This document shows, one piece after another, positions 1 through 64,000 of a DNA stretch of 64,000 bases. Positions within the stretch are counted from its first letter, which is position 1, and every line of letters starts with the position of its first letter. The DNA is from Providencia huaxiensis (GTDB taxonomy: Bacteria > Pseudomonadota > Gammaproteobacteria > Enterobacterales > Enterobacteriaceae). The translations under genes were made by a program, and so were the position numbers. The stretch spans positions 2,170,001 through 2,234,000 of the forward strand of contig NZ_CP031123.2 in the NCBI RefSeq assembly GCF_002843235.3, in the 5' to 3' direction. The notes under the pieces were generated by a model, which saw only the letters and a program-made list of their open reading frames with translations, was not told the origin of the DNA and made no database searches.

Positions 1-198
1 GTGGGTAAATACCCCTGCCACACCAAGAACAAAAGATTCGCCAATATTCGATTTCAAGAACAAATACGCTAATGCAATTTGAATAACGAGCAGTTGAACA
101 ACATAGCGAGGACGGATCCCTCTACGGTTACTACTAGCTAAAATGGCAAGAGCTGCGATTACAACTAAAGATAAAACGAAATGCAGGATCGAGGTCAT
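1..198 (-). CDS. nupC: NupC-family nucleoside:cation symporter, N-terminal fragment (cut by window edge)
   Basis: The reading frame is open from the ATG at 196-198 to the window edge and gives 66 residues beginning MTSILHFVLSLVVIAAL. This resembles the start of E. coli NupC: a first membrane helix, a short basic loop (SSNRRGIRPRY) and a second hydrophobic helix. NupC proteins are inner-membrane concentrative nucleoside transporters driven by protons. A good GGAG ribosome binding site lies just upstream of the ATG. A near-perfect CRP site sits about 70 bases upstream, as expected for a catabolite-controlled nucleoside transporter. The rest of the gene is outside the window, so a NupC paralogue such as NupX cannot be excluded. 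Confidence 0.75.
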   Translation of the reverse strand, partial: MTSILHFVLSLVVIAALAILASSNRRGIRPRYVVQLLVIQIALAYLFLKSNIGESFVLGVAGVFTH

Positions 199-264
199 AT
201 GCGACTCCAACAAATTTAAGAATCAGTCTATGGTGCATATTCTATGTAATAGGTAACATTTAAA

Positions 265-280
265 TGAGATGGACGTCACA
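265..280. promoter_or_regulatory. CRP-cAMP binding site upstream of nupC
   Basis: The bases read TGAGA-N6-TCACA against the CRP consensus TGTGA-N6-TCACA, matching 9 of 10 half-site positions. It lies about 70 bases upstream of the nupC start codon, and E. coli nupC is known to be CRP/CytR controlled. Binding is inferred from the motif and its position. Confidence 0.65.
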
Positions 281-427
281 TTAATATGAAAGCTTACTAG
301 GTGTATTTTGCAAAAAGAAGAAGGCGATCACGTTTCAACGATAACAATTCCTACCATTCGCTTTTTTTGCACAGAAATTTTACTGAGAATTTAAGTTAAG
401 ACTTACAACAACCTGCGTATAAAATTG

Positions 428-450
428 TTGCCTACAGAGATTGTAGGCAA
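428..450 (-). terminator. Hairpin downstream of ligA
   Basis: A perfect 9-bp stem (TTGCCTACA / TGTAGGCAA) with a 5-base loop lies 25 bases beyond the ligA stop. On the minus strand it is followed by a short T-containing stretch (ACAATTTT), so it is a plausible but modest intrinsic terminator. Confidence 0.55.
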
Positions 451-474
451 CTAAGCCAAATTGAATATAGTTCA

Positions 475-2533
<2,059 letters not shown>

Positions 2534-2550
2534 CTTTGTTTAATGTTTAT

Positions 2551-3552
2551 TTAACTTAATGTGTTTCTAATTCGAGCATGATACACCTCTATTTTTTGAG
2601 GTGTCAGCATTTTGCGTTCGTCATCAAGAACGACGCCTCCCGCATCTGATGCGATACGTTGAGCGGCTTGTAACATCAGTTTGAAATTTTGCCCTGCATC
2701 ACCATAAGACGGTACCATCATAAACATGGAAACCCCTGGCGTACTAAAGTCAGCCATTGTCTCAGGGTCAAATGAGCCCGGTTTCACCATGTTAGCCAGG
2801 CTAAACAGCACTGGTCCCGTACCCGACGGATTTACATGACGGTGGAATATTTTCATTTCCCCGAATTGGAAACCAGCTTGTAAAATACTTTGCAGTAATA
2901 ACTCACCTTGCAGTTCTTGTCCTTGATGAGCGGCTACGTGAAGTACCAGAACTGTCTCCTTGCTACTTGTTGTAGCAGGAGCTTCCTGCGGCTCAGCTTT
3001 CTTCTCAATATGCTGCGTCTCTTGTTCATAGGTGCTCGGCTGAGGCTCTTCTCTTAATTTAGTTGAATCAATATGTGGTTCAGCGGCAATACCCGTAACC
3101 GGCTGAGTACGAATTTCAGGCTCTATTGCCACTTCCTCACTCATGTTAATGGTGAGTTGCTCAGGTACATGAACAGGTTCAGTACGTTGATGCGGCGTAG
3201 GTTCATTATGAACTGGCGGTTTAGCCTCTGGCTCCCTATTCATAATAATGTCAGGTTCAACCGACACCTGTGGCTGTATATTAGGTTCAACTGGAGACTC
3301 ATTTTTTACCGGATATACAGGCTCAGTTGCAGCCGGATGAACAGGCGCCTGCTGAGTAGGTTGATTTTCAGTAAATAATGCAGAATCATCATATTCTGAT
3401 GAGTTCTCTTGCATATCGTTCTTTCTACGTTTTACGGGTCTGTCGCGAAATAACTTTGAGCGCTCTTTACGGCTGGTCCATAAACCATGCAGTAATAAAG
3501 CGACAATCGCTATCGCACCTACGACCACTAATATCAGACGCAAATCCTGCAT
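2551..3552 (-). CDS. zipA: Cell division protein ZipA
   Basis: ZipA is an inner-membrane anchor that binds the C-terminal tail of FtsZ and stabilises the Z ring. The 333-residue protein (E. coli 328) has one N-terminal membrane helix (residues about 5-24, N-terminus outside) and a basic stop segment ([17 protein letters not shown]). A long P/E/Q-rich linker follows to about residue 190, then the folded FtsZ-binding domain starting near [12 protein letters not shown]. The repetitive PEP/PVH linker is typical of the family and varies in length. It is divergent from cysZ with a 218-base shared upstream region, the same arrangement as in E. coli. Confidence 0.96.
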
Positions 3553-3770
3553 CGCTGCTATCTCTAGTTGATGAATGATAATGCCAACACGGCGGAAACT
3601 ACCTTAAGATTATTTCTCAATTGCTCTAAGTGCAACCCCCAGAACGATTTTCTTACAAGAAAGAGAATATTCCGCTTTCATTTGCTGCTTTTTTAAGCGA
3701 ATAATGGCTAGTCAGCCTAATTTCATATCTATATGATACATGGTCAACCGAAAAGGAGAGAACAAGAAGT

Positions 3771-4535
3771 ATGACCCAATCGACATTTTCGACACAAAAA
3801 GACCATTCTGGTTTTTATTATTTTACACAAGGCTGGAGATTAATCACTCGTCCCGGTATCAAACGTTTTGTTATTTTGCCCCTATTAGCCAATATTTTAT
3901 TCTTAGGCGGCGCATTTTGGTGGTTATATACCAAGCTTGGTGGCTGGATTGACCAAGTAATGGGTTACATTCCTGACTGGCTACAATGGCTCGATTATGT
4001 TATTTGGCCAATCGCTGTTATCTCAATACTGCTCGTGTTTACTTATTTTTTTAGTACGATAGCCAATATTATCGCGGCACCTTTTAACGGCTGGCTATCA
4101 GAAAAACTCGAAGCGGAGCTAACAGGTAAACCGTCGCCAGATACTGGCGTCGCGGAGTTATTAAAAGATGTTCCTCGCATGATAAAACGCGAGTTTGTCC
4201 GAATCGGTTACTACTTACCTCGCGCTATTGGGTTACTGATCTTATTTTTCATACCCGGTATTGGCCAAACCGTCGCCCCCGTACTGTGGTTTTTATTTGG
4301 TGCTTGGATGATGTCAATCCAATATTGCGATTACCCGTTTGATAACCACCGTGTTGGCTTCGGCGAAATGAAGCAAGCACTTGCCAAAGAACGGATGAGA
4401 AACGTTCAATTTGGTGGCGTTATCAGCCTGTTAATGATGGTCCCTTTTGTCAACTTAGTGATCATGCCTGTTGCAGTTTGTGGTGCAACATTGATGTGGG
4501 TTGACCGGTATCGTGAGCGTTACGCACGCTACTAA
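3771..4535 (+). CDS. cysZ: Sulfate transporter CysZ
   Basis: CysZ is an inner-membrane sulfate permease that supplies cysteine synthesis and is inhibited by sulfite. The 254-residue product (E. coli 253) has long hydrophobic segments near residues 28-52, 68-98, 145-185 and 205-230, and the family-typical [17 protein letters not shown] start. A GGAG ribosome binding site lies at about 3755. A separate strong hairpin terminator follows, so cysZ is probably not co-transcribed with cysK. The location between zipA and cysK is as in E. coli. Confidence 0.93.
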
Positions 4536-4562
4536 TCTATTAATCATTGTCTATTAATCAGT

Positions 4563-4589
4563 GCGCAGGTTTACCGCCTGCGCTCTTTT
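4563..4589 (+). terminator. Intrinsic terminator of cysZ
   Basis: GCGCAGG / CCTGCGC stem with a 7-base loop, followed by TCTTTTA, located 28 bases after the cysZ stop. Confidence 0.75.
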
Positions 4590-4774
4590 ATTGACTTATT
4601 TTTGTTACACTATAATCATTCTTTAGAATTATTAGTTCTAAAATAACATTTCGTTATAAGCTTATTCTCAAATCATATTTGCATTAATCTGTTCTTAACG
4701 TATGTTGAATCCATCTCATTATTTTTAATTAATACCGATTACATTACTGGCTAACCGATTTTTAAGGATATCCC

Positions 4775-5728
4775 ATGAGCAAAATTTATGATGATAACTC
4801 GTTGACCATTGGCCACACCCCACTTGTCCGATTAAAGCATTTTGGTAATGGCAATATTTTAGCAAAAGTGGAATCTCGCAACCCAAGCTTCAGTGTTAAG
4901 TGCCGTATTGGTGCGAACATGATTTGGGACGCAGAGAAAAAAGGTATCCTAAACAAAGACAAAGAATTAGTTGAGCCAACCAGTGGTAATACAGGGATCG
5001 CTTTAGCCTATGTCGCTGCGGCAAGAGGTTATAAGTTGACCTTAACCATGCCTGAAACGATGAGTATTGAACGTCGTAAACTGCTCAAAGCACTGGGCGC
5101 CAACCTCGTTTTAACCGAGGGGGCAAAAGGTATGAAAGGTGCGATAGCTAAAGCTGAAGAAATAGTGAATAGCAACCCTAAGAAATACCTATTACTTCAA
5201 CAGTTTAATAATCCAGCAAACCCTGAAATTCATGAAAAAACCACAGGGCCTGAAATTTGGGAAGATACTGACGGCAATGTCGACGTTGTGGTTGCTGGTG
5301 TCGGTACAGGTGGGACAATTACAGGGATTGCAAAGTACCTGAAAAACACCAAAGGCAAAGATGTGACTATCGTAGCTGTTGAGCCAGAAACCTCACCCGT
5401 TATCACACAAGCCTTAGCAGGTGAAGAAATTAAACCAGGACCACATAAGATCCAAGGGATCGGAGCTGGGTTTATTCCGGGTAACTTAGATTTAAAATTA
5501 CTCGATAAAGTCATTCAAATCAGCGATGACGAAGCCATCAAAACTGCTCGTGAACTAATGGAAAAAGAAGGCATTCTGGCGGGTATTTCATCAGGCGCGG
5601 CTATTGCTGCTGCCACTCAAATTGCCGCAGACCCTGCCTATAAAGGTAAAAATATCGTCGTTATTTTACCTTCTTCAGGTGAGCGTTATTTGTCTACAGC
5701 CCTATTTGCTGACATCTCCGCTGAGTAA
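4775..5728 (+). CDS. cysK: Cysteine synthase A (O-acetylserine sulfhydrylase A)
   Basis: CysK is a PLP enzyme that makes L-cysteine from O-acetylserine and sulfide. The protein is 317 residues (E. coli 323). The PLP lysine is K42 in the segment [11 protein letters not shown]. The substrate loop TSGNTG, the phosphate-binding GTGGT and the SSGAAIAAA segment are all present. An AAGGA ribosome binding site precedes the ATG. In enteric bacteria cysK is activated by CysB with acetylserine. The 239 bases upstream are AT-rich and would hold that site, but I cannot place it precisely. CysK also forms the cysteine synthase complex with CysE. Confidence 0.97.
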
Positions 5729-5751
5729 CATAACTTCGTTACAATATCGTT

Positions 5752-5779
5752 AAAAAAGCACCTAAATGGTGCTTTTTTT
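5752..5779 (+). terminator. Intrinsic terminator of cysK
   Basis: AAAAAAGCACC / GGTGCTTTTTTT around a 5-base loop. The A and T tracts on both sides make it potentially bidirectional. Confidence 0.9.
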
Positions 5780-5794
5780 GTGGCATGGATCAAA
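5779..5794. promoter_or_regulatory. Candidate CRP site upstream of ptsH
   Basis: TGTGG-N6-TCAAA matches 8 of 10 CRP half-site bases and abuts the cysK terminator. E. coli ptsHI also has an upstream CRP-controlled promoter. The remaining bases to 6080 form the roughly 350-base pts control region. Confidence 0.4.
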
Positions 5795-5847
5795 GTTTAG
5801 CACGGATGGAGATGATTTATAATTCGGGGTTTAGTATTAAACATAGT

Positions 5848-5872
5848 AATTATTTTGCACCTCGAAATTAAT
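5848..5872. promoter_or_regulatory. Candidate Mlc operator upstream of ptsH
   Basis: An imperfect palindrome with arms AATTATTTTG and CGAAATTAAT resembles the Mlc operator type that represses ptsHI in E. coli when glucose is absent. Location and shape agree, but the match was made from memory and not by a matrix scan. Confidence 0.45.
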
Positions 5873-6080
5873 CACTTTTTAGCCAACCTCTAGGGCGAGT
5901 AAAATAATTTGCCAATGAGAAAAAAGTGGTGAGATCGCAAGAAAAATAGAAAAAGGGTTGATACCGCACAAAGTAGGAAACCTTTTTTCAAGTTAATAAT
6001 CTAACTTATACGCAAACCTAGTCTATTTCATCTACAATTGGCTGGGTAATTAAAAAAACGAAAGTTATTGAGGAAATACT

Positions 6081-6338
6081 ATGTTTCAGCAAGAAGTTAC
6101 TATTACGGCACCAAATGGTCTACATACTCGTCCTGCAGCTCAATTTGTAAAAGAAGCAAAAGCATTCTCTTCTGATATTTCTTTAATTTCTGGCGGCAAA
6201 TCCGCTAGCGCGAAAAGTTTGTTTAAATTACAAACCTTAGGCCTAACGCAAGGCACAGTTGTGACAATTTCTGCTGAAGGCGAAGACGAAAAAGAAGCCG
6301 TTGAGCATTTAGTTAAACTGATGGGCGAATTAGAATAA
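6081..6338 (+). CDS. ptsH: Phosphocarrier protein HPr
   Basis: HPr is the small cytoplasmic phosphocarrier of the sugar phosphotransferase system, passing phosphate from enzyme I to the sugar-specific IIA domains. It is 85 residues, the exact family length. The phosphorylated histidine is H15 in GLHTRPA, and the regulatory-site serine is S46 in [13 protein letters not shown] ribosome binding site lies 8 bases before the ATG. It is first in a ptsH-ptsI-crr operon, but the gap to ptsI (140 bases) is longer than in E. coli and contains a hairpin. Confidence 0.98.
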
Positions 6339-6372
6339 TTTCGCACGAAAATAGCATTTACTGATTTCATTC

Positions 6373-6404
6373 AATGTCCCTGAGTGATGTCATTCGGGGA
6401 CATT
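6373..6404 (+). promoter_or_regulatory. Intercistronic hairpin between ptsH and ptsI
   Basis: An 8-bp stem AATGTCCC / GGGACATT encloses a 16-base loop in which TGA and TCA can pair further. It is followed by TTTGTATAAT, which is too poor in T for a strong terminator. It may be an mRNA processing or partial attenuation site that lifts HPr above enzyme I. Confidence 0.5.
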
Positions 6405-6478
6405 TGTATAATCGGCTATATTCATTGTCGTCTCTGCAACATCAGAACTCCCAGCACTAGCAGCAGTAAGGTAATATT

Positions 6479-8206
6479 ATGATTTCAGGAATTTTAGTAT
6501 CCCCGGGTTTTGCTTTTGGTCAAGCTTTAATCCTCAAAGAAGATCCTATCGTTGTTAGCACAAAAAAAATCGCTGACGATCAGGTTGATAAAGAAATCGC
6601 TCGCTTTATTGAGGGACGAAACAAGTCAGCCGAACAACTCAATTTGATTAAAGAAAAAGCCGAAAAAAATCTTGGAGCTGAAAAAGCTGAGATTTTTGAA
6701 GGTCATATAATGCTGCTGGAAGATGAAGAGCTGGAGCAAGAAATTGTCACTTTAATCAAAGGCGACAAAAAAACAGCTGATGCAGCTGCGTATTCTGTTA
6801 TTGAAGATCAAGCTCAAGCCCTTGAATCTCTTGATGATGAATACCTTAAAGAGCGTGCCGCTGACGTACGTGATATCGGTAAGCGTTTATTAAAAAACAT
6901 CTTAAATATTCCTATCGTTGATTTAAGTGCAATCAGCGAAGAAGTTATTTTAGTGGCGGCTGATTTAACCCCTTCAGAAACCGCACAGCTGAATTTAGAT
7001 AAAGTATTAGGGTTTATTACTGATTTAGGTGGCCGTACATCACATACCTCGATTATGGCACGTTCCCTTGAGTTACCAGCCATTGTCGGAACTAGTGATG
7101 CCACCCGCAAAATTAAAAATGGCGATTTCATTGTATTAGATGGTGTTAACAACACTATCCACCTGAACCCATCTGAAGCAGAAATCGACAAACTCAAAGC
7201 CTTCCGTGATGAATACCTACAAGAAAAAGAAGAGCTCGCAAAATTAAAAGATTTGCCTGCTATCACCCTTGATGGTCATCAAGTTGAAGTTTGTGCCAAC
7301 ATTGGTACCGTACGAGATGTCGCTGGTGCTGAACGCAATGGCGCAGAAGGCGTTGGCCTTTACCGCACTGAATTTTTATTTATGGATAGAGACTCTCTTC
7401 CTACTGAAGAAGAGCAATTTCAAGCTTATAAAGCAGTTGCAGAAGCAATGGGCAGCCAAGCCGTTATTGTCCGCACAATGGATATAGGCGGTGATAAAGA
7501 CCTGCCATATATGAATTTACCGAAAGAAGAGAACCCATTCCTCGGCTGGCGTGCAATTCGTATTTGTCTTGATCGCAAAGAAATCTTACACTCACAGTTA
7601 AGAGCTATTTTAAGAGCCTCTAAATTTGGTAAACTGCGTATTATGTTCCCAATGGTCATTTCCGTTGAAGAAGTTCGTGAACTAAAAGCGGAGCTAGAAA
7701 TGCTAAAAGCTCAGTTACGTGAAGAAGGTAAGGCTTTTGACGAGTCAATTGAAGTCGGTGTGATGGTTGAAACACCAGCCGCTGCTGTGATTGCTCGCCA
7801 CTTGGCAAAAGAAGTTGATTTCTTTAGTATTGGGACGAACGATCTCACTCAATACACTTTAGCGGTCGACCGTGGTAATGAACTGATTTCTCATCTTTAC
7901 AACCCGATGTCACCTGCTGTCCTAAACTTAATTAAGCAAGTGATCGATGCATCACACGCTGAAGGTAAATGGACTGGGATGTGTGGGGAGTTAGCTGGAG
8001 ATGAGCGTGCAACCTTATTGCTACTTGGCATGGGGCTGGATGAATTTAGTATGAGCGCAATTTCAATTCCACGTATCAAAAAGTTAATTCGCAATGCGAG
8101 CTTTGCTGATACTCAAGCGTTGGCTGAACAAGCACTTGCTCAACCAACAGCGGATGAATTGATGAAACTTGTAGATACCTTTATCCAAGAAAAAACGTTA
8201 TGCTAG
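6479..8206 (+). CDS. ptsI: PTS enzyme I (phosphoenolpyruvate-protein phosphotransferase)
   Basis: Enzyme I autophosphorylates from phosphoenolpyruvate and donates the phosphate to HPr. The protein is 575 residues, identical in length to the E. coli enzyme. The active histidine is H189 in [13 protein letters not shown]. The C-terminal PEP-binding barrel shows the expected motifs [18 protein letters not shown] and [12 protein letters not shown], and the conserved MCGELAGD cysteine loop. An AAGG ribosome binding site is 7 bases upstream. It sits between ptsH and crr as in other enteric bacteria. Confidence 0.98.
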
Positions 8207-8254
8207 GAACAGCACATTAGTTCGGTCCCATATAAAACGATTAGGAGAAGGTCC

Positions 8255-8764
8255 ATGGGTCTGTTTGATAAACTGAAATCACTCGTTTCGGAAGACAAAA
8301 GTAGCAGTGGCAGTATTGAAATTATCGCACCTTTATCCGGTGAAATTGTCAATATTGAAGATGTTCCAGACGTTGTGTTCGCAGAAAAAATTGTGGGTGA
8401 TGGTATTGCGATTAAACCCGCAGGTAACAAAATCGTTGCCCCTGTAGACGGCACAATTGGTAAGATTTTTGAAACTAACCATGCGTTTTCTATTGAGTCA
8501 GATGATGGTATAGAACTATTTGTTCACTTCGGTATTGATACCGTTGAGCTTAAAGGTGAAGGCTTTAAACGCATCGCTGAAGAAGGCCAAACGGTGAAAA
8601 AAGGTGATTTAATCATTGAGTTTGATTTAGCACTGTTAGAAGAGAAAGCAAAATCTGTTTTAACGCCAGTTGTCATTTCTAATATGGACGAAATCAAAGA
8701 ACTCAACAAACTGACAGGCTCCGTGACAGTCGGTGAAACTGTCATCATGCGTATTAAGAAATAG
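8255..8764 (+). CDS. crr: Glucose-specific PTS component IIA (IIAGlc)
   Basis: IIAGlc passes phosphate to the glucose permease and acts as a signalling protein for adenylate cyclase activation and inducer exclusion. It is 169 residues, the family norm. The two active-site histidines lie in ETNHAFSI and LFVHFGID, matching H75 and H90 in processed numbering. The ribosome binding site AGGAG is optimal. It is last in the pts operon, followed by a terminator. Confidence 0.98.
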
Positions 8765-8786
8765 CTTAAGTGCCAATATTTAGTTT

Positions 8787-8815
8787 AAACCATCAGGTCT
8801 TGCCTGATGGTTTTT
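8787..8815 (+). terminator. Intrinsic terminator of ptsHI-crr
   Basis: AAACCATCAGG / CCTGATGGTTT, an 11-bp stem with a 5-base loop and a T5 tail. It lies between crr and the convergent adhesin gene and could serve both. Confidence 0.9.
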
Positions 8816-8895
8816 CATTTAGCATGATGATTAAAACTTGATAATCAGATTAGGTTTTTTATTTTTATCAACAACATTTGAGAATTATATTTCTA

Positions 8896-9864
8896 TTACT
8901 TATATGTAAATAAAACATTTACGGTATTGCTAAATGGCCCCTGCTTAATATTCTCATTATTTTTTTTAGATAACTCAGCTGAATACTGATAATTACCGGG
9001 CTTTTGCTTAGTAATAACACCTTTATAATACTCCTGACCAAAACTAATTTCTTGCCCCAAACTTCTATCGGTAATCGCCATCTGCAAACCGTTATCAAAA
9101 ACGATATATTTATTATTCACTACGCCTTTATTGCTTTGAAATTTAACACTAACTTCTAAAGCAGCATCACAAGTTGAAACTGGAGTTAAAGTTAAATTAA
9201 AATTTTCTTTTATTGTTTTATTATTTTCAAATTGATCCGTTGTCAGCTCTTTAAAATCAACTACTTTGTCACTCATCGTAACAATCGGTGTTGGACAATA
9301 ATTAATTAATGTGCCAACAAGGCGGATAGTGTAATAATCAGCAATACGATTTCCCACTCCATCCGTGTGATAGCCAAGAATGAAATCACCTGTGTCAAAT
9401 GATTTTAACGGCCCCTTTCCACGTTCTATAGTAAAATTATGCCACAATGATATGTTTTCGGTGCCTACCTTCCAATATCCCACATTTAATGCTGGAGTAG
9501 TCGGTGCTGTAATTTCAACTTTCCCCACATAAGATGACTGAAAAACTTTAACTCCGCTAGAGAGAAGGTGAGCTTTAACTGAGCCGGGTGTTTGACTATG
9601 AAACCAGATAGTTCTATCTGCTACAGTTCCAGAAAAATTACATCGCCATGATAACGCTGAAAACCCTGAGCCTAATCTTGTTCCTTCAGGAACAGTACCT
9701 GGGATTGTATTCATATCAATGGATAATAATGGTAATGGGTACCACGCACCCAAAGGAGTACAGCTAACACCGGAATAAGAAAATGTGCTAAAAGCCATCA
9801 GTAACGAGCCAAACACACCTAGTTTTAGTTTATTTTCTATTTTTTTGCTCATAAGAGATTTCAT
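8896..9864 (-). CDS. Two-domain fimbrial adhesin (tip protein)
   Basis: The 322-residue secreted protein has a signal peptide to about residue 31 (MAFSTFSYS), an N-terminal domain of about 160 residues, and a C-terminal pilin-like domain. The latter starts near NYCPTPIVTMSD and ends in the alternating hydrophobic strand NTVNVLFTY that chaperones recognise. This domain plan is that of FimH/MrpH-type tip adhesins that bind host or surface ligands. I do not recognise the receptor class. The start with the GAGGA site 7 bases upstream is preferred over M5. It stands alone on the opposite strand, 2.1 kb from a pilin-usher-chaperone operon that lacks an adhesin, so it may be the tip of those fimbriae. 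That link is an inference from proximity. Confidence 0.8.
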   Translation of the reverse strand: MKSLMSKKIENKLKLGVFGSLLMAFSTFSYSGVSCTPLGAWYPLPLLSIDMNTIPGTVPEGTRLGSGFSALSWRCNFSGTVADRTIWFHSQTPGSVKAHLLSSGVKVFQSSYVGKVEITAPTTPALNVGYWKVGTENISLWHNFTIERGKGPLKSFDTGDFILGYHTDGVGNRIADYYTIRLVGTLINYCPTPIVTMSDKVVDFKELTTDQFENNKTIKENFNLTLTPVSTCDAALEVSVKFQSNKGVVNNKYIVFDNGLQMAITDRSLGQEISFGQEYYKGVITKQKPGNYQYSAELSKKNNENIKQGPFSNTVNVLFTYK

Positions 9865-10151
9865 TTAATTATTCCTCAGGGCTAATACTAAAATTTTAAA
9901 AGTCACATTTATATCTATGTAATCAACATGCTCAACATTGGACTATGCTAATGTACGTACTAGATATCCATCTCACGCCTCAAATTCAGTAAACCCGTAG
10001 TTATTGACTGCGTTTTATACACCCCTTTCTACTACTTTAAATGGGCATGTGTTATTTTCACGAATGGTACTCAATTAGTGAGTAAAATAGTATTAGTAAA
10101 TTATTAATTTCATCCATAGTATGTAACTAAATATAATGAATTAAAATAAAT
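9865..10151. other. AT-rich region upstream of the adhesin gene
   Basis: No gene supported. It should hold the adhesin promoter (minus strand). I see no inverted repeat pair suggesting an invertible phase switch. Confidence 0.5.
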
Positions 10152-10559
10152 GTGCCAATAAATAGGGTTTTTGGGGTATATATATCTATAGATATCTATA
10201 GACAAAAAATTAAAAACAAAGAGACTACGCACTCTGCTATTCCAACAGGCGGAGAGCTAAAACTGATCATCGAGGAAAGTAGAGATAATACTGCTAACCC
10301 TTACGTTGTTTGTCGGTTCTCAATAAAGAAGTCGCTTGATTAGCTCAGCAGTTCATCATCTTGCACAAACAGTATCCTAGTTATCTATGCCGTGTATTTT
10401 AAAAAGCAAGAAATAAGGACATTCGCTATGCATTCACCTGAGAAGCTAGGCGTAGATCCTCAATTGAGGGTACACAGTGATGTGAAATCAACTAAGATTT
10501 ATACGCCAATTCATGTTGAATGGGCCAGCGTTCGGCACGCTGAAGTTAAGGTAGGATAA
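10152..10559 (+). pseudogene. Decayed tyrosine recombinase (phage/integron-type integrase) remnant
   Basis: One reading frame runs from a GTG at 10152 to a stop at 10559, interrupted only by TAG at 10341-10343. The first part contains AIPTGGELKLIIEESRDN, like the segment between the first catalytic arginine and HxxR of phage-type integrases. The second part contains VHSDVKSTKIYT, like the C-terminal LGHSDVKTTxxYTH box with the nucleophilic tyrosine. Order and strand agree with a single gene that has lost its N-terminus, the HxxR region and one sense codon. The identification is by motif memory only and is tentative. If correct, it marks an old integration near the fimbrial locus. Confidence 0.42.
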
Positions 10560-10657
10560 CGGTAGAAAACATGTACCTTAAAAAGCAAATAACACTGCAC
10601 ATGATATATATTTAAGTCATCATGTTATGCATGCCGCAAAAATAGCACCTCCATAAA

Positions 10658-11362
10658 TTAGCCCATTTTTCGTTTCATACTATATTTAAAATTAAAATAA
10701 TTGTGCTTTATACTAAAGTACATAAATAAATTAAAGATACGATGACCTTCATACTCATTAGATGAAATGATTGTCGTTACCAATGCGACATGATTAGATA
10801 CAGGAGTTATTGCGAAAACGCCTTTTCCCTTTCTGAAGTATTTGTCTGAAGTATTTGTCTGAAGAACACGCTTTGAATGTATTGATTCAGCAAGTGTGCT
10901 TTTGCCCATCCACACTTCCAAATGGCGATTTTTCGTTTATGGTCGAATAAACATATCATTGACATCACGTAATATGCTAAGACTTCGGTCTGATGCAGAT
11001 GCTATTCGGTGAACACCATAGTTTGCGCTGTTACCAAAGATATAAGCAAGAAGATCATTATTATCGGCTTCTAAACTGTTTTTTCTGGATGAGACTGAAT
11101 TAAAAACAGACAAAAACCCCGTTTCATTGTTCACAAACTTCATGATATCAATTATTCCAGTATTCTTTATTTGCCTATAAATCGGATTATCAATACTGGT
11201 TTTCCACTTTTTACTGGCTAAACCCCATTGTAACCGATTTGACGGCGGCTACTTTTTGACAAAGTCATTCACATCTGAATTTATGTTGAGGCTAACATGA
11301 CTCAGCTTTGTATTAAAATCTGTCTCTAAATTAGCTAAAGTCTGCTCTATTGGGTAAATCAG
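10658..11362 (-). pseudogene. Decayed Tn3-family transposase fragment
   Basis: A single minus-strand frame of 235 codons carries two internal stops (TAG at 11249-11251, TAA at 10937-10939). The translation has segments typical of the Tn3-family TnpA catalytic region: DNPIYRQIKNTGIIDIMKF, NDLLAYIFGNSANYGVHRI, SASDRSLSILRDVNDMFIRP, KYFRKGKGVFAITPVSNHV and ISSNEYEGHRIF. About 20 residues that would contain the first catalytic aspartate are missing between FIRP and KYF, and similarity stops after HRIFNL. No Tn3 terminal inverted repeats or resolvase were found nearby, so only an inactive core fragment remains. Confidence 0.72.
10835..10860. repeat. 13-bp perfect tandem duplication inside the Tn3 remnant
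   Basis: The unit GAAGTATTTGTCT occurs twice head to tail. Thirteen is not a multiple of three, so the duplication shifts the frame and fits slippage in an unselected gene. Confidence 0.85.
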
Positions 11363-11980
11363 TCATTCAAGCCCCGTTTTCTATCAAATTAAGACCATAA
11401 TATCTTTCTAAGACACAACAAACACTAACCAATTGTTTTATAACTAATTTTAGTTTGTCTACTTTATCGGATAAAAATAAGTGAAAAATAATAGAATATC
11501 GCCTTCATTTAAGAAAATTTAAAATAACATTAAAAAACAAGTAATTAGATCACTTCCTTTCATGCTAATGAATGATTTAACGTGATAAAATCGTTTCAAA
11601 CCCATAAACGGATGTAAATAAATATCTCAAAAACTCGATTTTTGATTATTTAAAAAATATTTTATCACCAAAATACTCTGGTGACGCGTTTATTTGTTTT
11701 TATTGGCTATGTTGGAGCTTAATCCTTTCCATTGCTAATTTATTGGATTAATAAACTACATTTAATACCCTAAAGCGGCCCCGGTAATAATACCAATAAA
11801 TATCTCAATTTATACTTTCCTTTAATTTCAATACTTTAGATTAATATATTTCGTTACATTCTACCGCGTAAATACATACTTTAGCGGTATCTGATTACTC
11901 ATTTTATGGATATTATTTGTTTCGTTCTTCACAACAGATAAATTTTTTTAATTAAATTATTTAATATAAGGTAAACAAAA
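11363..11980. other. Very AT-rich region upstream of the pilin gene
   Basis: No gene supported. A 14-bp direct repeat (AATAAATATCTCAA) occurs at 11617-11630 and 11795-11808. The stretch probably holds the fimbrial promoter and H-NS-type silencing sequence. No recombinase gene or inverted repeat pair was recognised. Confidence 0.5.
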
Positions 11981-12511
11981 ATGAATAAGACTTTAATTGC
12001 ATTATGCTTAGCGTTAACTACAACTTCTATTTCTGCAATGGCTGCGGATGCAGGTTCAGGTAAAATTACTTTTAAAGGCACAGTAAATAGCGGTGCATGT
12101 ACAATTTCTCCGACCGATGTAAATAAAGAAGTTCAATTAGGTAGTATTGCCGCTGCTAATTTAAGTTCTGCAGGTAAAAAAGGCCCACTAAATACATTTG
12201 AATTAAAATTACAAGATTGCCAATTAGACCCAAGTGCTTCAGGTACACCATATTCTAAAGTAAAAATTACTTTTAATGGCCAACCTGATGCAACTAACGC
12301 AACTTTATGGTCAAGCACAGGTAGCGCAAATAACGTTGCAGTTTCATTCTTAGACAATGCAGGTAAAGCCATTAAACCAGGTGATACCTTAGAGCAAACA
12401 CTGAAAGCGTCTGACACCACAATTATTTTATCTGCTCAAGCAGAAGCAACTGGTGCAGCAACTTCAGGTAGCATCAACTCTATCGCTAACTATGTATTAA
12501 GCTACGAATAA
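11981..12511 (+). CDS. Major type 1-like fimbrial subunit (pilin)
   Basis: The 176-residue protein begins with a signal peptide cleaved near SISAMA-ADAG. The mature part has the fimbrial-subunit pattern: KITFKGTVNSGACTI at the donor strand region, a cysteine pair near residues 40 and 79 forming the disulfide, and a C-terminus with a penultimate tyrosine (NYVLSYE) needed for chaperone binding. It is the shaft subunit exported by the downstream usher and chaperone. Its base composition is slightly less AT-rich than its flanks. An AAGG site precedes the ATG. The first gene position and the hairpin after it suggest high expression. Confidence 0.93.
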   Translation: MNKTLIALCLALTTTSISAMAADAGSGKITFKGTVNSGACTISPTDVNKEVQLGSIAAANLSSAGKKGPLNTFELKLQDCQLDPSASGTPYSKVKITFNGQPDATNATLWSSTGSANNVAVSFLDNAGKAIKPGDTLEQTLKASDTTIILSAQAEATGAATSGSINSIANYVLSYE

Positions 12512-12530
12512 GATAGCCATCATACCTAAA

Positions 12531-12562
12531 CAAAGCTTTACGCTGATTAGTGTAAAGCTTTG
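12531..12562 (+). terminator. Intercistronic hairpin between pilin and usher genes
   Basis: An 11-bp perfect stem (CAAAGCTTTAC / GTAAAGCTTTG) with a 10-base loop and a weak T tail (TATTTCCT). It probably attenuates or stabilises the upstream pilin message so that pilin exceeds usher. Confidence 0.7.
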
Positions 12563-12596
12563 TATTTCCTCTATCGATTAGCATAAGAGTGCCAAC

Positions 12597-15080
12597 ATGT
12601 ATTTTAACAGAAAAAATATAGGTTATATTATCTCACTCATTATGTGTGGTGGATATACGAACGCTGAAACTTTTAATATCAACGCCCTTAATTTATCTGT
12701 AGACGATAATATTGACCTAAGCTATTTTGAAAAAAATAGTTTAAGTGAAGGTTTATATGAGTCGGATATCATTTTAAATGATAAAAAAATCATCCGCGGC
12801 GAAAAAATTAAATTTATTAATAATGGTGGAATAATTGAGCCGTGTATTACGGCGCAGTTAATAAAACGTTTCCCATTAAATGAAGAGGCGAAAGAAATAT
12901 TACTTTCCTCTCAAGAAAACGATTGTATTAATTTACTCTCTCTCGATCAAAACGTGGCTATCGATTTTAATGATAGCGAACAAGTTCTGAGTATTTCGAT
13001 ACCTCAGAAATATATGGAATCGACTTATTCTTCGTGGGTAACCCCTGAAATGCGCGATTACGGTATTGCTGGGTTAATTTTAGATTATACGATTAGCGAT
13101 AATCATTTAACCCGTAAAAACGAAGAAACACGTAACCAGTTATATGCCTTCGGAAATGTGGGCGCTAACTTCGCGCAATGGCGTTTACGGGCAAATTACC
13201 AATATGAAAATAAATTGGTTGGCGAAGATGGACAGAGTAGCAAGAAACGCAACTTAGATTGGGACCAAGTCTACGCTTTTAGGGATATTACCAGCTTATC
13301 GGCGAAGTTGTTTGCCGGGGAAATTTTTATTAAATCAGATTTGTTTGATAGCGTGCGTTTCAAAGGCGTGAGCATGTTCACCGATGAAAGCATGATGCCA
13401 CCGAATCTCAGGGGGTATGCGCCTCAAATTACTGGGGTTGCAGCCTCAAATGCAACGGTGACCTTATCACAAAATGGCCGTATCATCAGCCAAGTGAAAG
13501 TGCCGGCGGGTCCTTTTGTGATTAAGGACTTAAGTCAATCCATCATGGGAACCATTGATGTAACCGTAGCAGAGGATAACGGTAAAGAAACGAAATTTCA
13601 GTTTACCACAACCAATATTCCGTTTTTAACCCGTAAAGGACAAGCGCGCTACACCTTGAATTTAGGTCAACTATCCCCGAAAAATGGTACCCATGCTAAC
13701 GACAATTTTATGACTGTCGAAAGCTCTGTTGGGGTGTTTAACAATACCTCTGTTTTTGGGGGAATAGTGGCGACAGCGGGAAATAAATATAAAGCTATTA
13801 ACCTCGGTATTGGTCAAAATATCGGCTTTTTAGGGGCTTTTTCGGTGGATATCACCCAATCTTACGCCGATACCTTACTGGGGCATGAGAAAGGCAAAAG
13901 CTACCGTATCAACTATGCCAAAGATTTACCGAGTTTTAATGGGCAGTTGACATTAACCGGGTACCGTTTTGCCGACAGAACCTTTAACTCTTTATCTAAT
14001 TTTGTTGAGCAAAACTTTGTCGACAGACAAAATATCGATACCAATAAAGATAAACATGTTTTTTCATTGTCTTACGCTCAGCAATTACCTGGGATTAATG
14101 CGAGTGCGAATATCACCGCATCCCGTAAAACCTATTGGAATGGTAAGCAAAATAACTATTTCAGTGTGGGGCTAAATAAATTCTTCGATGAAGGTATCAT
14201 GAAAGGTGGGAACATATCCCTATCTTTAAACCAAGTTCGTGGAGCTAATAATAAAACAGATAACCAAGTTTATTTATCAGTCAGTAAACCGTTAAACTCT
14301 GAAAATCATAATGCATCCATATCGTATTTCGCCTCTTATAGTGACAACAACAAGCGCTATGCGAATAATGTGAATTACAGTCGTCATATTGATAGCAATA
14401 CGAACTATAATTTAACTGCATCAACCCAAGATGGGTTATCGGAAGGGATGGTGAGCACATATGTATCACACAGTGCGGATGCTGGCCAAGTGCAAGTCAC
14501 AGGGTCATTATCGGACTCAATGACGTCGCTGGGTATGACAGTGAGTGGCTCAGTTACCGCGACACAACACGGTATTTCAGCGCACCGTTTAACATATCGT
14601 GACCAATCTCGCTTAGTGGTTGATGTGCCAAATGCGAAAGGCGTGATTATTGAAAATGGCAATGCGACGACGAATAGTCGTGGGTTAGCTACTATCAGTA
14701 ACGTTCCGACCTACTATAATATGGAGTATAAGGTGGATGTGAACAACTTACCAGACACCGTAAACATTGATGATAATGTTTTAGCGTCTACACTCACTGA
14801 TGGTGCAATCGGTTATGCTAAAATGGATGCGGATATTGGTAAATCGCTGATAACACGAATTAAGCTAGCTAATGGTCAATACCCACCATTAGGCTCAGTG
14901 GTGAAAAATAACGTAACGGGTAAAGTTTCAGGCATTATTGCTGAATCTGGCATCGTCTACTTAACCGGGTTGAACATGGGCGATCAGCTTAGCGTCAACT
15001 GGGGAGATGCACAAGCATGCACGTTCTTAGCTGACAGCCTCCTGGCTAAAAGTAGCGATTCAATTACTTGTCGTCACTAA
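12597..15080 (+). CDS. Fimbrial outer-membrane usher (FimD/PapC family)
   Basis: The 827-residue protein is the outer-membrane pore and assembly platform for fimbriae. A signal peptide (to about residue 23, GGYTNA) is followed by the periplasmic N-terminal domain (FNINALNLSVDDNIDLSYFE) and the first barrel strands. The plug domain lies around MMPPNLRGYAPQITGVAASN, a long beta barrel follows, and the C-terminal domains end with the cysteine pair ACTFLAD ... ITCRH. Its length fits the family (about 800-880). It follows the pilin and precedes the chaperone, the MR/P-like order usher-chaperone rather than the Fim order. The ribosome binding site is weak (AAGAGTG). Confidence 0.95.
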   Translation: MYFNRKNIGYIISLIMCGGYTNAETFNINALNLSVDDNIDLSYFEKNSLSEGLYESDIILNDKKIIRGEKIKFINNGGIIEPCITAQLIKRFPLNEEAKEILLSSQENDCINLLSLDQNVAIDFNDSEQVLSISIPQKYMESTYSSWVTPEMRDYGIAGLILDYTISDNHLTRKNEETRNQLYAFGNVGANFAQWRLRANYQYENKLVGEDGQSSKKRNLDWDQVYAFRDITSLSAKLFAGEIFIKSDLFDSVRFKGVSMFTDESMMPPNLRGYAPQITGVAASNATVTLSQNGRIISQVKVPAGPFVIKDLSQSIMGTIDVTVAEDNGKETKFQFTTTNIPFLTRKGQARYTLNLGQLSPKNGTHANDNFMTVESSVGVFNNTSVFGGIVATAGNKYKAINLGIGQNIGFLGAFSVDITQSYADTLLGHEKGKSYRINYAKDLPSFNGQLTLTGYRFADRTFNSLSNFVEQNFVDRQNIDTNKDKHVFSLSYAQQLPGINASANITASRKTYWNGKQNNYFSVGLNKFFDEGIMKGGNISLSLNQVRGANNKTDNQVYLSVSKPLNSENHNASISYFASYSDNNKRYANNVNYSRHIDSNTNYNLTASTQDGLSEGMVSTYVSHSADAGQVQVTGSLSDSMTSLGMTVSGSVTATQHGISAHRLTYRDQSRLVVDVPNAKGVIIENGNATTNSRGLATISNVPTYYNMEYKVDVNNLPDTVNIDDNVLASTLTDGAIGYAKMDADIGKSLITRIKLANGQYPPLGSVVKNNVTGKVSGIIAESGIVYLTGLNMGDQLSVNWGDAQACTFLADSLLAKSSDSITCRH

Positions 15081-15102
15081 TGTGATTTCAATGGGTGAAA
15101 AA

Positions 15103-15840
15103 ATGACATTATTTAAAAAAGTATTTTCCGTTGTTTTACTATCAAGCGTCATGAGCCAAGCGTATGCCGTCCTTGGGTTAGATAGAACCCGTATTATTTT
15201 TAATGAAGCCGATGGCGGAACCAGTGTCGTTGTTGAAAACCAAGATACCGCTTCTTCATTTTTAGCGCAGACATGGATAGAAAACCAGAAAGGTGAAAAG
15301 CTGACTAACTCACTAGTGGCGTTACCTTTTTTACAAAAAATCGGCCCTAAACAGAAAAAACAAATCAAAATTGCCTATATGGATGGGCAAAATACCTTAC
15401 CAACGGATAGGGAGAGTCTTTTATATTTCAATGTATTAGGTATTCCACCGCAAGGTAAAGAAGCGAATGCGGTTCAGTTTACTATCCAATCACGCTTAAA
15501 ACTGTTTTATCGCCCAAAAGGTATTGACTACAAAGTCTCTGCCGAGAAAGATTTTCAGCGCGATTTAAAAGTCACAAAACAAGGTGGACAGATTACGTTA
15601 TCGAATCCAACCCCGTTTAATATTGTGATCACCAATATCAATGTTGACCAAAGTAAGGATAAAGATTTTCCTGAAGTGCTTGTCGCCCCATTTAGTGATT
15701 CAACCGTGACATTGAAAAACCCAGCATGGAATAGTTTTGAAGTCGCTTATATTGATGACTTTGGTGGCCTGAAATTTAATAAATACCAGTGTGCTGCAGC
15801 GCAGCCTTGCCAATTACTACCACAGCCGAAAAATAAATGA
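15103..15840 (+). CDS. Periplasmic fimbrial chaperone (PapD family)
   Basis: The 245-residue product has a signal peptide (MTLFKKVFSVVLLSS to QAYA) and two immunoglobulin-like domains. The first carries LDRTRIIFNEADGG and the conserved LLYFNVLGIPP strand, then RLKLFYRP before domain 2. It binds unfolded pilins and delivers them to the usher by donor-strand complementation. The ATG at 15103 is preferred to a GTG at 15082 and an ATG at 15091 because the signal peptide then starts correctly and GGTGA lies upstream. The extended C-terminus with two cysteines (CAAAQPC) is slightly unusual. Confidence 0.92.
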   Translation: MTLFKKVFSVVLLSSVMSQAYAVLGLDRTRIIFNEADGGTSVVVENQDTASSFLAQTWIENQKGEKLTNSLVALPFLQKIGPKQKKQIKIAYMDGQNTLPTDRESLLYFNVLGIPPQGKEANAVQFTIQSRLKLFYRPKGIDYKVSAEKDFQRDLKVTKQGGQITLSNPTPFNIVITNINVDQSKDKDFPEVLVAPFSDSTVTLKNPAWNSFEVAYIDDFGGLKFNKYQCAAAQPCQLLPQPKNK

Positions 15841-15876
15841 AAAATAACAGAAAATAATCAATAAAAGCACTACCAG

Positions 15877-15975
15877 TTATATTAGGGATAATGCTTCTAG
15901 CCGTTGGTCAAGAACCAATTGAGCAGCTTCAAGCTTGAATCCAGCACTGAACAGTCGTCTTATACGCTTTGCCAT
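15877..15975 (-). pseudogene. IS3-family transposase OrfA N-terminal stub
   Basis: The 32-codon frame starts MAKRIRRLFSAGFKLEAAQL and continues VLDQRLEA before a stop. That is the characteristic N-terminus of IS3-family OrfA (KRxRRxFSxEFKLEAAQLV), just before its helix-turn-helix. Nothing matching the rest of OrfA or OrfB follows, so this is a truncated relic of an insertion sequence between the fimbrial operon and cysM. Confidence 0.65.
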
Positions 15976-16094
15976 AATGGGTGACCAAATTAACTATGCC
16001 ACTACAGTCAAAGTAACAAAGAGATTAGCTTGAACGAAGAGAAAGCAGCGTCATTTAGGCGCGGTCGGTAATAAGCCCTTATAGGGCTAGAGCA

Positions 16095-16117
16095 AACCAC
16101 CCGCATAGCGGGTGGTT
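16095..16117. terminator. Bidirectional terminator between the fimbrial chaperone and cysM
   Basis: A 10-bp perfect stem AACCACCCGC / GCGGGTGGTT with a 3-base loop. It lies 50 bases after the cysM stop (minus) and downstream of the fimbrial operon (plus). A smaller palindrome AGCCCTTATAGGGCT lies just before it. Confidence 0.75.
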
Positions 16118-16166
16118 ATAATTTGTGGAGATTTTTTATTGAGCACAGACTTGCCATTGAATTATC

Positions 16167-17051
16167 TCACTCATTAAATACACCTGTTGATAAATAACGG
16201 TCTCCTCGGTCGCAAATGACTGCCACAATGACCGCTCCTGGGTTAGCCTTCGCCACTTTTAATGCACCGGCAACCGCCCCACCCGAGCTCACCCCACAAA
16301 AGATACCTTCAACTTTAGCTAAAGCTCTCATGGTCTCTTCAGCTTCTTGCTGGTTTATATCCAGCACGCTGTCGACTAACGAGTCATCGAAGATACCGGG
16401 CAAATAGCCAGGGGACCAACGACGAATACCGGGGATCTGGCTCTTTTCCGCAGGCTGTAAACCAACAACATGTACATCTGAAGATTGTGATTTTAAATAA
16501 CGGCTTACCCCTGTGATTGTCCCTGTCGTCCCCATACTGGACACAAAGTGGGTAATGCTACCATTAGTTTGCTGCCATATTTCAGGACCTGTGGTTTTAA
16601 AATGGGCCAACGGGTTATCAGGGTTATTAAATTGGTCTAAAACTTTCCCCTCGCCTCTTTGTTCCATTTCCTTAGCCAAATCGCGGGCACCTTCCATACC
16701 AACAGCCGTACTCACTAAGATGAGTTCTGCACCATAGGCTTGCATTGAAGCTTGTCGCTCTTTACTCATGTTATCAGGCATGAGTAATTTCAGTTTGTAG
16801 CCTTTTACCGCAGCAATCATCGCGAGTGCGATACCTGTATTTCCACTAGTTGCTTCAATTAGCGTATCACCTGGTTTAATTTCACCCCGTAATTGCGCTT
16901 CATTAATCATTGAAAATGCCGCGCGATCTTTCACTGAACCTGCGGGGTTATTACCTTCAAGTTTCACCCAAATTTCAGCTTCAATCCCTTGTGTTAAACG
17001 CTGAAGTTTTACTAATGGGGTATTACCGATAAATTGTTCCAGAGCCGACAC
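16167..17051 (-). CDS. cysM: Cysteine synthase B (O-acetylserine sulfhydrylase B)
   Basis: CysM is a PLP enzyme that makes cysteine from acetylserine and sulfide, and can use thiosulfate to give S-sulfocysteine. The 294-residue protein has the PLP lysine K41 in [33 protein letters not shown] and the C-terminal CDRGDRYLSTGVF. The start is the GTG at 17049-17051, with AAGGA 7 bases upstream. It matches the family N-terminus (SALEQFIGNTPLVKL), whereas the longer frame adds an unrelated AT-rich leader. It follows the cysPTWA genes but is separated from cysA by 374 bases, much more than in E. coli. Confidence 0.96.
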   Translation of the reverse strand: MSALEQFIGNTPLVKLQRLTQGIEAEIWVKLEGNNPAGSVKDRAAFSMINEAQLRGEIKPGDTLIEATSGNTGIALAMIAAVKGYKLKLLMPDNMSKERQASMQAYGAELILVSTAVGMEGARDLAKEMEQRGEGKVLDQFNNPDNPLAHFKTTGPEIWQQTNGSITHFVSSMGTTGTITGVSRYLKSQSSDVHVVGLQPAEKSQIPGIRRWSPGYLPGIFDDSLVDSVLDINQQEAEETMRALAKVEGIFCGVSSGGAVAGALKVAKANPGAVIVAVICDRGDRYLSTGVFNE

Positions 17052-17425
17052 GTTACCATCCTTATAATTTTTATATATAAATAAGAAACAATAGAGATAA
17101 GATATTACCCCAATATTGGTACGTGAAAGTTGAAATCTCTTCACATTAATATTAGAAAAATAGATTATCTTAATGACCATTTCTGATATAGCTAATTGAT
17201 ATATTATATTACAATAAGCTTATAGAATTACCAGTTATATTTCACATAAAAATACAATGATTAACCCTATTTTATCAATGAGTTAGATGGATTTTGAACA
17301 TGGAAGGAATTAGGCTGCATATTTTTATATACAAAGCCTAAATATCAGTAATATATGAAGAAAATAATAGAAAATATAACACCAATAATATATTTATCAG
17401 TGTTATAAATTATTGAATTTTATAT
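17052..17425. other. AT-rich gap between cysA and cysM
   Basis: No gene is supported in these 374 bases. A weak hairpin (TATAACAC 17375-17382 / GTGTTATA 17400-17407) lies just after the cysA stop. The gap may contain a separate cysM promoter. Confidence 0.5.
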
Positions 17426-18514
17426 TCATGCACTTTTAGCTAACTGTGGGAAAATTAATTCCTGATCCCCTTGATAAATCTTCGCCTGTTGGCTGCCTAA
17501 AAAGTAACGCTCACCTCGAGTTGGTATCGTTTTAGCAGATTGCCAAATCACTGACAACGGTTCTTTACCCCAACCTAAAGGCTGAACGGTTAATTGCCAA
17601 AAATGCCCTCTTGGCCCCGATTCGGTGACCCTAACGGGTAAACGGTGCTGCTCATCCACTTCCGCTTGTAATGAAATATCCCAAGGCCGTAAGAATACAT
17701 CGACTTCACCTTGCTGAGCACCAGTATGCTTTAGTGGGAACGCATATCCATCGATATTCAATGTGGAACCTTTGATATGGGCAGAGATTTGGTTGATTTC
17801 CCCCATAAATTCAAGGACAAAACGTGTCTCTGGACGTTGCCAAATATCGCTCGGTGTACCCACTTGTTCAATATGACCTTGGCTCATCACCACCACTCTG
17901 TCCGCCACTTCCATGGCTTCTTCTTGGTCGTGGGTGACAAAAACACTGGTAAATTTTAATTCATCATGTAATTGGCGTAGCCAACGGCGTAACTCAATAC
18001 GCACTTGTGCGTCGAGCGCACCAAAAGGCTCATCCAATAATAAAATTTGCGGGTCAACCGCGAGAGCCCTTGCTAATGCCACACGCTGTTTTTGCCCCCC
18101 TGAAAGTTGTGCGGGGTAACGTGAAGCCAAATGGCCAAGTTGAACCATTTCTAGCAATTTGGTTACTTTATCTTTAATAACTTGAGCTGATGGCCGCTGT
18201 TTTCTGGGTAAGACAGTTAAACCAAATGCCACATTATCAAATACTGTCATGTGCCGAAATAGCGCATAGTGTTGAAATACAAAGCCAACATGCCTATCTT
18301 TGGCGTGGATTTTACTGACATCATGGCCATGAAAACGTAATAACCCCTGACTTTGCTGTTCAAGCCCTGCAATAATACGCAATAAGGTTGTTTTTCCTGA
18401 ACCAGAAGGCCCTAATAGGGCAACCATTTCACCCGATGCGATATCCAGTGAAATATCGTTGAGTACTTGGGTTTTACCAAATAACTTACCGATTTTTTCA
18501 ATTTCAATACTCAT
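17426..18514 (-). CDS. cysA: Sulfate/thiosulfate ABC transporter ATP-binding protein CysA
   Basis: CysA is the cytoplasmic ATPase of the CysPTWA sulfate/thiosulfate importer. The 362-residue protein (E. coli 365) has Walker A GPSGSGKTT near residue 35, Q-loop VFQHYALF, signature LSGGQKQRVALARAL, Walker B ILLLDEPFGALD and the switch histidine in VFVTHDQEEA. A C-terminal TOBE-like regulatory domain starts near ETRFVLEFMGEIN. It begins 2 bases after the cysW stop, so translation is probably coupled. Confidence 0.97.
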   Translation of the reverse strand: MSIEIEKIGKLFGKTQVLNDISLDIASGEMVALLGPSGSGKTTLLRIIAGLEQQSQGLLRFHGHDVSKIHAKDRHVGFVFQHYALFRHMTVFDNVAFGLTVLPRKQRPSAQVIKDKVTKLLEMVQLGHLASRYPAQLSGGQKQRVALARALAVDPQILLLDEPFGALDAQVRIELRRWLRQLHDELKFTSVFVTHDQEEAMEVADRVVVMSQGHIEQVGTPSDIWQRPETRFVLEFMGEINQISAHIKGSTLNIDGYAFPLKHTGAQQGEVDVFLRPWDISLQAEVDEQHRLPVRVTESGPRGHFWQLTVQPLGWGKEPLSVIWQSAKTIPTRGERYFLGSQQAKIYQGDQELIFPQLAKSA

Positions 18515-18516
18515 GA

Positions 18517-19377
18517 TTAATGGACTCCTGATTCAGATTGCTGTCGACTTAAATGCCACTGCAATGCACTTTTAAGAATTAAGGTGATAATCGCCATGAC
18601 TGCGAGGATCCCTGCGGCCGTAAACGCCCCTACCGTATTATAATCTTGATGCAATAATTCAACCTGCAACGGTAAGGTGTATGTTTCCCCACGGATAGCC
18701 CCTGAAACTACCGAGACCGCACCAAATTCACCGATTGCCCGGGCGTTAGTTAAAACGACCCCATACAGTAGTGCCCAGCGGATATTGGGTAATGTCACAC
18801 GCCAAAACATCTTCCATCCTGACGCTCCCAGTAACACTGCTGCTTCATCTTCTTGGCTACCTTGGCTTAACATCAAGGGCACGAGCTCACGTACGACAAA
18901 TGGACACGTCACAAAAATGGTCACTAACGCCATACCTGGCCATGAAAACATGAGCTGGATATCAAAACCTTCAAGCCACCCACCAAACCAGCTGTTCGAG
19001 CCATAAAAAAGTAAGTACAGCAAACCCGCAACAACAGGTGAAACCGCAAATGGGATATCCACCAAGGTGAGTAATAATTGGCGGCCAGGAAACTGAAATC
19101 GCGTTACTAACCAGGCCATCATGGTGCCAAAGACTAAATTTACCGGAACGGTAATTAAAGCGATTAATACTGTTAAACCAATGGCATGTAACATGTCTGG
19201 GTCTGCCAGATTTAATAAAACGGTATCTAACCCTTTTTGAAAAGCCGTAATAAATATCCAAACAATTGGAATGACTAACAGTAAAAATGAAAACAATAAA
19301 CCTATTGCAATTAGTAGCCATTTACCCCAGTTAATTTGAGTACGGCTAGCGGTATGAATTGGTGTAATTTGCGCCAT
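18517..19377 (-). CDS. cysW: Sulfate/thiosulfate ABC transporter permease CysW
   Basis: This is one of the two membrane subunits of the sulfate/thiosulfate importer. The 286 residues (E. coli 291) contain about six transmembrane helices and the cytoplasmic EAA loop (EDEAAVLLGASGWKMFWRVTLP) that docks on CysA. IGEFGAVSVVSG is conserved across the family. Its start overlaps the cysT stop in a TAATG arrangement. Confidence 0.95.
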   Translation of the reverse strand: MAQITPIHTASRTQINWGKWLLIAIGLLFSFLLLVIPIVWIFITAFQKGLDTVLLNLADPDMLHAIGLTVLIALITVPVNLVFGTMMAWLVTRFQFPGRQLLLTLVDIPFAVSPVVAGLLYLLFYGSNSWFGGWLEGFDIQLMFSWPGMALVTIFVTCPFVVRELVPLMLSQGSQEDEAAVLLGASGWKMFWRVTLPNIRWALLYGVVLTNARAIGEFGAVSVVSGAIRGETYTLPLQVELLHQDYNTVGAFTAAGILAVMAIITLILKSALQWHLSRQQSESGVH

Positions 19378-20207
19378 TACTTGCCCCCTAACCGTTTACC
19401 AAAGCGGCTTTGTACTAAATTGACACTAAATAGAAGTAACAATGAAACCGCTAAAATAACCGAGGCCACAGCACTGGCTGCCGGGTAGTCAAATTGCTGT
19501 AGCTGACTAAAAATCATTAATGAGACAACTTCGGTTTGCCACGCAATATTACCCGCAATAAATATAATGGCCCCAAACTCGCCTAAACTCCGTGTAAAGG
19601 ACAAAACCGTTCCGGCTAACAAGGCTGGTGAAAGCTCTGGCAGTACCACTCGACGAAAGGTTTGCCAGCGGCTCGCACCTAGGGTTTGAGCAGCTTCTTC
19701 GTATTCAGGGCCGAGCTCTTCCAATACTGGTTGAACTGTACGCACAACAAACGGAATACTGGTAAAAGCCATCGCAACCGCAATTCCCAGCCAAGTATTC
19801 ACGACTTTAATATCAAACTGCTGCAGATATTGCCCATACCAGCCCGAGGTTGCAAACAGGGTTGCCAATGTCAGCCCCGCTACCGCAGTAGGTAAGGCAA
19901 AAGGTAAATCCACTAAACCATCTAAGAACAAACGCCCAGGAAAACGATAACGCGTTAGGATCCACGCTAATAGCATGCCAAATACCGCATTAAACAAGCT
20001 TGCGACTAGCGCTGACAATAACGTCACTTTATACGCGGCAACCACTTGCGGGTAACTAATGACCGCCCAATATTGCTGCCATGTCATTTCTGATAATTGA
20101 ATTACCAATGCGCTCATGGGTAATAGCAATATCAAACAGGTATAAAACAGACTGCTACCTAGCGTTAGCCCGAAACCCGGCAAGAAACGCTTTCCTGAAC
20201 GCTCCAT
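19377..20207 (-). CDS. cysT: Sulfate/thiosulfate ABC transporter permease CysT (CysU)
   Basis: This is the second membrane subunit of the importer. The 276 residues (E. coli 277) have six predicted helices and an EAA loop EEAAQTLGASRWQTFRRVVLP. LGEFGAIIFIAGN follows. The first helix region reads LTLGSSLFYTCLILLLPM, as in other CysT proteins. It overlaps the cysP stop by one base (TAATG) and the cysW start similarly, indicating a tightly coupled operon. Confidence 0.95.
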   Translation of the reverse strand: MERSGKRFLPGFGLTLGSSLFYTCLILLLPMSALVIQLSEMTWQQYWAVISYPQVVAAYKVTLLSALVASLFNAVFGMLLAWILTRYRFPGRLFLDGLVDLPFALPTAVAGLTLATLFATSGWYGQYLQQFDIKVVNTWLGIAVAMAFTSIPFVVRTVQPVLEELGPEYEEAAQTLGASRWQTFRRVVLPELSPALLAGTVLSFTRSLGEFGAIIFIAGNIAWQTEVVSLMIFSQLQQFDYPAASAVASVILAVSLLLLFSVNLVQSRFGKRLGGK

Positions 20208-21229
20208 TAACGGCGCCCTTCTGCCATTAATTGGTCAAATTCTCCACCTGTAGCAAAATGAACCTCCATCACTTTTGGCCAGCTCTCAAATTGTGATTCA
20301 ACGGTAAAGAGCTGAGTTTCAGGAAATTTAGCCTTATTTGCATTCATCACAGCTTTGTCATTCACTCGATAATTATACTGAGTGATGATTTCTTGAGCCT
20401 GTGGGCTATAGAGATAATTTAAGTAAGCTTTAGCGACGTCTTCCGTACCATTTTTCTGTACATTTTTGTCGACCCAAGCGACAGGAAACTCCGCTAAGAT
20501 ATCCACTGGCGGTACAATGACTTCATAGTCTGACTCGCCATATTGAGAGCGAATATTATTCACCTCTGATTCAAAGCTAATGAGGACGTCACCGAGCCCT
20601 CGCTCAATAAATGACGTCGTCGCGCCACGTCCACCGGTATCGAATACCTCTACATTTTTCAAAAACTGTTTCATTTGTTCACGGGTTTTTGCTTTATCAT
20701 CTTTATTTTCCTGATTAAAAGCGCCCCATGCTGCAAGGTAGGTATAACGGCCATTTCCTGATGTTTTTGGATTTGGGAAGATTAATTTGACATCTTCGCG
20801 GACTAAATCATCCCACGTTTTAATTCCTTTAGGGTTTCCTTTACGAACTAAAAATGCCATCGTTGAATAATAAGGCGAGCTATTATTTGGTAAGCGCGCT
20901 TGCCAGTCTGCTGGGATCAAATTCCCTTTCTCATGCAAAATTTGCACGTCAGTGACTTGGTTGTAGGTCACGACATCCGCTTTCAAACCTTGTAAAATAG
21001 CTAAGGCCTGCTTAGATGAACCTGCGTGTGATTGCTTAATCGTGAGTTTGTCGTCAGGGTGAGCCTCATTCCATTGCTTTTCAAATGATGGATTCAATGC
21101 CACAAATAATTCACGGGCAATATCATAAGAGCTATTAAGTAGTTCAGCGGCAACTAATGGCGAGCTCCCAAGTAATGATACCGTTGCCAAACTCGCTAGT
21201 GCTGTTTTTTTCAAAAATGATTTTTTCAT
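20207..21229 (-). CDS. cysP: Thiosulfate/sulfate-binding periplasmic protein CysP
   Basis: CysP is the periplasmic binding protein that delivers thiosulfate and sulfate to CysTWA. The start ATG at 21227-21229 ([14 protein letters not shown]) gives 340 residues with a signal peptide cleaved near [12 protein letters not shown]. The ligand-binding region [23 protein letters not shown], the [12 protein letters not shown] segment and [11 protein letters not shown] match CysP closely. It is chosen over Sbp because it heads the cysPTWA operon and keeps CysP-specific segments. Expression is expected to need CysB and acetylserine. Confidence 0.94.
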
Positions 21230-21548
21230 TCCACACCTGTTCGTAACTAAACCCAAATGGCTAAGATTAAAACCACTGTATCTGTTTTGGTTATAACTGT
21301 GTAGCTATCAATCACCTTTTTATATACCAAATTGGAATAACAAAGAAATGAACGTCATAAGCAGGAAAATTAACTGATTTTTTAATTAGTTAGTGATATG
21401 AATATTACTCAATGGAGGGGCATTCTATAAGTTAAATCATTACTAGGTAGTAAGTAGGCATTAATGATAACGGGCTAATAATAATAGAATAAATACAAAT
21501 CATTATGTTTAAATTGCTAAGTATAAACAGTTACTCTAAATAATTTGT
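21230..21548. other. Promoter region upstream of cysP
   Basis: No gene supported in these 319 AT-rich bases. By family knowledge they should hold the cysP promoter and CysB sites, but I could not place a site with confidence. Confidence 0.45.
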
Positions 21549-21649
21549 GTTACAGCTAGGCGGCAAGGAAGATTAGCCCTAGAAGCATACAATAGTATGT
21601 GACTAGGGTAATCTTACGTAGCCAACAACTCTGTAACGCAAAGAATGAC
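21549..21649. repeat. ERIC-type (IRU) palindromic repeat, single copy
   Basis: About 100 bases with outer arms GTTACAG / CTGTAAC and the inner hairpin CCCTAG-AAGCATAC ... GTATGTGACTAGGG. The core aligns with the ERIC consensus (AATCCCCAGGAGC ... GTGACTGGGG). It lies 8 bases beyond the yfeX stop, so the yfeX transcript would end in this structure. It is a diverged relative of the four-copy array at 46.9-47.5 kb. Confidence 0.8.
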
Positions 21650-21657
21650 GAGTAACG

Positions 21658-22557
21658 CTAAAGAGACGTCAATGTCTCAATCGACGGAGCATAGTAATAA
21701 CTCCCCGAAACGGCTTTCGTCATACGTAGCAAATCATCGTATTTGCCGTCTTTTTCGCCGAACATGCTTAATAATTGCTGTTCAATATTGTGTAACCTTG
21801 CACAATAAGCGATAAAAAATAAGCCATGTTTGCCGCTTGCTGTACCATATGGCAAGCTGTGACGCATAACTGAAAGCTCTTCGCCCTCTTCTTCTATCAC
21901 CACGCGTGAGACATGAGAGGTGACATTACGCGCATCTTCATCTAATTCAACGCTATCTTTTTTCGTACGACCAATCATTTTTTCTTGTTCATGTTCCGAA
22001 AAACGATCCCATTTTCTCAAATCGTGTTCATAGCGTTGGACTAAAACATAACTTCCGCCTGTATCTTCACCGTCTTCGATTAATGTGACTTCTGCAATTT
22101 CTTCCCCTTGCGGGTTCTCTGTTCCATCAATAAAACCGCTTAAATCTCTGTCATCTACCCAACGGAAGCCATGAATTTCTTCCACTACAGAGATAGATTT
22201 ACCAAATGCATTTAAAGCTGCCTGCGCTAATGAAAAATTAATATCATGGCGCAGTGATTGAATATGAATAAACATATCCCGTTGAGTGGCAGGAGCTAGC
22301 CCTTTACCTAGAGTGCGAAATGGTTTCAATTCAGGGGCAGTATTTGCCTTACCGAGCTGTTTCCAGATGTCAGAACCAAACGCGATAACGGCACCAAGGC
22401 GATCATCTGGATATTGCGCTTGTAATTTGGTTAAAGCCTCGACAAAGCTTTTACATCCAGACTTAACTTCATCCAGAGATCCCTCTTGCACTTGCGCTTC
22501 AATAAAAATACCAAAACGGCTATGTTCTTTCAAAATACCACTTTGAGAATGAGACAT
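21658..22557 (-). CDS. yfeX: DyP-type heme peroxidase YfeX
   Basis: This is a cytoplasmic dye-decolorizing-type peroxidase that binds heme and reduces peroxide. In E. coli a role in heme or porphyrin oxidation has been proposed. The 299 residues equal the E. coli length. It has the DyP signature GFIDGTENP with the catalytic aspartate, the proximal histidine in NVTSHVSRV, and the distal arginine region SVMRHSLPYG. A GAGG site precedes the ATG. The neighbours yfeY, ypeA and hemF repeat the E. coli order. Confidence 0.95.
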   Translation of the reverse strand: MSHSQSGILKEHSRFGIFIEAQVQEGSLDEVKSGCKSFVEALTKLQAQYPDDRLGAVIAFGSDIWKQLGKANTAPELKPFRTLGKGLAPATQRDMFIHIQSLRHDINFSLAQAALNAFGKSISVVEEIHGFRWVDDRDLSGFIDGTENPQGEEIAEVTLIEDGEDTGGSYVLVQRYEHDLRKWDRFSEHEQEKMIGRTKKDSVELDEDARNVTSHVSRVVIEEEGEELSVMRHSLPYGTASGKHGLFFIAYCARLHNIEQQLLSMFGEKDGKYDDLLRMTKAVSGSYYYAPSIETLTSL

Positions 22558-22799
22558 ACGGTAAACCTCGTAAAATGAATATGTTATATAACCTATTTTT
22601 TATATAAGCGATTTTAATATTCTATCTTATCGCTATGATGTTCGCCTTGTTTTAACGCAAGGGAATATAGGTTTCCGGTCTATTATAAGAAAGAAAATTT
22701 AAGAAAGGGGAAATTTCTTTGAAAACAAGGAAAAAGAAATTTTAGTGGGAAGATATCGCCAGTATGAATAGACCTGGCGATATCATTAACGAAATGAGG

Positions 22800-23405
22800 T
22801 TATTTATGCCAAATAATTTGTGAGACTTGCCATGTTTTCAGGTCATTATCTGAAGGCATTAAATCTTCTGGTCCTTGCCATTTACCTGTAAAACGGTAAA
22901 CCACTTTACTTGATTGCGGTGAATTACATTCAATGGTAGGAACGTCATTGACTCGCTCACCTAAGCCGCAAATACCAAATGCTTTTTGATAAATTTCGCT
23001 AAATTCAGTACCAATCGTAGGCCCCCATTCGGTTGCGATATCAGGGTCATTCACCGTAATTCGCGATACATAGCCGTGCTCTGGACCAACTATTTCTAAT
23101 TTTACTTCATCATCATCCATTCCTTGGAAAATTGTGACCACATCCCCATTTTCCATTTGCATACCGCTGCGTAATGCATAGCGGTCATCCAGTTGTTTCT
23201 TAATGATATCCGCTTGCATTGGTGTAAAACTAGTCACTTGACCAAGGCCTGAGTCAGAAACCGTCAGTGGACCACTAAACCAAGTCGACGGTGAAAAAAC
23301 CTTCACACCCGCACACCCTGATAACAGGGCTGCTCCACAGAGTAGAGAAGCCTTAAACAACGGCGATAATCCATTATTACTATTCAACTTTGCATGTTGG
23401 GACAT
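22800..23405 (-). CDS. yfeY: RpoE-regulated lipoprotein YfeY
   Basis: The 201-residue lipoprotein has a signal ending in the lipobox ALLSGC and a soluble domain ending KTWQVSQIIWHK. It resembles E. coli YfeY, an envelope lipoprotein under the sigma-E stress regulon whose biochemical role is unknown. The ATG at 23403-23405 (MSQHAKL) is used because AGAGGA lies 5-10 bases upstream. A longer frame from 23429 has no such site. Sigma-E control here is inferred from the family. Confidence 0.85.
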   Translation of the reverse strand: MSQHAKLNSNNGLSPLFKASLLCGAALLSGCAGVKVFSPSTWFSGPLTVSDSGLGQVTSFTPMQADIIKKQLDDRYALRSGMQMENGDVVTIFQGMDDDEVKLEIVGPEHGYVSRITVNDPDIATEWGPTIGTEFSEIYQKAFGICGLGERVNDVPTIECNSPQSSKVVYRFTGKWQGPEDLMPSDNDLKTWQVSQIIWHK

Positions 23406-23496
23406 ATCATCCTCTTTTATGAGTCGCATAATGCATATTGTGACAATCTATTTATTAAAACATTCCCATGAATAGTTAAATAAATAGTCAATTAAC

Positions 23497-23928
23497 TTAA
23501 AAATCCGTTTCGTGAGTTAATTTTTTCGAATAAATTAAACGTTCAGGTTGTTCTTCTTCATACAACATTTTTTCAAACATACAGATAGCCGCATCAGACT
23601 CTTCACTCACTAATAGCTCTATTCTTCCGCAGCCTCTGGCGATCAGTTTTTTTTCTAGTCGGCTCACTAGTGCGTTAGCGATACCACGGCCACGGTATTC
23701 AGGGTGAACGGCAAGGTAAACAGCAGTACCACGAATGCCATCATATCCTCCCATAATAGTGCCAACGACTTCCCCGGCAACTTCAGCCACTAAAAATAAG
23801 TCTGCCCCACACTGTAATTTGCGTTCGATATCGAGCTCAGGATCCCCTGAAAATTCATTGAGAGAACAGCGCTCCCATAGTGTCAGGACATCTTCATAAT
23901 CACTTTGCCGAAAGACTCGTATTTCCAT
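23497..23928 (-). CDS. ypeA: GNAT-family acetyltransferase YpeA
   Basis: The 143-residue protein (E. coli YpeA 141) is a single GNAT domain. The acetyl-CoA pyrophosphate loop is [13 protein letters not shown] at about residues 76-88, preceded by the beta strand [10 protein letters not shown]. The substrate is not known. An AGGCAAATAAG ribosome binding site lies ahead of the ATG. In E. coli amiA follows and then hemF, but here amiA is absent and hemF is next, on the opposite strand. Confidence 0.9.
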
Positions 23929-24064
23929 CTTATTTGCCTGCTTAACCTAATCTTTCTGCCATTATCTCTGCTTTTACGACACAATCAATATTCAATATGC
24001 CTTTCTTCGAGCAAAAGGGTATACTTTAACCATTATTTTTTACCTATGGTTCTATTATAAAACA

Positions 24065-24982
24065 ATGAATTACCCAGATATTGATCGTGTAAAAACCTAT
24101 TTGCAAAGCTTGCAAGAGACCATTTGCAAAAAAATCACTGAGCTAGATGGTAAAGAAACTTTTCTAGAACAAACATGGGAACGCTCTGAAGGTGGTGGAG
24201 GTCGCAGCCGGGTACTAACTAAAGGGGCACTATTTGAACAAGCAGGGGTGAATTTCTCTCATATTAAAGGAGAAAAATTACCAGCATCTGCTTCAGCCCA
24301 TCGCCCTGAACTTGCAGGTCGCAGCTACCAAGCAATGGGCGTCTCTCTCGTTATTCACCCTCTGAATCCTTATATTCCAACAACCCACGCTAATGTCCGT
24401 TTCTTTATTGCTGAAAAAGAAGGTTGTGAGCCTGTTTGGTGGTTTGGTGGTGGTTTTGATTTAACCCCTTTCTATGGTTTTCATGAAGATGTTATCCACT
24501 GGCACACCGTTGCTCGTGATTTATGTCGTCCTTATGGGCATGATGTTTATCCTAAATATAAAAATTGGTGTGATGAATATTTCTTCCTGAAACATAGAAA
24601 TGAGCCTCGTGGTGTTGGCGGGCTATTTTATGACGACCTTAACCAAGGCGGGTTTGAGTCTTGTTTTAACTTCACTCAAGCCATTGGCAATGGCTTTTTA
24701 GATGCCTATGTGCCTATTGTTGAAAAACGTCGAGAGTATTCATGGGGTGAACGAGAACGTCAATTCCAATTATATCGTCGTGGCCGTTACGTAGAATTCA
24801 ATTTAGTATGGGATAGAGGTACATTATTTGGCTTACAAAGTGGAGGCCGAACAGAGTCAATTTTAATGTCAATGCCTCCGCTTGTTCGCTGGGAATACGA
24901 CTATCACCCAGAACCGAATAGCCAAGAGGCCGCTCTCTATACTGAATTTTTAATCTTAAATAAAGAGTGGGTTTTGCCATAA
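24065..24982 (+). CDS. hemF: Oxygen-dependent coproporphyrinogen III oxidase HemF
   Basis: HemF oxidatively decarboxylates coproporphyrinogen III to protoporphyrinogen IX in aerobic heme synthesis. The 305 residues (E. coli 299) contain the conserved [42 protein letters not shown] and [10 protein letters not shown] segments, with the catalytic histidines among them. [23 protein letters not shown] near the C-terminus is also diagnostic; this motif occupies the last fifth of the protein. No clear Shine-Dalgarno sequence precedes the ATG. Confidence 0.96.
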
Positions 24983-25005
24983 TTAATAACATTGGTTTAC
25001 AAATT

Positions 25006-25032
25006 AAGGTAGAAAGATAACTGTTCTACCTT
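25006..25032 (+). terminator. Hairpin downstream of hemF
   Basis: AAGGTAGAA / TTCTACCTT, a 9-bp stem with a 9-base loop and a weak T tail, located 24 bases after the stop. Confidence 0.55.
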
Positions 25033-25140
25033 TCTAACATAAAATAACAACAATTAACTTTAAAGCTTAGATATCAGGTAGTTACAAAATCATCACGACG
25101 AATTATGATTCCATTTCACCCAACTGAATGGAGTTATAAT

Positions 25141-26277
25141 ATGAATCAATCTTTAGGCCGTTCGTTACTCTCACCTTGTTTATTGGCCAATTTAGTGACT
25201 AAAGCAGGTCATAGTGACTTAAAACCAACGCTCACACATATCAATGATATTATGAGCCGAACCTATTCACATGAAGATGCCTTACTTCATCGCAATAATC
25301 TTTCATCTTGCCCTATAGATACAGCTGGAAAGCGTTATAACCGCTTTATTCGTGACGCTCAACTCCCCGTTCCATATAAGCACCACTGGCACTCCGACCT
25401 ACCAATCTGTGAACGTTCAGGACTTTCTCCAGATAGTCATATGCCACATGATGACTATGCTGTCATTATGTGCGAAGACGACACTCAAGCTCCCTCAAGG
25501 CCAGCTGGGCAAGTATTTAATTCAATTGGCGTTATTCGTACCTTTTTTAAGGAAAAATTAAATATTGACCAAATTTTTGGCTGTTCTGCTGATATTAATG
25601 CGGTTATTCATTATGGAACAAACTACGCTAACGCATTTTGGAATTCTCAAGCTATTTTCTTTGGTGACGGGGATGGAATCGTTTTTGGTCCATTCTATAA
25701 CGACATTGATATAATCGCTCACGAACTTGCTCATGGTTTCATTAGTTCAAAAGCTAATTTTAGATACTCTTTCCAGTCAGGAGCACTGAATGAGTCCGTC
25801 GCAGACGTACTTGGTATTATGGTGAAACAATATTTGAACAATGAAACAGCGGATACATCTAGTTGGTTACTCGGGGAAAATTTATTTATCGACCAAATAA
25901 ATGCGCCAGCACTACGTTCTATGATGGATCCAGGCGACGCTTATTATCTTTCTGACGATATTAGAGACCCACAAGTTGGCCATATGGCGCAATATCAGGA
26001 TTTACCTATTTTTATTGATAATGGCGGCGTACATATTAATTCAGGCATTCCAAATAAAGCCTTTTACCTATTAGCCAAGAGCCTTGGTGGTTATACATGG
26101 GATATTGCAGGTAAAATTTGGCTTGAAGCCGTATCTGACAAACGCGTGACCTCGAAGGCAACCTTCATCGAATTTGCTGATGCAACGATCCGCGCAGCTA
26201 AGAAACTGTTTGATAATAATATCGCACAAAAAACACAACAGAGTTGGTTAGATGTTGGGTTAGAAGTCAATCTGTAA
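25141..26277 (+). CDS. Protealysin-like M4 (thermolysin family) metalloprotease
   Basis: The 378-residue zinc metalloprotease has HELAHG at residues 194-199 (zinc ligands H194 and H198, catalytic E195) and GALNESVADVLG with the third ligand E218. The transition-state histidine is in GGVHINSGIPNKAFYLLA. There is no classical signal peptide. Instead a short propeptide-like N-terminus (SPCLLANLV) resembles the protealysin/grimelysin subgroup, whose members include actin-cleaving enzymes. The ATG at 25141 is preferred because GGAG lies 7 bases upstream, while a start at 25105 lacks a site. It sits alone between hemF and rluF. No emfourin-like inhibitor gene follows, unlike in Serratia. Confidence 0.9.
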   Translation: MNQSLGRSLLSPCLLANLVTKAGHSDLKPTLTHINDIMSRTYSHEDALLHRNNLSSCPIDTAGKRYNRFIRDAQLPVPYKHHWHSDLPICERSGLSPDSHMPHDDYAVIMCEDDTQAPSRPAGQVFNSIGVIRTFFKEKLNIDQIFGCSADINAVIHYGTNYANAFWNSQAIFFGDGDGIVFGPFYNDIDIIAHELAHGFISSKANFRYSFQSGALNESVADVLGIMVKQYLNNETADTSSWLLGENLFIDQINAPALRSMMDPGDAYYLSDDIRDPQVGHMAQYQDLPIFIDNGGVHINSGIPNKAFYLLAKSLGGYTWDIAGKIWLEAVSDKRVTSKATFIEFADATIRAAKKLFDNNIAQKTQQSWLDVGLEVNL

Positions 26278-26396
26278 TCATTAATATCGCTAGACAGCAT
26301 TAAACTATTTAAGAACCATTTACTGAAAAACTAAAGGCCGATATTAAAGAGCATTCGCTAACTCTTTCATTCAGCCTTATTAATCAAACCTGCACG

Positions 26397-27266
26397 TTAG
26401 CGTTTTTTCTTTTTTCTACCTGGTTGTGTAAATTTTTTACGTGTCGGGTTTTCTGTTTTTGCTTTTGGTTTACTTGGCGACGCTTGCTTTGTATTACCTT
26501 TACTCGCAGAAGTGGATTTCTGTGGCTTTTTCAATTTTACGTCTGACTCAGATTTTTCCATCATATCAAATAATTCAATTAGTTCATCATCCGTTAAGTC
26601 TCGCCACTCACCGACAGGAATGCCGGTCAACTTAACATTCATAATGCGAACGCGTTCAAGTTTTGTGACTTCAAAACCAAAATGCTCACACATACGACGA
26701 ATTTGACGGTTTAGCCCTTGCACAAGCGTAATTCTAAAAACAAAAGGCGCTTCCTTCTTAACCTTACATTTTTTAGTCATTGTACCGAGGATCGGGACTC
26801 CAGCGCCCATTCCACGAATAAAATCATCTGTAACGGGCTTATTGACGGTAACTAAATACTCTTTCTCATGAGAATTTCCAGCCCGCAAAATTTTATTCAC
26901 CAAATCCCCATGGTTTGTTAGAAAAATTAACCCTTGAGAGTCTTTATCTAAGCGGCCAATTGGAAAAATTCGGGTGCTGTGATTAACATAATCAACAATA
27001 TTATCTTTTTCACCACTCTCCGTCGTACTAACAATACCGACTGGCTTATTGAGTGCGATTAACACTAAATCTTCTTCATTACGCGGCTCAATTAATTGCC
27101 CATTAACTTTTACCACGTCACCAGAAAAAACTTGGTCGCCAATTCCTGCACGCTTACCATTAATAAATACATTACCCTGCTCAATATAACGGTCAGCTTC
27201 ACGCCTTGAGCAAATACCACTTTCACTAATATATTTGTTTAAACGTGTAGAAGAACGAGTGTCCAT
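26397..27266 (-). CDS. rluF: 23S rRNA/tRNA pseudouridine synthase RluF
   Basis: RluF converts U2604 of 23S rRNA (and a tRNA-Tyr site) to pseudouridine. The 289-residue protein has an S4-like RNA-binding domain ([21 protein letters not shown]) followed by the RsuA-type catalytic domain. The latter carries [18 protein letters not shown], in which the aspartate is catalytic, and [16 protein letters not shown]. The basic, lysine-rich tail is typical of RluF. The ATG at 27264-27266 is used; the longer frame begins with TTG, and GAGGG lies 5 bases before this ATG. In E. coli this gene lies elsewhere, so the position next to der is a local rearrangement. Confidence 0.93.
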
Positions 27267-27366
27267 AATTTCCCTCAATCTTTAATTCTTACCCTTCGTC
27301 CATCATGATGTATTCTGGTCACGTAAGGGCGATATTCTTTCTTAAAGTATCAATCTAGATAATATT

Positions 27367-27401
27367 AAAAAGCCGTAACAGAATAATTTTGTTACGGCTT
27401 T
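27367..27401 (-). terminator. Intrinsic terminator of der
   Basis: AAAGCCGTAAC / GTTACGGCTTT, an 11-bp stem followed by T5 on the minus strand, 46 bases past the der stop. Confidence 0.85.
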
Positions 27402-27446
27402 GTCTGTTCAATAGGGTTAATTAAACCTTCATTAACGCCTTACTGA

Positions 27447-28925
27447 CTAACGCTTTTTCAAATGCTGCATTAAACGCTTACGCTTACGTAGCTGGGTTGC
27501 CGTTAACTTATTTTTCTTATCTGCATAAGGGTTTTCACCCTCTTTAAACAGAATTCGAATTGGCGTTCCCATCACTTGTAATGAACGACGGAAGTAATTC
27601 ATCAAATAACGTTTATAGCTATCTGGTAAATCGGAAACTTGGTTACCGTGGATCACCACAATCGGTGGGTTGTGTCCTCCGGCATGGGCATATTTCATTT
27701 TAACACGGCGACCACGGATAAGCGGTGGTTGGTGCTCATCTTCTGCCATCTTCATAATGCGTGTTAATAATGCCGTTCCGACTCGACGAGTTGCTGATTC
27801 GTAAGCTTCTTGCACTGATTCAAATAGATTCCCCACTCCACTACCATGCAGTGCAGAAATAAAGTGAATACGTGCGAAATCAACAAAGCCAAGACGCAGT
27901 TCAAGCATGTCTTTTACGTGTTCGCGGTCTTCTGGCTTCATACCGTCCCATTTATTGACCGCAATCACCAATGAGCGCCCCGCATTGAGGATAAAACCAA
28001 GTAAAGATAAATCTTGGTCTGAGATACCTTCACGTGCATCAATGACTAATAATACAACGTTCGCATCTTCAATCGCTTGTAACGTTTTAATTACAGAGAA
28101 TTTTTCGACTGTTTCAGTGACTTTGCCACGTTTACGAACACCTGCGGTGTCAATCAGGATATATTCACGCTCATCGCGTTCCATTGGAATGTAAATGCTG
28201 TCACGGGTTGTCCCGGGCATATCAAACACAATAACCCTATCTTCACCTAATATACGGTTGGTTAATGTGGATTTACCTACATTCGGGCGACCAACAATGG
28301 CTAATTTAATCGGTAGTGTTGTTGGGTCAAAGTCATCTTCTTCGTCTTCATCAAGCTCACCTTGAGCTTCTAACTCAGCCCAATAAGCCGCATTTTCTTC
28401 TTCTTCGGTCAGCTCAACCTCTTCTTCGTCTTCACCAATAAAAGGTTTTAACGATTGTTCGATTAACTGAGTGACACCACGGCCGTGTGATGCTGCGATA
28501 GGATGAATTTCCCCTAAGCCAAGAGAGTAAAAATCCCCGATTGCCGTTGTAACATCGATGCCATCTGTTTTGTTCGCGACTAAATATGTTTTTTTCTTGC
28601 GACTACGAAGATGTTTGGCAATACCTTCATCTGCAGGCATTAACCCAGATCTTGCATCAACCATAAACAGAACAATATCGGCCTCTTCAATGGCTTGCAA
28701 GGACTGTGCGGCCATGTGCGTTTCTACGCCTTCCTCAGTCCCATCGATACCACCCGTGTCGATAATAATGAATTCATGCCCTTCAACTTCAGCACGACCA
28801 TATTTGCGATCACGAGTCAGACCGGGAAAGTCCGCTACTAATGCGTCACGGGTACGGGTTAAACGGTTAAATAACGTGGATTTTCCTACGTTTGGACGCC
28901 CTACCAGCGCTACGACGGGTATCAT
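27447..28925 (-). CDS. der: Ribosome-associated GTPase Der (EngA)
   Basis: Der is an essential double GTPase for 50S subunit maturation. The 492-residue protein (E. coli 490) has two G domains, each with [10 protein letters not shown]1 carries DTGGI and NKTDG; G2 carries DTAGV and NKWDG. An acidic linker ([14 protein letters not shown]) lies between them and a C-terminal KH-like domain ends in a basic tail. The ATG at 28923-28925 ([11 protein letters not shown]) is chosen over an upstream ATG because it matches the family start. It lies downstream of bamB with a terminator between them. Confidence 0.97.
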
Positions 28926-28984
28926 TCTTAGATGCCTCACAACTTTTATTAACTTAAGGAATTCTGAGGCTTTAACTCAGAAAA

Positions 28985-29021
28985 CAAAAAAACGAAACGG
29001 CTCCTGTCTTCAGGAACCGTT
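28985..29021 (-). terminator. Intrinsic terminator of the bamB operon
   Basis: Stem AACGG/CCGTT plus CCTG/CAGG around a TCTT-type tetraloop, with a run of seven T on the minus strand, 35 bases past bamB. Confidence 0.85.
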
Positions 29022-29055
29022 GATTTTATCGATAAATTGGCGGTTTGTCAGAAAA

Positions 29056-30228
29056 TTAACGTGTTAACAGGTAAACTGTTCCGTTTTTTGTCTGAACCAT
29101 TAGCTTATCACTCGCAACAACTGGGCGACTGTGAATACCTGAGCTGTTTAATTTGTTTTGTGCAACAAACCCACCCGTATTCATGTCTAACCAATGCAGA
29201 TAACCTTCTTTATCACCGACAACAAGATAGCCATTATACATTTCTGGCGCAGATAACCCACGATTTAACAGGTCTTCCTGCGTCCATAGCGTCACACCAT
29301 CGCTTTTACGAACAGATAATACGCGGTCACTTTGGTCAACGAGATACAGGTTTTCACCTGACATCACCATGTCATTGATTGATCCCAGCTCACGTTTCCA
29401 CAGAATTTGACCTGAGCGCATATCCAGTGCTGCCAATGTGCCATTATAAGCAATCGCATACACTTTACCGTCATCAATAATTGGTGTCATGTCGACATCA
29501 TTTAAGCGGCCGATTTCTGTCGAACTTGTCACTTGCGAAATACGTTGTTGCCAAATTAATTGACCTTGAGACAACAGCACCGCACTAACACGGCCGTTGT
29601 CCCCACCGACAATCGCAGCACCAAAAGCAACCGCAGGCGCAGATTCACCGCGTAATGACAACGATGGGGTATCCATGTTAACGGTCCATTTGATTTCACC
29701 GCTATTGACGTCTAAAGCTTGCAGTTGGCCATTACTGGTATGAATAATAACAAAATCATTACTCACTACCGGTTTAGAAAGGGCTTCACCGGCAACTTCG
29801 ACATCCCAAACGACTTGGCCATCTTCTTTGTTCAGCGCAATAACGGTTCCGCGCTCTGTACCCACAAAGATTTTGTCGCCATCGACGGTTAAACCGCCTG
29901 ACAATAACGCAGACAAGTTAGCAGAAAGAAAACCTGTTCGTTTAGATAAATCGACTGACCAGAGCTCTTTACCGCTATCGAGTTCAAAAGCTTTAACTAA
30001 ACCTTTACGGTCTGCTGCATAAACCGCTGAACCATCCCAAACAGGTGATAATTCAGAATAAAATTGTTCAACACCATCTCCGACAGATTTATCCCAAACA
30101 ATTGATGGGCTGAATTGATTTTCAACCTGTGGAAGTGGCGCCATGATAATAGAATCAGTTTCGCTGGAACAACCGGCAAGTAAAGCTGAAGCGACTAGGC
30201 CAACTAAAAGTGTTTTGCGCAACTGCAT
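29056..30228 (-). CDS. bamB: Outer-membrane assembly lipoprotein BamB
   Basis: BamB is an outer-membrane lipoprotein of the BAM complex that helps BamA fold beta-barrel proteins. The 390 residues (E. coli 392) have a lipobox LLAGC at residues 16-20 and an eight-bladed propeller of PQQ-like repeats. Recurrent motifs are LDSGKELWSVDL, LNKEDGQVVWDVEV, LDVNSGEIKWTVNM and LDMRSGQILWKREL. It follows yfgM by 20 bases and belongs to the hisS-yfgM-bamB run as in E. coli. Confidence 0.96.
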   Translation of the reverse strand: MQLRKTLLVGLVASALLAGCSSETDSIIMAPLPQVENQFSPSIVWDKSVGDGVEQFYSELSPVWDGSAVYAADRKGLVKAFELDSGKELWSVDLSKRTGFLSANLSALLSGGLTVDGDKIFVGTERGTVIALNKEDGQVVWDVEVAGEALSKPVVSNDFVIIHTSNGQLQALDVNSGEIKWTVNMDTPSLSLRGESAPAVAFGAAIVGGDNGRVSAVLLSQGQLIWQQRISQVTSSTEIGRLNDVDMTPIIDDGKVYAIAYNGTLAALDMRSGQILWKRELGSINDMVMSGENLYLVDQSDRVLSVRKSDGVTLWTQEDLLNRGLSAPEMYNGYLVVGDKEGYLHWLDMNTGGFVAQNKLNSSGIHSRPVVASDKLMVQTKNGTVYLLTR

Positions 30229-30248
30229 GTTTGTCGTTTCCTTTCTTC

Positions 30249-30872
30249 TTATGAATTAGATACGTTGTTCAACTTCAGAGTCAAAATACCTCTAATAGAT
30301 TGAGAGCCTTCACTTTCTAACCCCTGAGCGTAAGCCGCTTTTGCACCTGCTTTATCGCCCTTGTGGAGTAAAGCATCACCACGGACATCCTGTGCCGTTG
30401 CTTGCCATGACTTACTTTTAATATTTGCAACTGATGCTATCGCACCGTCCGCATTACCTTGAGCCAATTGAACTCGCGCTAAACGCAGGTTAATTAAATC
30501 TTGCATATCCGCGGTTTTTGCCTTCGCTAGTGCATTGGTCAAAGCAGTTTGTGCGTTAGCCAAATCACCTTTATCCACAGCGATTTGCGCAAGCTCTAAG
30601 CCCATCATCGCACTGTATACATCGTCAGTTTCAGCTGCGAATTTTTGCGCTGCAACAATACTTTGTTCTGAACCTGAACGTAACTGAGTGTTTACTGCTT
30701 CAAACTTTTGAGCGCTTTCTTGCAGTACATTGGTTTTATGTGATTGCCAGTAGTTCCAACCAAATACACCACCCACACCAATTACGAGGCCAACAACTAA
30801 TGCCACGCCATTATTCGCAAAGAAGCGTTTAATCGCATCGACTTGATCATTTTCGTTTGTATAGACTTCCAC
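30249..30872 (-). CDS. yfgM: Ancillary SecYEG translocon subunit YfgM
   Basis: YfgM is an inner-membrane protein with one N-terminal helix (NNGVALVVGLVIGVGGVFGW, about residues 20-39) and a periplasmic TPR-like domain rich in alanine. In E. coli it associates with SecYEG and PpiD and modulates the Rcs response. The 207 residues match E. coli (206). The start is GTG (30870-30872) with GGAG 9 bases upstream. It lies 10 bases after hisS, indicating co-transcription. Confidence 0.92.
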   Translation of the reverse strand: MEVYTNENDQVDAIKRFFANNGVALVVGLVIGVGGVFGWNYWQSHKTNVLQESAQKFEAVNTQLRSGSEQSIVAAQKFAAETDDVYSAMMGLELAQIAVDKGDLANAQTALTNALAKAKTADMQDLINLRLARVQLAQGNADGAIASVANIKSKSWQATAQDVRGDALLHKGDKAGAKAAYAQGLESEGSQSIRGILTLKLNNVSNS

Positions 30873-30882
30873 TTGTCTCTCC

Positions 30883-32160
30883 TTAACCTAATAACTCGGC
30901 GATGCGTGACGCCATAAGTTGCTGCGAAATGGTTTCTTGTACGCCTGTGCGTAAATCTTTCAATGTGACTTGGTTATTTTGAATTTCATCTTCCCCCAAG
31001 ATCAGGGCAATTTTAGCGCCTTGTTTATCCGCTCTTGCTAACTGTTTCTTGAAGTTACCACCACCGTGGTTAGTCATTAACCGCAGTGTCGGTAGTGCAT
31101 CACGCACTTTTTCGGCCACTAATATCGCTGCTTGCTGGCTATTTTCGCCAAATGAAGCAAGATAAACATCAGCCACTGAAGCATCCGCTGTAAATTCAGG
31201 ATTCACTTCTTGGACTAATAACACCATGCGTTCCATACCCATGGCAAAACCCACCGCAGGTGTTGCACGACCGCCTAATTGTTCAACTAAGCCATCATAA
31301 CGGCCACCCGCGCAAACTGTACCCTGTGAGCCTAACGCTGTTGTTACCCATTCAAAAACAGTGCGGTTATAGTAGTCAAGACCACGAACTAAACGCTGAT
31401 TAACACGGTATTGAACGCCAGCGGCTTCTAACAGCTTGCATAAGCCATCAAAGTGCTCACGTGATTCGACATCAAGGTAATCAAACAGTTCAGGTGCATC
31501 ATTCAATAAAGTCTGAACGTCTTGATTTTTGGAGTCCAAAACACGCAGAGGATTTGTGTACATCCGGCGTTTGCAATCTTCATCCAGCTTGTCTTTATGC
31601 TGTTCTAAGAAAGCAACTAAGGCCTCACGGTAATTAGCACGCGCTTCTAATGAGCCAATCGAATTCAGCTCTAATGTCACATGCTCACTAATACCTAATG
31701 CTTTCCACCAGCGCGCTGTCATTAAGATGACTTCCGCATCAATGTCAGGACCCGCAAGACCAAACACTTCGGCACCTAATTGGTGAAATTGACGGTAACG
31801 GCCTTTTTGTGGGCGCTCATAACGGAACATTGGCCCTAAATACCACAAACGCTGTTCCTGATTGTACAGCAAACCATGCTCAATACCGGCACGGACACAA
31901 CCTGCGGTATTTTCAGGGCGTAATGTCAGACTTTCATCATTACGGTCATTGAAAGTGTACATTTCTTTTTCAACGACATCCGTCACTTCACCTATCGCTC
32001 TGCGAAATAGCGGGGTCTGCTCTACAATCGGGGTACGAATTTCACTAAAACCATAACCCTGTAAAATATTTTTTAATGTTGCTTCGATTTTCTGCCATAC
32101 ACGCGTGTCAGCTGGTAAGTAATCATTCATGCCGCGAATGGCTTGGATATTTTTTCCCAC
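30883..32160 (-). CDS. hisS: Histidyl-tRNA synthetase
   Basis: HisS is a class II aminoacyl-tRNA synthetase that charges tRNA-His. The 425 residues (E. coli 424) begin with [15 protein letters not shown]. Motif 2 contains [18 protein letters not shown], and the histidine-specific motifs are [15 protein letters not shown] and [15 protein letters not shown]-terminal anticodon-binding domain follows. The start codon is GTG at 32158-32160, supported by the family N-terminus and an AGAG ribosome binding site. Confidence 0.97.
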
Positions 32161-32336
32161 TTTATTTCTCTATTTTCAGAATTACATAAGTTTGATTATA
32201 AGAGCGAAATATCATCTGGTTCAATCAACAAACACCAATTACTGATACTAATCGGGATTTATCTGTCAATTTGTACGGTGAGCGACCGATTTTAGAAAAA
32301 AATGCGGATAATTGATATAGCGTTTGTTCTAAATAT

Positions 32337-32363
32337 GCCAAACGACACTATGAATCGTTTGGC
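32337..32363 (-). terminator. Hairpin between ispG and hisS
   Basis: GCCAAACGA / TCGTTTGGC, a 9-bp stem with a 9-base loop, 17 bases after the ispG stop. The tail on the minus strand (ATATTTAG) is weak, so it is probably a partial terminator. Confidence 0.6.
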
Positions 32364-32379
32364 ACTAGATTAGACAAAA

Positions 32380-33498
32380 TTAATCTTTTAAATTGACTTC
32401 AATCCGCTTGCTTTCATCCATCATCGCTGCTTTGGCTCGAATTTTAGCTTCTAACTGGTCGATAATGTTGTCATTATCAAAGCGCTCTTTTTGACGTTTA
32501 CCGTCTTCATAGAAACCACTCTTGGTTTTTGCGCCTGCAACACCTAGCGTGGACACTTCCGCTTCACCGGGACCATTGACCACACAACCAATAATCGACA
32601 CATCCATTGGTGTAATGATATCTTCTAAGCGCTGTTCTAACTCATTCACCGTGCCTATCACATCAAACTCTTGCCGTGAACAAGTTGGACAAGCAATAAA
32701 ATTAATACCACGTGAACGAATACGCAGTGATTTTAAGATATCAAAACCGACTTTAACTTCTTCAACCGGGTCCGCCGCTAAAGAAATACGCAAGGTATCA
32801 CCAATACCCTCGGACAGTAGCATTCCTAAGCCAATTGCCGATTTTACTGAACCTGCACGTGCACCACCGGCCTCGGTGATCCCTAAATGCAGTGGTTGAT
32901 CGATTTTATTCGCTAATAAACGGTAGGAGCCGACAGCGAGAAACACATCTGATGCTTTTACACTGACTTTAAACTGGTCGAAATTCAGTCTATCTAAGAT
33001 ATCCACATGGCGCATTGCTGACTCAACTAAGGCTTCAGGTGTCGGTTCGCCATACTTCTCTTGAATATCTTTTTCAAGGGAACCACCATTGACCCCAATG
33101 CGAATAGGAATATTGTAATGGCGTGCACAATCAACCACTTGGCGAATTCTTTCTTCGCTACCAATATTACCTGGGTTAATACGCAAGCAATCAACACCGT
33201 ATTCGGCCACTTTTAATGCAATACGATAGTCAAAATGGATATCAGCCACCAGAGGAACACTAACTTGCTGTTTAATCAACTTAAACGCTTCTGCCGCATC
33301 CATCGTAGGAACAGAAACGCGAACAATATCCACACCAACACGCTCAAGTGATTTAATTTGGCGGACTGTGGCTTCGACATCAGTTGTGCGGGTATTGGTC
33401 ATTGACTGGACAGCGATAGGTGCGCCATCGCCTACTGGTACGCTGCCTACATTAATACGAGTGGATTTACGTCTTTTTATCGGTGATTCATTATGCAT
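32380..33498 (-). CDS. ispG: 4-hydroxy-3-methylbut-2-enyl diphosphate synthase IspG
   Basis: IspG (GcpE) is an Fe-S enzyme in the MEP isoprenoid pathway, converting MEcPP to HMBPP. The 372 residues equal the E. coli length. The N-terminal TIM barrel begins [21 protein letters not shown]. The [4Fe-4S] cysteines lie in [11 protein letters not shown] and [16 protein letters not shown] site is present. It depends on the isc system encoded 20 kb away in this window. Confidence 0.97.
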
Positions 33499-33671
33499 TT
33501 TTGTTTAATTCTCCGAACGTCCATGTGCTCTTTGTTACCGTGGTACTCTTTGCTACCGAGGTATAGTTTTAACGATTATTTTTATACGCTCAACTATACA
33601 CAAGAAAGCAAACCATAGCCTATCAAAAAAGATGTTTTCGGATATAGTTTGCTTCTTTTTGTCTTTCTAAT

Positions 33672-34616
33672 TTAGGCTTCAGGTAACTTCAATTTTGCCG
33701 GACGTTTCGCTTTGATGAAGCGGCTTAAATCAACGGCATTACCTTGGAACTGTACAGTGACATTTGCTGGTGCACCGATGTTCAGACGATAAGGCTGCGG
33801 GCCATCAAGCTCCAGCTTATCGCCATTATTTTTGGTGCCACTGAATAAGATTTTATTATTCGCGTCACGAATTTCTAACCAGCACTGGCCAGTAAAGTTT
33901 AAGACCAAAGCTTGGCTGCTAACAGCAACAGGGTCAGTCGTTTCTGTGTTTTGTGTTCTATCTAATGCAACAGAAGATTGCGGTGCATTAGGTAATGGAA
34001 TGGTTCTGACAGGCTCAGTAATCGGGTCTGTGGTTAATACAGGCTCTTGAACTTGTAATTCAAGCGCATTTTCCTGTGCGGCAGGGGCAGTGTCAGTTGA
34101 GACAATTTCTGTTGAAGTCGACAATTCAACCGGTGTTGTGCTGTTATTTTGCTGAGACAAAATCAAATCATTTTGATTTGCAATTGAAACTAGCTCATTT
34201 TTCTGTGCGTTATGATCTTGCCACCACCACACACCAACCATTGCAATCAGCACAATCACAATCAACCACGTCAGTTTCATTAGCCAACCTTCACGCTTTT
34301 TACGTTTTTTCCCTAAAGAATAGCTTTGCATAGGAGAAACTTTGGCTAATGTGACAGGTTCTTCCGTTTTCAAATACGTTTTTAATTCGTTTTCTGATAT
34401 GCCGACCATTCGAGCATAAAGGCGAATATAACCACGTAAAAATGTCGGTTCTACACCAGCGGGAGCAATATCTTGTTCTATCTCTTTTACCGTACTGATT
34501 TTAAGGCATAATCGTTCTGCAACAATATCTTGGGTTAGCCCCATGCGCTCACGTGCTTGCGTCAATAATTGTCCGACTGTCGTCGTAGTCTGTTCGGTAT
34601 TATTTTCGATAGTCAT
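33672..34616 (-). CDS. rodZ: Cytoskeletal protein RodZ
   Basis: RodZ anchors MreB filaments to the inner membrane and sets rod shape. The 314-residue protein has an N-terminal helix-turn-helix domain of about 90 residues (LTQARERMGLTQDIVAERLCL ... GYIRLYARMVG), a basic stretch KKRKKREG, and one membrane helix near residues 113-132 (LTWLIVIVLIAMVGVWWW). A T/Q/P-rich periplasmic linker and a C-terminal beta domain (LVLNFTGQCWLEIRDANNK) complete it. Position between rlmN and ispG is as in E. coli. Confidence 0.94.
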   Translation of the reverse strand: MTIENNTEQTTTTVGQLLTQARERMGLTQDIVAERLCLKISTVKEIEQDIAPAGVEPTFLRGYIRLYARMVGISENELKTYLKTEEPVTLAKVSPMQSYSLGKKRKKREGWLMKLTWLIVIVLIAMVGVWWWQDHNAQKNELVSIANQNDLILSQQNNSTTPVELSTSTEIVSTDTAPAAQENALELQVQEPVLTTDPITEPVRTIPLPNAPQSSVALDRTQNTETTDPVAVSSQALVLNFTGQCWLEIRDANNKILFSGTKNNGDKLELDGPQPYRLNIGAPANVTVQFQGNAVDLSRFIKAKRPAKLKLPEA

Positions 34617-34748
34617 TTGCTGGCAACACTATTTCCAAGTTTAAAATATATAAAGCAAACATTGAGCAGCTTTACTCGTCAATAATTTATCATCATGTTG
34701 AAACAACAATTAAATTTTTCTTATTGCTTCTACTATTGTAGGTTAACA

Positions 34749-34778
34749 AGGGCGTTTTGCCTAACTCTAAAACGCCCT
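34749..34778 (-). terminator. Hairpin between rlmN and rodZ
   Basis: AGGGCGTTTT / AAAACGCCCT, a 10-bp stem with a 10-base loop, followed on the minus strand by TTGTTAACC. It lies 40 bases after the rlmN stop. Confidence 0.6.
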
Positions 34779-34818
34779 AAATCATAACCTAATTCACTAA
34801 TTCAAACATATTTATAAA

Positions 34819-36000
34819 TCAGACTGTTTTTACCTTAATAGGTTCCCCTGCTAAGCGTTTTTTCAACGTTCGCTTCGTTCTGTCAATCACGTCACCAGCA
34901 AGTTGCCCACAGGCAGCGTCAATATCATCACCGCGTGTTTTGCGCACTATCGTGGTAAAACCATAGCCCATCAACACTTTACAGAAGCGGTCGATACGAC
35001 TATTCGAACTTCTACCGTAAGGGGCCCCTGGGAACGGGTTCCACGGGATTAAGTTAATTTTGCTCGGTGTGTTTTTTAAACATTCTGCTAATTGATGAGC
35101 TTGTTCAACACTGTCGTTCACGTGATCTAACATCACATACTCTACAGTTACTCGTCCTGCATTCGCATTCGATTTGGTTAAATAACGATTCACGCTGTTG
35201 AGGAAAGTTTCAATATTGTATTTTTTATTAATTGGAACAATATCGTCGCGAATATCGTCTGTTGGTGCATGTAGTGAAATCGCTAATGCAACGTCAATCA
35301 TATCCCCTAGTTTATCTAATGCAGGTACAACCCCCGAAGTGGAAATCGTGACACGGCGCTTAGATAAACCAAAACCGAAGTCATCTAACATAATCTCCAT
35401 TGCCGGGACGACATTATTCAAATTCAGCAATGGTTCGCCCATTCCCATCATTACGACGTTAGTAATTGGACGACGTCCACTGGATTTCAGTGAACCAATA
35501 ATTTTTGCAGCTCGCCAAACCTGGCCAATGATTTCGGAAACACGTAAGTTACGGTTGAAACCTTGCTGTGCCGTAGAGCAGAATTTACATTCCAGTGCAC
35601 AACCGACCTGTGAAGAGACACACAGTGTTGCCCGATCTGCTTCTGGGATATAGACGGTTTCAACCAGTTGGTCACCCACTTTGATGGCCCACTTGATGGT
35701 GCCATCTGATGAACGTTGTTCATCAGCGACTTCCGGTGCACGGATTTCTGCAACTTCTTTCAGTTTTGCTCTAAGGACTTTATTAATATCGGTCATTTGG
35801 TCAAAATCATCATAGCAATAATGATAAATCCATTTCATGACCTGATCAGCGCGGAACGGTTTTTCACCCATTTGAGCAAAAAATTCGCGCATTTGTTTGC
35901 GGTTTAAATCGAGTAAATTGGTTTTTTGGTTCGTTTTTTCTGGTGTGACAGAAATAGCGGAAGAAGTTGCACATTGTGCATCTGTCGTCATATCAGACAT
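34819..36000 (-). CDS. rlmN: Dual-specificity 23S rRNA/tRNA m2A methyltransferase RlmN
   Basis: RlmN is a radical-SAM enzyme that methylates C2 of A2503 in 23S rRNA and A37 in some tRNAs. The 393-residue protein has the radical-SAM cysteines in [10 protein letters not shown] and a GMGEPLLN loop. It also has the catalytic region [15 protein letters not shown], whose cysteine forms the protein-RNA adduct in this family. The ATG at 35998-36000 with GAGG 9 bases upstream is preferred to a start 38 codons earlier, which adds an unrelated basic leader. Confidence 0.95.
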
Positions 36001-36071
36001 GGTGTATTGCCTCGTTGTTACACTTTCGGCAGTGCTATTGATGAGTATAGCACGACGTAATTTTTGCAGCC

Positions 36072-36108
36072 TTAAAAATATAATCGCCCCGCTAATCATA
36101 GCAGGGCG
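36072..36108 (-). terminator. Intrinsic terminator of ndk
   Basis: CGCCCTGCT / AGCGGGGCG (minus strand, one G-T pair) with a 7-base loop and a T-rich tail, 53 bases past ndk. The structure overlaps the region upstream of rlmN. Confidence 0.75.
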
Positions 36109-36161
36109 TCGCATTGTACAAACTTTATAACAATAATGCTAATGCATTAGTTAAAGAAGTC

Positions 36162-36587
36162 TTAGCGTGGGCAGATTTCATCCGCAGTGAAGAAATATGC
36201 GATTTCACGTGCCGCAGATTCTTCAGAGTCTGAACCGTGAGTTGCGTTTTCAGTGAAGCTGTCTGCGTAGTCTGCGCGTAAAGTACCCGCTAATGCGTTA
36301 TCTGGGTTAGTTGCGCCCATCAGGTCACGGTGACGTTGGATTGCATTTTCACCTTCTAACACTTGCAGCATGATAGGGCCTGAAGTCATAAATTCAACCA
36401 GACCTTCAAAGAAAGGACGGCCTTTGTGTTCAGCGTAGAAGCCTTCAGCTTGCTCACGAGTCAAATGCATCATTTTAGCAGCGATAATAGTGAAACCGGC
36501 GCTTTCAAAACGGTTGTAGATTGCACCAATAACGTTTTTCTTCACAGCGTTTGGTTTAATAATAGAAAATGTACGTTGAACAGTCAT
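36162..36587 (-). CDS. ndk: Nucleoside diphosphate kinase
   Basis: Ndk equilibrates nucleoside di- and triphosphates through a phosphohistidine intermediate. The 141 residues are close to the E. coli length (143). The active histidine is in the conserved NATHGSDS motif near residue 117, and the N-terminus [18 protein letters not shown] is canonical. A GAGG ribosome binding site precedes the ATG. The order pbpC-ndk-rlmN is as in E. coli. Confidence 0.97.
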
Positions 36588-36864
36588 AAATAACCTCTTA
36601 GCGATTCATTAGGCCTTTATTCTTTATTCTTCCCTGTAACTTAGGATGTAAGAACTTAAAATAGGCATGTTGTAGTTTTTTATATTATTTCTAATTCTAT
36701 TGTTAGACCTTTAGACTTCAAAGGCAACCCTATCTAGGAAAAAGAAAAATAAGGCGATGATTATAGGGGCTCTGATTACAATTTCCTACAGTCACAACAA
36801 CATTTTGTTAAACTTTTTATAGCAAAAAACACTATTTTTTCGGGTAAGTCACGTTTTTCATCTA

Positions 36865-39186
36865 TTACTTCACTCTAAAGCTTATTGCCGTTACTTGGCC
36901 GCTTAAATCTAATACTGAAATTTGGTAGCTTCCACTTTTATCGAGTGTTAGCAAAATAGAACCGTTTTGCTCGGTTGTATTCACTTGTTCTCCGTTTAAA
37001 AACCACCATTTCTGCCCTTGCCCACCCTGTGTGACTAAACGCAAGTCTAAGCTAGTTTTACCAGGTAAACGCTGTAATACTTCACCATCACGTATACCAG
37101 AAATCAATAATGGCGGCATTTCTAACTTCATAGGAGGACAAACTGAATCCGCTTTAGGTAACCGATTTTCCCGTTTTTCACTGTTTGGTAACCATGACTC
37201 CACCGTAATTGGCCATAAATGCACTTCTTTTTCTTGGGCATTCGGGCAATCAGCCGCAACTTGGAGCCCTTTCTCATTGACCCAAATTTTTTGCCTTAAT
37301 CCTAATAACGACTCTTGGTCTCGCGCCATTAAAGTCGGTGGGATCGTATTATCCAAGATCCAGCTAAGACGCCTTTGGCGGCAATTATTGTCATCTTTCA
37401 GCAATGCTGTGCCACCCGGCCAGCAAATCACTGCTTGGCTTACACTGGCAGGTTTCACATCTTTTGGTAACGGCTCATGTGATTGGTAAATTTTGCTCAG
37501 TAACATGCCATTTATTTGATTCATAATAGGGATCGCTGTGGCGAAACCTAACTGCCCTGCAACAGGCGTGGCATCAGGCCGCCCAACCCAAACACCGATG
37601 GTATAACGTGGATTAACACCAATCGCCCACGCATCACGATAACCATAGCTGGTCCCTGTTTTCCATGCCAAATTTATTTGCCCTGATAAGTTAGGATCCG
37701 GTACAGGACGAGCTTCCCCACCCATAATTCGGCGCACTATCCATGCTGCGCCCGGTGACATCAGCGCTCTATCACGAATTTCATCGGTGGGTTTAAAGCG
37801 CAGCGGTGACACATTACCTTTTCGCGCAAATGCGCTGTAAGCGGAAACCAAATCTTCCATCCGTGTAGCTGTCCCGCCTAAAATTAGCGACAAATTTGGC
37901 TCGCTGCCTAACGGAAAGCGCAGTTCAGTCCCAACATTGCGGAGTTGAGCCGTAAATCGTTTACTGCCATACACATCTAACAACTGCACTACGGGTAAAT
38001 TCAATGAGCGAACTAATGCATCGCTGACACTCACAGGGCCATTAAAACCACTGTCAAAGTTACCGGGACGATAATCATTAAAGCGCCGCGGAACATCTTG
38101 TAATAACGATTCCGCGTGGATAAGCCCATCATCCATCGCTAATGCATATAAAAATGGTTTTAACGTTGAGCCGGGGGAGCGCCAAGCGCTTACCATATCG
38201 ACATGCCCAAAACGGCTATCATCTTGGAAATCAATGGAGCCAATATACGCTTTCACGGCCATATCCGTATGATCGACCACCAAAATCCCAAGTGACGTTT
38301 GTTTTGGCAGTTGGTTTTTCCAATTCATTGCCATATCTTCCAGCTGCCTTTGTAAGCTGGCATCGATAGTGGTTTCAATGATGGACTCTTGCGTCCCCTT
38401 GGTCACCCGCCTTGCCAGCAAGGGGGCTGAATGTGGATTCTTTCGCGGTGCTAACCAAATCTGTTCTTGTTTAATATCAGTAACTTTTTCAGGGCTCCAG
38501 ACCAGGTATTCCTCTAACCGGTCTAACACCTTATCACGAGCGGCTTGTGCTCTTTCTGGATAACGGTCTGGCCTTAAGCGGCTAGGGGCTTGAGGTAAAA
38601 CAGCAAAGAGAGCCGCTTCACTCGCTGTCAATTTTGCCGGTGACTTATTCAAATAAACCCAGCTAGCGGCGCCAATCCCTTCAATCGTTCCGCCATACGG
38701 AGCGCGGTTTAAATACATCCCTAAAATTTCATCTTTTGAATAGTGGTACTCAAGCTGAGCCGTACGCCAAAGTTGTTTTAGCTTACCACCCAATGTTCTT
38801 TCATGGGGGTCAATTAAGCGTGCGACTTGCATCGAAATGGTACTACCGCCTGACACAATGCGCCCCGAACTCACAAACTGCCCCGCAGCCCTAACTAGCG
38901 AAAACGGGTTTACCCCCGGATGGCGATAAAAATGGCGATCTTCATAGGTTAATAACGCTTCAATAAAATCAGGAGAAACCTCTTCGAGTGTAACCGGAAA
39001 GCGCCAAATACCTTCTTTGTCTGCAAAGCGCCACAATGGTGTGCCATCCGCTGCAACCACGGTTCGTGCCATTTCAATTTGCTTAATCGGCAACGGCCAG
39101 ATTTTATCAGCCGCTAGAAAAGCCAGTGGCAAAATAATGACCAATAGAACCAGTGTAATGCCTGTGCGGCGTAACCATTTTTTCAT
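36865..39186 (-). CDS. pbpC: Penicillin-binding protein 1C (peptidoglycan glycosyltransferase)
   Basis: PBP1C is an inner-membrane bifunctional murein synthase-type protein. The 773 residues (E. coli 770) have an N-terminal membrane helix and a glycosyltransferase domain with EDRHFYRHPGVNPFSL and GGSTISMQVARL. The transpeptidase domain has SPGSTLKPFLY (active serine), SLN and KTGTS motifs. A C-terminal BiPBP_C-type domain begins around LLISGIRDGEVLQRLPG. It follows yfhM by 73 bases, the normal functional pair with the macroglobulin. Confidence 0.95.
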   Translation of the reverse strand: MKKWLRRTGITLVLLVIILPLAFLAADKIWPLPIKQIEMARTVVAADGTPLWRFADKEGIWRFPVTLEEVSPDFIEALLTYEDRHFYRHPGVNPFSLVRAAGQFVSSGRIVSGGSTISMQVARLIDPHERTLGGKLKQLWRTAQLEYHYSKDEILGMYLNRAPYGGTIEGIGAASWVYLNKSPAKLTASEAALFAVLPQAPSRLRPDRYPERAQAARDKVLDRLEEYLVWSPEKVTDIKQEQIWLAPRKNPHSAPLLARRVTKGTQESIIETTIDASLQRQLEDMAMNWKNQLPKQTSLGILVVDHTDMAVKAYIGSIDFQDDSRFGHVDMVSAWRSPGSTLKPFLYALAMDDGLIHAESLLQDVPRRFNDYRPGNFDSGFNGPVSVSDALVRSLNLPVVQLLDVYGSKRFTAQLRNVGTELRFPLGSEPNLSLILGGTATRMEDLVSAYSAFARKGNVSPLRFKPTDEIRDRALMSPGAAWIVRRIMGGEARPVPDPNLSGQINLAWKTGTSYGYRDAWAIGVNPRYTIGVWVGRPDATPVAGQLGFATAIPIMNQINGMLLSKIYQSHEPLPKDVKPASVSQAVICWPGGTALLKDDNNCRQRRLSWILDNTIPPTLMARDQESLLGLRQKIWVNEKGLQVAADCPNAQEKEVHLWPITVESWLPNSEKRENRLPKADSVCPPMKLEMPPLLISGIRDGEVLQRLPGKTSLDLRLVTQGGQGQKWWFLNGEQVNTTEQNGSILLTLDKSGSYQISVLDLSGQVTAISFRVK

Positions 39187-39216
39187 TGATGGGAGTACCG
39201 AAAATAAATTAAAAGA

Positions 39217-39247
39217 GCCCTTATATCTTGAGTATTAATATAAGGGC
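39217..39247 (-). terminator. Hairpin between yfhM and pbpC
   Basis: GCCCTTATAT / ATATAAGGGC, a 10-bp stem with an 11-base loop and tail TCTTTTAATTT on the minus strand. It sits between the two genes and would attenuate pbpC relative to yfhM. Confidence 0.75.
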
Positions 39248-39259
39248 TTTAAGAGGAGA

Positions 39260-42200
39260 TTAACGAACGATTTCTAATTGGCCATCAGAATAGCCAGTCG
39301 CACGCCAGTCAGGGACATACATTGATTCAACTTGTGGTACTGGAATGCTATACACACCCGGTGTCACTGCCCGCGCTAAGTAGACTAATGTCGTTGGTCG
39401 ATATTGCTGTACTTCAACGGCAGCCACAAAACGGTCATCACGGTATTCCATATGGCGAATTTGTGATTGTTGCATATCATCAATCAGTTCTTGCAGGTTC
39501 GGTGCAGATTCACTCAAATTAGCGCTACTGTTCGCTAAATTTTGGTTTTCTAGTTCTAAGCCCGCTGGCAGCAAGTCAACCACTAGCGCATCTGGCACAC
39601 TTTGGGATGCCTGAACTTCCAGCTTAACCACCACCATTTCACCGCTTCTTAGTCTATCTAATGAAATGCGATTGCCTTTCATATCATAGTAACTACGAGT
39701 GATACCTAATACGTTCGAACTTGGTTTCGGTGAATGTTGCGGATACCCCACTACGTTTAAGCGTGTATACAGGGTATTGGTTCCACTGTTTTCGATGCTA
39801 TAGCCTGTTTCTAATTGACCTTTGCTCAGGAACTCACTCACAGGTTTATCTGAAACCATCGGAGGTTCTTGGCCATTAATCGTTGCTTTCCATGGAGCTT
39901 CACTTTCATTTAAGTAGAAACGGCCCGCTAAGTACAACGCGTTGCTCTCTTGTGTCGAGAAATAACGTTGAGAAGTCAAATTATTAGACAAAGTTTGCAG
40001 TTTTTGGTCGCGCGATTTTGGCATTAAATTATATTCATTTAACAGCGCAACAATCATCGCATCGTCACGGATCACTGAGCCGTAATCCCCGACATAACTG
40101 TAGCGATTACGCTGTTTTTTCATCCCGTCAATTACCGCGCTCTCACCACGTGATTTATCCCCCATCAAGTTCAACGCAACGCCTAACTGAACAAGTGGTA
40201 AGCCACTCGCGGCATGATCTCTTTGGTTATAAAGTTGACGTAATGCACCTAGAGGTGCTTTTTGCTGTGACGCCAATACTAAGCCTGCATAAGCTTGGGT
40301 TGCGAAACGCGCGCCTGCCTGATTTTCCGTATAAGGATAATTGATTTGGTTGCCATCTTGTAAATAGCTCAATAAGCGCGTGTTTGCGTTACTGATAGCT
40401 TCTTGGGGAACCGTAAACCCACGCTGATTCGCTTTATTCAAGAAATCCGCTGCATATGCGGTTAACCAATACTCTTCGCGGCCGTTTCTATCCCATAACG
40501 AGAAACCGCCATCATTACGTTGCATACTTAACAAATGCGGAATACCAATTTCAATCGCTTTATGGCGGTCTGCATCCGTCTGCGTTTTAATCCCTATCTT
40601 ATTCAGCTCAGCTTGAGTTGAGAATAATGATGGATATAACCCGCTGATAGTTTGCTCCAAGCAACCATATGGGTAAGCAAATAACTCTCTAATATAACGA
40701 GAAACATCTAACGGTGGACGGCTCGTTAATAGCACTTGCCCTTCAATGGTATCTGGTTGTAGGCCCGCAATCTGGTTAATTGGCAGTGCCCATGAGGTAC
40801 CTGGCTCAATAGCGGTTGCAAACGAAACGGTTTCTGCCGGTTGTGCCGGACGAACGCCAACTTTCCAACTGTTGCTGTAATCTTTATTGGCTTCGCCTTG
40901 AATGTTAATGCCATTAATGGTCATCGACACTTCGCCTTCACCAAAGCCGTAGTCTGCTTTGACTGGTAAGTTAATCGTGGTGCGTTTGCCTTTCGGTAAC
41001 GCTAACTCACGGCTACTGACACCATCAAGTTTCACCATTCCTGATGCCTTGAAGTTGACGGTCACATTCTGCGTGTTATCCGTCATATTGGTCAAATCAA
41101 GTGCAAAATAAGACTTATCACCGCCAGCCATAAATCGTGGCATCGACATTTGTGTCACTAATGGTGCCGCGACAATCACTTTGCTATCTGCATGGCCGAA
41201 CTCTTTTTCATTCCATGCTTGCGCCATCACGCGGAGTTCGCCGTTAAAATCAGGGATAGCAAGGCTAATTTCACCCTCACCGTCTTTATTTAATGTGACA
41301 GGCTTAGCCTGCTCAGCAATAATTTGCACTTCAGTGAGTGGCTTCATACCACCACGCTCTAATGCCGCCTCTTCGCTGTCACCACCAAAGCGCAGGTTAG
41401 CAACCTTACCTTGGCCTTCAATTAAGTGACCATAAACGTCATATTGGTCAACACTATAGCGCTTACGGCCAAAGAAAGCGTCATACGGGTCTGGGGTTTT
41501 GAAATCCGTGATATTCAATACACCAGTATCTACCGCTGATAACAACACATTCACTTTTTCAGGTAATGGTTTTCCGTCTTGTGCGGTCGCTTTAATTTTT
41601 ACCGTCAAGTCTTGATTAGGACGCATTTTGTCTGGCGTCGTTAGAGCCAACGCTATTTTACGGTTCTCATCTGCAATCGGTAAATGCAACACACCCACCG
41701 CACGTTTCACCGTGGCTTCTTTAGAGTCATCTCCTGGGCGAACCACAACTGCTGAGACGTAGAGGTCATGACGAGCCCACTCTTTATTGACTGGAATTTC
41801 AACGTCTAAGCCCTTTTCTGGCACGTCTATTTCTTCCCACCACAGTGGGCCATTACTCGACTCGAGCAATATATATCCCTTACCTGCTTTAGGGGATTCA
41901 ATGCGAACTTTGGCTTTTTCACCCGGTAAGTACGCAGGTTTATTTAGGCTAAGTTTCACTTGGTCAGGGCGAACTGAACCACTTCCCCCCGTATTATCTT
42001 GCCATGAATACCCTGCCCAGAACTGGACACTCGACACGAGCTGATTTTCTGGGTTAACGACTTCTAGGCGGAATGCGCCCCAATCCACAGGGAAAGACAC
42101 TTTCGCAGTCCCGTCTTTGGCGATGACAATATTTTCATTCGCCATAACGAGGTCTTTTTGGTCATAATTTGAAGACCAGCCACCACTTTCAGACCAACTC

Positions 42201-44299
42201 CAATAATAATCACGGCGTTCGTACACTAAACGCGCTGTTAAGTTTTCTGCCGCCAGTTTATTACCCGCCGCATCTGCCATGACTAATTCAAACTCAGCAA
42301 GCGAGTTTTCATCCACATTATGGCGTTTGACATAACGGTCTGTGCGGTAATCATAAATTTCTTTCTTAGCAAATAATGGGCGAATACCGACCAATTTTTC
42401 CGCAGGCCAAATGGCTTGCTCAGCACGACGCGTCACTGGACGGCCACCAGCTTCAAGCAAACTTGCTTGTAAAACAGCTGAAATCGGTGAACGTGTTGAA
42501 CTCCAATTACTGTTTGGAATTGAAATCACCGTTTCACCGTTGCTGTCCAGCGTCAGGTCAAACTCATCCAACTTACGTGGTAAGCCCTCTTCGTTGACAG
42601 CACCAAATTCAAAGCCCGGTAATTTTGCTACCGCTTCACGATTGGCCTTTAACACAATTTGGCCTTGTAACTGGTTATCTGCCGCTGGCGCACCATATAA
42701 ATAACGCCCTTGAATATCAAAATCCACGGATTGATCAGTTAAACGCGGCACATCGCTACCAACGATTTCTAGCGCCATACGTTCAGGCATGAAATCTTCA
42801 ACATTAAATTTGTAATAACGCAGTGGCGAACCATCACCTAAATCAAAGCGCAGTGACCAACCGCCTGTCTCTGCATTTTTAGGGATTTCAAATTGATATT
42901 GATATAGCCCATTTTGGTTTTCTTCCGGCTGCCAAACAAAGCTACGAACCACTTGCCCATCCGTTTTTAATACATCAACTTTAACTGGTTGAGTTTTAAC
43001 CGGATTACCATCACCATCACGCAATAAACCATTGACCAGTAGCAATTCACCCGGACGATATAAATCACGAGGCCCAAAGGTGAAAAATTGTTTTGCGTAG
43101 CCTTCCGGCCCTGAAATGTCGAATTCAGATAAATCAAGTGCAGGCTGAGTTAAATCAATCATACTGGTTTGCCCTTCGTGGGTTGCCAGTAATAATTTTC
43201 CACCCGCTAATTTATCTAACTGGGCATGACCATCGCCATCTGTCGTGCCTTTTGTCACTAACTGGCCTTTTTCATCCAAAATACGCAGCTCAACACCTTT
43301 AATTGCGGAGCCTTTCGCTAAGGATTGGGTGAAAATGTCGACACGGTCTTGGTAGCTGTGTAGTGACACACCAATATCACTCAATGTGAAGACGGTCGCA
43401 GGGAATTGATAACTATAGCTGCCTGCTTTTTGCATGATGGCCAAATATACGCCATCTTGCTGCAACTCTTTGACATCTTTGAGTGGCAGCAAAATGGTTT
43501 GGCGGGTATTTTTATCTGGGTTTAAATCAAAGCGGCCGGTATAAGCCAGCTCCACTTTGTCGAGAAACTCTTCTGAATACCAATACTCATAATTACTGCG
43601 ATATTGCCACTGCGCTAAAAATTGTGGCAATTGCTTTTCATCTACACGGAAGAAATTGACGTCGACTTTATCAACGTTCAAGGCTATCACAGGTAAGCCT
43701 TGGGCGACCTTGCTCGGTAATAAGGAGCCTTTACTTGCAAAACCAACCGTTGGGATAATTTGTGCTGTGGTCAGTTTTTTCTCAAAACTGTCGGTCGTCG
43801 TACGCTCATTAACCGCTTTAATACCTGGGTTAATGGTTAAATTTAATTCTTTAGAGGGTGGAAGGTGACGGAAACGTAGTTCCATCTGGTTATCAGACAG
43901 CTCCCAAGCCCCATCCAATTTTCCTGATTTAACATCAATAAGGTTAATAAACTGGCCGAAGTCTTGGTTGGCTTGCAATGGCACGGAGAATGTCACCACC
44001 ATGGCACTTGCACCATCAAGTTGTAATTCAGATGCATCCAAAATGGTTAAATCTTTCCCTGCATATTTTTTTACCATTTCTTCAGTGGAAAGTTTCGGTG
44101 CTACTTTTTTCTGTTCTGCAACTGGCGCTGTTTTGGTTTGGTTTTCTGGCGCTGTTGTTGAAACATTTGGCTCATTTTTGGTTGTTTCATCTGCATTATC
44201 ACAACCGGCCAATGCCACGACCGATGCTAACGCAAGTGCTAAATAACGTTTTTTGGTTTTTAGACCCGCCAATGAAGCCCAACTTGATTGTTGTTTCAT
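39260..44299 (-). CDS. yfhM: Bacterial alpha-2-macroglobulin lipoprotein YfhM
   Basis: YfhM is a very large periplasmic lipoprotein thought to trap proteases that breach the outer membrane. The 1679 residues (E. coli 1653) start with a signal ending in lipobox VALAGC near residue 33. A threonine/proline-rich spacer leads into tandem macroglobulin domains with a bait-like region. The thioester motif CLEQ lies in PYGCLEQTISGLYPSL inside the alpha-helical thioester domain. The C-terminal receptor-like domain ends YVPDWRATGYSDGQLEIV. The GGCGGGCGG ribosome binding site is strong. Immediate linkage to pbpC supports a role in coupling defence and wall repair. Confidence 0.96.
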   Translation of the reverse strand: MKQQSSWASLAGLKTKKRYLALALASVVALAGCDNADETTKNEPNVSTTAPENQTKTAPVAEQKKVAPKLSTEEMVKKYAGKDLTILDASELQLDGASAMVVTFSVPLQANQDFGQFINLIDVKSGKLDGAWELSDNQMELRFRHLPPSKELNLTINPGIKAVNERTTTDSFEKKLTTAQIIPTVGFASKGSLLPSKVAQGLPVIALNVDKVDVNFFRVDEKQLPQFLAQWQYRSNYEYWYSEEFLDKVELAYTGRFDLNPDKNTRQTILLPLKDVKELQQDGVYLAIMQKAGSYSYQFPATVFTLSDIGVSLHSYQDRVDIFTQSLAKGSAIKGVELRILDEKGQLVTKGTTDGDGHAQLDKLAGGKLLLATHEGQTSMIDLTQPALDLSEFDISGPEGYAKQFFTFGPRDLYRPGELLLVNGLLRDGDGNPVKTQPVKVDVLKTDGQVVRSFVWQPEENQNGLYQYQFEIPKNAETGGWSLRFDLGDGSPLRYYKFNVEDFMPERMALEIVGSDVPRLTDQSVDFDIQGRYLYGAPAADNQLQGQIVLKANREAVAKLPGFEFGAVNEEGLPRKLDEFDLTLDSNGETVISIPNSNWSSTRSPISAVLQASLLEAGGRPVTRRAEQAIWPAEKLVGIRPLFAKKEIYDYRTDRYVKRHNVDENSLAEFELVMADAAGNKLAAENLTARLVYERRDYYWSWSESGGWSSNYDQKDLVMANENIVIAKDGTAKVSFPVDWGAFRLEVVNPENQLVSSVQFWAGYSWQDNTGGSGSVRPDQVKLSLNKPAYLPGEKAKVRIESPKAGKGYILLESSNGPLWWEEIDVPEKGLDVEIPVNKEWARHDLYVSAVVVRPGDDSKEATVKRAVGVLHLPIADENRKIALALTTPDKMRPNQDLTVKIKATAQDGKPLPEKVNVLLSAVDTGVLNITDFKTPDPYDAFFGRKRYSVDQYDVYGHLIEGQGKVANLRFGGDSEEAALERGGMKPLTEVQIIAEQAKPVTLNKDGEGEISLAIPDFNGELRVMAQAWNEKEFGHADSKVIVAAPLVTQMSMPRFMAGGDKSYFALDLTNMTDNTQNVTVNFKASGMVKLDGVSSRELALPKGKRTTINLPVKADYGFGEGEVSMTINGINIQGEANKDYSNSWKVGVRPAQPAETVSFATAIEPGTSWALPINQIAGLQPDTIEGQVLLTSRPPLDVSRYIRELFAYPYGCLEQTISGLYPSLFSTQAELNKIGIKTQTDADRHKAIEIGIPHLLSMQRNDGGFSLWDRNGREEYWLTAYAADFLNKANQRGFTVPQEAISNANTRLLSYLQDGNQINYPYTENQAGARFATQAYAGLVLASQQKAPLGALRQLYNQRDHAASGLPLVQLGVALNLMGDKSRGESAVIDGMKKQRNRYSYVGDYGSVIRDDAMIVALLNEYNLMPKSRDQKLQTLSNNLTSQRYFSTQESNALYLAGRFYLNESEAPWKATINGQEPPMVSDKPVSEFLSKGQLETGYSIENSGTNTLYTRLNVVGYPQHSPKPSSNVLGITRSYYDMKGNRISLDRLRSGEMVVVKLEVQASQSVPDALVVDLLPAGLELENQNLANSSANLSESAPNLQELIDDMQQSQIRHMEYRDDRFVAAVEVQQYRPTTLVYLARAVTPGVYSIPVPQVESMYVPDWRATGYSDGQLEIVR

Positions 44300-44574
44300 T
44301 ACCGCCCGCCCTTTAATTAGTTAAAATGTATTCTATTTTTACGGTTTTAACAGAAGGTTAAAACCACACTATATACGTTTAAATCGTTTAAAATACACAC
44401 AGATAAATGCTGCTGATAGTGTTTTAATTATCAATATAATTTAACAGAATGTAATAAGAACACCTATCAGACAAAACGGAAAAAATGATGGGAGAGAAAA
44501 ACAGAGAAATGAAATAATATTTTTTAAATAGTAAGCAGAATATATATTTAATTAATGACCAATATGCATTTTAT
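44300..44574. other. AT-rich upstream region of yfhM
   Basis: No gene supported. It contains the probable yfhM promoter and, at its low-coordinate end, the strong ribosome binding site. Confidence 0.45.
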
Positions 44575-44600
44575 GAGTGAGAAAAGTATTTTCCTCACTC
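44575..44600 (-). terminator. Hairpin downstream of the short sseB gene
   Basis: An imperfect stem GAGTGAG-AAAA / TTTT-CCTCACTC with one bulged base, followed on the minus strand by ATAAAATGC. Confidence 0.55.
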
Positions 44601-44614
44601 TATACATGAAATTA

Positions 44615-45067
44615 TTAGGTATTTTTTACTGGGATTGTATCTCGTAAGAAGCTACCAAGACGACGCTGATAAAAAGGTTGAACGTGTTGAGTAATAAAGT
44701 GGCTAACACCTTGCTCATTTTCATTCACCACACAAAAATCAATAGATTCGTCATCAGCTAAGAACTCACAAGCAAGTGTTCCCGCCTCATGAATAATGGT
44801 ATCAATATTTTCCGCTCCTGCGGTAAATTCCAATGCTATCATTAAGATAGGCGTTTCTTGCGCGTCATCGTTCTCTATTGCGGAAACCATAAAACCGCGT
44901 CTAACCACTTTGTATTGTTTAAAAAATTCAGTCAGCGCCTCAACAATGGCTTGTGGCTGTTCTTCTAACACACTTAATTTAAGTGATGAACCTTTTGGCA
45001 CGGTTAATTCAGTAAATTGGATCTCAGTTTCTTGGTTGGAACTGTTATTATTCGATTGCTGCGACAT
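44615..45067 (-). CDS. sseB: Short SseB-like protein (C-terminal domain only)
   Basis: The 150-residue product aligns by eye with the second half of E. coli SseB (258 residues). ALTEFFKQYKVVRRGFMVSAIEN, in the first third, matches the SseB C-terminal domain (LTTLFKTIKPVKRAFICSI), and VSHFITQHVQPFYQRRLGSFLRD matches its conserved end. The N-terminal SseB domain is missing. SseB affects serine sensitivity and its biochemical role is unknown. The ATG at 45065-45067 has AGGGGA upstream. Only 112 bases separate it from pepB, with no remnant of the lost half, so it looks like a genuine short form. The location between pepB and yfhM is near the E. coli sseB locus. Confidence 0.8.
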   Translation of the reverse strand: MSQQSNNNSSNQETEIQFTELTVPKGSSLKLSVLEEQPQAIVEALTEFFKQYKVVRRGFMVSAIENDDAQETPILMIALEFTAGAENIDTIIHEAGTLACEFLADDESIDFCVVNENEQGVSHFITQHVQPFYQRRLGSFLRDTIPVKNT

Positions 45068-45179
45068 TGCCAATCCCCTGCTATTAAAAAGAATCGCTTA
45101 TTATACTCGCAAATACGTCAAGGTAAAAAAATAGGCACGAAAAGTCACCTTCCCGTGCCTGTTATCAATCAAACATTCG

Positions 45180-46475
45180 CTACTTTGATTTACTGATTAA
45201 TAAGTTAGCCAATGTTCTTACACCTGTACCCGTTGCGCCCTCAGCCCATAAGCTAACAGCGGATTTACGGTAAGTCGCGGAGCAGTCAATATGCACCCAG
45301 TTTTGACGATAATTTTCAACAAAGTGCGATAAAAAGGCTGCCGCTGTACTTGCACCCGCGGTATGAGATGGCGCTGCAATGTTGTTTAAATCGGCAAAGC
45401 CTGACGGTAATTGTTGGCGATGGAATTCAGCTAATGGTAAACGCCAAAATAATTCGAACTCTGCATCTGACGCATTCATTAAGTCAGCGACTAACTTATC
45501 ATCGAAGCTCAATACTGAATGGTAGTCATTACCCACAGCCATTTTCGCTGCGCCTGTCAAGGTTGCTGCATCGATGATCAACGTTGGTTTTTCTTTGCTC
45601 GCATCAATCAGACCATCGGCTAGTACTAAACGACCTTCCGCATCTGTATTCATAATTTCAACGGACTTACCATTACGGTAACGAATAATATCACCCAACT
45701 TGAATGCATTGCCGCTAACCATATTGTCAGCAATACACAGGAACATTTTCACGCGTTTTTGTAAGCCACGCGAAATCGCCAATGCCAATGAACCCGCTAA
45801 TGTTGCAGCACCGCCCATATCCGCTTTCATTGAATTCATTGAAGAGGAAGGTTTGATGCTATAGCCACCTGAGTCAAAGGTAATACCTTTACCCACTAAC
45901 GCAGCAAAAACAGGGGTATTTGGGTTCGCACCTGGGTTGTAATCTAACGCTAAAAAGACCGGTGGACGACTTGAACCGCGACCAACCGTATGAATACCGG
46001 TATAACCTTGTTCTAATAAATCATCACCTTTAATAATACGGTAACTAATGTCTTGTGCGCCCACCGTGCAGAGTAAATCAATGGCGCGTTGTGCGAGTTG
46101 CTCTGGCCCTAACTCTTCTGCCGGTGCGTTAATGACATCACGTACCCAATCAATGGTACGAATACGGTTTTCTAACTCTTTACGATCCGCTTCTGGCAAT
46201 ACAGGCCATTCAATCGTTCTAGCCCCTTTTGGTGCACGAAAACCTTGCCAAAATGCCCAGCTTTTTTCTAAATCCCAGCCTTCGCCAGCCAAAGCAACAT
46301 TGCGGATCCCTTGGCCATCTAATTTACGGCCAGCGCTTTGTACTGCACATAATTTACCTGCATGTTTCAGGTGGATTGTCATCCCTTTATCGCTAGAGCT
46401 TAACAATGCGCCTTCGCCCCAACAAGGTGCAGCTGGCTCACAAGAAATCATTACTGGCATAATTTGTTTTGTCAT
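45180..46475 (-). CDS. pepB: Aminopeptidase B (peptidase B, M17 family)
   Basis: PepB is a cytoplasmic dimetal leucyl-aminopeptidase-type enzyme that trims peptides. The 431 residues (E. coli 427) contain the M17 signature [12 protein letters not shown]. Metal ligands are in [15 protein letters not shown] and KADMGGAAT. The C-terminal [14 protein letters not shown] closes the fold. The ATG at 46473-46475 ([11 protein letters not shown]) is used, since the longer frame adds 22 residues not typical of the family. It lies downstream of iscX as in E. coli. Confidence 0.95.
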
Positions 46476-46648
46476 CGTTTTTCTCACTTTGTCTATTTTT
46501 GCAGACAGCAAAAGCCCATTTATTCTGTCAGCAGATGGCATTACCTTAACTGATAAATGCCAATAGGGATATCATTATAGTGCTGATATAAAATAAAAAA
46601 CCGAGCACTATTTCTAATAGTCGCTCGGTCTTTAGAATAAATCCCTCG

Positions 46649-46849
46649 TTATTCGAATTCATCCAGCCAAACTAACAAAATCGCTTCTAGGATTTTTTCA
46701 TTCGATTTTTGCGGATCATCATCAAATTCTTCTAAATCGCAAATCCACTGGTGCATATCGGTAAAGCGCACCGTTTTTGGATCAACATCGGGAAATGCGT
46801 CATACAGTGCCTCTCCGATTTCACGGCTATTTGACCATTTTAAGCTCAC
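46649..46849 (-). CDS. iscX: Iron-sulfur cluster assembly protein IscX
   Basis: IscX is a small acidic protein that binds iron and IscS and modulates Fe-S assembly. It is 66 residues, identical in length to E. coli, with [33 protein letters not shown] and the C-terminal LVWLDEFE. The start is GTG (46847-46849) with GAGGG 5 bases upstream. In E. coli it follows fdx directly. Here 618 bases containing a four-copy ERIC-type array separate them, so it may have its own promoter or depend on readthrough. Confidence 0.95.
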
Positions 46850-46945
46850 GACACCCTCTCTTATCTATATCTGTCAGAGACATTTATGTACTTCATACAA
46901 GTCATTCAGTGCTCTAATTTTAGTCATGCTCTAAATAGTTTGTGT

Positions 46946-47044
46946 GTAGCTAGGCGGCAAATTGAGCTAATCCCTAGGAGCATACAAAAGTATGTGACTA
47001 GGGTTAGTGAAAGAAGCCAACAACGCTACAGCGTGAAGTATGAC
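46946..47044. repeat. ERIC-type repeat, array copy 1
   Basis: 99 bases starting GTAGCTAGGCGGCAAATTGAG. The inner hairpin pairs CTAATCCCTAG with CTAGGGTTAG and CATAC with GTATG around AAAA. The core aligns with the ERIC primer sites (AATCCCCAGGAGC and GTGACTGGGG). Separated from copy 2 by a 41-base spacer. Confidence 0.85.
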
Positions 47045-47085
47045 AATGCATAACAAGCACTTCGATTTTTTAAATAATTCACGTT

Positions 47086-47183
47086 GTAGCTAGGCGGCAA
47101 ATGAGCTAATCCCTAGGAGCATACACAAGTATGTGACTAGGGTTAGTGAAAGAAGCCAACAACGCTACAGCGTAAAGTATGAC
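47086..47183. repeat. ERIC-type repeat, array copy 2
   Basis: 98 bases, nearly identical to copy 1 but with one T fewer (AAATGAG) and a CACA loop. Outer arms TGTAGC / GCTACA are perfect. It starts 140 bases after copy 1. Confidence 0.85.
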
Positions 47184-47224
47184 AATACATAACAAGCACT
47201 TCGATTTTTTAAATAATTCACGTT

Positions 47225-47323
47225 GTAGCTAGGCGGCAAATTGAGCTAATCCCTAGGAGCATACACAAGTATGTGACTAGGGTTAGTGAAAGAAGCCAAC
47301 AACACTACAGCGTGAAGTATGAC
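47225..47323. repeat. ERIC-type repeat, array copy 3
   Basis: 99 bases with the AAATTGAG form of copy 1 and the CACA loop of copy 2. The outer right arm has ACTACA instead of GCTACA. It starts 139 bases after copy 2. Confidence 0.85.
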
Positions 47324-47364
47324 AATGCATAACAAGCACTTCGATTTTTTAAATAATTCACGTT

Positions 47365-47462
47365 GTAGCTAGGCGGCAAATGAGCTAATCCCTAGGAGCA
47401 TACAAAAGTATGTGACTAGGGTTAGTGAAAGAAGCCAACAACGCTACAGCGTGAAGTATGAC
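47365..47462. repeat. ERIC-type repeat, array copy 4
   Basis: 98 bases with the AAATGAG form and the AAAA loop. It ends 5 bases beyond the fdx stop codon, so the fdx message runs straight into the array. The three 41-base spacers are almost identical. Confidence 0.85.
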
Positions 47463-47467
47463 AAAAA

Positions 47468-47803
47468 TCAGTGTTCGCGGGCGTGATTGATAGTATATTT
47501 TGGTATCTCTACCACTAAATCCTCATCCGTCACCAGCGCCTGACAACTTAGACGACTTTCTGGCTCTAGTCCCCATGCTTTGTCTAGCATGTCATCTTCG
47601 AGTTCACTACTTTCTTCCAGTGAGTCAAAACCTTCACGAACGATACAATGACAAGTTGTACAAGCACAGGATTTTTCACAGGCGTGCTCAAGCTCAATAC
47701 CGCTGCGTAGTGCAACATTTAAAATAGATTCGCCTTCTTGTGCTTCGACAACCGCACCGTCTGGACATAAATCACTATGAGGTAAAAAAACTATTTTAGG
47801 CAT
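47468..47803 (-). CDS. fdx: ISC-type [2Fe-2S] ferredoxin
   Basis: Fdx supplies electrons for Fe-S cluster assembly on IscU. The 111 residues (E. coli 111) include the cluster cysteines [12 protein letters not shown] and the distal one in RLSCQALV. It overlaps closely with hscA (2-base gap), showing co-transcription. Confidence 0.97.
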
Positions 47804-47805
47804 AA

Positions 47806-49656
47806 TTATATCTCATCCACAGAATGGCCTGACAACGCTTGGCGAATGGAGGTATCCATACGACGCGCGGCAAACTCCTGCGATTGCTTATCCAGTTGTT
47901 TAATGGCATTTTCAATTGCGATTGGGTCTGTACCCTCAACCGCTTTAATTAACTCATTGACCGCATTATCAATTCCTGACTCTTCTTCTGGCGTCAGTAA
48001 ATTGCCATCTTGGGCTAATGCGCTCGTTAAACTTTCAAGCACTCTTGCTGCTTCAACTTTTTGCTCCGCTAGGCGGCGCGCATTTAAGTCATCTTGCGCG
48101 TTAGTCATTGAATCTTTAATCATGTTTGAAATTTCATTATCCGTTAACCCATATGATGGCTTAACTTGAATAGAGGCTTCTACACCCGTGGATTTCTCCA
48201 TAGCGCTAACACTTAATAGCCCATCCGCATCCACTTGGAAAGTCACACGAATATGCGCACCACCAGCTGCCATTGCAGGAATATCACGCAAGGTAAAGCG
48301 AGCTAATGAACGACAATCTGCTACCATTTCACGTTCACCTTGCACCACATGAACGCTCATCGCCGTTTGCCCATCTTTAAATGTGGTAAATTCTTGAGCA
48401 CGAGCAACTGGGATCGTCGTATTACGCGGGATCACTTTTTCAACCAATCCCCCCATGGTCTCTAGACCAAGGGATAACGGGATCACGTCCAATAACAACA
48501 TTTCGCTGTCGGGTTTGTTCCCTACTAAGATATCCGCTTGAATGGCGGCGCCAATCGCTACGACTTTATCTGGGTCGATGGATGTCAGAGGTGATTTACC
48601 GAAAAACTCCCCGACTTTTTGGCGTACTAATGGCACGCGAGTCGAGCCACCGACCATAACAACGTTCAGTACCTCTTGCGCTTCAACACCTGCATCTTTT
48701 AACGCACGACGACAAGCCATCAGTGTGCGCTTTACGTAAGTTTCAATTAACGTTTCAAACTGCTCACGACGAATTTCCCCTTGCCAGTTGGCAAGCTGGA
48801 TAGTCACTGTTTCTGCATCACTAAGTGCAACTTTGGTTTCTGTCGCCACATTTAATAACTGACGATTTAAATGATGATCACCTTGTAATGAGACGCCTGC
48901 CTGCTCAGCAATCCACTGAGCCAATACTTGGTCAAAGTCATCACCGCCAAGCGCGGTATCACCGCCCGTTGCTAAGACTTCAAAAACACCGCGGCTCAGG
49001 CGCAAAATGGATACATCAAACGTACCACCACCGAGGTCATAAACGGCTATTACACCTTCTTGCCCAGAGTCTAATCCATAGGCAATCGCAGCGGCAGTCG
49101 GTTCATTCAGTAAACGTAATACATGTAAGCCTGCAAGACGAGCCGCATCTTTCGTACCTTGACGCTGAGCATCATCGAAATAAGCAGGTACTGTGATCAC
49201 TACGCCATCCATTTCCCCACCTAAGGTTTCTTCAGCACGTTTTGCTAGTGTTCTTAGAATGTCAGAAGAAACTTGGATTGGGTCAACTTGGCCAGCCACG
49301 GTTTGAATAAACGGCAAACCATTTTCACTGGCAGTCAATTGATAAGGTAAGTCAGGGTAGCGTTTTTGAATATCGGCTAATGAACGCCCCATCATACGTT
49401 TCACTGAAATAATGGTATTGACCGGGTCTTGCTCGGCAAGTTGTTTCGCTTCCCATCCCACTAATTTGCTTTCGGGTTGATAATTAACAATCGATGGTAA
49501 TAAAAAGCGCCCTTGGCTATCAGGCAAAGCTGCAGCTTCACCACTGCGCACTGTCGCAATCAAAGAGTGGGTGGTACCTAAATCAATGCCTGCAGCCAAT
49601 TTGCGTTGATGCGGAGCTGCTGTCATACCGGGTTCGCTGATTTGTAGTAACGCCAT
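47806..49656 (-). CDS. hscA: Fe-S biogenesis Hsp70 chaperone HscA
   Basis: HscA is a specialised Hsp70 that, with HscB, releases Fe-S clusters from IscU to target proteins. The 616 residues equal the E. coli length. The ATPase domain shows [26 protein letters not shown] and [15 protein letters not shown]. The substrate-binding domain follows from about residue 385. It lies 12 bases after hscB and 2 before fdx. Confidence 0.97.
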
Positions 49657-49668
49657 AATCGTTTTCTC

Positions 49669-50190
49669 TTAAAATTCATCTAGTAATCGTTCTTCGAGTT
49701 GCTCTGCTTGCTGCTGAAGCTTATCGAGAAAACGTAGTTTACGTACTGTATCAGCGGCTTTTTCCCACTCCATGGCATCCAGTTCTGTCACCATCAGGGC
49801 ACTTCGTGCTTGCTGCATTTGTTTAACGTTTTGCATAAATTTAGCCAACAGATCAAGTGCATCATCACTGTTCTCAATATTGTCTAACTCTTCACGTAGC
49901 TCAAGCTGCTCCATCAAAAATGCCGTGTCATGCATAATATGTTGTTCGTTATTAATATCAAAACCATGCAATGAAAGCATATATTCCGCGCGTTTTAGCG
50001 GATGACGGAGGGCTTGGTAGGCAGCATTAATATTTGCTGCTTTTTGCAGTGCTTGCATTTTCTCCTGTTCAGAACAGGTTGCAAAACGGTCAGGATGGTA
50101 TTGACGCTGTAAGTCTTGAAAACGTAACGTCAGTTGTTCGCTATCGATGGCATAGATGGGAGTCAACCCAAAAAGAGTAAAATAATCCAT
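49669..50190 (-). CDS. hscB: Fe-S biogenesis J-protein HscB
   Basis: HscB is the co-chaperone that brings IscU to HscA and stimulates its ATPase. The 173 residues (E. coli 171) have an N-terminal J domain with the HPD motif in QYHPDRFA at about residue 32-34. A C-terminal helical bundle that binds IscU follows. It precedes hscA in the usual order. Confidence 0.96.
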
Positions 50191-50278
50191 AAGTGCTCAG
50201 TTTCTCGAACCGGTTACCAATACCACTAATAAAATAAAATTAGTAAGATTGGCCAAAAATTAGGCTTAATAAAACGCA

Positions 50279-50602
50279 TTATACGTGAAAACTTTCACCG
50301 CATCCGCATTCACTATTGACGTTAGGGTTATTAAATTTAAACCCTTCGTTTAAGCCTTCTTTCACGAAATCCAGCTCAGTACCATCAAGATAAACAATGC
50401 TCTTGCCATCGATGATGACTTTCACACCTTTATCTTCAAAAACTGTGTCTTCTTCATTGATTGTATCAGCAAATTCAAGAACATAAGCCATTCCTGAACA
50501 ACCTGAAGTTCTTACACCTAAACGCAAGCCTTCGCCTTTTCCACGATTTTGCAGAAAGGATTGAATACGCTGCGCAGCACTTTCTGTAAGAGAAATAGAC
50601 AT
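50279..50602 (-). CDS. iscA: Fe-S cluster carrier IscA
   Basis: IscA is an A-type carrier that transfers Fe-S clusters to apoproteins. The 107 residues equal the E. coli length. The three cluster cysteines are in [10 protein letters not shown] and ECGCGESF. The ATG at 50600-50602 (MSISLTESA) with GAGG 6 bases upstream is preferred to a longer frame with 9 extra residues. A gap of 201 bases and a strong hairpin separate it from iscU. Confidence 0.96.
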
Positions 50603-50627
50603 TGCAAACCTCACTTTAGAAACAAAC

Positions 50628-50661
50628 AAGGCAGATGCTACTCATGAGTCGCATCCGCCTT
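50628..50661 (-). promoter_or_regulatory. Strong intercistronic hairpin between iscU and iscA
   Basis: Arms AAGGCAGATGC and GCATCCGCCTT pair with one mismatch, and the 12-base loop contains the palindrome ACTCATGAGT, extending the stem. On the minus strand GTTTGTTTCT follows. It may be a partial terminator or a processing site that separates iscRSU from iscA-hscBA-fdx. Confidence 0.65.
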
Positions 50662-50803
50662 CAAATTATTTTATACCCACCCGATTTCTAAACTAAGAAA
50701 CTCAGCGATGTTTAGCCTAGATGGCATGAGTATTGTTCCAGTTATAGGACGATAACTTGTTGTTATTTATTAATATGGGTTGCCCTATAGACTGATTAAA
50801 AAC

Positions 50804-51190
50804 TTATTTGCTTTGGCGTTTGCTTTTGTAATCAGCAATAGCAGCTTTAATTGCGTCTTCCGCTAGAATTGAACAGTGAATTTTCACTGGTGGTAATTCT
50901 AACTCTTCTGCAATTGCTGTATTTTTGATTGACTCCGCTTCATCCAAACTTTTGCCTTTCATCCACTCAGTCACCAGTGAACTTGATGCAATTGCTGAAC
51001 CGCAACCATAAGTTTTAAAACGTGCATCTTCAATAATGCCGTCATCATTTACTTTAATCTGTAATTTCATGACGTCACCACAGGCAGGTGCACCTACCAT
51101 ACCGCTACCGACGCTTGGGTCGCTGTTGTCAAACGAACCAACGTTACGTGGGTTTTCATAATGATCGATAACTTTTTCACTGTAAGCCAT
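50804..51190 (-). CDS. iscU: Fe-S cluster scaffold IscU
   Basis: IscU is the scaffold on which Fe-S clusters are built. The 128 residues match E. coli. Its three cluster cysteines are in APACGDVMK, TYGCGSAIAS and KIHCSILAED. The HscA-recognition motif LPPVK is present directly before KIHC. AGGAG lies upstream of the ATG. It follows iscS by 24 bases. Confidence 0.98.
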   Translation of the reverse strand: MAYSEKVIDHYENPRNVGSFDNSDPSVGSGMVGAPACGDVMKLQIKVNDDGIIEDARFKTYGCGSAIASSSLVTEWMKGKSLDEAESIKNTAIAEELELPPVKIHCSILAEDAIKAAIADYKSKRQSK

Positions 51191-51214
51191 TTTTAAACTC
51201 CTGAAACCGTCTGA

Positions 51215-52429
51215 TTAATGGTGAGACCATTCGATGCTGTTAAGATCTACGCCGTCTTTGAACATTTCCCATAAAGGAGACAGCTCGCGTAAGTGGCCAA
51301 TTGCGCCATGAATCATTTTGATTGCATAGTCAATTTCTTCTTCTGTCGTGAAACGACCTAAAGAGAAACGGATTGAGCTATGTGCCAGCTCATCATTCAT
51401 CCCTAAAGCGCGCAGTACATAAGAAGGTTCTAGGCTTGCAGAAGTACATGCAGAACCTGAAGATACAGCCAAATCTTTTAATGACATCATCAGTGATTCA
51501 CCTTCAACATAGTTGAAGCTGACGTTCAGAATGTGCGGCGCACCGTGTTCTAAATCACCATTGAGGTAAACTTCTTCGATATCTTTAATGCCGTTCCACA
51601 AACGTAACCGTAAACCGCGTAAGCGTTCAGATTCCGCAGCCATTTCTTCTTTGGCAATACGGTAAGCTTCGCCCATACCAACGATTTGGTGTACAGGTAA
51701 TGTCCCAGAACGCATACCGCGCTCATGACCACCACCGTGCTGTTGTGCTTCAAGGCGAACACGTGGTTTACGGCGGACATACAGTGCCCCAATACCCATT
51801 GGGCCATAGAGTTTGTGCGCAGAAAATGACATTAAATCAACTTTTAACGCATTCAGGTCGATGGGCAATTTGCCCACGCTTTGAGTTGCGTCAACGTGGA
51901 AAATAATCCCTTTACTACGGCATAATTCACCAATAGCTTCGATATCCTGCACCACACCAATTTCATTATTAACATGCATAATAGAAATTAAAATGGTGTC
52001 TTCACGGATAGCGTCTTGTAGGTCTTGCATAGCAATTAAACCGTTGCTTTGCGGTGACAAGTAAGTCACTTCAAAACCTTCACGCTCTAATTGGCGGCAG
52101 GTATCTAAAACGGCTTTATGTTCCGTTTTACAGGTAATAATGTGGTTGCCTTTCTTTTTATAGAAATTAGCAGCGCCTTTAATCGCTAAGTTATCAGACT
52201 CAGTTGCGCCTGAAGTAAACACGATTTCACGTGGGTCAGCGCCCACTAATTCGGCGATTTGATTGCGAGCAATATCTACCGCTTCTTCCGCTTGCCAGCC
52301 GAAACGATGAGAACGGGACGCTGGGTTACCAAAGTTCCCATCCATTGTTAAACATTGCATCATTTTTTCAGCCACACGCGGGTCAACCGGTGTTGTTGCT
52401 GAATAATCAAGATAAATTGGTAATTTCAT
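51215..52429 (-). CDS. iscS: Cysteine desulfurase IscS
   Basis: IscS is a PLP enzyme that takes sulfur from cysteine for Fe-S clusters, thiamine and tRNA thiolation. The 404 residues equal the E. coli length. The PLP lysine is in [10 protein letters not shown] and the active cysteine is in [14 protein letters not shown]. It is the second gene of the iscRSUA-hscBA-fdx operon. Confidence 0.98.
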
Positions 52430-52550
52430 TGCTCACTTACTCCAAAGGACAAGGTAACTTGCCTTTAATTTTTAAAGATACAAATGGCGGAAATTAGCTC
52501 TTCGTCTAACAACTCACCGAGGTGTACCGACTGCAATTTTTTTAATATTT

Positions 52551-53048
52551 TTAAGCACGTACATTGATAATCGATTCAGGTGTAATCCCATTAGGCATGG
52601 TTTTACGCTGTTCGTTATCTTGTCTATCAGCAACAACCATGACTTCTTGGTTTTTAACCAGTTCATCAAGGCTAATGCTGCTAAGGAAACTTGTAATTCT
52701 ATCGCTTAAATCACGCCATAATGCGTGAGTTAAGCAGCGGTCGCCATTTTGGCAACCTTCTTTATTACCCTGACAGCGGGTGGCGTCAACAGATTCATCT
52801 ACCGCAGCGATTACTTCAGCAACAAAGATTTGGTCTGCGTCTCTACCAAGCAAATAACCACCGCCTGGACCGCGCACACTCGAAACCAACTCGTTTTTAC
52901 GTAAACGAGAAAAAAGTTGCTCAAGATAAGAGAGGGAAATCCCCTGACGTTCAGAAATATCAGCTAAAGGCACTGGACCTGACTGAGAGTGTAATGCGAC
53001 ATCTAACATCGCAGTTACTGCGTAACGCCCTTTGGAAGTGAGTCTCAT
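52551..53048 (-). CDS. iscR: Fe-S cluster-sensing regulator IscR
   Basis: IscR is an Rrf2-family [2Fe-2S] regulator. As holo-protein it represses the isc operon, and as apo-protein it activates other genes. The 165 residues (E. coli 162) have an N-terminal winged helix ([20 protein letters not shown]) and the cluster cysteines in [17 protein letters not shown] near residues 92, 98 and 104. GGAG is upstream of the ATG. Two adjacent IscR-type operators lie in its promoter, indicating autoregulation. Confidence 0.97.
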
Positions 53049-53089
53049 AACATATTACTCCATGGTAAATTATGGTCAGATTGTGACAT

Positions 53090-53112
53090 TCCTGAGTAAT
53101 TTAGTCAACTAT
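53090..53112 (-). promoter_or_regulatory. IscR type 1 operator, promoter-proximal
   Basis: On the minus strand it starts ATAGTTGACTAAATTACTC and ends AGGA, close to the type 1 IscR consensus and to the site in the E. coli iscR promoter. TTGACT within it is a plausible -35 box with CACAAT 17 bases on as -10. Confidence 0.75.
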
Positions 53113-53114
53113 TT

Positions 53115-53137
53115 ACCTGACTAATTTACTCAAGTAT
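53115..53137 (-). promoter_or_regulatory. IscR type 1 operator, upstream copy
   Basis: On the minus strand it starts ATACTTGAGTAAATTAGTC and ends AGGT, a second type 1-like site only two bases from the first. The paired arrangement matches double-site autorepression in E. coli. Confidence 0.7.
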
Positions 53138-53167
53138 TATTTGCCTGTTTTTACCGTGGATTTCGCC

Positions 53168-53899
53168 TCACTTTTTCGCCCATTTTTCCATTGACGTTAA
53201 AATACCCCGCAGGATATGTAACTCTTGGGTTTCAATATGTGCACGTGTGAATAACCGACGTAACTTATTCATAATTAAGCCAGGGTGTGCTTTACGAATA
53301 AAACCCGATTCATTCAACACGCTTTCAAGGTGAACATAAAAACGCTCAACGTCTTCAGATGGCGGGTATTCTACCTCATCATCTGTTGAAATTACCGTAT
53401 TTTTTTCATCCATTGAAAGATACGCCATGCGTATCTCATAACTCACCAGTTGAACCGCCATCGCTAAATTCAAAGAGCCGTATTCTGGGTTCGTGGGGAT
53501 ATATAAATGATACTGACATTTTTGTAGTTCTTCGTTGGTCAAACCCACTCGCTCGCGGCCAAAAACGATAGCAACGGGAGATTCCTTCGATTGCTCTACA
53601 GATTTAACGCCACATTCACGCGGCTCAACCATTGGCCAAGATAAGGTGCGAGAACGAGCACTGGTGCCGATCACTAACTTACAACCTTCTAAGGCTTCAT
53701 CGAGGGTTTTAACGATTGTTGCATTACCAATAACATCACTCGCCCCCGCAGAAAGCGCAATAGAGTGTGAGTCTGGTTCAACAAGAGGATTAACAAGATA
53801 GAGATTAGAAAGCCCCATGGTTTTCATTGCGCGGGCCGTTGAGCCCATATTACCAGTGTGTGAGGTCTCAACAAGAACAATACGGATATTATCTAACAT
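53168..53899 (-). CDS. trmJ: tRNA (Cm/Um32) methyltransferase TrmJ
   Basis: TrmJ is a SPOUT-fold enzyme that 2'-O-methylates position 32 of several tRNAs. The 243 residues (E. coli 246) begin with [20 protein letters not shown]. The SAM-binding knot motifs are [15 protein letters not shown] and [18 protein letters not shown]. The C-terminal extension is helical. It lies between iscR and suhB, divergent from suhB. Confidence 0.95.
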
Positions 53900-54022
53900 G
53901 GTTTATACGTTTCATGAAAAAATTATCGCAATAGCTTAACACAAAATTGCTTATTGTGACGAACATCTATATACTTCGGCACTCAAGTTTTTCGTTCTTT
54001 AACATTCCAGTGGAAAAAGCCC

Positions 54023-54826
54023 ATGCATCCGATGCTTAACATCGCCATACGTGCAGCACGTAAGGCCGGTAATCACATAGCTAAAAACTATGAAATGCCT
54101 AGCAATATCAAAGTCACTCAGAAAGGCACTAACGATTTCGTTACTAACGTTGACCATGAATCTGAGCAGCTAATTATTGAAATCATCCGCAAGTCATATC
54201 CAGACCACACGATTATCACTGAAGAAAGTGGTGAGTTAATTGGTAAAGATGATGATATTCAATGGGTAATCGATCCACTGGATGGCACTACCAACTTCAC
54301 AAAACGCCTCCCTCATTTTTCTGTCTCTATCGCTGTACGCGTTAAAGGCCGTACAGAAGTTGCTGTTGTTTACGACCCAATGCGTAATGAATTATTTAGC
54401 GCAGTACGTGGACAAGGCGCTCAGCTTAACGGTTATCGTATTCGTATCGATGAAAAACGCGACCTTGATGGCGCTATCGTTGCGACAGGTTTCCCTTTCA
54501 AACAAAAACAACACGCTGCGGTATATATGAATATCATGACTGCAATGTTCGACAAATGTGCTGATTTCCGTCGTACGGGTTCTGCCGCATTAGACCTATG
54601 CTATGTTGCTTCCGGTCGTGTTGATGCATTCTTTGAAATTGGCTTAAAACCTTGGGACTTCTTAGGTGGTGAGCTGATCATGCGTGAAGCTGGCGGTATT
54701 ATGACTGACTTTATTGGCGGCCATAATTACATCGCATCAGGTAACTTAGTCGCAGGTAGCCCACGCGTTGTTAGAGACATACTGTCTGTCATGAAAAATG
54801 AATTATCGGAATCATTAAAACGTTAA
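54023..54826 (+). CDS. suhB: Inositol-1-monophosphatase SuhB
   Basis: SuhB is an inositol monophosphatase that also joins the Nus-factor antitermination complex on rRNA operons. The 267 residues equal the E. coli length. Metal-binding motifs are ITEESGE, WVIDPLDGTTNF and KPWDFLGGELI. The RNA polymerase role is known for the E. coli protein and is inferred here. A terminator follows. Confidence 0.97.
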   Translation: MHPMLNIAIRAARKAGNHIAKNYEMPSNIKVTQKGTNDFVTNVDHESEQLIIEIIRKSYPDHTIITEESGELIGKDDDIQWVIDPLDGTTNFTKRLPHFSVSIAVRVKGRTEVAVVYDPMRNELFSAVRGQGAQLNGYRIRIDEKRDLDGAIVATGFPFKQKQHAAVYMNIMTAMFDKCADFRRTGSAALDLCYVASGRVDAFFEIGLKPWDFLGGELIMREAGGIMTDFIGGHNYIASGNLVAGSPRVVRDILSVMKNELSESLKR

Positions 54827-54849
54827 TCCGGCAACTTATTGAATTTTCA

Positions 54850-54887
54850 CACCCACACAATTCGACTGTTTTGTGTGGGTGTTTTTT
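54850..54887 (+). terminator. Intrinsic terminator of suhB
   Basis: CACCCACACAA / TTGTGTGGGTG, an 11-bp stem with a 10-base loop followed by T6. It lies between suhB and the convergent lgoD-like gene. Confidence 0.9.
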
Positions 54888-54911
54888 ACTGATTAAATGG
54901 CTTGATGTGTA

Positions 54912-55928
54912 TTAAAATAAGATAACACCTTTAATTAGCTCACGGTTATTAATCACGTCTTGCTCATAACTATCACCAATAGAATTAAAATCAAATTGAT
55001 GAGTTAGCATCATTTCACTCGCGAGTTTCCCTTCCGCCATCAACCTTGCAACTTTATTAAAATCTTCAAGCGTTGCATTACGACTTCCCATCATTGTTGT
55101 TTCTTTCTTATGAAAATCAGGGTCTGGAAACGATAAATTACCTTTAAATAGCCCAACAAACACTATCAAGCCGCCATGACGAATTAAATTCACTGCAGTG
55201 TTCATTGCGTGTTGGTTCCCCGTTGCATCAATGACTTTCTCTGCAAGCATGCCTGAAAAATGGCTTTCAATACTTGATAAGTAGTTTTCAGCCGCTGGGT
55301 CACACGTTTTTAAACCTAATACCTTTTCAACATGTTGGCGACGTGCCTCACTGGTATCAGCAACTAATACGTTAGCACCGTCCGCTTTAGCAATCGCAGC
55401 GACACCAAGCCCTATCGGACCCGCCCCTACGACTAGAACAGTATCTTGAGGCTTAACTTGTGCACGCCTCACGGCATGAGCACTAATCGAAAAAGGTTCA
55501 ATTAACGCCCCATCAATATCAGTAACGGTATCCGCAATGGCTAACACATTGTTTTGTGGGACGTTTAAGAACTCACAAAAACCACCATCTTCATGAACAC
55601 CAATCACCGAAATTTTTTCACAGCAATTTGTTTTACCACTTTTGCAAGCCCCACACTCATAGCAAGCCACATAAGGCATCACGGCAACACGTTGCCCTAC
55701 TTTCCATTGAGTGACATCAGAACCAACCTCACAAATAGTTCCAGAAATTTCATGGCCTAATACACGTGGATACTGGAAAAATGGCTGATTTCCTCCCCAT
55801 GCATGAATATCAGTTCCACATATTCCAACTGCATGTATTTTTATTTTTACGTGCCCAACTTGAGCTGTAGGTTCAGCGACTTCTTGGTAGACTAATTTTT
55901 TAGGTTCCTGGCAAATCAATTGTTTCAT
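54912..55928 (-). CDS. lgoD: LgoD-like zinc alcohol dehydrogenase (L-galactonate 5-dehydrogenase type)
   Basis: The 338-residue medium-chain dehydrogenase resembles E. coli LgoD (YjjN), which oxidises L-galactonate to D-tagaturonate with NAD+. Nearly identical segments include GICGTDIHAWGGNQPFF, RVLGHE, KVIDATGNQHAMN and HKKETTMMGSRNAT. The structural zinc cysteines are in CYECGACKSGKTNCCEK, and the NAD fold has VVGAGPIGLG. The ATG at 55926-55928 has a perfect GGAGG site. It is divergent from an LgoR-like regulator and close to uxaB-like and TRAP genes. The precise substrate is inferred from similarity recalled, not tested. Confidence 0.85.
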   Translation of the reverse strand: MKQLICQEPKKLVYQEVAEPTAQVGHVKIKIHAVGICGTDIHAWGGNQPFFQYPRVLGHEISGTICEVGSDVTQWKVGQRVAVMPYVACYECGACKSGKTNCCEKISVIGVHEDGGFCEFLNVPQNNVLAIADTVTDIDGALIEPFSISAHAVRRAQVKPQDTVLVVGAGPIGLGVAAIAKADGANVLVADTSEARRQHVEKVLGLKTCDPAAENYLSSIESHFSGMLAEKVIDATGNQHAMNTAVNLIRHGGLIVFVGLFKGNLSFPDPDFHKKETTMMGSRNATLEDFNKVARLMAEGKLASEMMLTHQFDFNSIGDSYEQDVINNRELIKGVILF

Positions 55929-56012
55929 GTTTTCCTCCATCAATTTATCTGTCTTTTTTAATTTAAAAAACATAGACTAGATACTTAGCAACCAAATTTT
56001 GTGATTAAATGT

Positions 56013-56034
56013 TTTTAAATCGGTTTTAAATCGG
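56013..56034. promoter_or_regulatory. Tandem 11-bp repeat, candidate LgoR operator
   Basis: TTTTAAATCGG occurs twice head to tail in the 143-base region between the divergent lgoD- and lgoR-like genes. Its place suggests a regulator site, but no consensus is known to me. Confidence 0.35.
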
Positions 56035-56071
56035 TCTTTAAAGAATAAAAAACAGCTTAAGGGGCATTTAA

Positions 56072-56977
56072 ATGGTAAGGAGTAAAAATATACGTTATGG
56101 GTCAATTAACGAATTTTTAGATGCGATTCATAAAAATTTATTAACGTCTCCCTTCCCATCACAATCTTCTTTAGCGGAAATGTTTAATATCAGTCGAACC
56201 ACCGTTAGACATACCCTTGAATATTTACTAGAAAAGAAAATCATTGAAAAACAAGGGAATGAATACCATGTCATTCGCTATCCCAATAAAACTGATTTTT
56301 TCCCAGTTGAGTCAAGCCTTCCAGATCAACAAATCGTCTTATTCGAAAAAGCGTTTTACCAAATGATAAAACGCAAAGAGTTGATGCCTGGAGATACTTT
56401 TACTGAGTTACAATTGGCGAAAAAAAGCCATGTGAGCTCTAGCGTTGTCCGAGAGTTTTTAGTGGAGTTTTCTCGTTATGGGTTAATTAAAAACACCCAC
56501 CGAGGAAATTGGCATATGATGAAGTTTTCACGTGAATATGCAGAAAAACTTTTTGAGTTCAGAGAATTACTGGAAACCAACGCCCTTACTCACTTTTTAA
56601 ATTTACCCGCAGATGACCATCGTTGGATTTTAGCGAAAGAGCTATTACTCAAGCATAGAACACTGCGCGAAACGGTGACTATCAATTACCGCGACTTTTC
56701 CCAACTCGATTATGAGCTACATAGCCTTATTTTATCGGGTGCCAACAACCCATTTTTTAATCAGTCTCTTGAGATCATCACTGTGATATTTCACTTTCAA
56801 TACCAGTGGGATGAATCTGACTTAAAAGAAAGAAATGTACTGGCAATTGAAGAACATATGACCATTTTAAGTGCTTTAATTAGCCGTAATGACATTGTTG
56901 CGATGAATGAACTTCGTCACCATTTAGATACCGCTAAACGAACGATGATCAATTCCATACAACAAACTTATGAATAA
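56072..56977 (+). CDS. lgoR: GntR-family regulator resembling LgoR
   Basis: The 301-residue protein has an N-terminal winged helix (FPSQSSLAEMFNISRTTVRH at about residues 27-46) and a second GntR-like half (LAKKSHVSSSVVREFLVEF). A C-terminal FadR/FCD-type ligand domain follows. It resembles E. coli LgoR (YjjM), whose C-terminus shares QWDESDLK, EEHMTILSALI and a helix ending in SAK/TAKR. In E. coli the regulator activates L-galactonate use. Ligand and direction of control here are inferred. AGGGG lies upstream of the ATG. Confidence 0.85.
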   Translation: MVRSKNIRYGSINEFLDAIHKNLLTSPFPSQSSLAEMFNISRTTVRHTLEYLLEKKIIEKQGNEYHVIRYPNKTDFFPVESSLPDQQIVLFEKAFYQMIKRKELMPGDTFTELQLAKKSHVSSSVVREFLVEFSRYGLIKNTHRGNWHMMKFSREYAEKLFEFRELLETNALTHFLNLPADDHRWILAKELLLKHRTLRETVTINYRDFSQLDYELHSLILSGANNPFFNQSLEIITVIFHFQYQWDESDLKERNVLAIEEHMTILSALISRNDIVAMNELRHHLDTAKRTMINSIQQTYE

Positions 56978-57340
56978 ATAGCACCAACATGCCAGGCCAA
57001 TGGATGGCCAACAACAGTATTTCATTTTCTCGATAATTGTACACATCAAATAAAACCTGAATTTTTTAGTAAAAAAACAACTCAATTATAAAATTATTAT
57101 TATTCAAAATTATAACAACCTAAAATATTTGTTATTTTTCAATTAATTAAAATAAATACTTATTAAACACATTTAATCCATCAATAACCTGTCTGTTTTT
57201 AACTGATAAAAAACACATTAAAAACATCAAAAAGCCATTCATTCCACAAAATTGATTCAATTAATAGTCCATAGAAAAAAATACTTCTAGTCTGAGTCAA
57301 CACCAGATGATTAATACACATAATAACTAGAGGAATGGTC
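56978..57340. other. AT-rich promoter region upstream of the uxaB-like gene
   Basis: No gene is supported in these 363 bases. It should contain the promoter of the uxaB-TRAP operon. The TTTTAAATCGG repeat of the divergent promoter was not found here. Confidence 0.45.
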
Positions 57341-58786
57341 ATGGATTACTTAAATCGACAGTCAATGGCTAACAAGCAATACCCAGAAAGAATTCTACAA
57401 TTCGGAGAAGGTAATTTTCTACGTGCTTTTATCGACTGGATGGTTGACCAACTGAATGAAAAAACAGACTTCAATAGTGGTATTACTATTGTTAGGCCAA
57501 TTGACTCATCACATCCCTCAATTAATCAACAAAATGGACTTTATACCGCCATCACCAGGGGAATTAATGAACAAAAACAAAGCGTTTCTAATATAAGAAT
57601 AATTAATTCCGTTAATCGTGAAATACTTATTTACTCTGAATATGATAAATTTTTAAAGTGTGCAGAAAATCCTGACTTGCAATGGGTATTCTCTAACACA
57701 ACTGAAGCAGGGATCGTATATAAGCACGATGTACGCCTAGAAGATACGCCGGCAAGTAGTTTCCCTGCTAAACTTACGCAATTTTTATTTCACCGCTTTC
57801 AATATTTTAATGGCGATAACAGTAAAGGGTTAATCATCATCCCATGTGAGTTAATTGACTATAATGGCGACAAGTTACAAGAGTTTGTGAATAAACATGC
57901 GCAAGACTGGAAACTTCCCGCAGATTTCATTGCTTGGCTAAATGACAGTAATACGTTTTGTTCTACATTAGTCGATAGAATTGTTACTGGTTATCCAAAA
58001 AATGAAATTGAAAAACTAGAAAAAGAATTAGGTTATAAAGACGATTTTCTCGTCACGGCTGAATATTTCTACTTGTTTGTCATTCAAGGACCAAAAGTAT
58101 TAGAGCAAAAACTAAAACTAAATGAATTACCATTAAATATCAAAGTTGTCGACGATATAAAACCCTATAAAGAGCGTAAAGTGGCAATTTTGAATGGTGC
58201 ACACACTGCGATGGTTCCCGTTGCTTACTTAGCAGGCATTAGAACTGTTCGTGATGTCACTACCAACCCCATTTTCTTATCTTTCATTAAAGATTTAATT
58301 GATAATGAAGTTATTCCTGTTTTATCTCAAAGCCCTTCGGAGCTCGCAGCTTTTGCTTCCGCAGTGATTGACCGTTTTAATAACCCATATATAGAACATG
58401 AATTAATCTCAATTTCGCTTAACTCACTAACTAAATTTAAAACTCGCTTATTACCCCAATTAATCTCTTACGTTAATAAATACAATAAAATCCCTTATTG
58501 CATTTCATTTTCACTTGCTGCGTTGATTGTTTTCTACCGAGGAGAGCAGGCTGGGAAAATCATTCCTTTAAATGATGATGATTATTTACTGGAACGCTTT
58601 AAAGCTTGGAATGAACTCTATGACTCAAATGTAAAACAACTTACTGAAAATGTGCTAGCGATGTCTGATTTATGGGGATTAGACCTCAACGAAATACCGA
58701 AATTACAGGATGATGTGAGCCAGAAAATTACTGAGATTCTGAGTAATGGTACAGAATCAATGCTACGCAAAAAATACGTTTGTTAG
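57341..58786 (+). CDS. uxaB: Altronate oxidoreductase (tagaturonate reductase) UxaB
   Basis: UxaB reduces D-tagaturonate to D-altronate with NADH, the step after LgoD or UxaC. The 481-residue protein (E. coli 483) belongs to the polyol/mannitol long-chain dehydrogenases. It has YPERILQFGEGNFLRAF, VFSNTTEAGI, FCSTLVDRIVTGYP and the catalytic KPYKERKVAILNGAHT segment. AGAGGA lies 6 bases before the ATG at 57341. It heads an operon with the three TRAP genes (52-base gap). UxaA and KDG kinase are not in this window. Confidence 0.92.
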   Translation: MDYLNRQSMANKQYPERILQFGEGNFLRAFIDWMVDQLNEKTDFNSGITIVRPIDSSHPSINQQNGLYTAITRGINEQKQSVSNIRIINSVNREILIYSEYDKFLKCAENPDLQWVFSNTTEAGIVYKHDVRLEDTPASSFPAKLTQFLFHRFQYFNGDNSKGLIIIPCELIDYNGDKLQEFVNKHAQDWKLPADFIAWLNDSNTFCSTLVDRIVTGYPKNEIEKLEKELGYKDDFLVTAEYFYLFVIQGPKVLEQKLKLNELPLNIKVVDDIKPYKERKVAILNGAHTAMVPVAYLAGIRTVRDVTTNPIFLSFIKDLIDNEVIPVLSQSPSELAAFASAVIDRFNNPYIEHELISISLNSLTKFKTRLLPQLISYVNKYNKIPYCISFSLAALIVFYRGEQAGKIIPLNDDDYLLERFKAWNELYDSNVKQLTENVLAMSDLWGLDLNEIPKLQDDVSQKITEILSNGTESMLRKKYVC

Positions 58787-58838
58787 AAAGAAATAATAAA
58801 TACTTAAAACAATAAATCCCCCTACAGGAGATACATTT

Positions 58839-59843
58839 ATGAAACTGAGCACATTAAACGGAAAAACACTTCTTAGCTTAACACTCAGCACAATGCTATT
58901 AATGGGCAGCATGACAGGAGCAGCATTTGCAGATGCTAAATATAAGCTAAAAGTTGCTTATGAAAATAACCCCGGAGAGCCATTTGACTTAGCTATCCAC
59001 GAATGGGCAAAAAAATTCAATGAAAAAACCAATGGTGAAGGTGAATTAATCCCTTATCCAAGTTCGCAATTAGGTTCTAAAAAAGATGTCATCGAACAAA
59101 TGAAGTTAGGTAGCCCATTAATTACTTTAGCGGATGGTGCCTTCTTCTCTGATTATGTACCTGATTACGGCATTATGTTTGGACCATATTTAGGGCTATC
59201 TTATAAAGATATTTTTAAATTGAACGCCTCGCCTTGGTATGGTTCTTTAGAACAACAATTAGATAAAAAAGGCCTTCATGTCGTTTCTAAAGATTGGCTA
59301 TATGGTTCACGCCATATTTTAGCCAATAAAATGATCCAAACCCCAGATGACCTAAAAGGTTTAAAAATTCGCGTTCCCAATAATAAAATTCAAATTAAAG
59401 GTTTAGAGGCAATGGGTGCCACACCCACACCATTACCTTTAGCTGAAGTTTATACTGCACTTAATCTTAAAATTATTGATGGCGCAGAAAACCCAATCCC
59501 AGTGCTATATGGGCAAAAACACCATGAAGCAGCTAAGTTCTTGATCCTAACGGGCCATGTAGAGAACGTGACCAACTTAGTCATGGGCAGTAAAACTTAT
59601 GATAAATTACCCGAAAATATTCAACAGGCTTTAGTTGAATCAGGCAATGAAGCTGGGCAATTCTTAACAGATTTAGTCCTACAACAAGAAAAAGAAATTA
59701 TTGAAAAAATGAAAAGTGAAGGCGTCACGGTTGTTGAAGTAGATAGAGCGCTCTTCAAAGAAAAATCTAAACCTTTCTATAATGAGTTCCCTGAATGGTC
59801 TGCGAACTTATATCAACAAACTCAAGATATTATTAATAATTAA
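58839..59843 (+). CDS. TRAP transporter substrate-binding protein (DctP family)
   Basis: The 334-residue periplasmic protein has a signal peptide cleaved near GAAFA-DAKYK. The DctP fold shows LIPYPSSQLGSKKDVIEQMK, DLKGLKIRVPNN with the conserved carboxylate-binding arginine, and LAEVYTALNLKIIDGAENP. It delivers an organic acid to the DctQM permease. Gene context with uxaB and lgoD suggests a hexonate or hexuronate ligand; this is inference. AGGAG precedes the ATG. The following hairpin suggests its message is in excess. Confidence 0.9.
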   Translation: MKLSTLNGKTLLSLTLSTMLLMGSMTGAAFADAKYKLKVAYENNPGEPFDLAIHEWAKKFNEKTNGEGELIPYPSSQLGSKKDVIEQMKLGSPLITLADGAFFSDYVPDYGIMFGPYLGLSYKDIFKLNASPWYGSLEQQLDKKGLHVVSKDWLYGSRHILANKMIQTPDDLKGLKIRVPNNKIQIKGLEAMGATPTPLPLAEVYTALNLKIIDGAENPIPVLYGQKHHEAAKFLILTGHVENVTNLVMGSKTYDKLPENIQQALVESGNEAGQFLTDLVLQQEKEIIEKMKSEGVTVVEVDRALFKEKSKPFYNEFPEWSANLYQQTQDIINN

Positions 59844-59852
59844 CCCTATGAC

Positions 59853-59878
59853 TTGGCGGTACTCACCGCCAATATTTT
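59853..59878 (+). promoter_or_regulatory. Intraoperonic hairpin after the TRAP binding-protein gene
   Basis: TTGGCGG / CCGCCAA with a 6-base loop and TATTTT tail, 10 bases after the stop. It could act as a partial terminator, raising the binding protein above the permease. Confidence 0.6.
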
Positions 59879-59920
59879 AACAACACAAACGGTTAACTAT
59901 TGTTCTCGCAAGGATCTTTT

Positions 59921-60400
59921 ATGTTTAAATTTCTGGGGAAATTAAGTGATATAGTGGCATCACTTGCCGTTGCCGCTATTGTCATTATTACTATTCTTGC
60001 TGTATTCATGCGCTGGCTTCTTAATGACCCTTTAATGTGGAGTGAGGAAGTTTTAATCATTTGCTACATTTGGTTGGTGATGATTGGTGCAGCATCCGCT
60101 GCGGGTAAAAGAATGCATGTCAGTATTGATGCAATTACCTCTTTATTTCCTGAAAAAGTACAATTAGCTATCGCGGTTATCACTCATATTATGGCCATTA
60201 TTGCTTTATCAATTTTTGGCTATCTAGGATATGAACTCTCGATTATCGCAGAAGATAAAATAACACCAATTATTGGTGTTTCTTATTACTATATCGACCT
60301 TTCTGTTCCTATTGGTGCATCCATCATGGTGTTATTTTCTATTCAACATTTACTGGAAGACATGAGTAAATTAATAAAAGGAGATAAACCATGTCAGTAG
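59921..60400 (+). CDS. TRAP transporter small permease (DctQ family)
   Basis: The 159-residue protein has four hydrophobic helices and the family motif in the first loop (FMRWLLNDPLMWSEEVL). It forms the DctQM membrane complex. The ATG at 59921 with AAGGA 6 bases upstream is preferred; the longer frame starts with TTG. It overlaps the large permease by 10 bases, showing translational coupling. Confidence 0.9.
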   Translation: MFKFLGKLSDIVASLAVAAIVIITILAVFMRWLLNDPLMWSEEVLIICYIWLVMIGAASAAGKRMHVSIDAITSLFPEKVQLAIAVITHIMAIIALSIFGYLGYELSIIAEDKITPIIGVSYYYIDLSVPIGASIMVLFSIQHLLEDMSKLIKGDKPCQ

Positions 60401-61668
60401 TTATCGCCTGTATCGTATTAATATTTTGCTTTTTAATTAATGTTCCTATTTTTTTAAGTGTGCTTATTGCATTGCTCACTTATTTCTTTTCTGTCGGTGA
60501 TATCTCTCCTCTTATTGCCGTGCAGCGCATTATTGGGGCAGGAGAAAATGTCACATTACTCGCAATCCCTTTTTTCATTCTGTTAGGTAACCTTTTGAAT
60601 TACACCGGTATCACTAGCCGAATGTTAAAATTTACTGGCACACTGTCTGGTCACTATCCAGGGGGACTTGCCCAATCTAACGTATTATTAAGTACAATGA
60701 TGGGTGGGCTTTCTGCATCTAACCTTGCTGACTGTGCAATGTTATCTAAAATGCTAGTGCCCGAGATGACCAAATTAGGTTATGGGAAAAGCTTCTCTGC
60801 CGCTGTTACCGCTGCAGGGTCATTAATAACACCTATTATTCCACCCGGTATTGCATTAATCATCTATGGATTTGTTGCTGATGTTTCTATTGGCAAGATG
60901 TTCATGGCCGCGATCATTCCAGGTTTAATGTGCTGCGTTGCTTTAATGTTTGCCATTTATCTTATTGCAAAAAAACGTGGATACAAACCTGCTAGAGATA
61001 AAGCTCCTACATTTGCTGAAGTTTACCAAACAGGTAAAGGGGCGATGTCTGCTTTCCTTTTAGTGCTCGTTATTATTGGTGGAATTCGCTTTGGGATCTT
61101 TACACCGACCGAAGCGGGTGCGATAGCTGTACTTTACGTTATTATAATTGGTACTTTCTTTTATCGCGAAATGAAGTTAAAAGACATTGCCGCCTCATTT
61201 TTAGAAACAGCGCGTTCTACAGCAAGTATTATGTTGATTATCATGACTTGTTCTGCACTAGCTTGGGTATTGACGAATGAGCAAGTGGCACAAGATGTCG
61301 CCAAAATGATGACCAATTTCTCTGACAATCCATATGTTTTCTTAATGATTGTCAATGCTGTGCTCTTAATTTTAGGTATGTTTATTGAAGGTAATGCCGC
61401 AATTATTGTTCTTGTTCCATTATTAATGCCTACGGTAAAACTTTTAGGAATTGACCCTATCCATTTTGGTATTGTCATGATCCTTAATTTAGCTATCGGC
61501 TGTTTAACACCGCCAATGGGAACAGTCATGTTTGTTGCCACATCGATTACTGGTGTACGTATTTCTGATTTTATTCGTGAAGTTATGCCATTATTCTTAA
61601 CATTAATTATCGTATTACTCTTAGTCACTTTTATGCCTGTATTTACGACCTTCCTGCCAAGCTTATAA
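60391..61668 (+). CDS. TRAP transporter large permease (DctM family)
   Basis: The 425-residue protein has about twelve membrane helices and conserved DctM segments: AIPFFILLGNLLN, GGLSASNLADCAML, AGSLITPIIPPGIALIIYG and GCLTPPMGTVMFVA. It is the sodium-coupled translocation subunit. GGAG is placed 7 bases before the ATG, inside the end of the small permease gene. It ends the operon, followed by a strong hairpin. Confidence 0.93.
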   Translation: MSVVIACIVLIFCFLINVPIFLSVLIALLTYFFSVGDISPLIAVQRIIGAGENVTLLAIPFFILLGNLLNYTGITSRMLKFTGTLSGHYPGGLAQSNVLLSTMMGGLSASNLADCAMLSKMLVPEMTKLGYGKSFSAAVTAAGSLITPIIPPGIALIIYGFVADVSIGKMFMAAIIPGLMCCVALMFAIYLIAKKRGYKPARDKAPTFAEVYQTGKGAMSAFLLVLVIIGGIRFGIFTPTEAGAIAVLYVIIIGTFFYREMKLKDIAASFLETARSTASIMLIIMTCSALAWVLTNEQVAQDVAKMMTNFSDNPYVFLMIVNAVLLILGMFIEGNAAIIVLVPLLMPTVKLLGIDPIHFGIVMILNLAIGCLTPPMGTVMFVATSITGVRISDFIREVMPLFLTLIIVLLLVTFMPVFTTFLPSL

Positions 61669-61684
61669 GATAAGATTATATCTC

Positions 61685-61720
61685 AATGGCAAGTCATTAA
61701 CTATGACTTGCCATTTTATT
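61685..61720 (+). terminator. Intrinsic terminator of the TRAP operon
   Basis: AATGGCAAGTCAT / ATGACTTGCCATT, a 13-bp stem with a 5-base loop and T-rich tail, 17 bases after the stop. Confidence 0.88.
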
Positions 61721-62087
61721 ATCAATTAATTTTTTATAAATTAAATTTTATTTGATCCCACAAATTAATGTAACTTTTGTTTATTGTTAAGTTAATTTAT
61801 CTTTATCCTTGTCACAATAACATGCACAACAAAAAATACTCAAAAAGATAAATTACTGATCATCAAAAAATTACACTTATTACGAGTAATATTGAAATAA
61901 TTAGAAAAACAATATCACATTAAATTCATATATATAAAAAAGACATTAATCTCATTAAATATTTTTTTGACTTTTAATTTGAAAAAAATATATTTTATAT
62001 CTAGCATAAAATAACACAGCTAATTTACATTCGGCTGTTAATCAAAGTTATATCACTTTATTTTACTTTGACCTTATGGGGTTAATT
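61721..62087. other. Very AT-rich region upstream of the second fimbrial locus
   Basis: No gene supported in about 370 bases. It likely carries the fimbrial promoter. Confidence 0.45.
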
Positions 62088-62678
62088 ATGTCTAGATATA
62101 TACTACCTCTGTCTTTACTTTCGTTATCTGTTATATCAGGTTCAGCACTTGCAATAACTAATAGTGCTGGAGGAATTATTTCAATTTCTGGAGCAATAAG
62201 CGATACAACTTGTACTATTAATGGCGGAAATAGTGCCGATATGACTGTTGTTCTTGACCCAATAACCGTAACAGATGCAGGGACCACTGCTGCGACGGTT
62301 ATTTCTAAAAATCAAAAACAATTTTCTTTAACTTTCTCTGATTGCGCACCTGCGAGCACTCCTGTAAGTAATCTGAAATTACACTTTTATTCATCAAGTA
62401 ATATTTCCCCTTCCGGTTTGTATTTAGTGAATACTTCCGTCAATGAAAATGATGCTTCCGTTGCTAAAAATGTTGGATTTAGTTTATCTAAAACCAGCAC
62501 TCCAACAACCGCAATTCCACTCAATGTGGCCTTTGATACTAACCTTACAGGGGCTGACACTGGTGGTGCAACAGGAGCTACACTCAATTTAATTGCCAGT
62601 TATTATAAAACTAATGCAACTGCTGCCAAAGTCGGTCTTTTACAATCAAATGTAATATATACAGTTTCCTATTTATAA
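62088..62678 (+). CDS. Fimbrial subunit of the second chaperone-usher locus
   Basis: The 196-residue protein has a signal peptide ending near SGSALA and a fimbrial-subunit body (ISGAISDTTCTINGG) with a second cysteine in FSDCAP. It ends VIYTVSYL, with an aromatic penultimate region for chaperone recognition. The ATG at 62088 with GGGG upstream is preferred to one four codons earlier. It is the first gene of a pilin-chaperone-usher set that runs past the window edge. Confidence 0.85.
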   Translation: MSRYILPLSLLSLSVISGSALAITNSAGGIISISGAISDTTCTINGGNSADMTVVLDPITVTDAGTTAATVISKNQKQFSLTFSDCAPASTPVSNLKLHFYSSSNISPSGLYLVNTSVNENDASVAKNVGFSLSKTSTPTTAIPLNVAFDTNLTGADTGGATGATLNLIASYYKTNATAAKVGLLQSNVIYTVSYL

Positions 62679-62687
62679 TTATGACTT

Positions 62688-62711
62688 AGCCAGGCTTTTA
62701 TTAGCCTGGCT
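62688..62711 (+). terminator. Intercistronic hairpin between second pilin and chaperone
   Basis: AGCCAGGC / GCCTGGCT, an 8-bp stem with an 8-base loop and tail TTAAAT, 10 bases after the pilin stop. It parallels the hairpin after the first pilin gene. Confidence 0.7.
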
Positions 62712-62727
62712 TTAAATGGATACTATT

Positions 62728-63417
62728 ATGAAAACTCTAGTTTTATTACTCACTATTTTATTTTCGAGCTCAACATTTTCTAATGTTATTATTACAGGCA
62801 CTCGAATTATATATCCTGCTGACGCTGATAGTATTACTGTACAATTAACCAATAATAGCAAAACATCGTCTCTTGTTCAGTCATGGATTGATAACGGTGA
62901 TGAAAGTTCCACACCTGAGAATTCTGAAGCGCCTTTTTATTTATCCCCTCCTATTGTTAAAATTGAAGGTTTACAAGGTCAGCAATTAAAAATAAAAAAA
63001 ATACCCGGAAAACTTCCTGACAATGTTGAAAGTGTATTTTTCTTAAATGTTTTAGATATTCCTAAAACTCCAGAATCTGCTAAAGGCAAGAATGCAATTC
63101 AGCTAGCCACACGCTCACGAATTAAAATTTTTTATCGTCCTATTGGGCTAACCGAATCCTCCGATGAAATAATTAATCATGCGAGCTACCAGATTAAAAA
63201 TAATAACATATTAGTTAAAAATAACTCGCAATACCATTTAACTATTGCAGCTATCACACCATCGGACGATAAAAATAATTCATTAATTGATTCTGCGATG
63301 ATTGCCCCTATGTCTGAAAAAGAATTACCTATTAAAGGAACAATGAAAAACCACGATCTTATTTTAATGTATGTGGATGACTATGGTGTTTTCAAATCTA
63401 AAAACATTAAACTTTAA
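62728..63417 (+). CDS. Periplasmic fimbrial chaperone (PapD family), second locus
   Basis: The 229-residue protein has a signal peptide (MKTLVLLLTILFSSSTFS) and the PapD motifs ITGTRIIYPAD, FFLNVLDIP and RIKIFYRPIGL. It would deliver the upstream pilin to the usher. The ATG at 62728 is used because the signal peptide starts there. The order pilin-chaperone-usher differs from the first locus, so the two loci are of different lineages. Confidence 0.9.
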   Translation: MKTLVLLLTILFSSSTFSNVIITGTRIIYPADADSITVQLTNNSKTSSLVQSWIDNGDESSTPENSEAPFYLSPPIVKIEGLQGQQLKIKKIPGKLPDNVESVFFLNVLDIPKTPESAKGKNAIQLATRSRIKIFYRPIGLTESSDEIINHASYQIKNNNILVKNNSQYHLTIAAITPSDDKNNSLIDSAMIAPMSEKELPIKGTMKNHDLILMYVDDYGVFKSKNIKL

Positions 63418-63431
63418 TAGAAGAAATCATC

Positions 63432-64000
63432 GTGAAAAAAGAAAACTATCTCTACCTCCTAATCTTAATAGGACTACAAAGTTATCAAAAGAACTCAATA
63501 GCGGACGAGTTTGAGACTTCCCTATTGGTAGGTAAATCTGCACAAGGAGATATTTCACGATTCTATACCGACAGTAAAATTCCATCAGGTAAACAATTAG
63601 CCGAGCTTTATGTAAATAATAGTTGGAAAGGCCAATTTGAAATTGATATCAATAATGATGGTAAACTGATTAGCCTTGCTGCTGATGATGTGCAGAAATT
63701 AAACCTGAATTTATCTTCTGAGGTGATTGAACAAACCAAACAACAGCCATTTATTCCTATTGATGATTTAGTGGCCAATATAAAATATAAATTCAATATC
63801 AACGACCTACGACTCGATATTACCGTCCCTCAAGTCGCTCTGAAACAACTCGAAGCTAACTATGTTGACCCCAGTCTCTGGAATTATGGCGAACCTGCAA
63901 TTATTTTTTCTTATAATACAAATTATTATAGTTACAAAGAGAAAAAAACTCTAAAACCAGCAGTGACAATTTTTTTGCTACCTTAAATTCAGGCGTTAAT
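63432..64000 (+). pseudogene. Fimbrial usher, frameshifted and cut by the window edge
   Basis: The frame from GTG at 63432 encodes an usher N-terminus (EFETSLLVGKSAQGDISRF, VPQVALKQLEANYVDPSLWN, GEPAIIFSYNTNYYS). It then runs out of frame after the A7 run at 63942-63948 and stops at 63986. In the neighbouring frame the sequence continues KNSKTSSDNFFATLNSGVN, the normal usher continuation before the barrel. One extra A would restore it. This may be a real frameshift, a phase-variable tract or a sequencing error. The rest is outside the window. Confidence 0.8.

Follow-up and report, generated by a model that had tools for sequence, protein, structure and literature searches.

The region from 54912 to 61668 of a 64,000-nucleotide stretch of Providencia huaxiensis DNA (contig NZ_CP031123.2; the whole stretch is referred to as the window) very likely encodes a module for the import and catabolism of L-galactonate under the control of LgoR, a reading drawn from sequence comparison to which we assign a probability of about 85%. 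The region of this Providencia genome holds lgoD on the minus strand and lgoR, uxaB and the TRAP transporter genes dctP, dctQ and dctM on the plus strand, and all six genes are intact. Its features are as follows.

54912..55928, minus strand: lgoD, L-galactonate 5-dehydrogenase by sequence, 338 aa; the open frame extends to 55973
56005..56040, plus strand: pair of overlapping predicted LgoR operators in the lgoD/lgoR gap, offset by 12 bp
56072..56977, plus strand: lgoR, GntR/FadR-type regulator, 301 aa, with an extra N-terminal winged helix-turn-helix
57208..57231, minus strand: predicted LgoR operator, about 110 bp upstream of uxaB-dctPQM
57341..58786, plus strand: uxaB, tagaturonate reductase; the open frame starts at 57335
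58839..59843, plus strand: dctP, TRAP solute-binding protein, 334 aa, clade A
59853..59872, plus strand: terminator-like hairpin in the dctP/dctQ gap, 8-pair stem
59921..60400, plus strand: dctQ, TRAP small permease; the open frame starts at the TTG at 59900
60391..61668, plus strand: dctM, TRAP large permease, 425 aa
61685..61715, plus strand: terminator-like hairpin at the end of uxaB-dctPQM, 13-pair stem and then a T-rich tail

The starts of lgoD (55928, not 55973), uxaB (57341) and dctQ (59921) were picked by eye from ribosome-binding sites; an AAGGA stands before the dctQ ATG at 59921, also by eye. Terminator-like hairpins number 8 in the stretch versus 4.2 in shuffles.

The assignments of the encoded proteins come from family models and BLAST comparisons. 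LgoD, composed of the ADH_N and ADH_zinc_N families, is 66% identical to E. coli K-12 LgoD over 339 aa and 36% identical to RspB; the RspB-type model NF007489 gives 232 bits, under its cut-off of 376, and in the LgoD tree the protein lies within the LgoR-linked set, separate from the 53–56% group. It carries CGTD, GHE, CYECGAC and NCC, zinc-site motifs of medium-chain dehydrogenases. LgoR is 54% identical to E. coli K-12 LgoR over 298 aa and belongs to the GntR and FCD families, with PF00392 matching in two stretches alongside FCD, a build shared by E. coli LgoR. UxaB, which contains the motif K282-x-A-x-L-N-G-x-H (numbered from 57335), is 56% identical to E. coli K-12 UxaB over 480 aa and scores 678.8 bits with the tagaturonate reductase model NF002969 (cut-off 359). 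DctP (PF03480, 238 bits), DctQ (PF04290, 108.6) and DctM (PF06808, 377.7) all exceed the Pfam cut-offs, DctM also reaching 419.8 bits with TIGR00786 (cut-off 268.45), and together in one gene run they make a full TRAP-T set; DctP, with the N-terminal motif VAYENNPGEP, is the sole PF03480 match in the genome. Families and identities thus bear out the first-pass annotation of this DNA, which had grouped an LgoD-like protein, an LgoR-like protein and UxaB with a complete TRAP importer.

In the proposed pathway, DctP would capture L-galactonate in the periplasm and DctQM would carry it inward, TRAP transport generally being coupled to Na+. By orthology, LgoD would oxidise L-galactonate to D-tagaturonate and UxaB would reduce D-tagaturonate to D-altronate, which UxaA, KdgK and KDPG aldolase, encoded outside the island, would convert to pyruvate and glyceraldehyde 3-phosphate. 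UxaA (71%) is found elsewhere in the genome adjoining an ExuR homologue (L051), and KdgK, above its NCBIfam cut-off (462 versus 400), adjoins a KDPG-type aldolase, also outside the island. A UxaA-type dehydratase occurs in 12 of 24 Providencia genomes, including 11 of the 11 with LgoD. UxaB and UxaA are members of the hexuronate pathway in E. coli, and together with the ExuR homologue beside uxaA they would fit a hexuronate module whose TRAP imports galacturonate or glucuronate, in line with a “hexuronate” label given earlier to the island. However, UxaC (PF02614) was not found in this genome by a search that detected the family in 7 of the 14 genomes used as controls, including that of E. coli, and it is present in six of the 24 Providencia genomes but in only two of the eight that bear the TRAP. 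Since UxaC was not found, nothing found ties galacturonate or glucuronate to the island; the label is not supported, and hexuronate import was rejected as extremely improbable.

Another candidate for the main substrate is L-gulonate, which LgoD would oxidise to fructuronate. By its title, a 2014 paper by Kuivanen and Richard concerns the use of E. coli YjjN (LgoD) to quantify both L-galactonate and L-gulonate, UxuA is present in the genome, and an L-gulonate TRAP pathway has been predicted and validated in H. influenzae, according to the available part of PMC5788505. As described there, H. influenzae GulPQM-GulD resembles the island in combining a TRAP transporter with a 5-dehydrogenase and a reductase for an aldonate, but it differs in acting on L-gulonate through the fructuronate/mannonate branch. 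In this Providencia genome, however, the L-gulonate branch has a locus of its own, uxuA-regulator-rspA-rspB-MFS-uxuB (L138), and the island reductase is of the tagaturonate type, the fructuronate-type model giving UxaB 101.6 bits against a cut-off of 603. Given the separate rspAB-uxuAB locus, L-gulonate was rejected as the main substrate, a role that we consider very unlikely.

Clade A, the DctP lineage of the island, has no solved member, and its nearest PDB chains are 4OVT (about 48% identity) and 4O8M (about 40%). The ligand of 4OVT, the nearest of these relatives, is presumably L-fuconate, which would fit a TRAP that imports L-fuconate, as a real second substrate, besides L-galactonate. 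The TRAP of a Chromohalobacter lgoD-uxaA-uxaB locus is likewise said to be characterised for both acids (available part of PMC5507952, citing Vetting 2015). No L-fuconate catabolic gene was seen within the island, which argues against this addition, and we regard it as unlikely. TRAP-linked L-galactonate loci in Halomonas and Chromohalobacter have already been described, so the combination found in the island is not new as a kind. As presented in the same part of PMC5507952, these loci, among them Chromohalobacter salexigens Csal_1738-1731 (for which Vetting 2015 is cited), likewise hold lgoD and altronate-branch enzymes adjoining a TRAP, as lgoD-uxaA-uxaB (or uxaF)-TRAP (Lgo/Lfo), with the TRAP predicted or reported for L-galactonate/L-fuconate; the TRAPs of the two genera are described as non-orthologous. 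The island has LgoR, whereas that part of the paper mentions FucR sites and names no LgoR.

Evidence for probable control of both import and catabolism by LgoR came from an operator motif trained on 38 LgoT-type loci, with no TRAP loci and no Providencia in the training set; the scores reported here are those of the 24-column motif. Its two best scores in the 64-kb window are 27.1 (56017) and 22.5 (56005), and the site at 57208, scoring 19.0, is the only other window position besides 56005–56040 to reach at least 12. A 17-column motif also scores position 34377, within a coding frame, at 19.76, where the 24-column motif gives 9.4. The blocks at 56005–56040 and 57208–57231 are conserved in the seven Providencia records aligned, and a predicted operator lies upstream of both units in all 14 distinct clade-A TRAP loci scanned. 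The fetched loci, with those used for training among them, total 1,412,389 bases; of the positions in them that score at least 14, 121 fall within 450 bp before lgo, TRAP, LgoT or uxaB genes and 4 elsewhere. The latter include positions in L131 and L134, which are unannotated, and in L123, whose score equals that of L109. No site of at least 12 was found between lgoD and lgoR in L067, or in 20 kb around uxaA (L051). A TCTAGTCT-like match of the two intergenic regions, spotted by eye, was discarded because it is not conserved. From the motif, we infer a direct-repeat operator, recognised by LgoR, upstream of both lgoD/lgoR and uxaB-dctPQM, which would place the importer and the enzymes under one control. 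Each LgoR chain has two winged helices, and a more speculative idea is that the protein might recognise a direct repeat of 11 bp instead of the palindrome usual for FadR. A 2011 study by Suvorova reportedly treats a YjjM regulon, so the LgoR operator may already be in print. No LgoR motif was found in the literature on LgoR/YjjM, among the matches listed, or in the available part of PMC4494728.

E. coli K-12 lgoT-lgoR-lgoD (L016) shares with the island orthologous LgoD and LgoR, divergent lgoD and lgoR and the same operator motif, but has LgoT, annotated as a galactonate:H+ symporter, instead of a TRAP, and its uxaB lies apart from the lgo genes, as the first-pass annotation had stated. The grouping of the TRAP with LgoD exceeds chance. 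DctP of this type is present in 8 of 24 Providencia genomes, and the same eight hold a close LgoD (83–100% identity); family-wide, DctP of at least 74% identity is found in 8 of 392 genomes (G666 as a partial match), 8/8 with LgoD, and LgoD overall in 63 of 392, counts that carry no correction for kinship. Three LgoD-bearing Providencia without this TRAP carry LgoT, 80–82% identical to E. coli LgoT (L053–L055). The TRAP genes had been expected to keep company with lgoD and uxaB. For lgoD this was the case, since all 14 distinct clade-A TRAP loci viewed in full have lgoD and lgoR within 7 kb (about 12 kb in G628); uxaB is not adjacent to the TRAP in three of the 14, Buttiauxella L011, G464 and G744 (loci L011, L073 and L076). 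A second TRAP lineage, clade B, is found also outside lgo loci (L065, L078, L079), so DctP kinship alone cannot fix the substrate.

The K-12 lgo slot occupies the same chromosomal place in Citrobacter and Escherichia relatives, where its contents differ. The order in K-12 is opgB-lgoD-lgoR-lgoT-tsr, in G597 opgB-uxaB-lgoD-lgoR-dctPQM-tsr, and in the Escherichia-like G744 opgB-lgoD-lgoR-dctPQM-btsT; lgoR of G744 matches in two frames, so the regulator there may be broken. On the LgoD tree, a quick one in which 27 of 73 forks are open, the importer type (TRAP or LgoT) switches at least five times. For 8 of the 69 LgoR-linked tree rows, neither LgoT nor TRAP was found in the fetched stretch; the two of these that were read, L109 and L110, both have an ABC binding protein, with a GH28-type hydrolase in L109 and a GH88-type hydrolase in L110, and a strong predicted operator precedes the ABC gene in L109 only. 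The importer under LgoR has thus been exchanged repeatedly: the MFS carrier LgoT, three TRAP lineages (clades A, B and C) and seemingly also an ABC importer have filled the role, and it is mainly the importer part of the LgoR regulon that is exchangeable. The earlier proposal that a TRAP stands in for LgoT holds, backed by gene order, by the operator motifs and by the pathway genes present. These data also bear on the suggestion that a sialic-acid or C4-dicarboxylate TRAP merely adjoins the lgo genes. Automatic annotation does read “C4-dicarboxylate TRAP transporter”, and the E. coli gene set reported to avoid lgoT is named siaP/siaT (available part of PMC10769857). However, the TRAP swaps repeatedly with LgoT at one slot, the predicted operator precedes the TRAP unit in 14/14 clade-A loci scanned, and DctP scores at most about 165 bits against PDB chains named SiaP but 315 bits against 4OVT, making mere adjacency a highly implausible account.

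The first-pass annotation had LgoD and LgoR working with LgoT in E. coli, which is right for K-12 but not for the species: among 5,426 complete E. coli genomes, 4,469 have LgoT and 862 have a TRAP beside tsr, with about 95 showing neither the LgoT nor the TRAP junction. A clade-B TRAP match is present in 967 E. coli genomes, of which 109 are partial or weak and seemingly carry another TRAP; clade A was found in 0 of 5,426 at megablast sensitivity with G744 genes as query. According to the available part of PMC10769857, on which PMC12603686 builds, lgoT avoids siaP/siaT/nhaK in E. coli, read as gene-gene avoidance, and mdtM shows avoidance of that set too. From its gene content and its exclusivity, we identify the published nhaK-siaP-siaT-dctM:siaM set with the TRAP that fills the lgo slot of E. 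coli strains (L140, L143, L144), a lineage other than that of the island (DctP 46–48% identical). Slot occupancy offers a simple explanation of the avoidance between lgoT and siaP/siaT/nhaK; mdtM avoidance is not explained by slot occupancy alone. Probably, the LgoR regulator, its operators and the enzymes stay in place, and unrelated L-galactonate importers swap within genera and within E. coli, in many cases at a single locus. The avoidance would then reflect alternative occupancy of the lgoR-tsr slot, neither incompatibility nor competition of products, the “sialic acid” names would be wrong, and nhaK would co-travel to recycle TRAP-imported Na+, of which LgoT would bring none.

These analyses supply a likely substrate and a likely regulator for a TRAP lineage annotated only as “C4-dicarboxylate” and without a solved member. 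A machine-learned avoidance pattern in E. coli (as given in the available part of PMC10769857) becomes a concrete case of two importers, one nutrient and one slot, the competing importers differing in that one is proton-driven and the other is binding-protein-dependent and probably sodium-driven. Judged from its genes, the Providencia cluster very probably imports and degrades L-galactonate by a kind of importer unlike that of laboratory E. coli, and the importer at this same regulated site seems to have been swapped in related bacteria, many E. coli strains among them.

The first-pass annotation had grouped lgoD, lgoR and uxaB with a TRAP importer at 54912-61668 of the window, and this grouping proved real: six genes are present and intact, on the strands assigned to them. 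The island lies in a 4.8-Mb Providencia genome, with suhB on one side and a fimbrial cluster on the other. Three start positions were corrected by eye from ribosome-binding sites.

Features of the island, in gene order
start 55928 (corrected), minus strand: lgoD, L-galactonate 5-dehydrogenase gene, intact
plus strand: lgoR, regulator gene, intact
start 57341 (corrected), plus strand: uxaB, tagaturonate reductase gene, intact
plus strand: dctP, TRAP binding protein gene, intact
start 59921 (corrected), plus strand: dctQ, intact
plus strand: dctM, intact
61685-61715: operon-closing hairpin with a T-rich tail

The window LgoD shares 66% identity with its E. coli namesake and 36% with RspB; against their E. 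coli counterparts, LgoR reaches 54% and UxaB 56%. UxaB far exceeds the cut-off of the tagaturonate-reductase model (678.8 vs 359) and falls below that for fructuronate reductase (101.6 vs 603). DctP is the sole PF03480 match in its genome; the DctP proteins of P. rettgeri YPR31 and RB151 are 99% and 96% identical to it. It is very likely that the island serves L-galactonate use. TRAP-linked L-galactonate loci have a precedent in the available text of PMC5507952, and the island is of that kind. Its G+C content is 36.3%, vs 41.5% for window bases 1-54900, but same-size stretches within the window span 34.3-45.8%, so composition alone is no proof of recent arrival. The fimbrial cluster (62076-63986) begins directly past the island; its first genes are matched in Providencia loci L009 and L061, with no match in L010, L057 or L062.

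Downstream steps are encoded elsewhere in the same genome. A UxaA homologue adjoins an ExuR homologue (locus L051), KdgK (462 bits vs a cut-off of 400) adjoins a KDPG-type aldolase gene, and a second such aldolase is also encoded. NCBIfam made no altronate-dehydratase call on the UxaA homologue, the sole model listed being galactarate dehydratase (248 bits vs a cut-off of 731), so its name rests on 71% identity to E. coli UxaA. With these enzymes, the route from L-galactonate through tagaturonate, altronate, KDG and KDPG to pyruvate and glyceraldehyde 3-phosphate is complete on paper. No UxaC was found in this genome, so galacturonate entry is missing and the "hexuronate" part of the initial prediction finds no support. 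A separate locus (L138) combines UxuA and UxuB with an RspAB pair and an MFS gene.

Among 24 genomes of the genus, LgoD occurs in 11 and the TRAP in eight, all among those 11. A UxaA-type dehydratase is present in 12, including all 11 with LgoD (the two PF04295 classes were separated by score, and in the window's genome also by BLAST). The remaining three LgoD genomes (G007, G016, G018; loci L053-L055) carry lgoR, uxaB, lgoD and lgoT, their LgoT being 80-82% identical to that of E. coli. BLAST found an LgoT-type cluster of similar kind on P. rettgeri plasmid p12105-NDM (L141 5270-10512: MFS, lgoD, uxaB, lgoR), with partition genes on one side and transposases on the other. In one Providencia locus (L060 10274-11547; G008), dctM was matched as two overlapping pieces in different frames and may be frameshifted in the record.

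The expected proximity of TRAP genes to lgoD stood for close relatives of the window DctP: eight of the family's 392 genomes have a DctP of 74% identity or more, every one with LgoD, at a distance of at most 7 kb in seven and at most about 13 kb in G628. It did not extend to three further DctP matches (43-48%; G383, G451, G687), which belong to another lineage and lie outside lgo loci (L065, L078, L079). At order level (394 genomes), DctP was matched in 21 at the limit used, and surroundings were fetched for seven of the 20 matches other than the window's. L067-L070 are clusters of lgoR, lgoD, TRAP, uxaB and uxaA, with DctP 40-43% identical to the window's; in L064 a TRAP is accompanied by UxaA, a UxaB at 39% and a distantly related dehydrogenase, LgoR being absent; L066, a short contig, holds no more than the TRAP; and the seventh is L065, one of the loci outside lgo neighbourhoods listed above.

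When nine DctP proteins and two PDB fragments were compared pairwise by BLAST, they fell into three lineages. Clade A (the window and Citrobacter L075) shows 74-77% mutual identity and 40-49% to the rest. Clade B (E. coli L140, L078, L065) is 73-88% identical internally and 69-72% to PDB 4OVT, while clade C (L067-L070) is 68-78% identical internally and 68-88% to PDB 4O8M. We take the ligands of 4OVT and 4O8M to be L-fuconate and L-galactonate, respectively. An N-terminal V/I-A-Y-E/G-N-N/Q-P-G-E-P pattern occurs in all compared lgo-linked DctP (window, L075, L140, L067-L070) and in the non-lgo-linked L078, and is absent from L065; its presence in 25 of the 46 rows of alignment A1 makes it common, not universal, among relatives.

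A candidate LgoR operator links enzymes and importers. A motif was trained by expectation maximisation on 76 intergenic regions from 38 loci of the LgoT type, excluding TRAP and Providencia loci, giving the 24-column consensus TTTaCTGTTTTTAATCGGTTTTTA. In the training set, 34/38 lgoD-lgoR and 38/38 lgoR-lgoT regions scored at least 14. At a score of at least 12, the window has sites only at 56005/56006/56017 and 57208, where a first-order Markov model expects 0.2 per 64 kb. Predicted sites precede both units in 14/14 distinct clade A loci (window, L009, L011, L057, L060-L062, L071-L077). In clade C, a site precedes the TRAP or uxaB unit in 4/4, and lgoD/lgoR as well in 3/4. In E. coli, a site scoring 31.8 precedes the clade B dctP in 3/3 loci examined (L140, L143, L144), and clade B TRAPs outside lgo loci have a predicted site in 0/3 (L065, L078, L079). 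A scan of 1,412,389 bases of fetched loci, among them the training loci, placed 121 positions with scores of at least 14 no more than 450 bp ahead of lgo, TRAP, LgoT or uxaB genes, and four elsewhere. A pattern built from the two island sites gave two perfect matches in the genome, a count circular by design since these are the same sites, and seven with one mismatch; the reversed control gave six in total.

Shifted by 11 columns, the motif correlates with itself at 0.75, a value reached by 2/1000 column permutations; the best inverted shift gives 0.53. LgoR has two GntR-type helix-turn-helix stretches, and we infer that its two winged helices would read a direct repeat. Direct repeats are known for a few other FadR/HutC members, according to the available text of PMC4494728.

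In E. coli and relatives, the importer changes within a shared setting. The K-12 order is opgB-lgoD-lgoR-lgoT-tsr-btsT. G597 has opgB-uxaB-lgoD-lgoR-dctPQM-tsr, G464 has opgB-(2 kb gap in reading)-lgoD-lgoR-dctPQM-tsr and G744 has opgB-lgoD(99%)-lgoR-dctPQM-btsT; in G687, of the same genus as G744, the lgo genes are 99% E. coli-like. The G744 lgoR (L076 8343-9238) matches E. coli LgoR in two frames, at 96% in a 120-residue piece and 81% in a second, possibly marking a recombination point or a frameshift. Three E. coli records have opgB-lgoD-lgoR-Na+/H+ antiporter-dctPQM-tsr.

E. coli records with a clade B TRAP in place of lgoT
L140: NZ_CP141089.1 (source record labelled plasmid, though chromosome-sized)
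L143: NZ_AP022222.1
L144: NZ_CP031919.1

Between L143 and K-12, identity is 94-99% in tsr and 72-88% in lgoR and climbs from 73% to 98% along lgoD, a profile as expected of recombinational replacement between shared flanks. In L144 (1-5169; E. coli O145 FWSEC0002), hpa (4-hydroxyphenylacetate) genes take the place of btsT next to tsr, so the slot has a variable flank as well. All three records carry an extra operator-like site (score 21.0) just after lgoR, the expected place of the lgoT operator. In a tree of 76 LgoD proteins (quick method), TRAP vs LgoT needs at least five changes; on starred branches alone, four are forced for the close-TRAP label.

Further LgoD neighbourhoods were seen. In L109 (6424-14312) and L110 (6245-10900), lgoD/lgoR have as neighbours genes for an ABC binding protein and for pectin-related enzymes of GH28 or GH88 type. 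One of the four "elsewhere" motif positions precedes the ABC gene of L109, and this system is possibly another importer kind of the LgoR regulon. A second LgoD-like group (53-56%; L082, L130-L135) lacks LgoR and lies mostly near UxaB/UxuB-like reductases (23-26% to UxaB of E. coli or the window), with a distant TRAP (31%) in two cases. It resembles region GR 21 of PMC12928451, whose available text describes a separate E. coli locus that combines a TRAP with homologues of YjjN (55%) and UxuB.

LgoT has any match in 4,475 of 5,426 complete E. coli genomes and the tsr-lgoT junction is found in 4,469, so LgoT lies solely away from tsr in at most six. The clade B TRAP is matched over more than 80% of the query in 858 and at all in 967, with a tsr-dctM junction in 862. 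These totals suggest that LgoT and the slot TRAP are practically exclusive. In the available text of PMC10769857, no E. coli genome has lgoT together with siaP, siaT and nhaK (typical sets, 1,882 vs 213 genomes), which was read as avoidance, and that of PMC12603686 describes alternative gene sets as incompatible. "Galactonate" is absent from both main texts, and their available parts do not mention a shared locus. From gene content and exclusivity, we infer that the siaP/siaT/nhaK set is the slot TRAP, a reading that leaves the parallel avoidance by mdtM unexplained. As far as literature searches show, the predicted LgoR-type operator linking TRAP and enzymes and the apparent repeated exchange of importers are new, as is the resulting interpretation of avoidance in E. 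coli.
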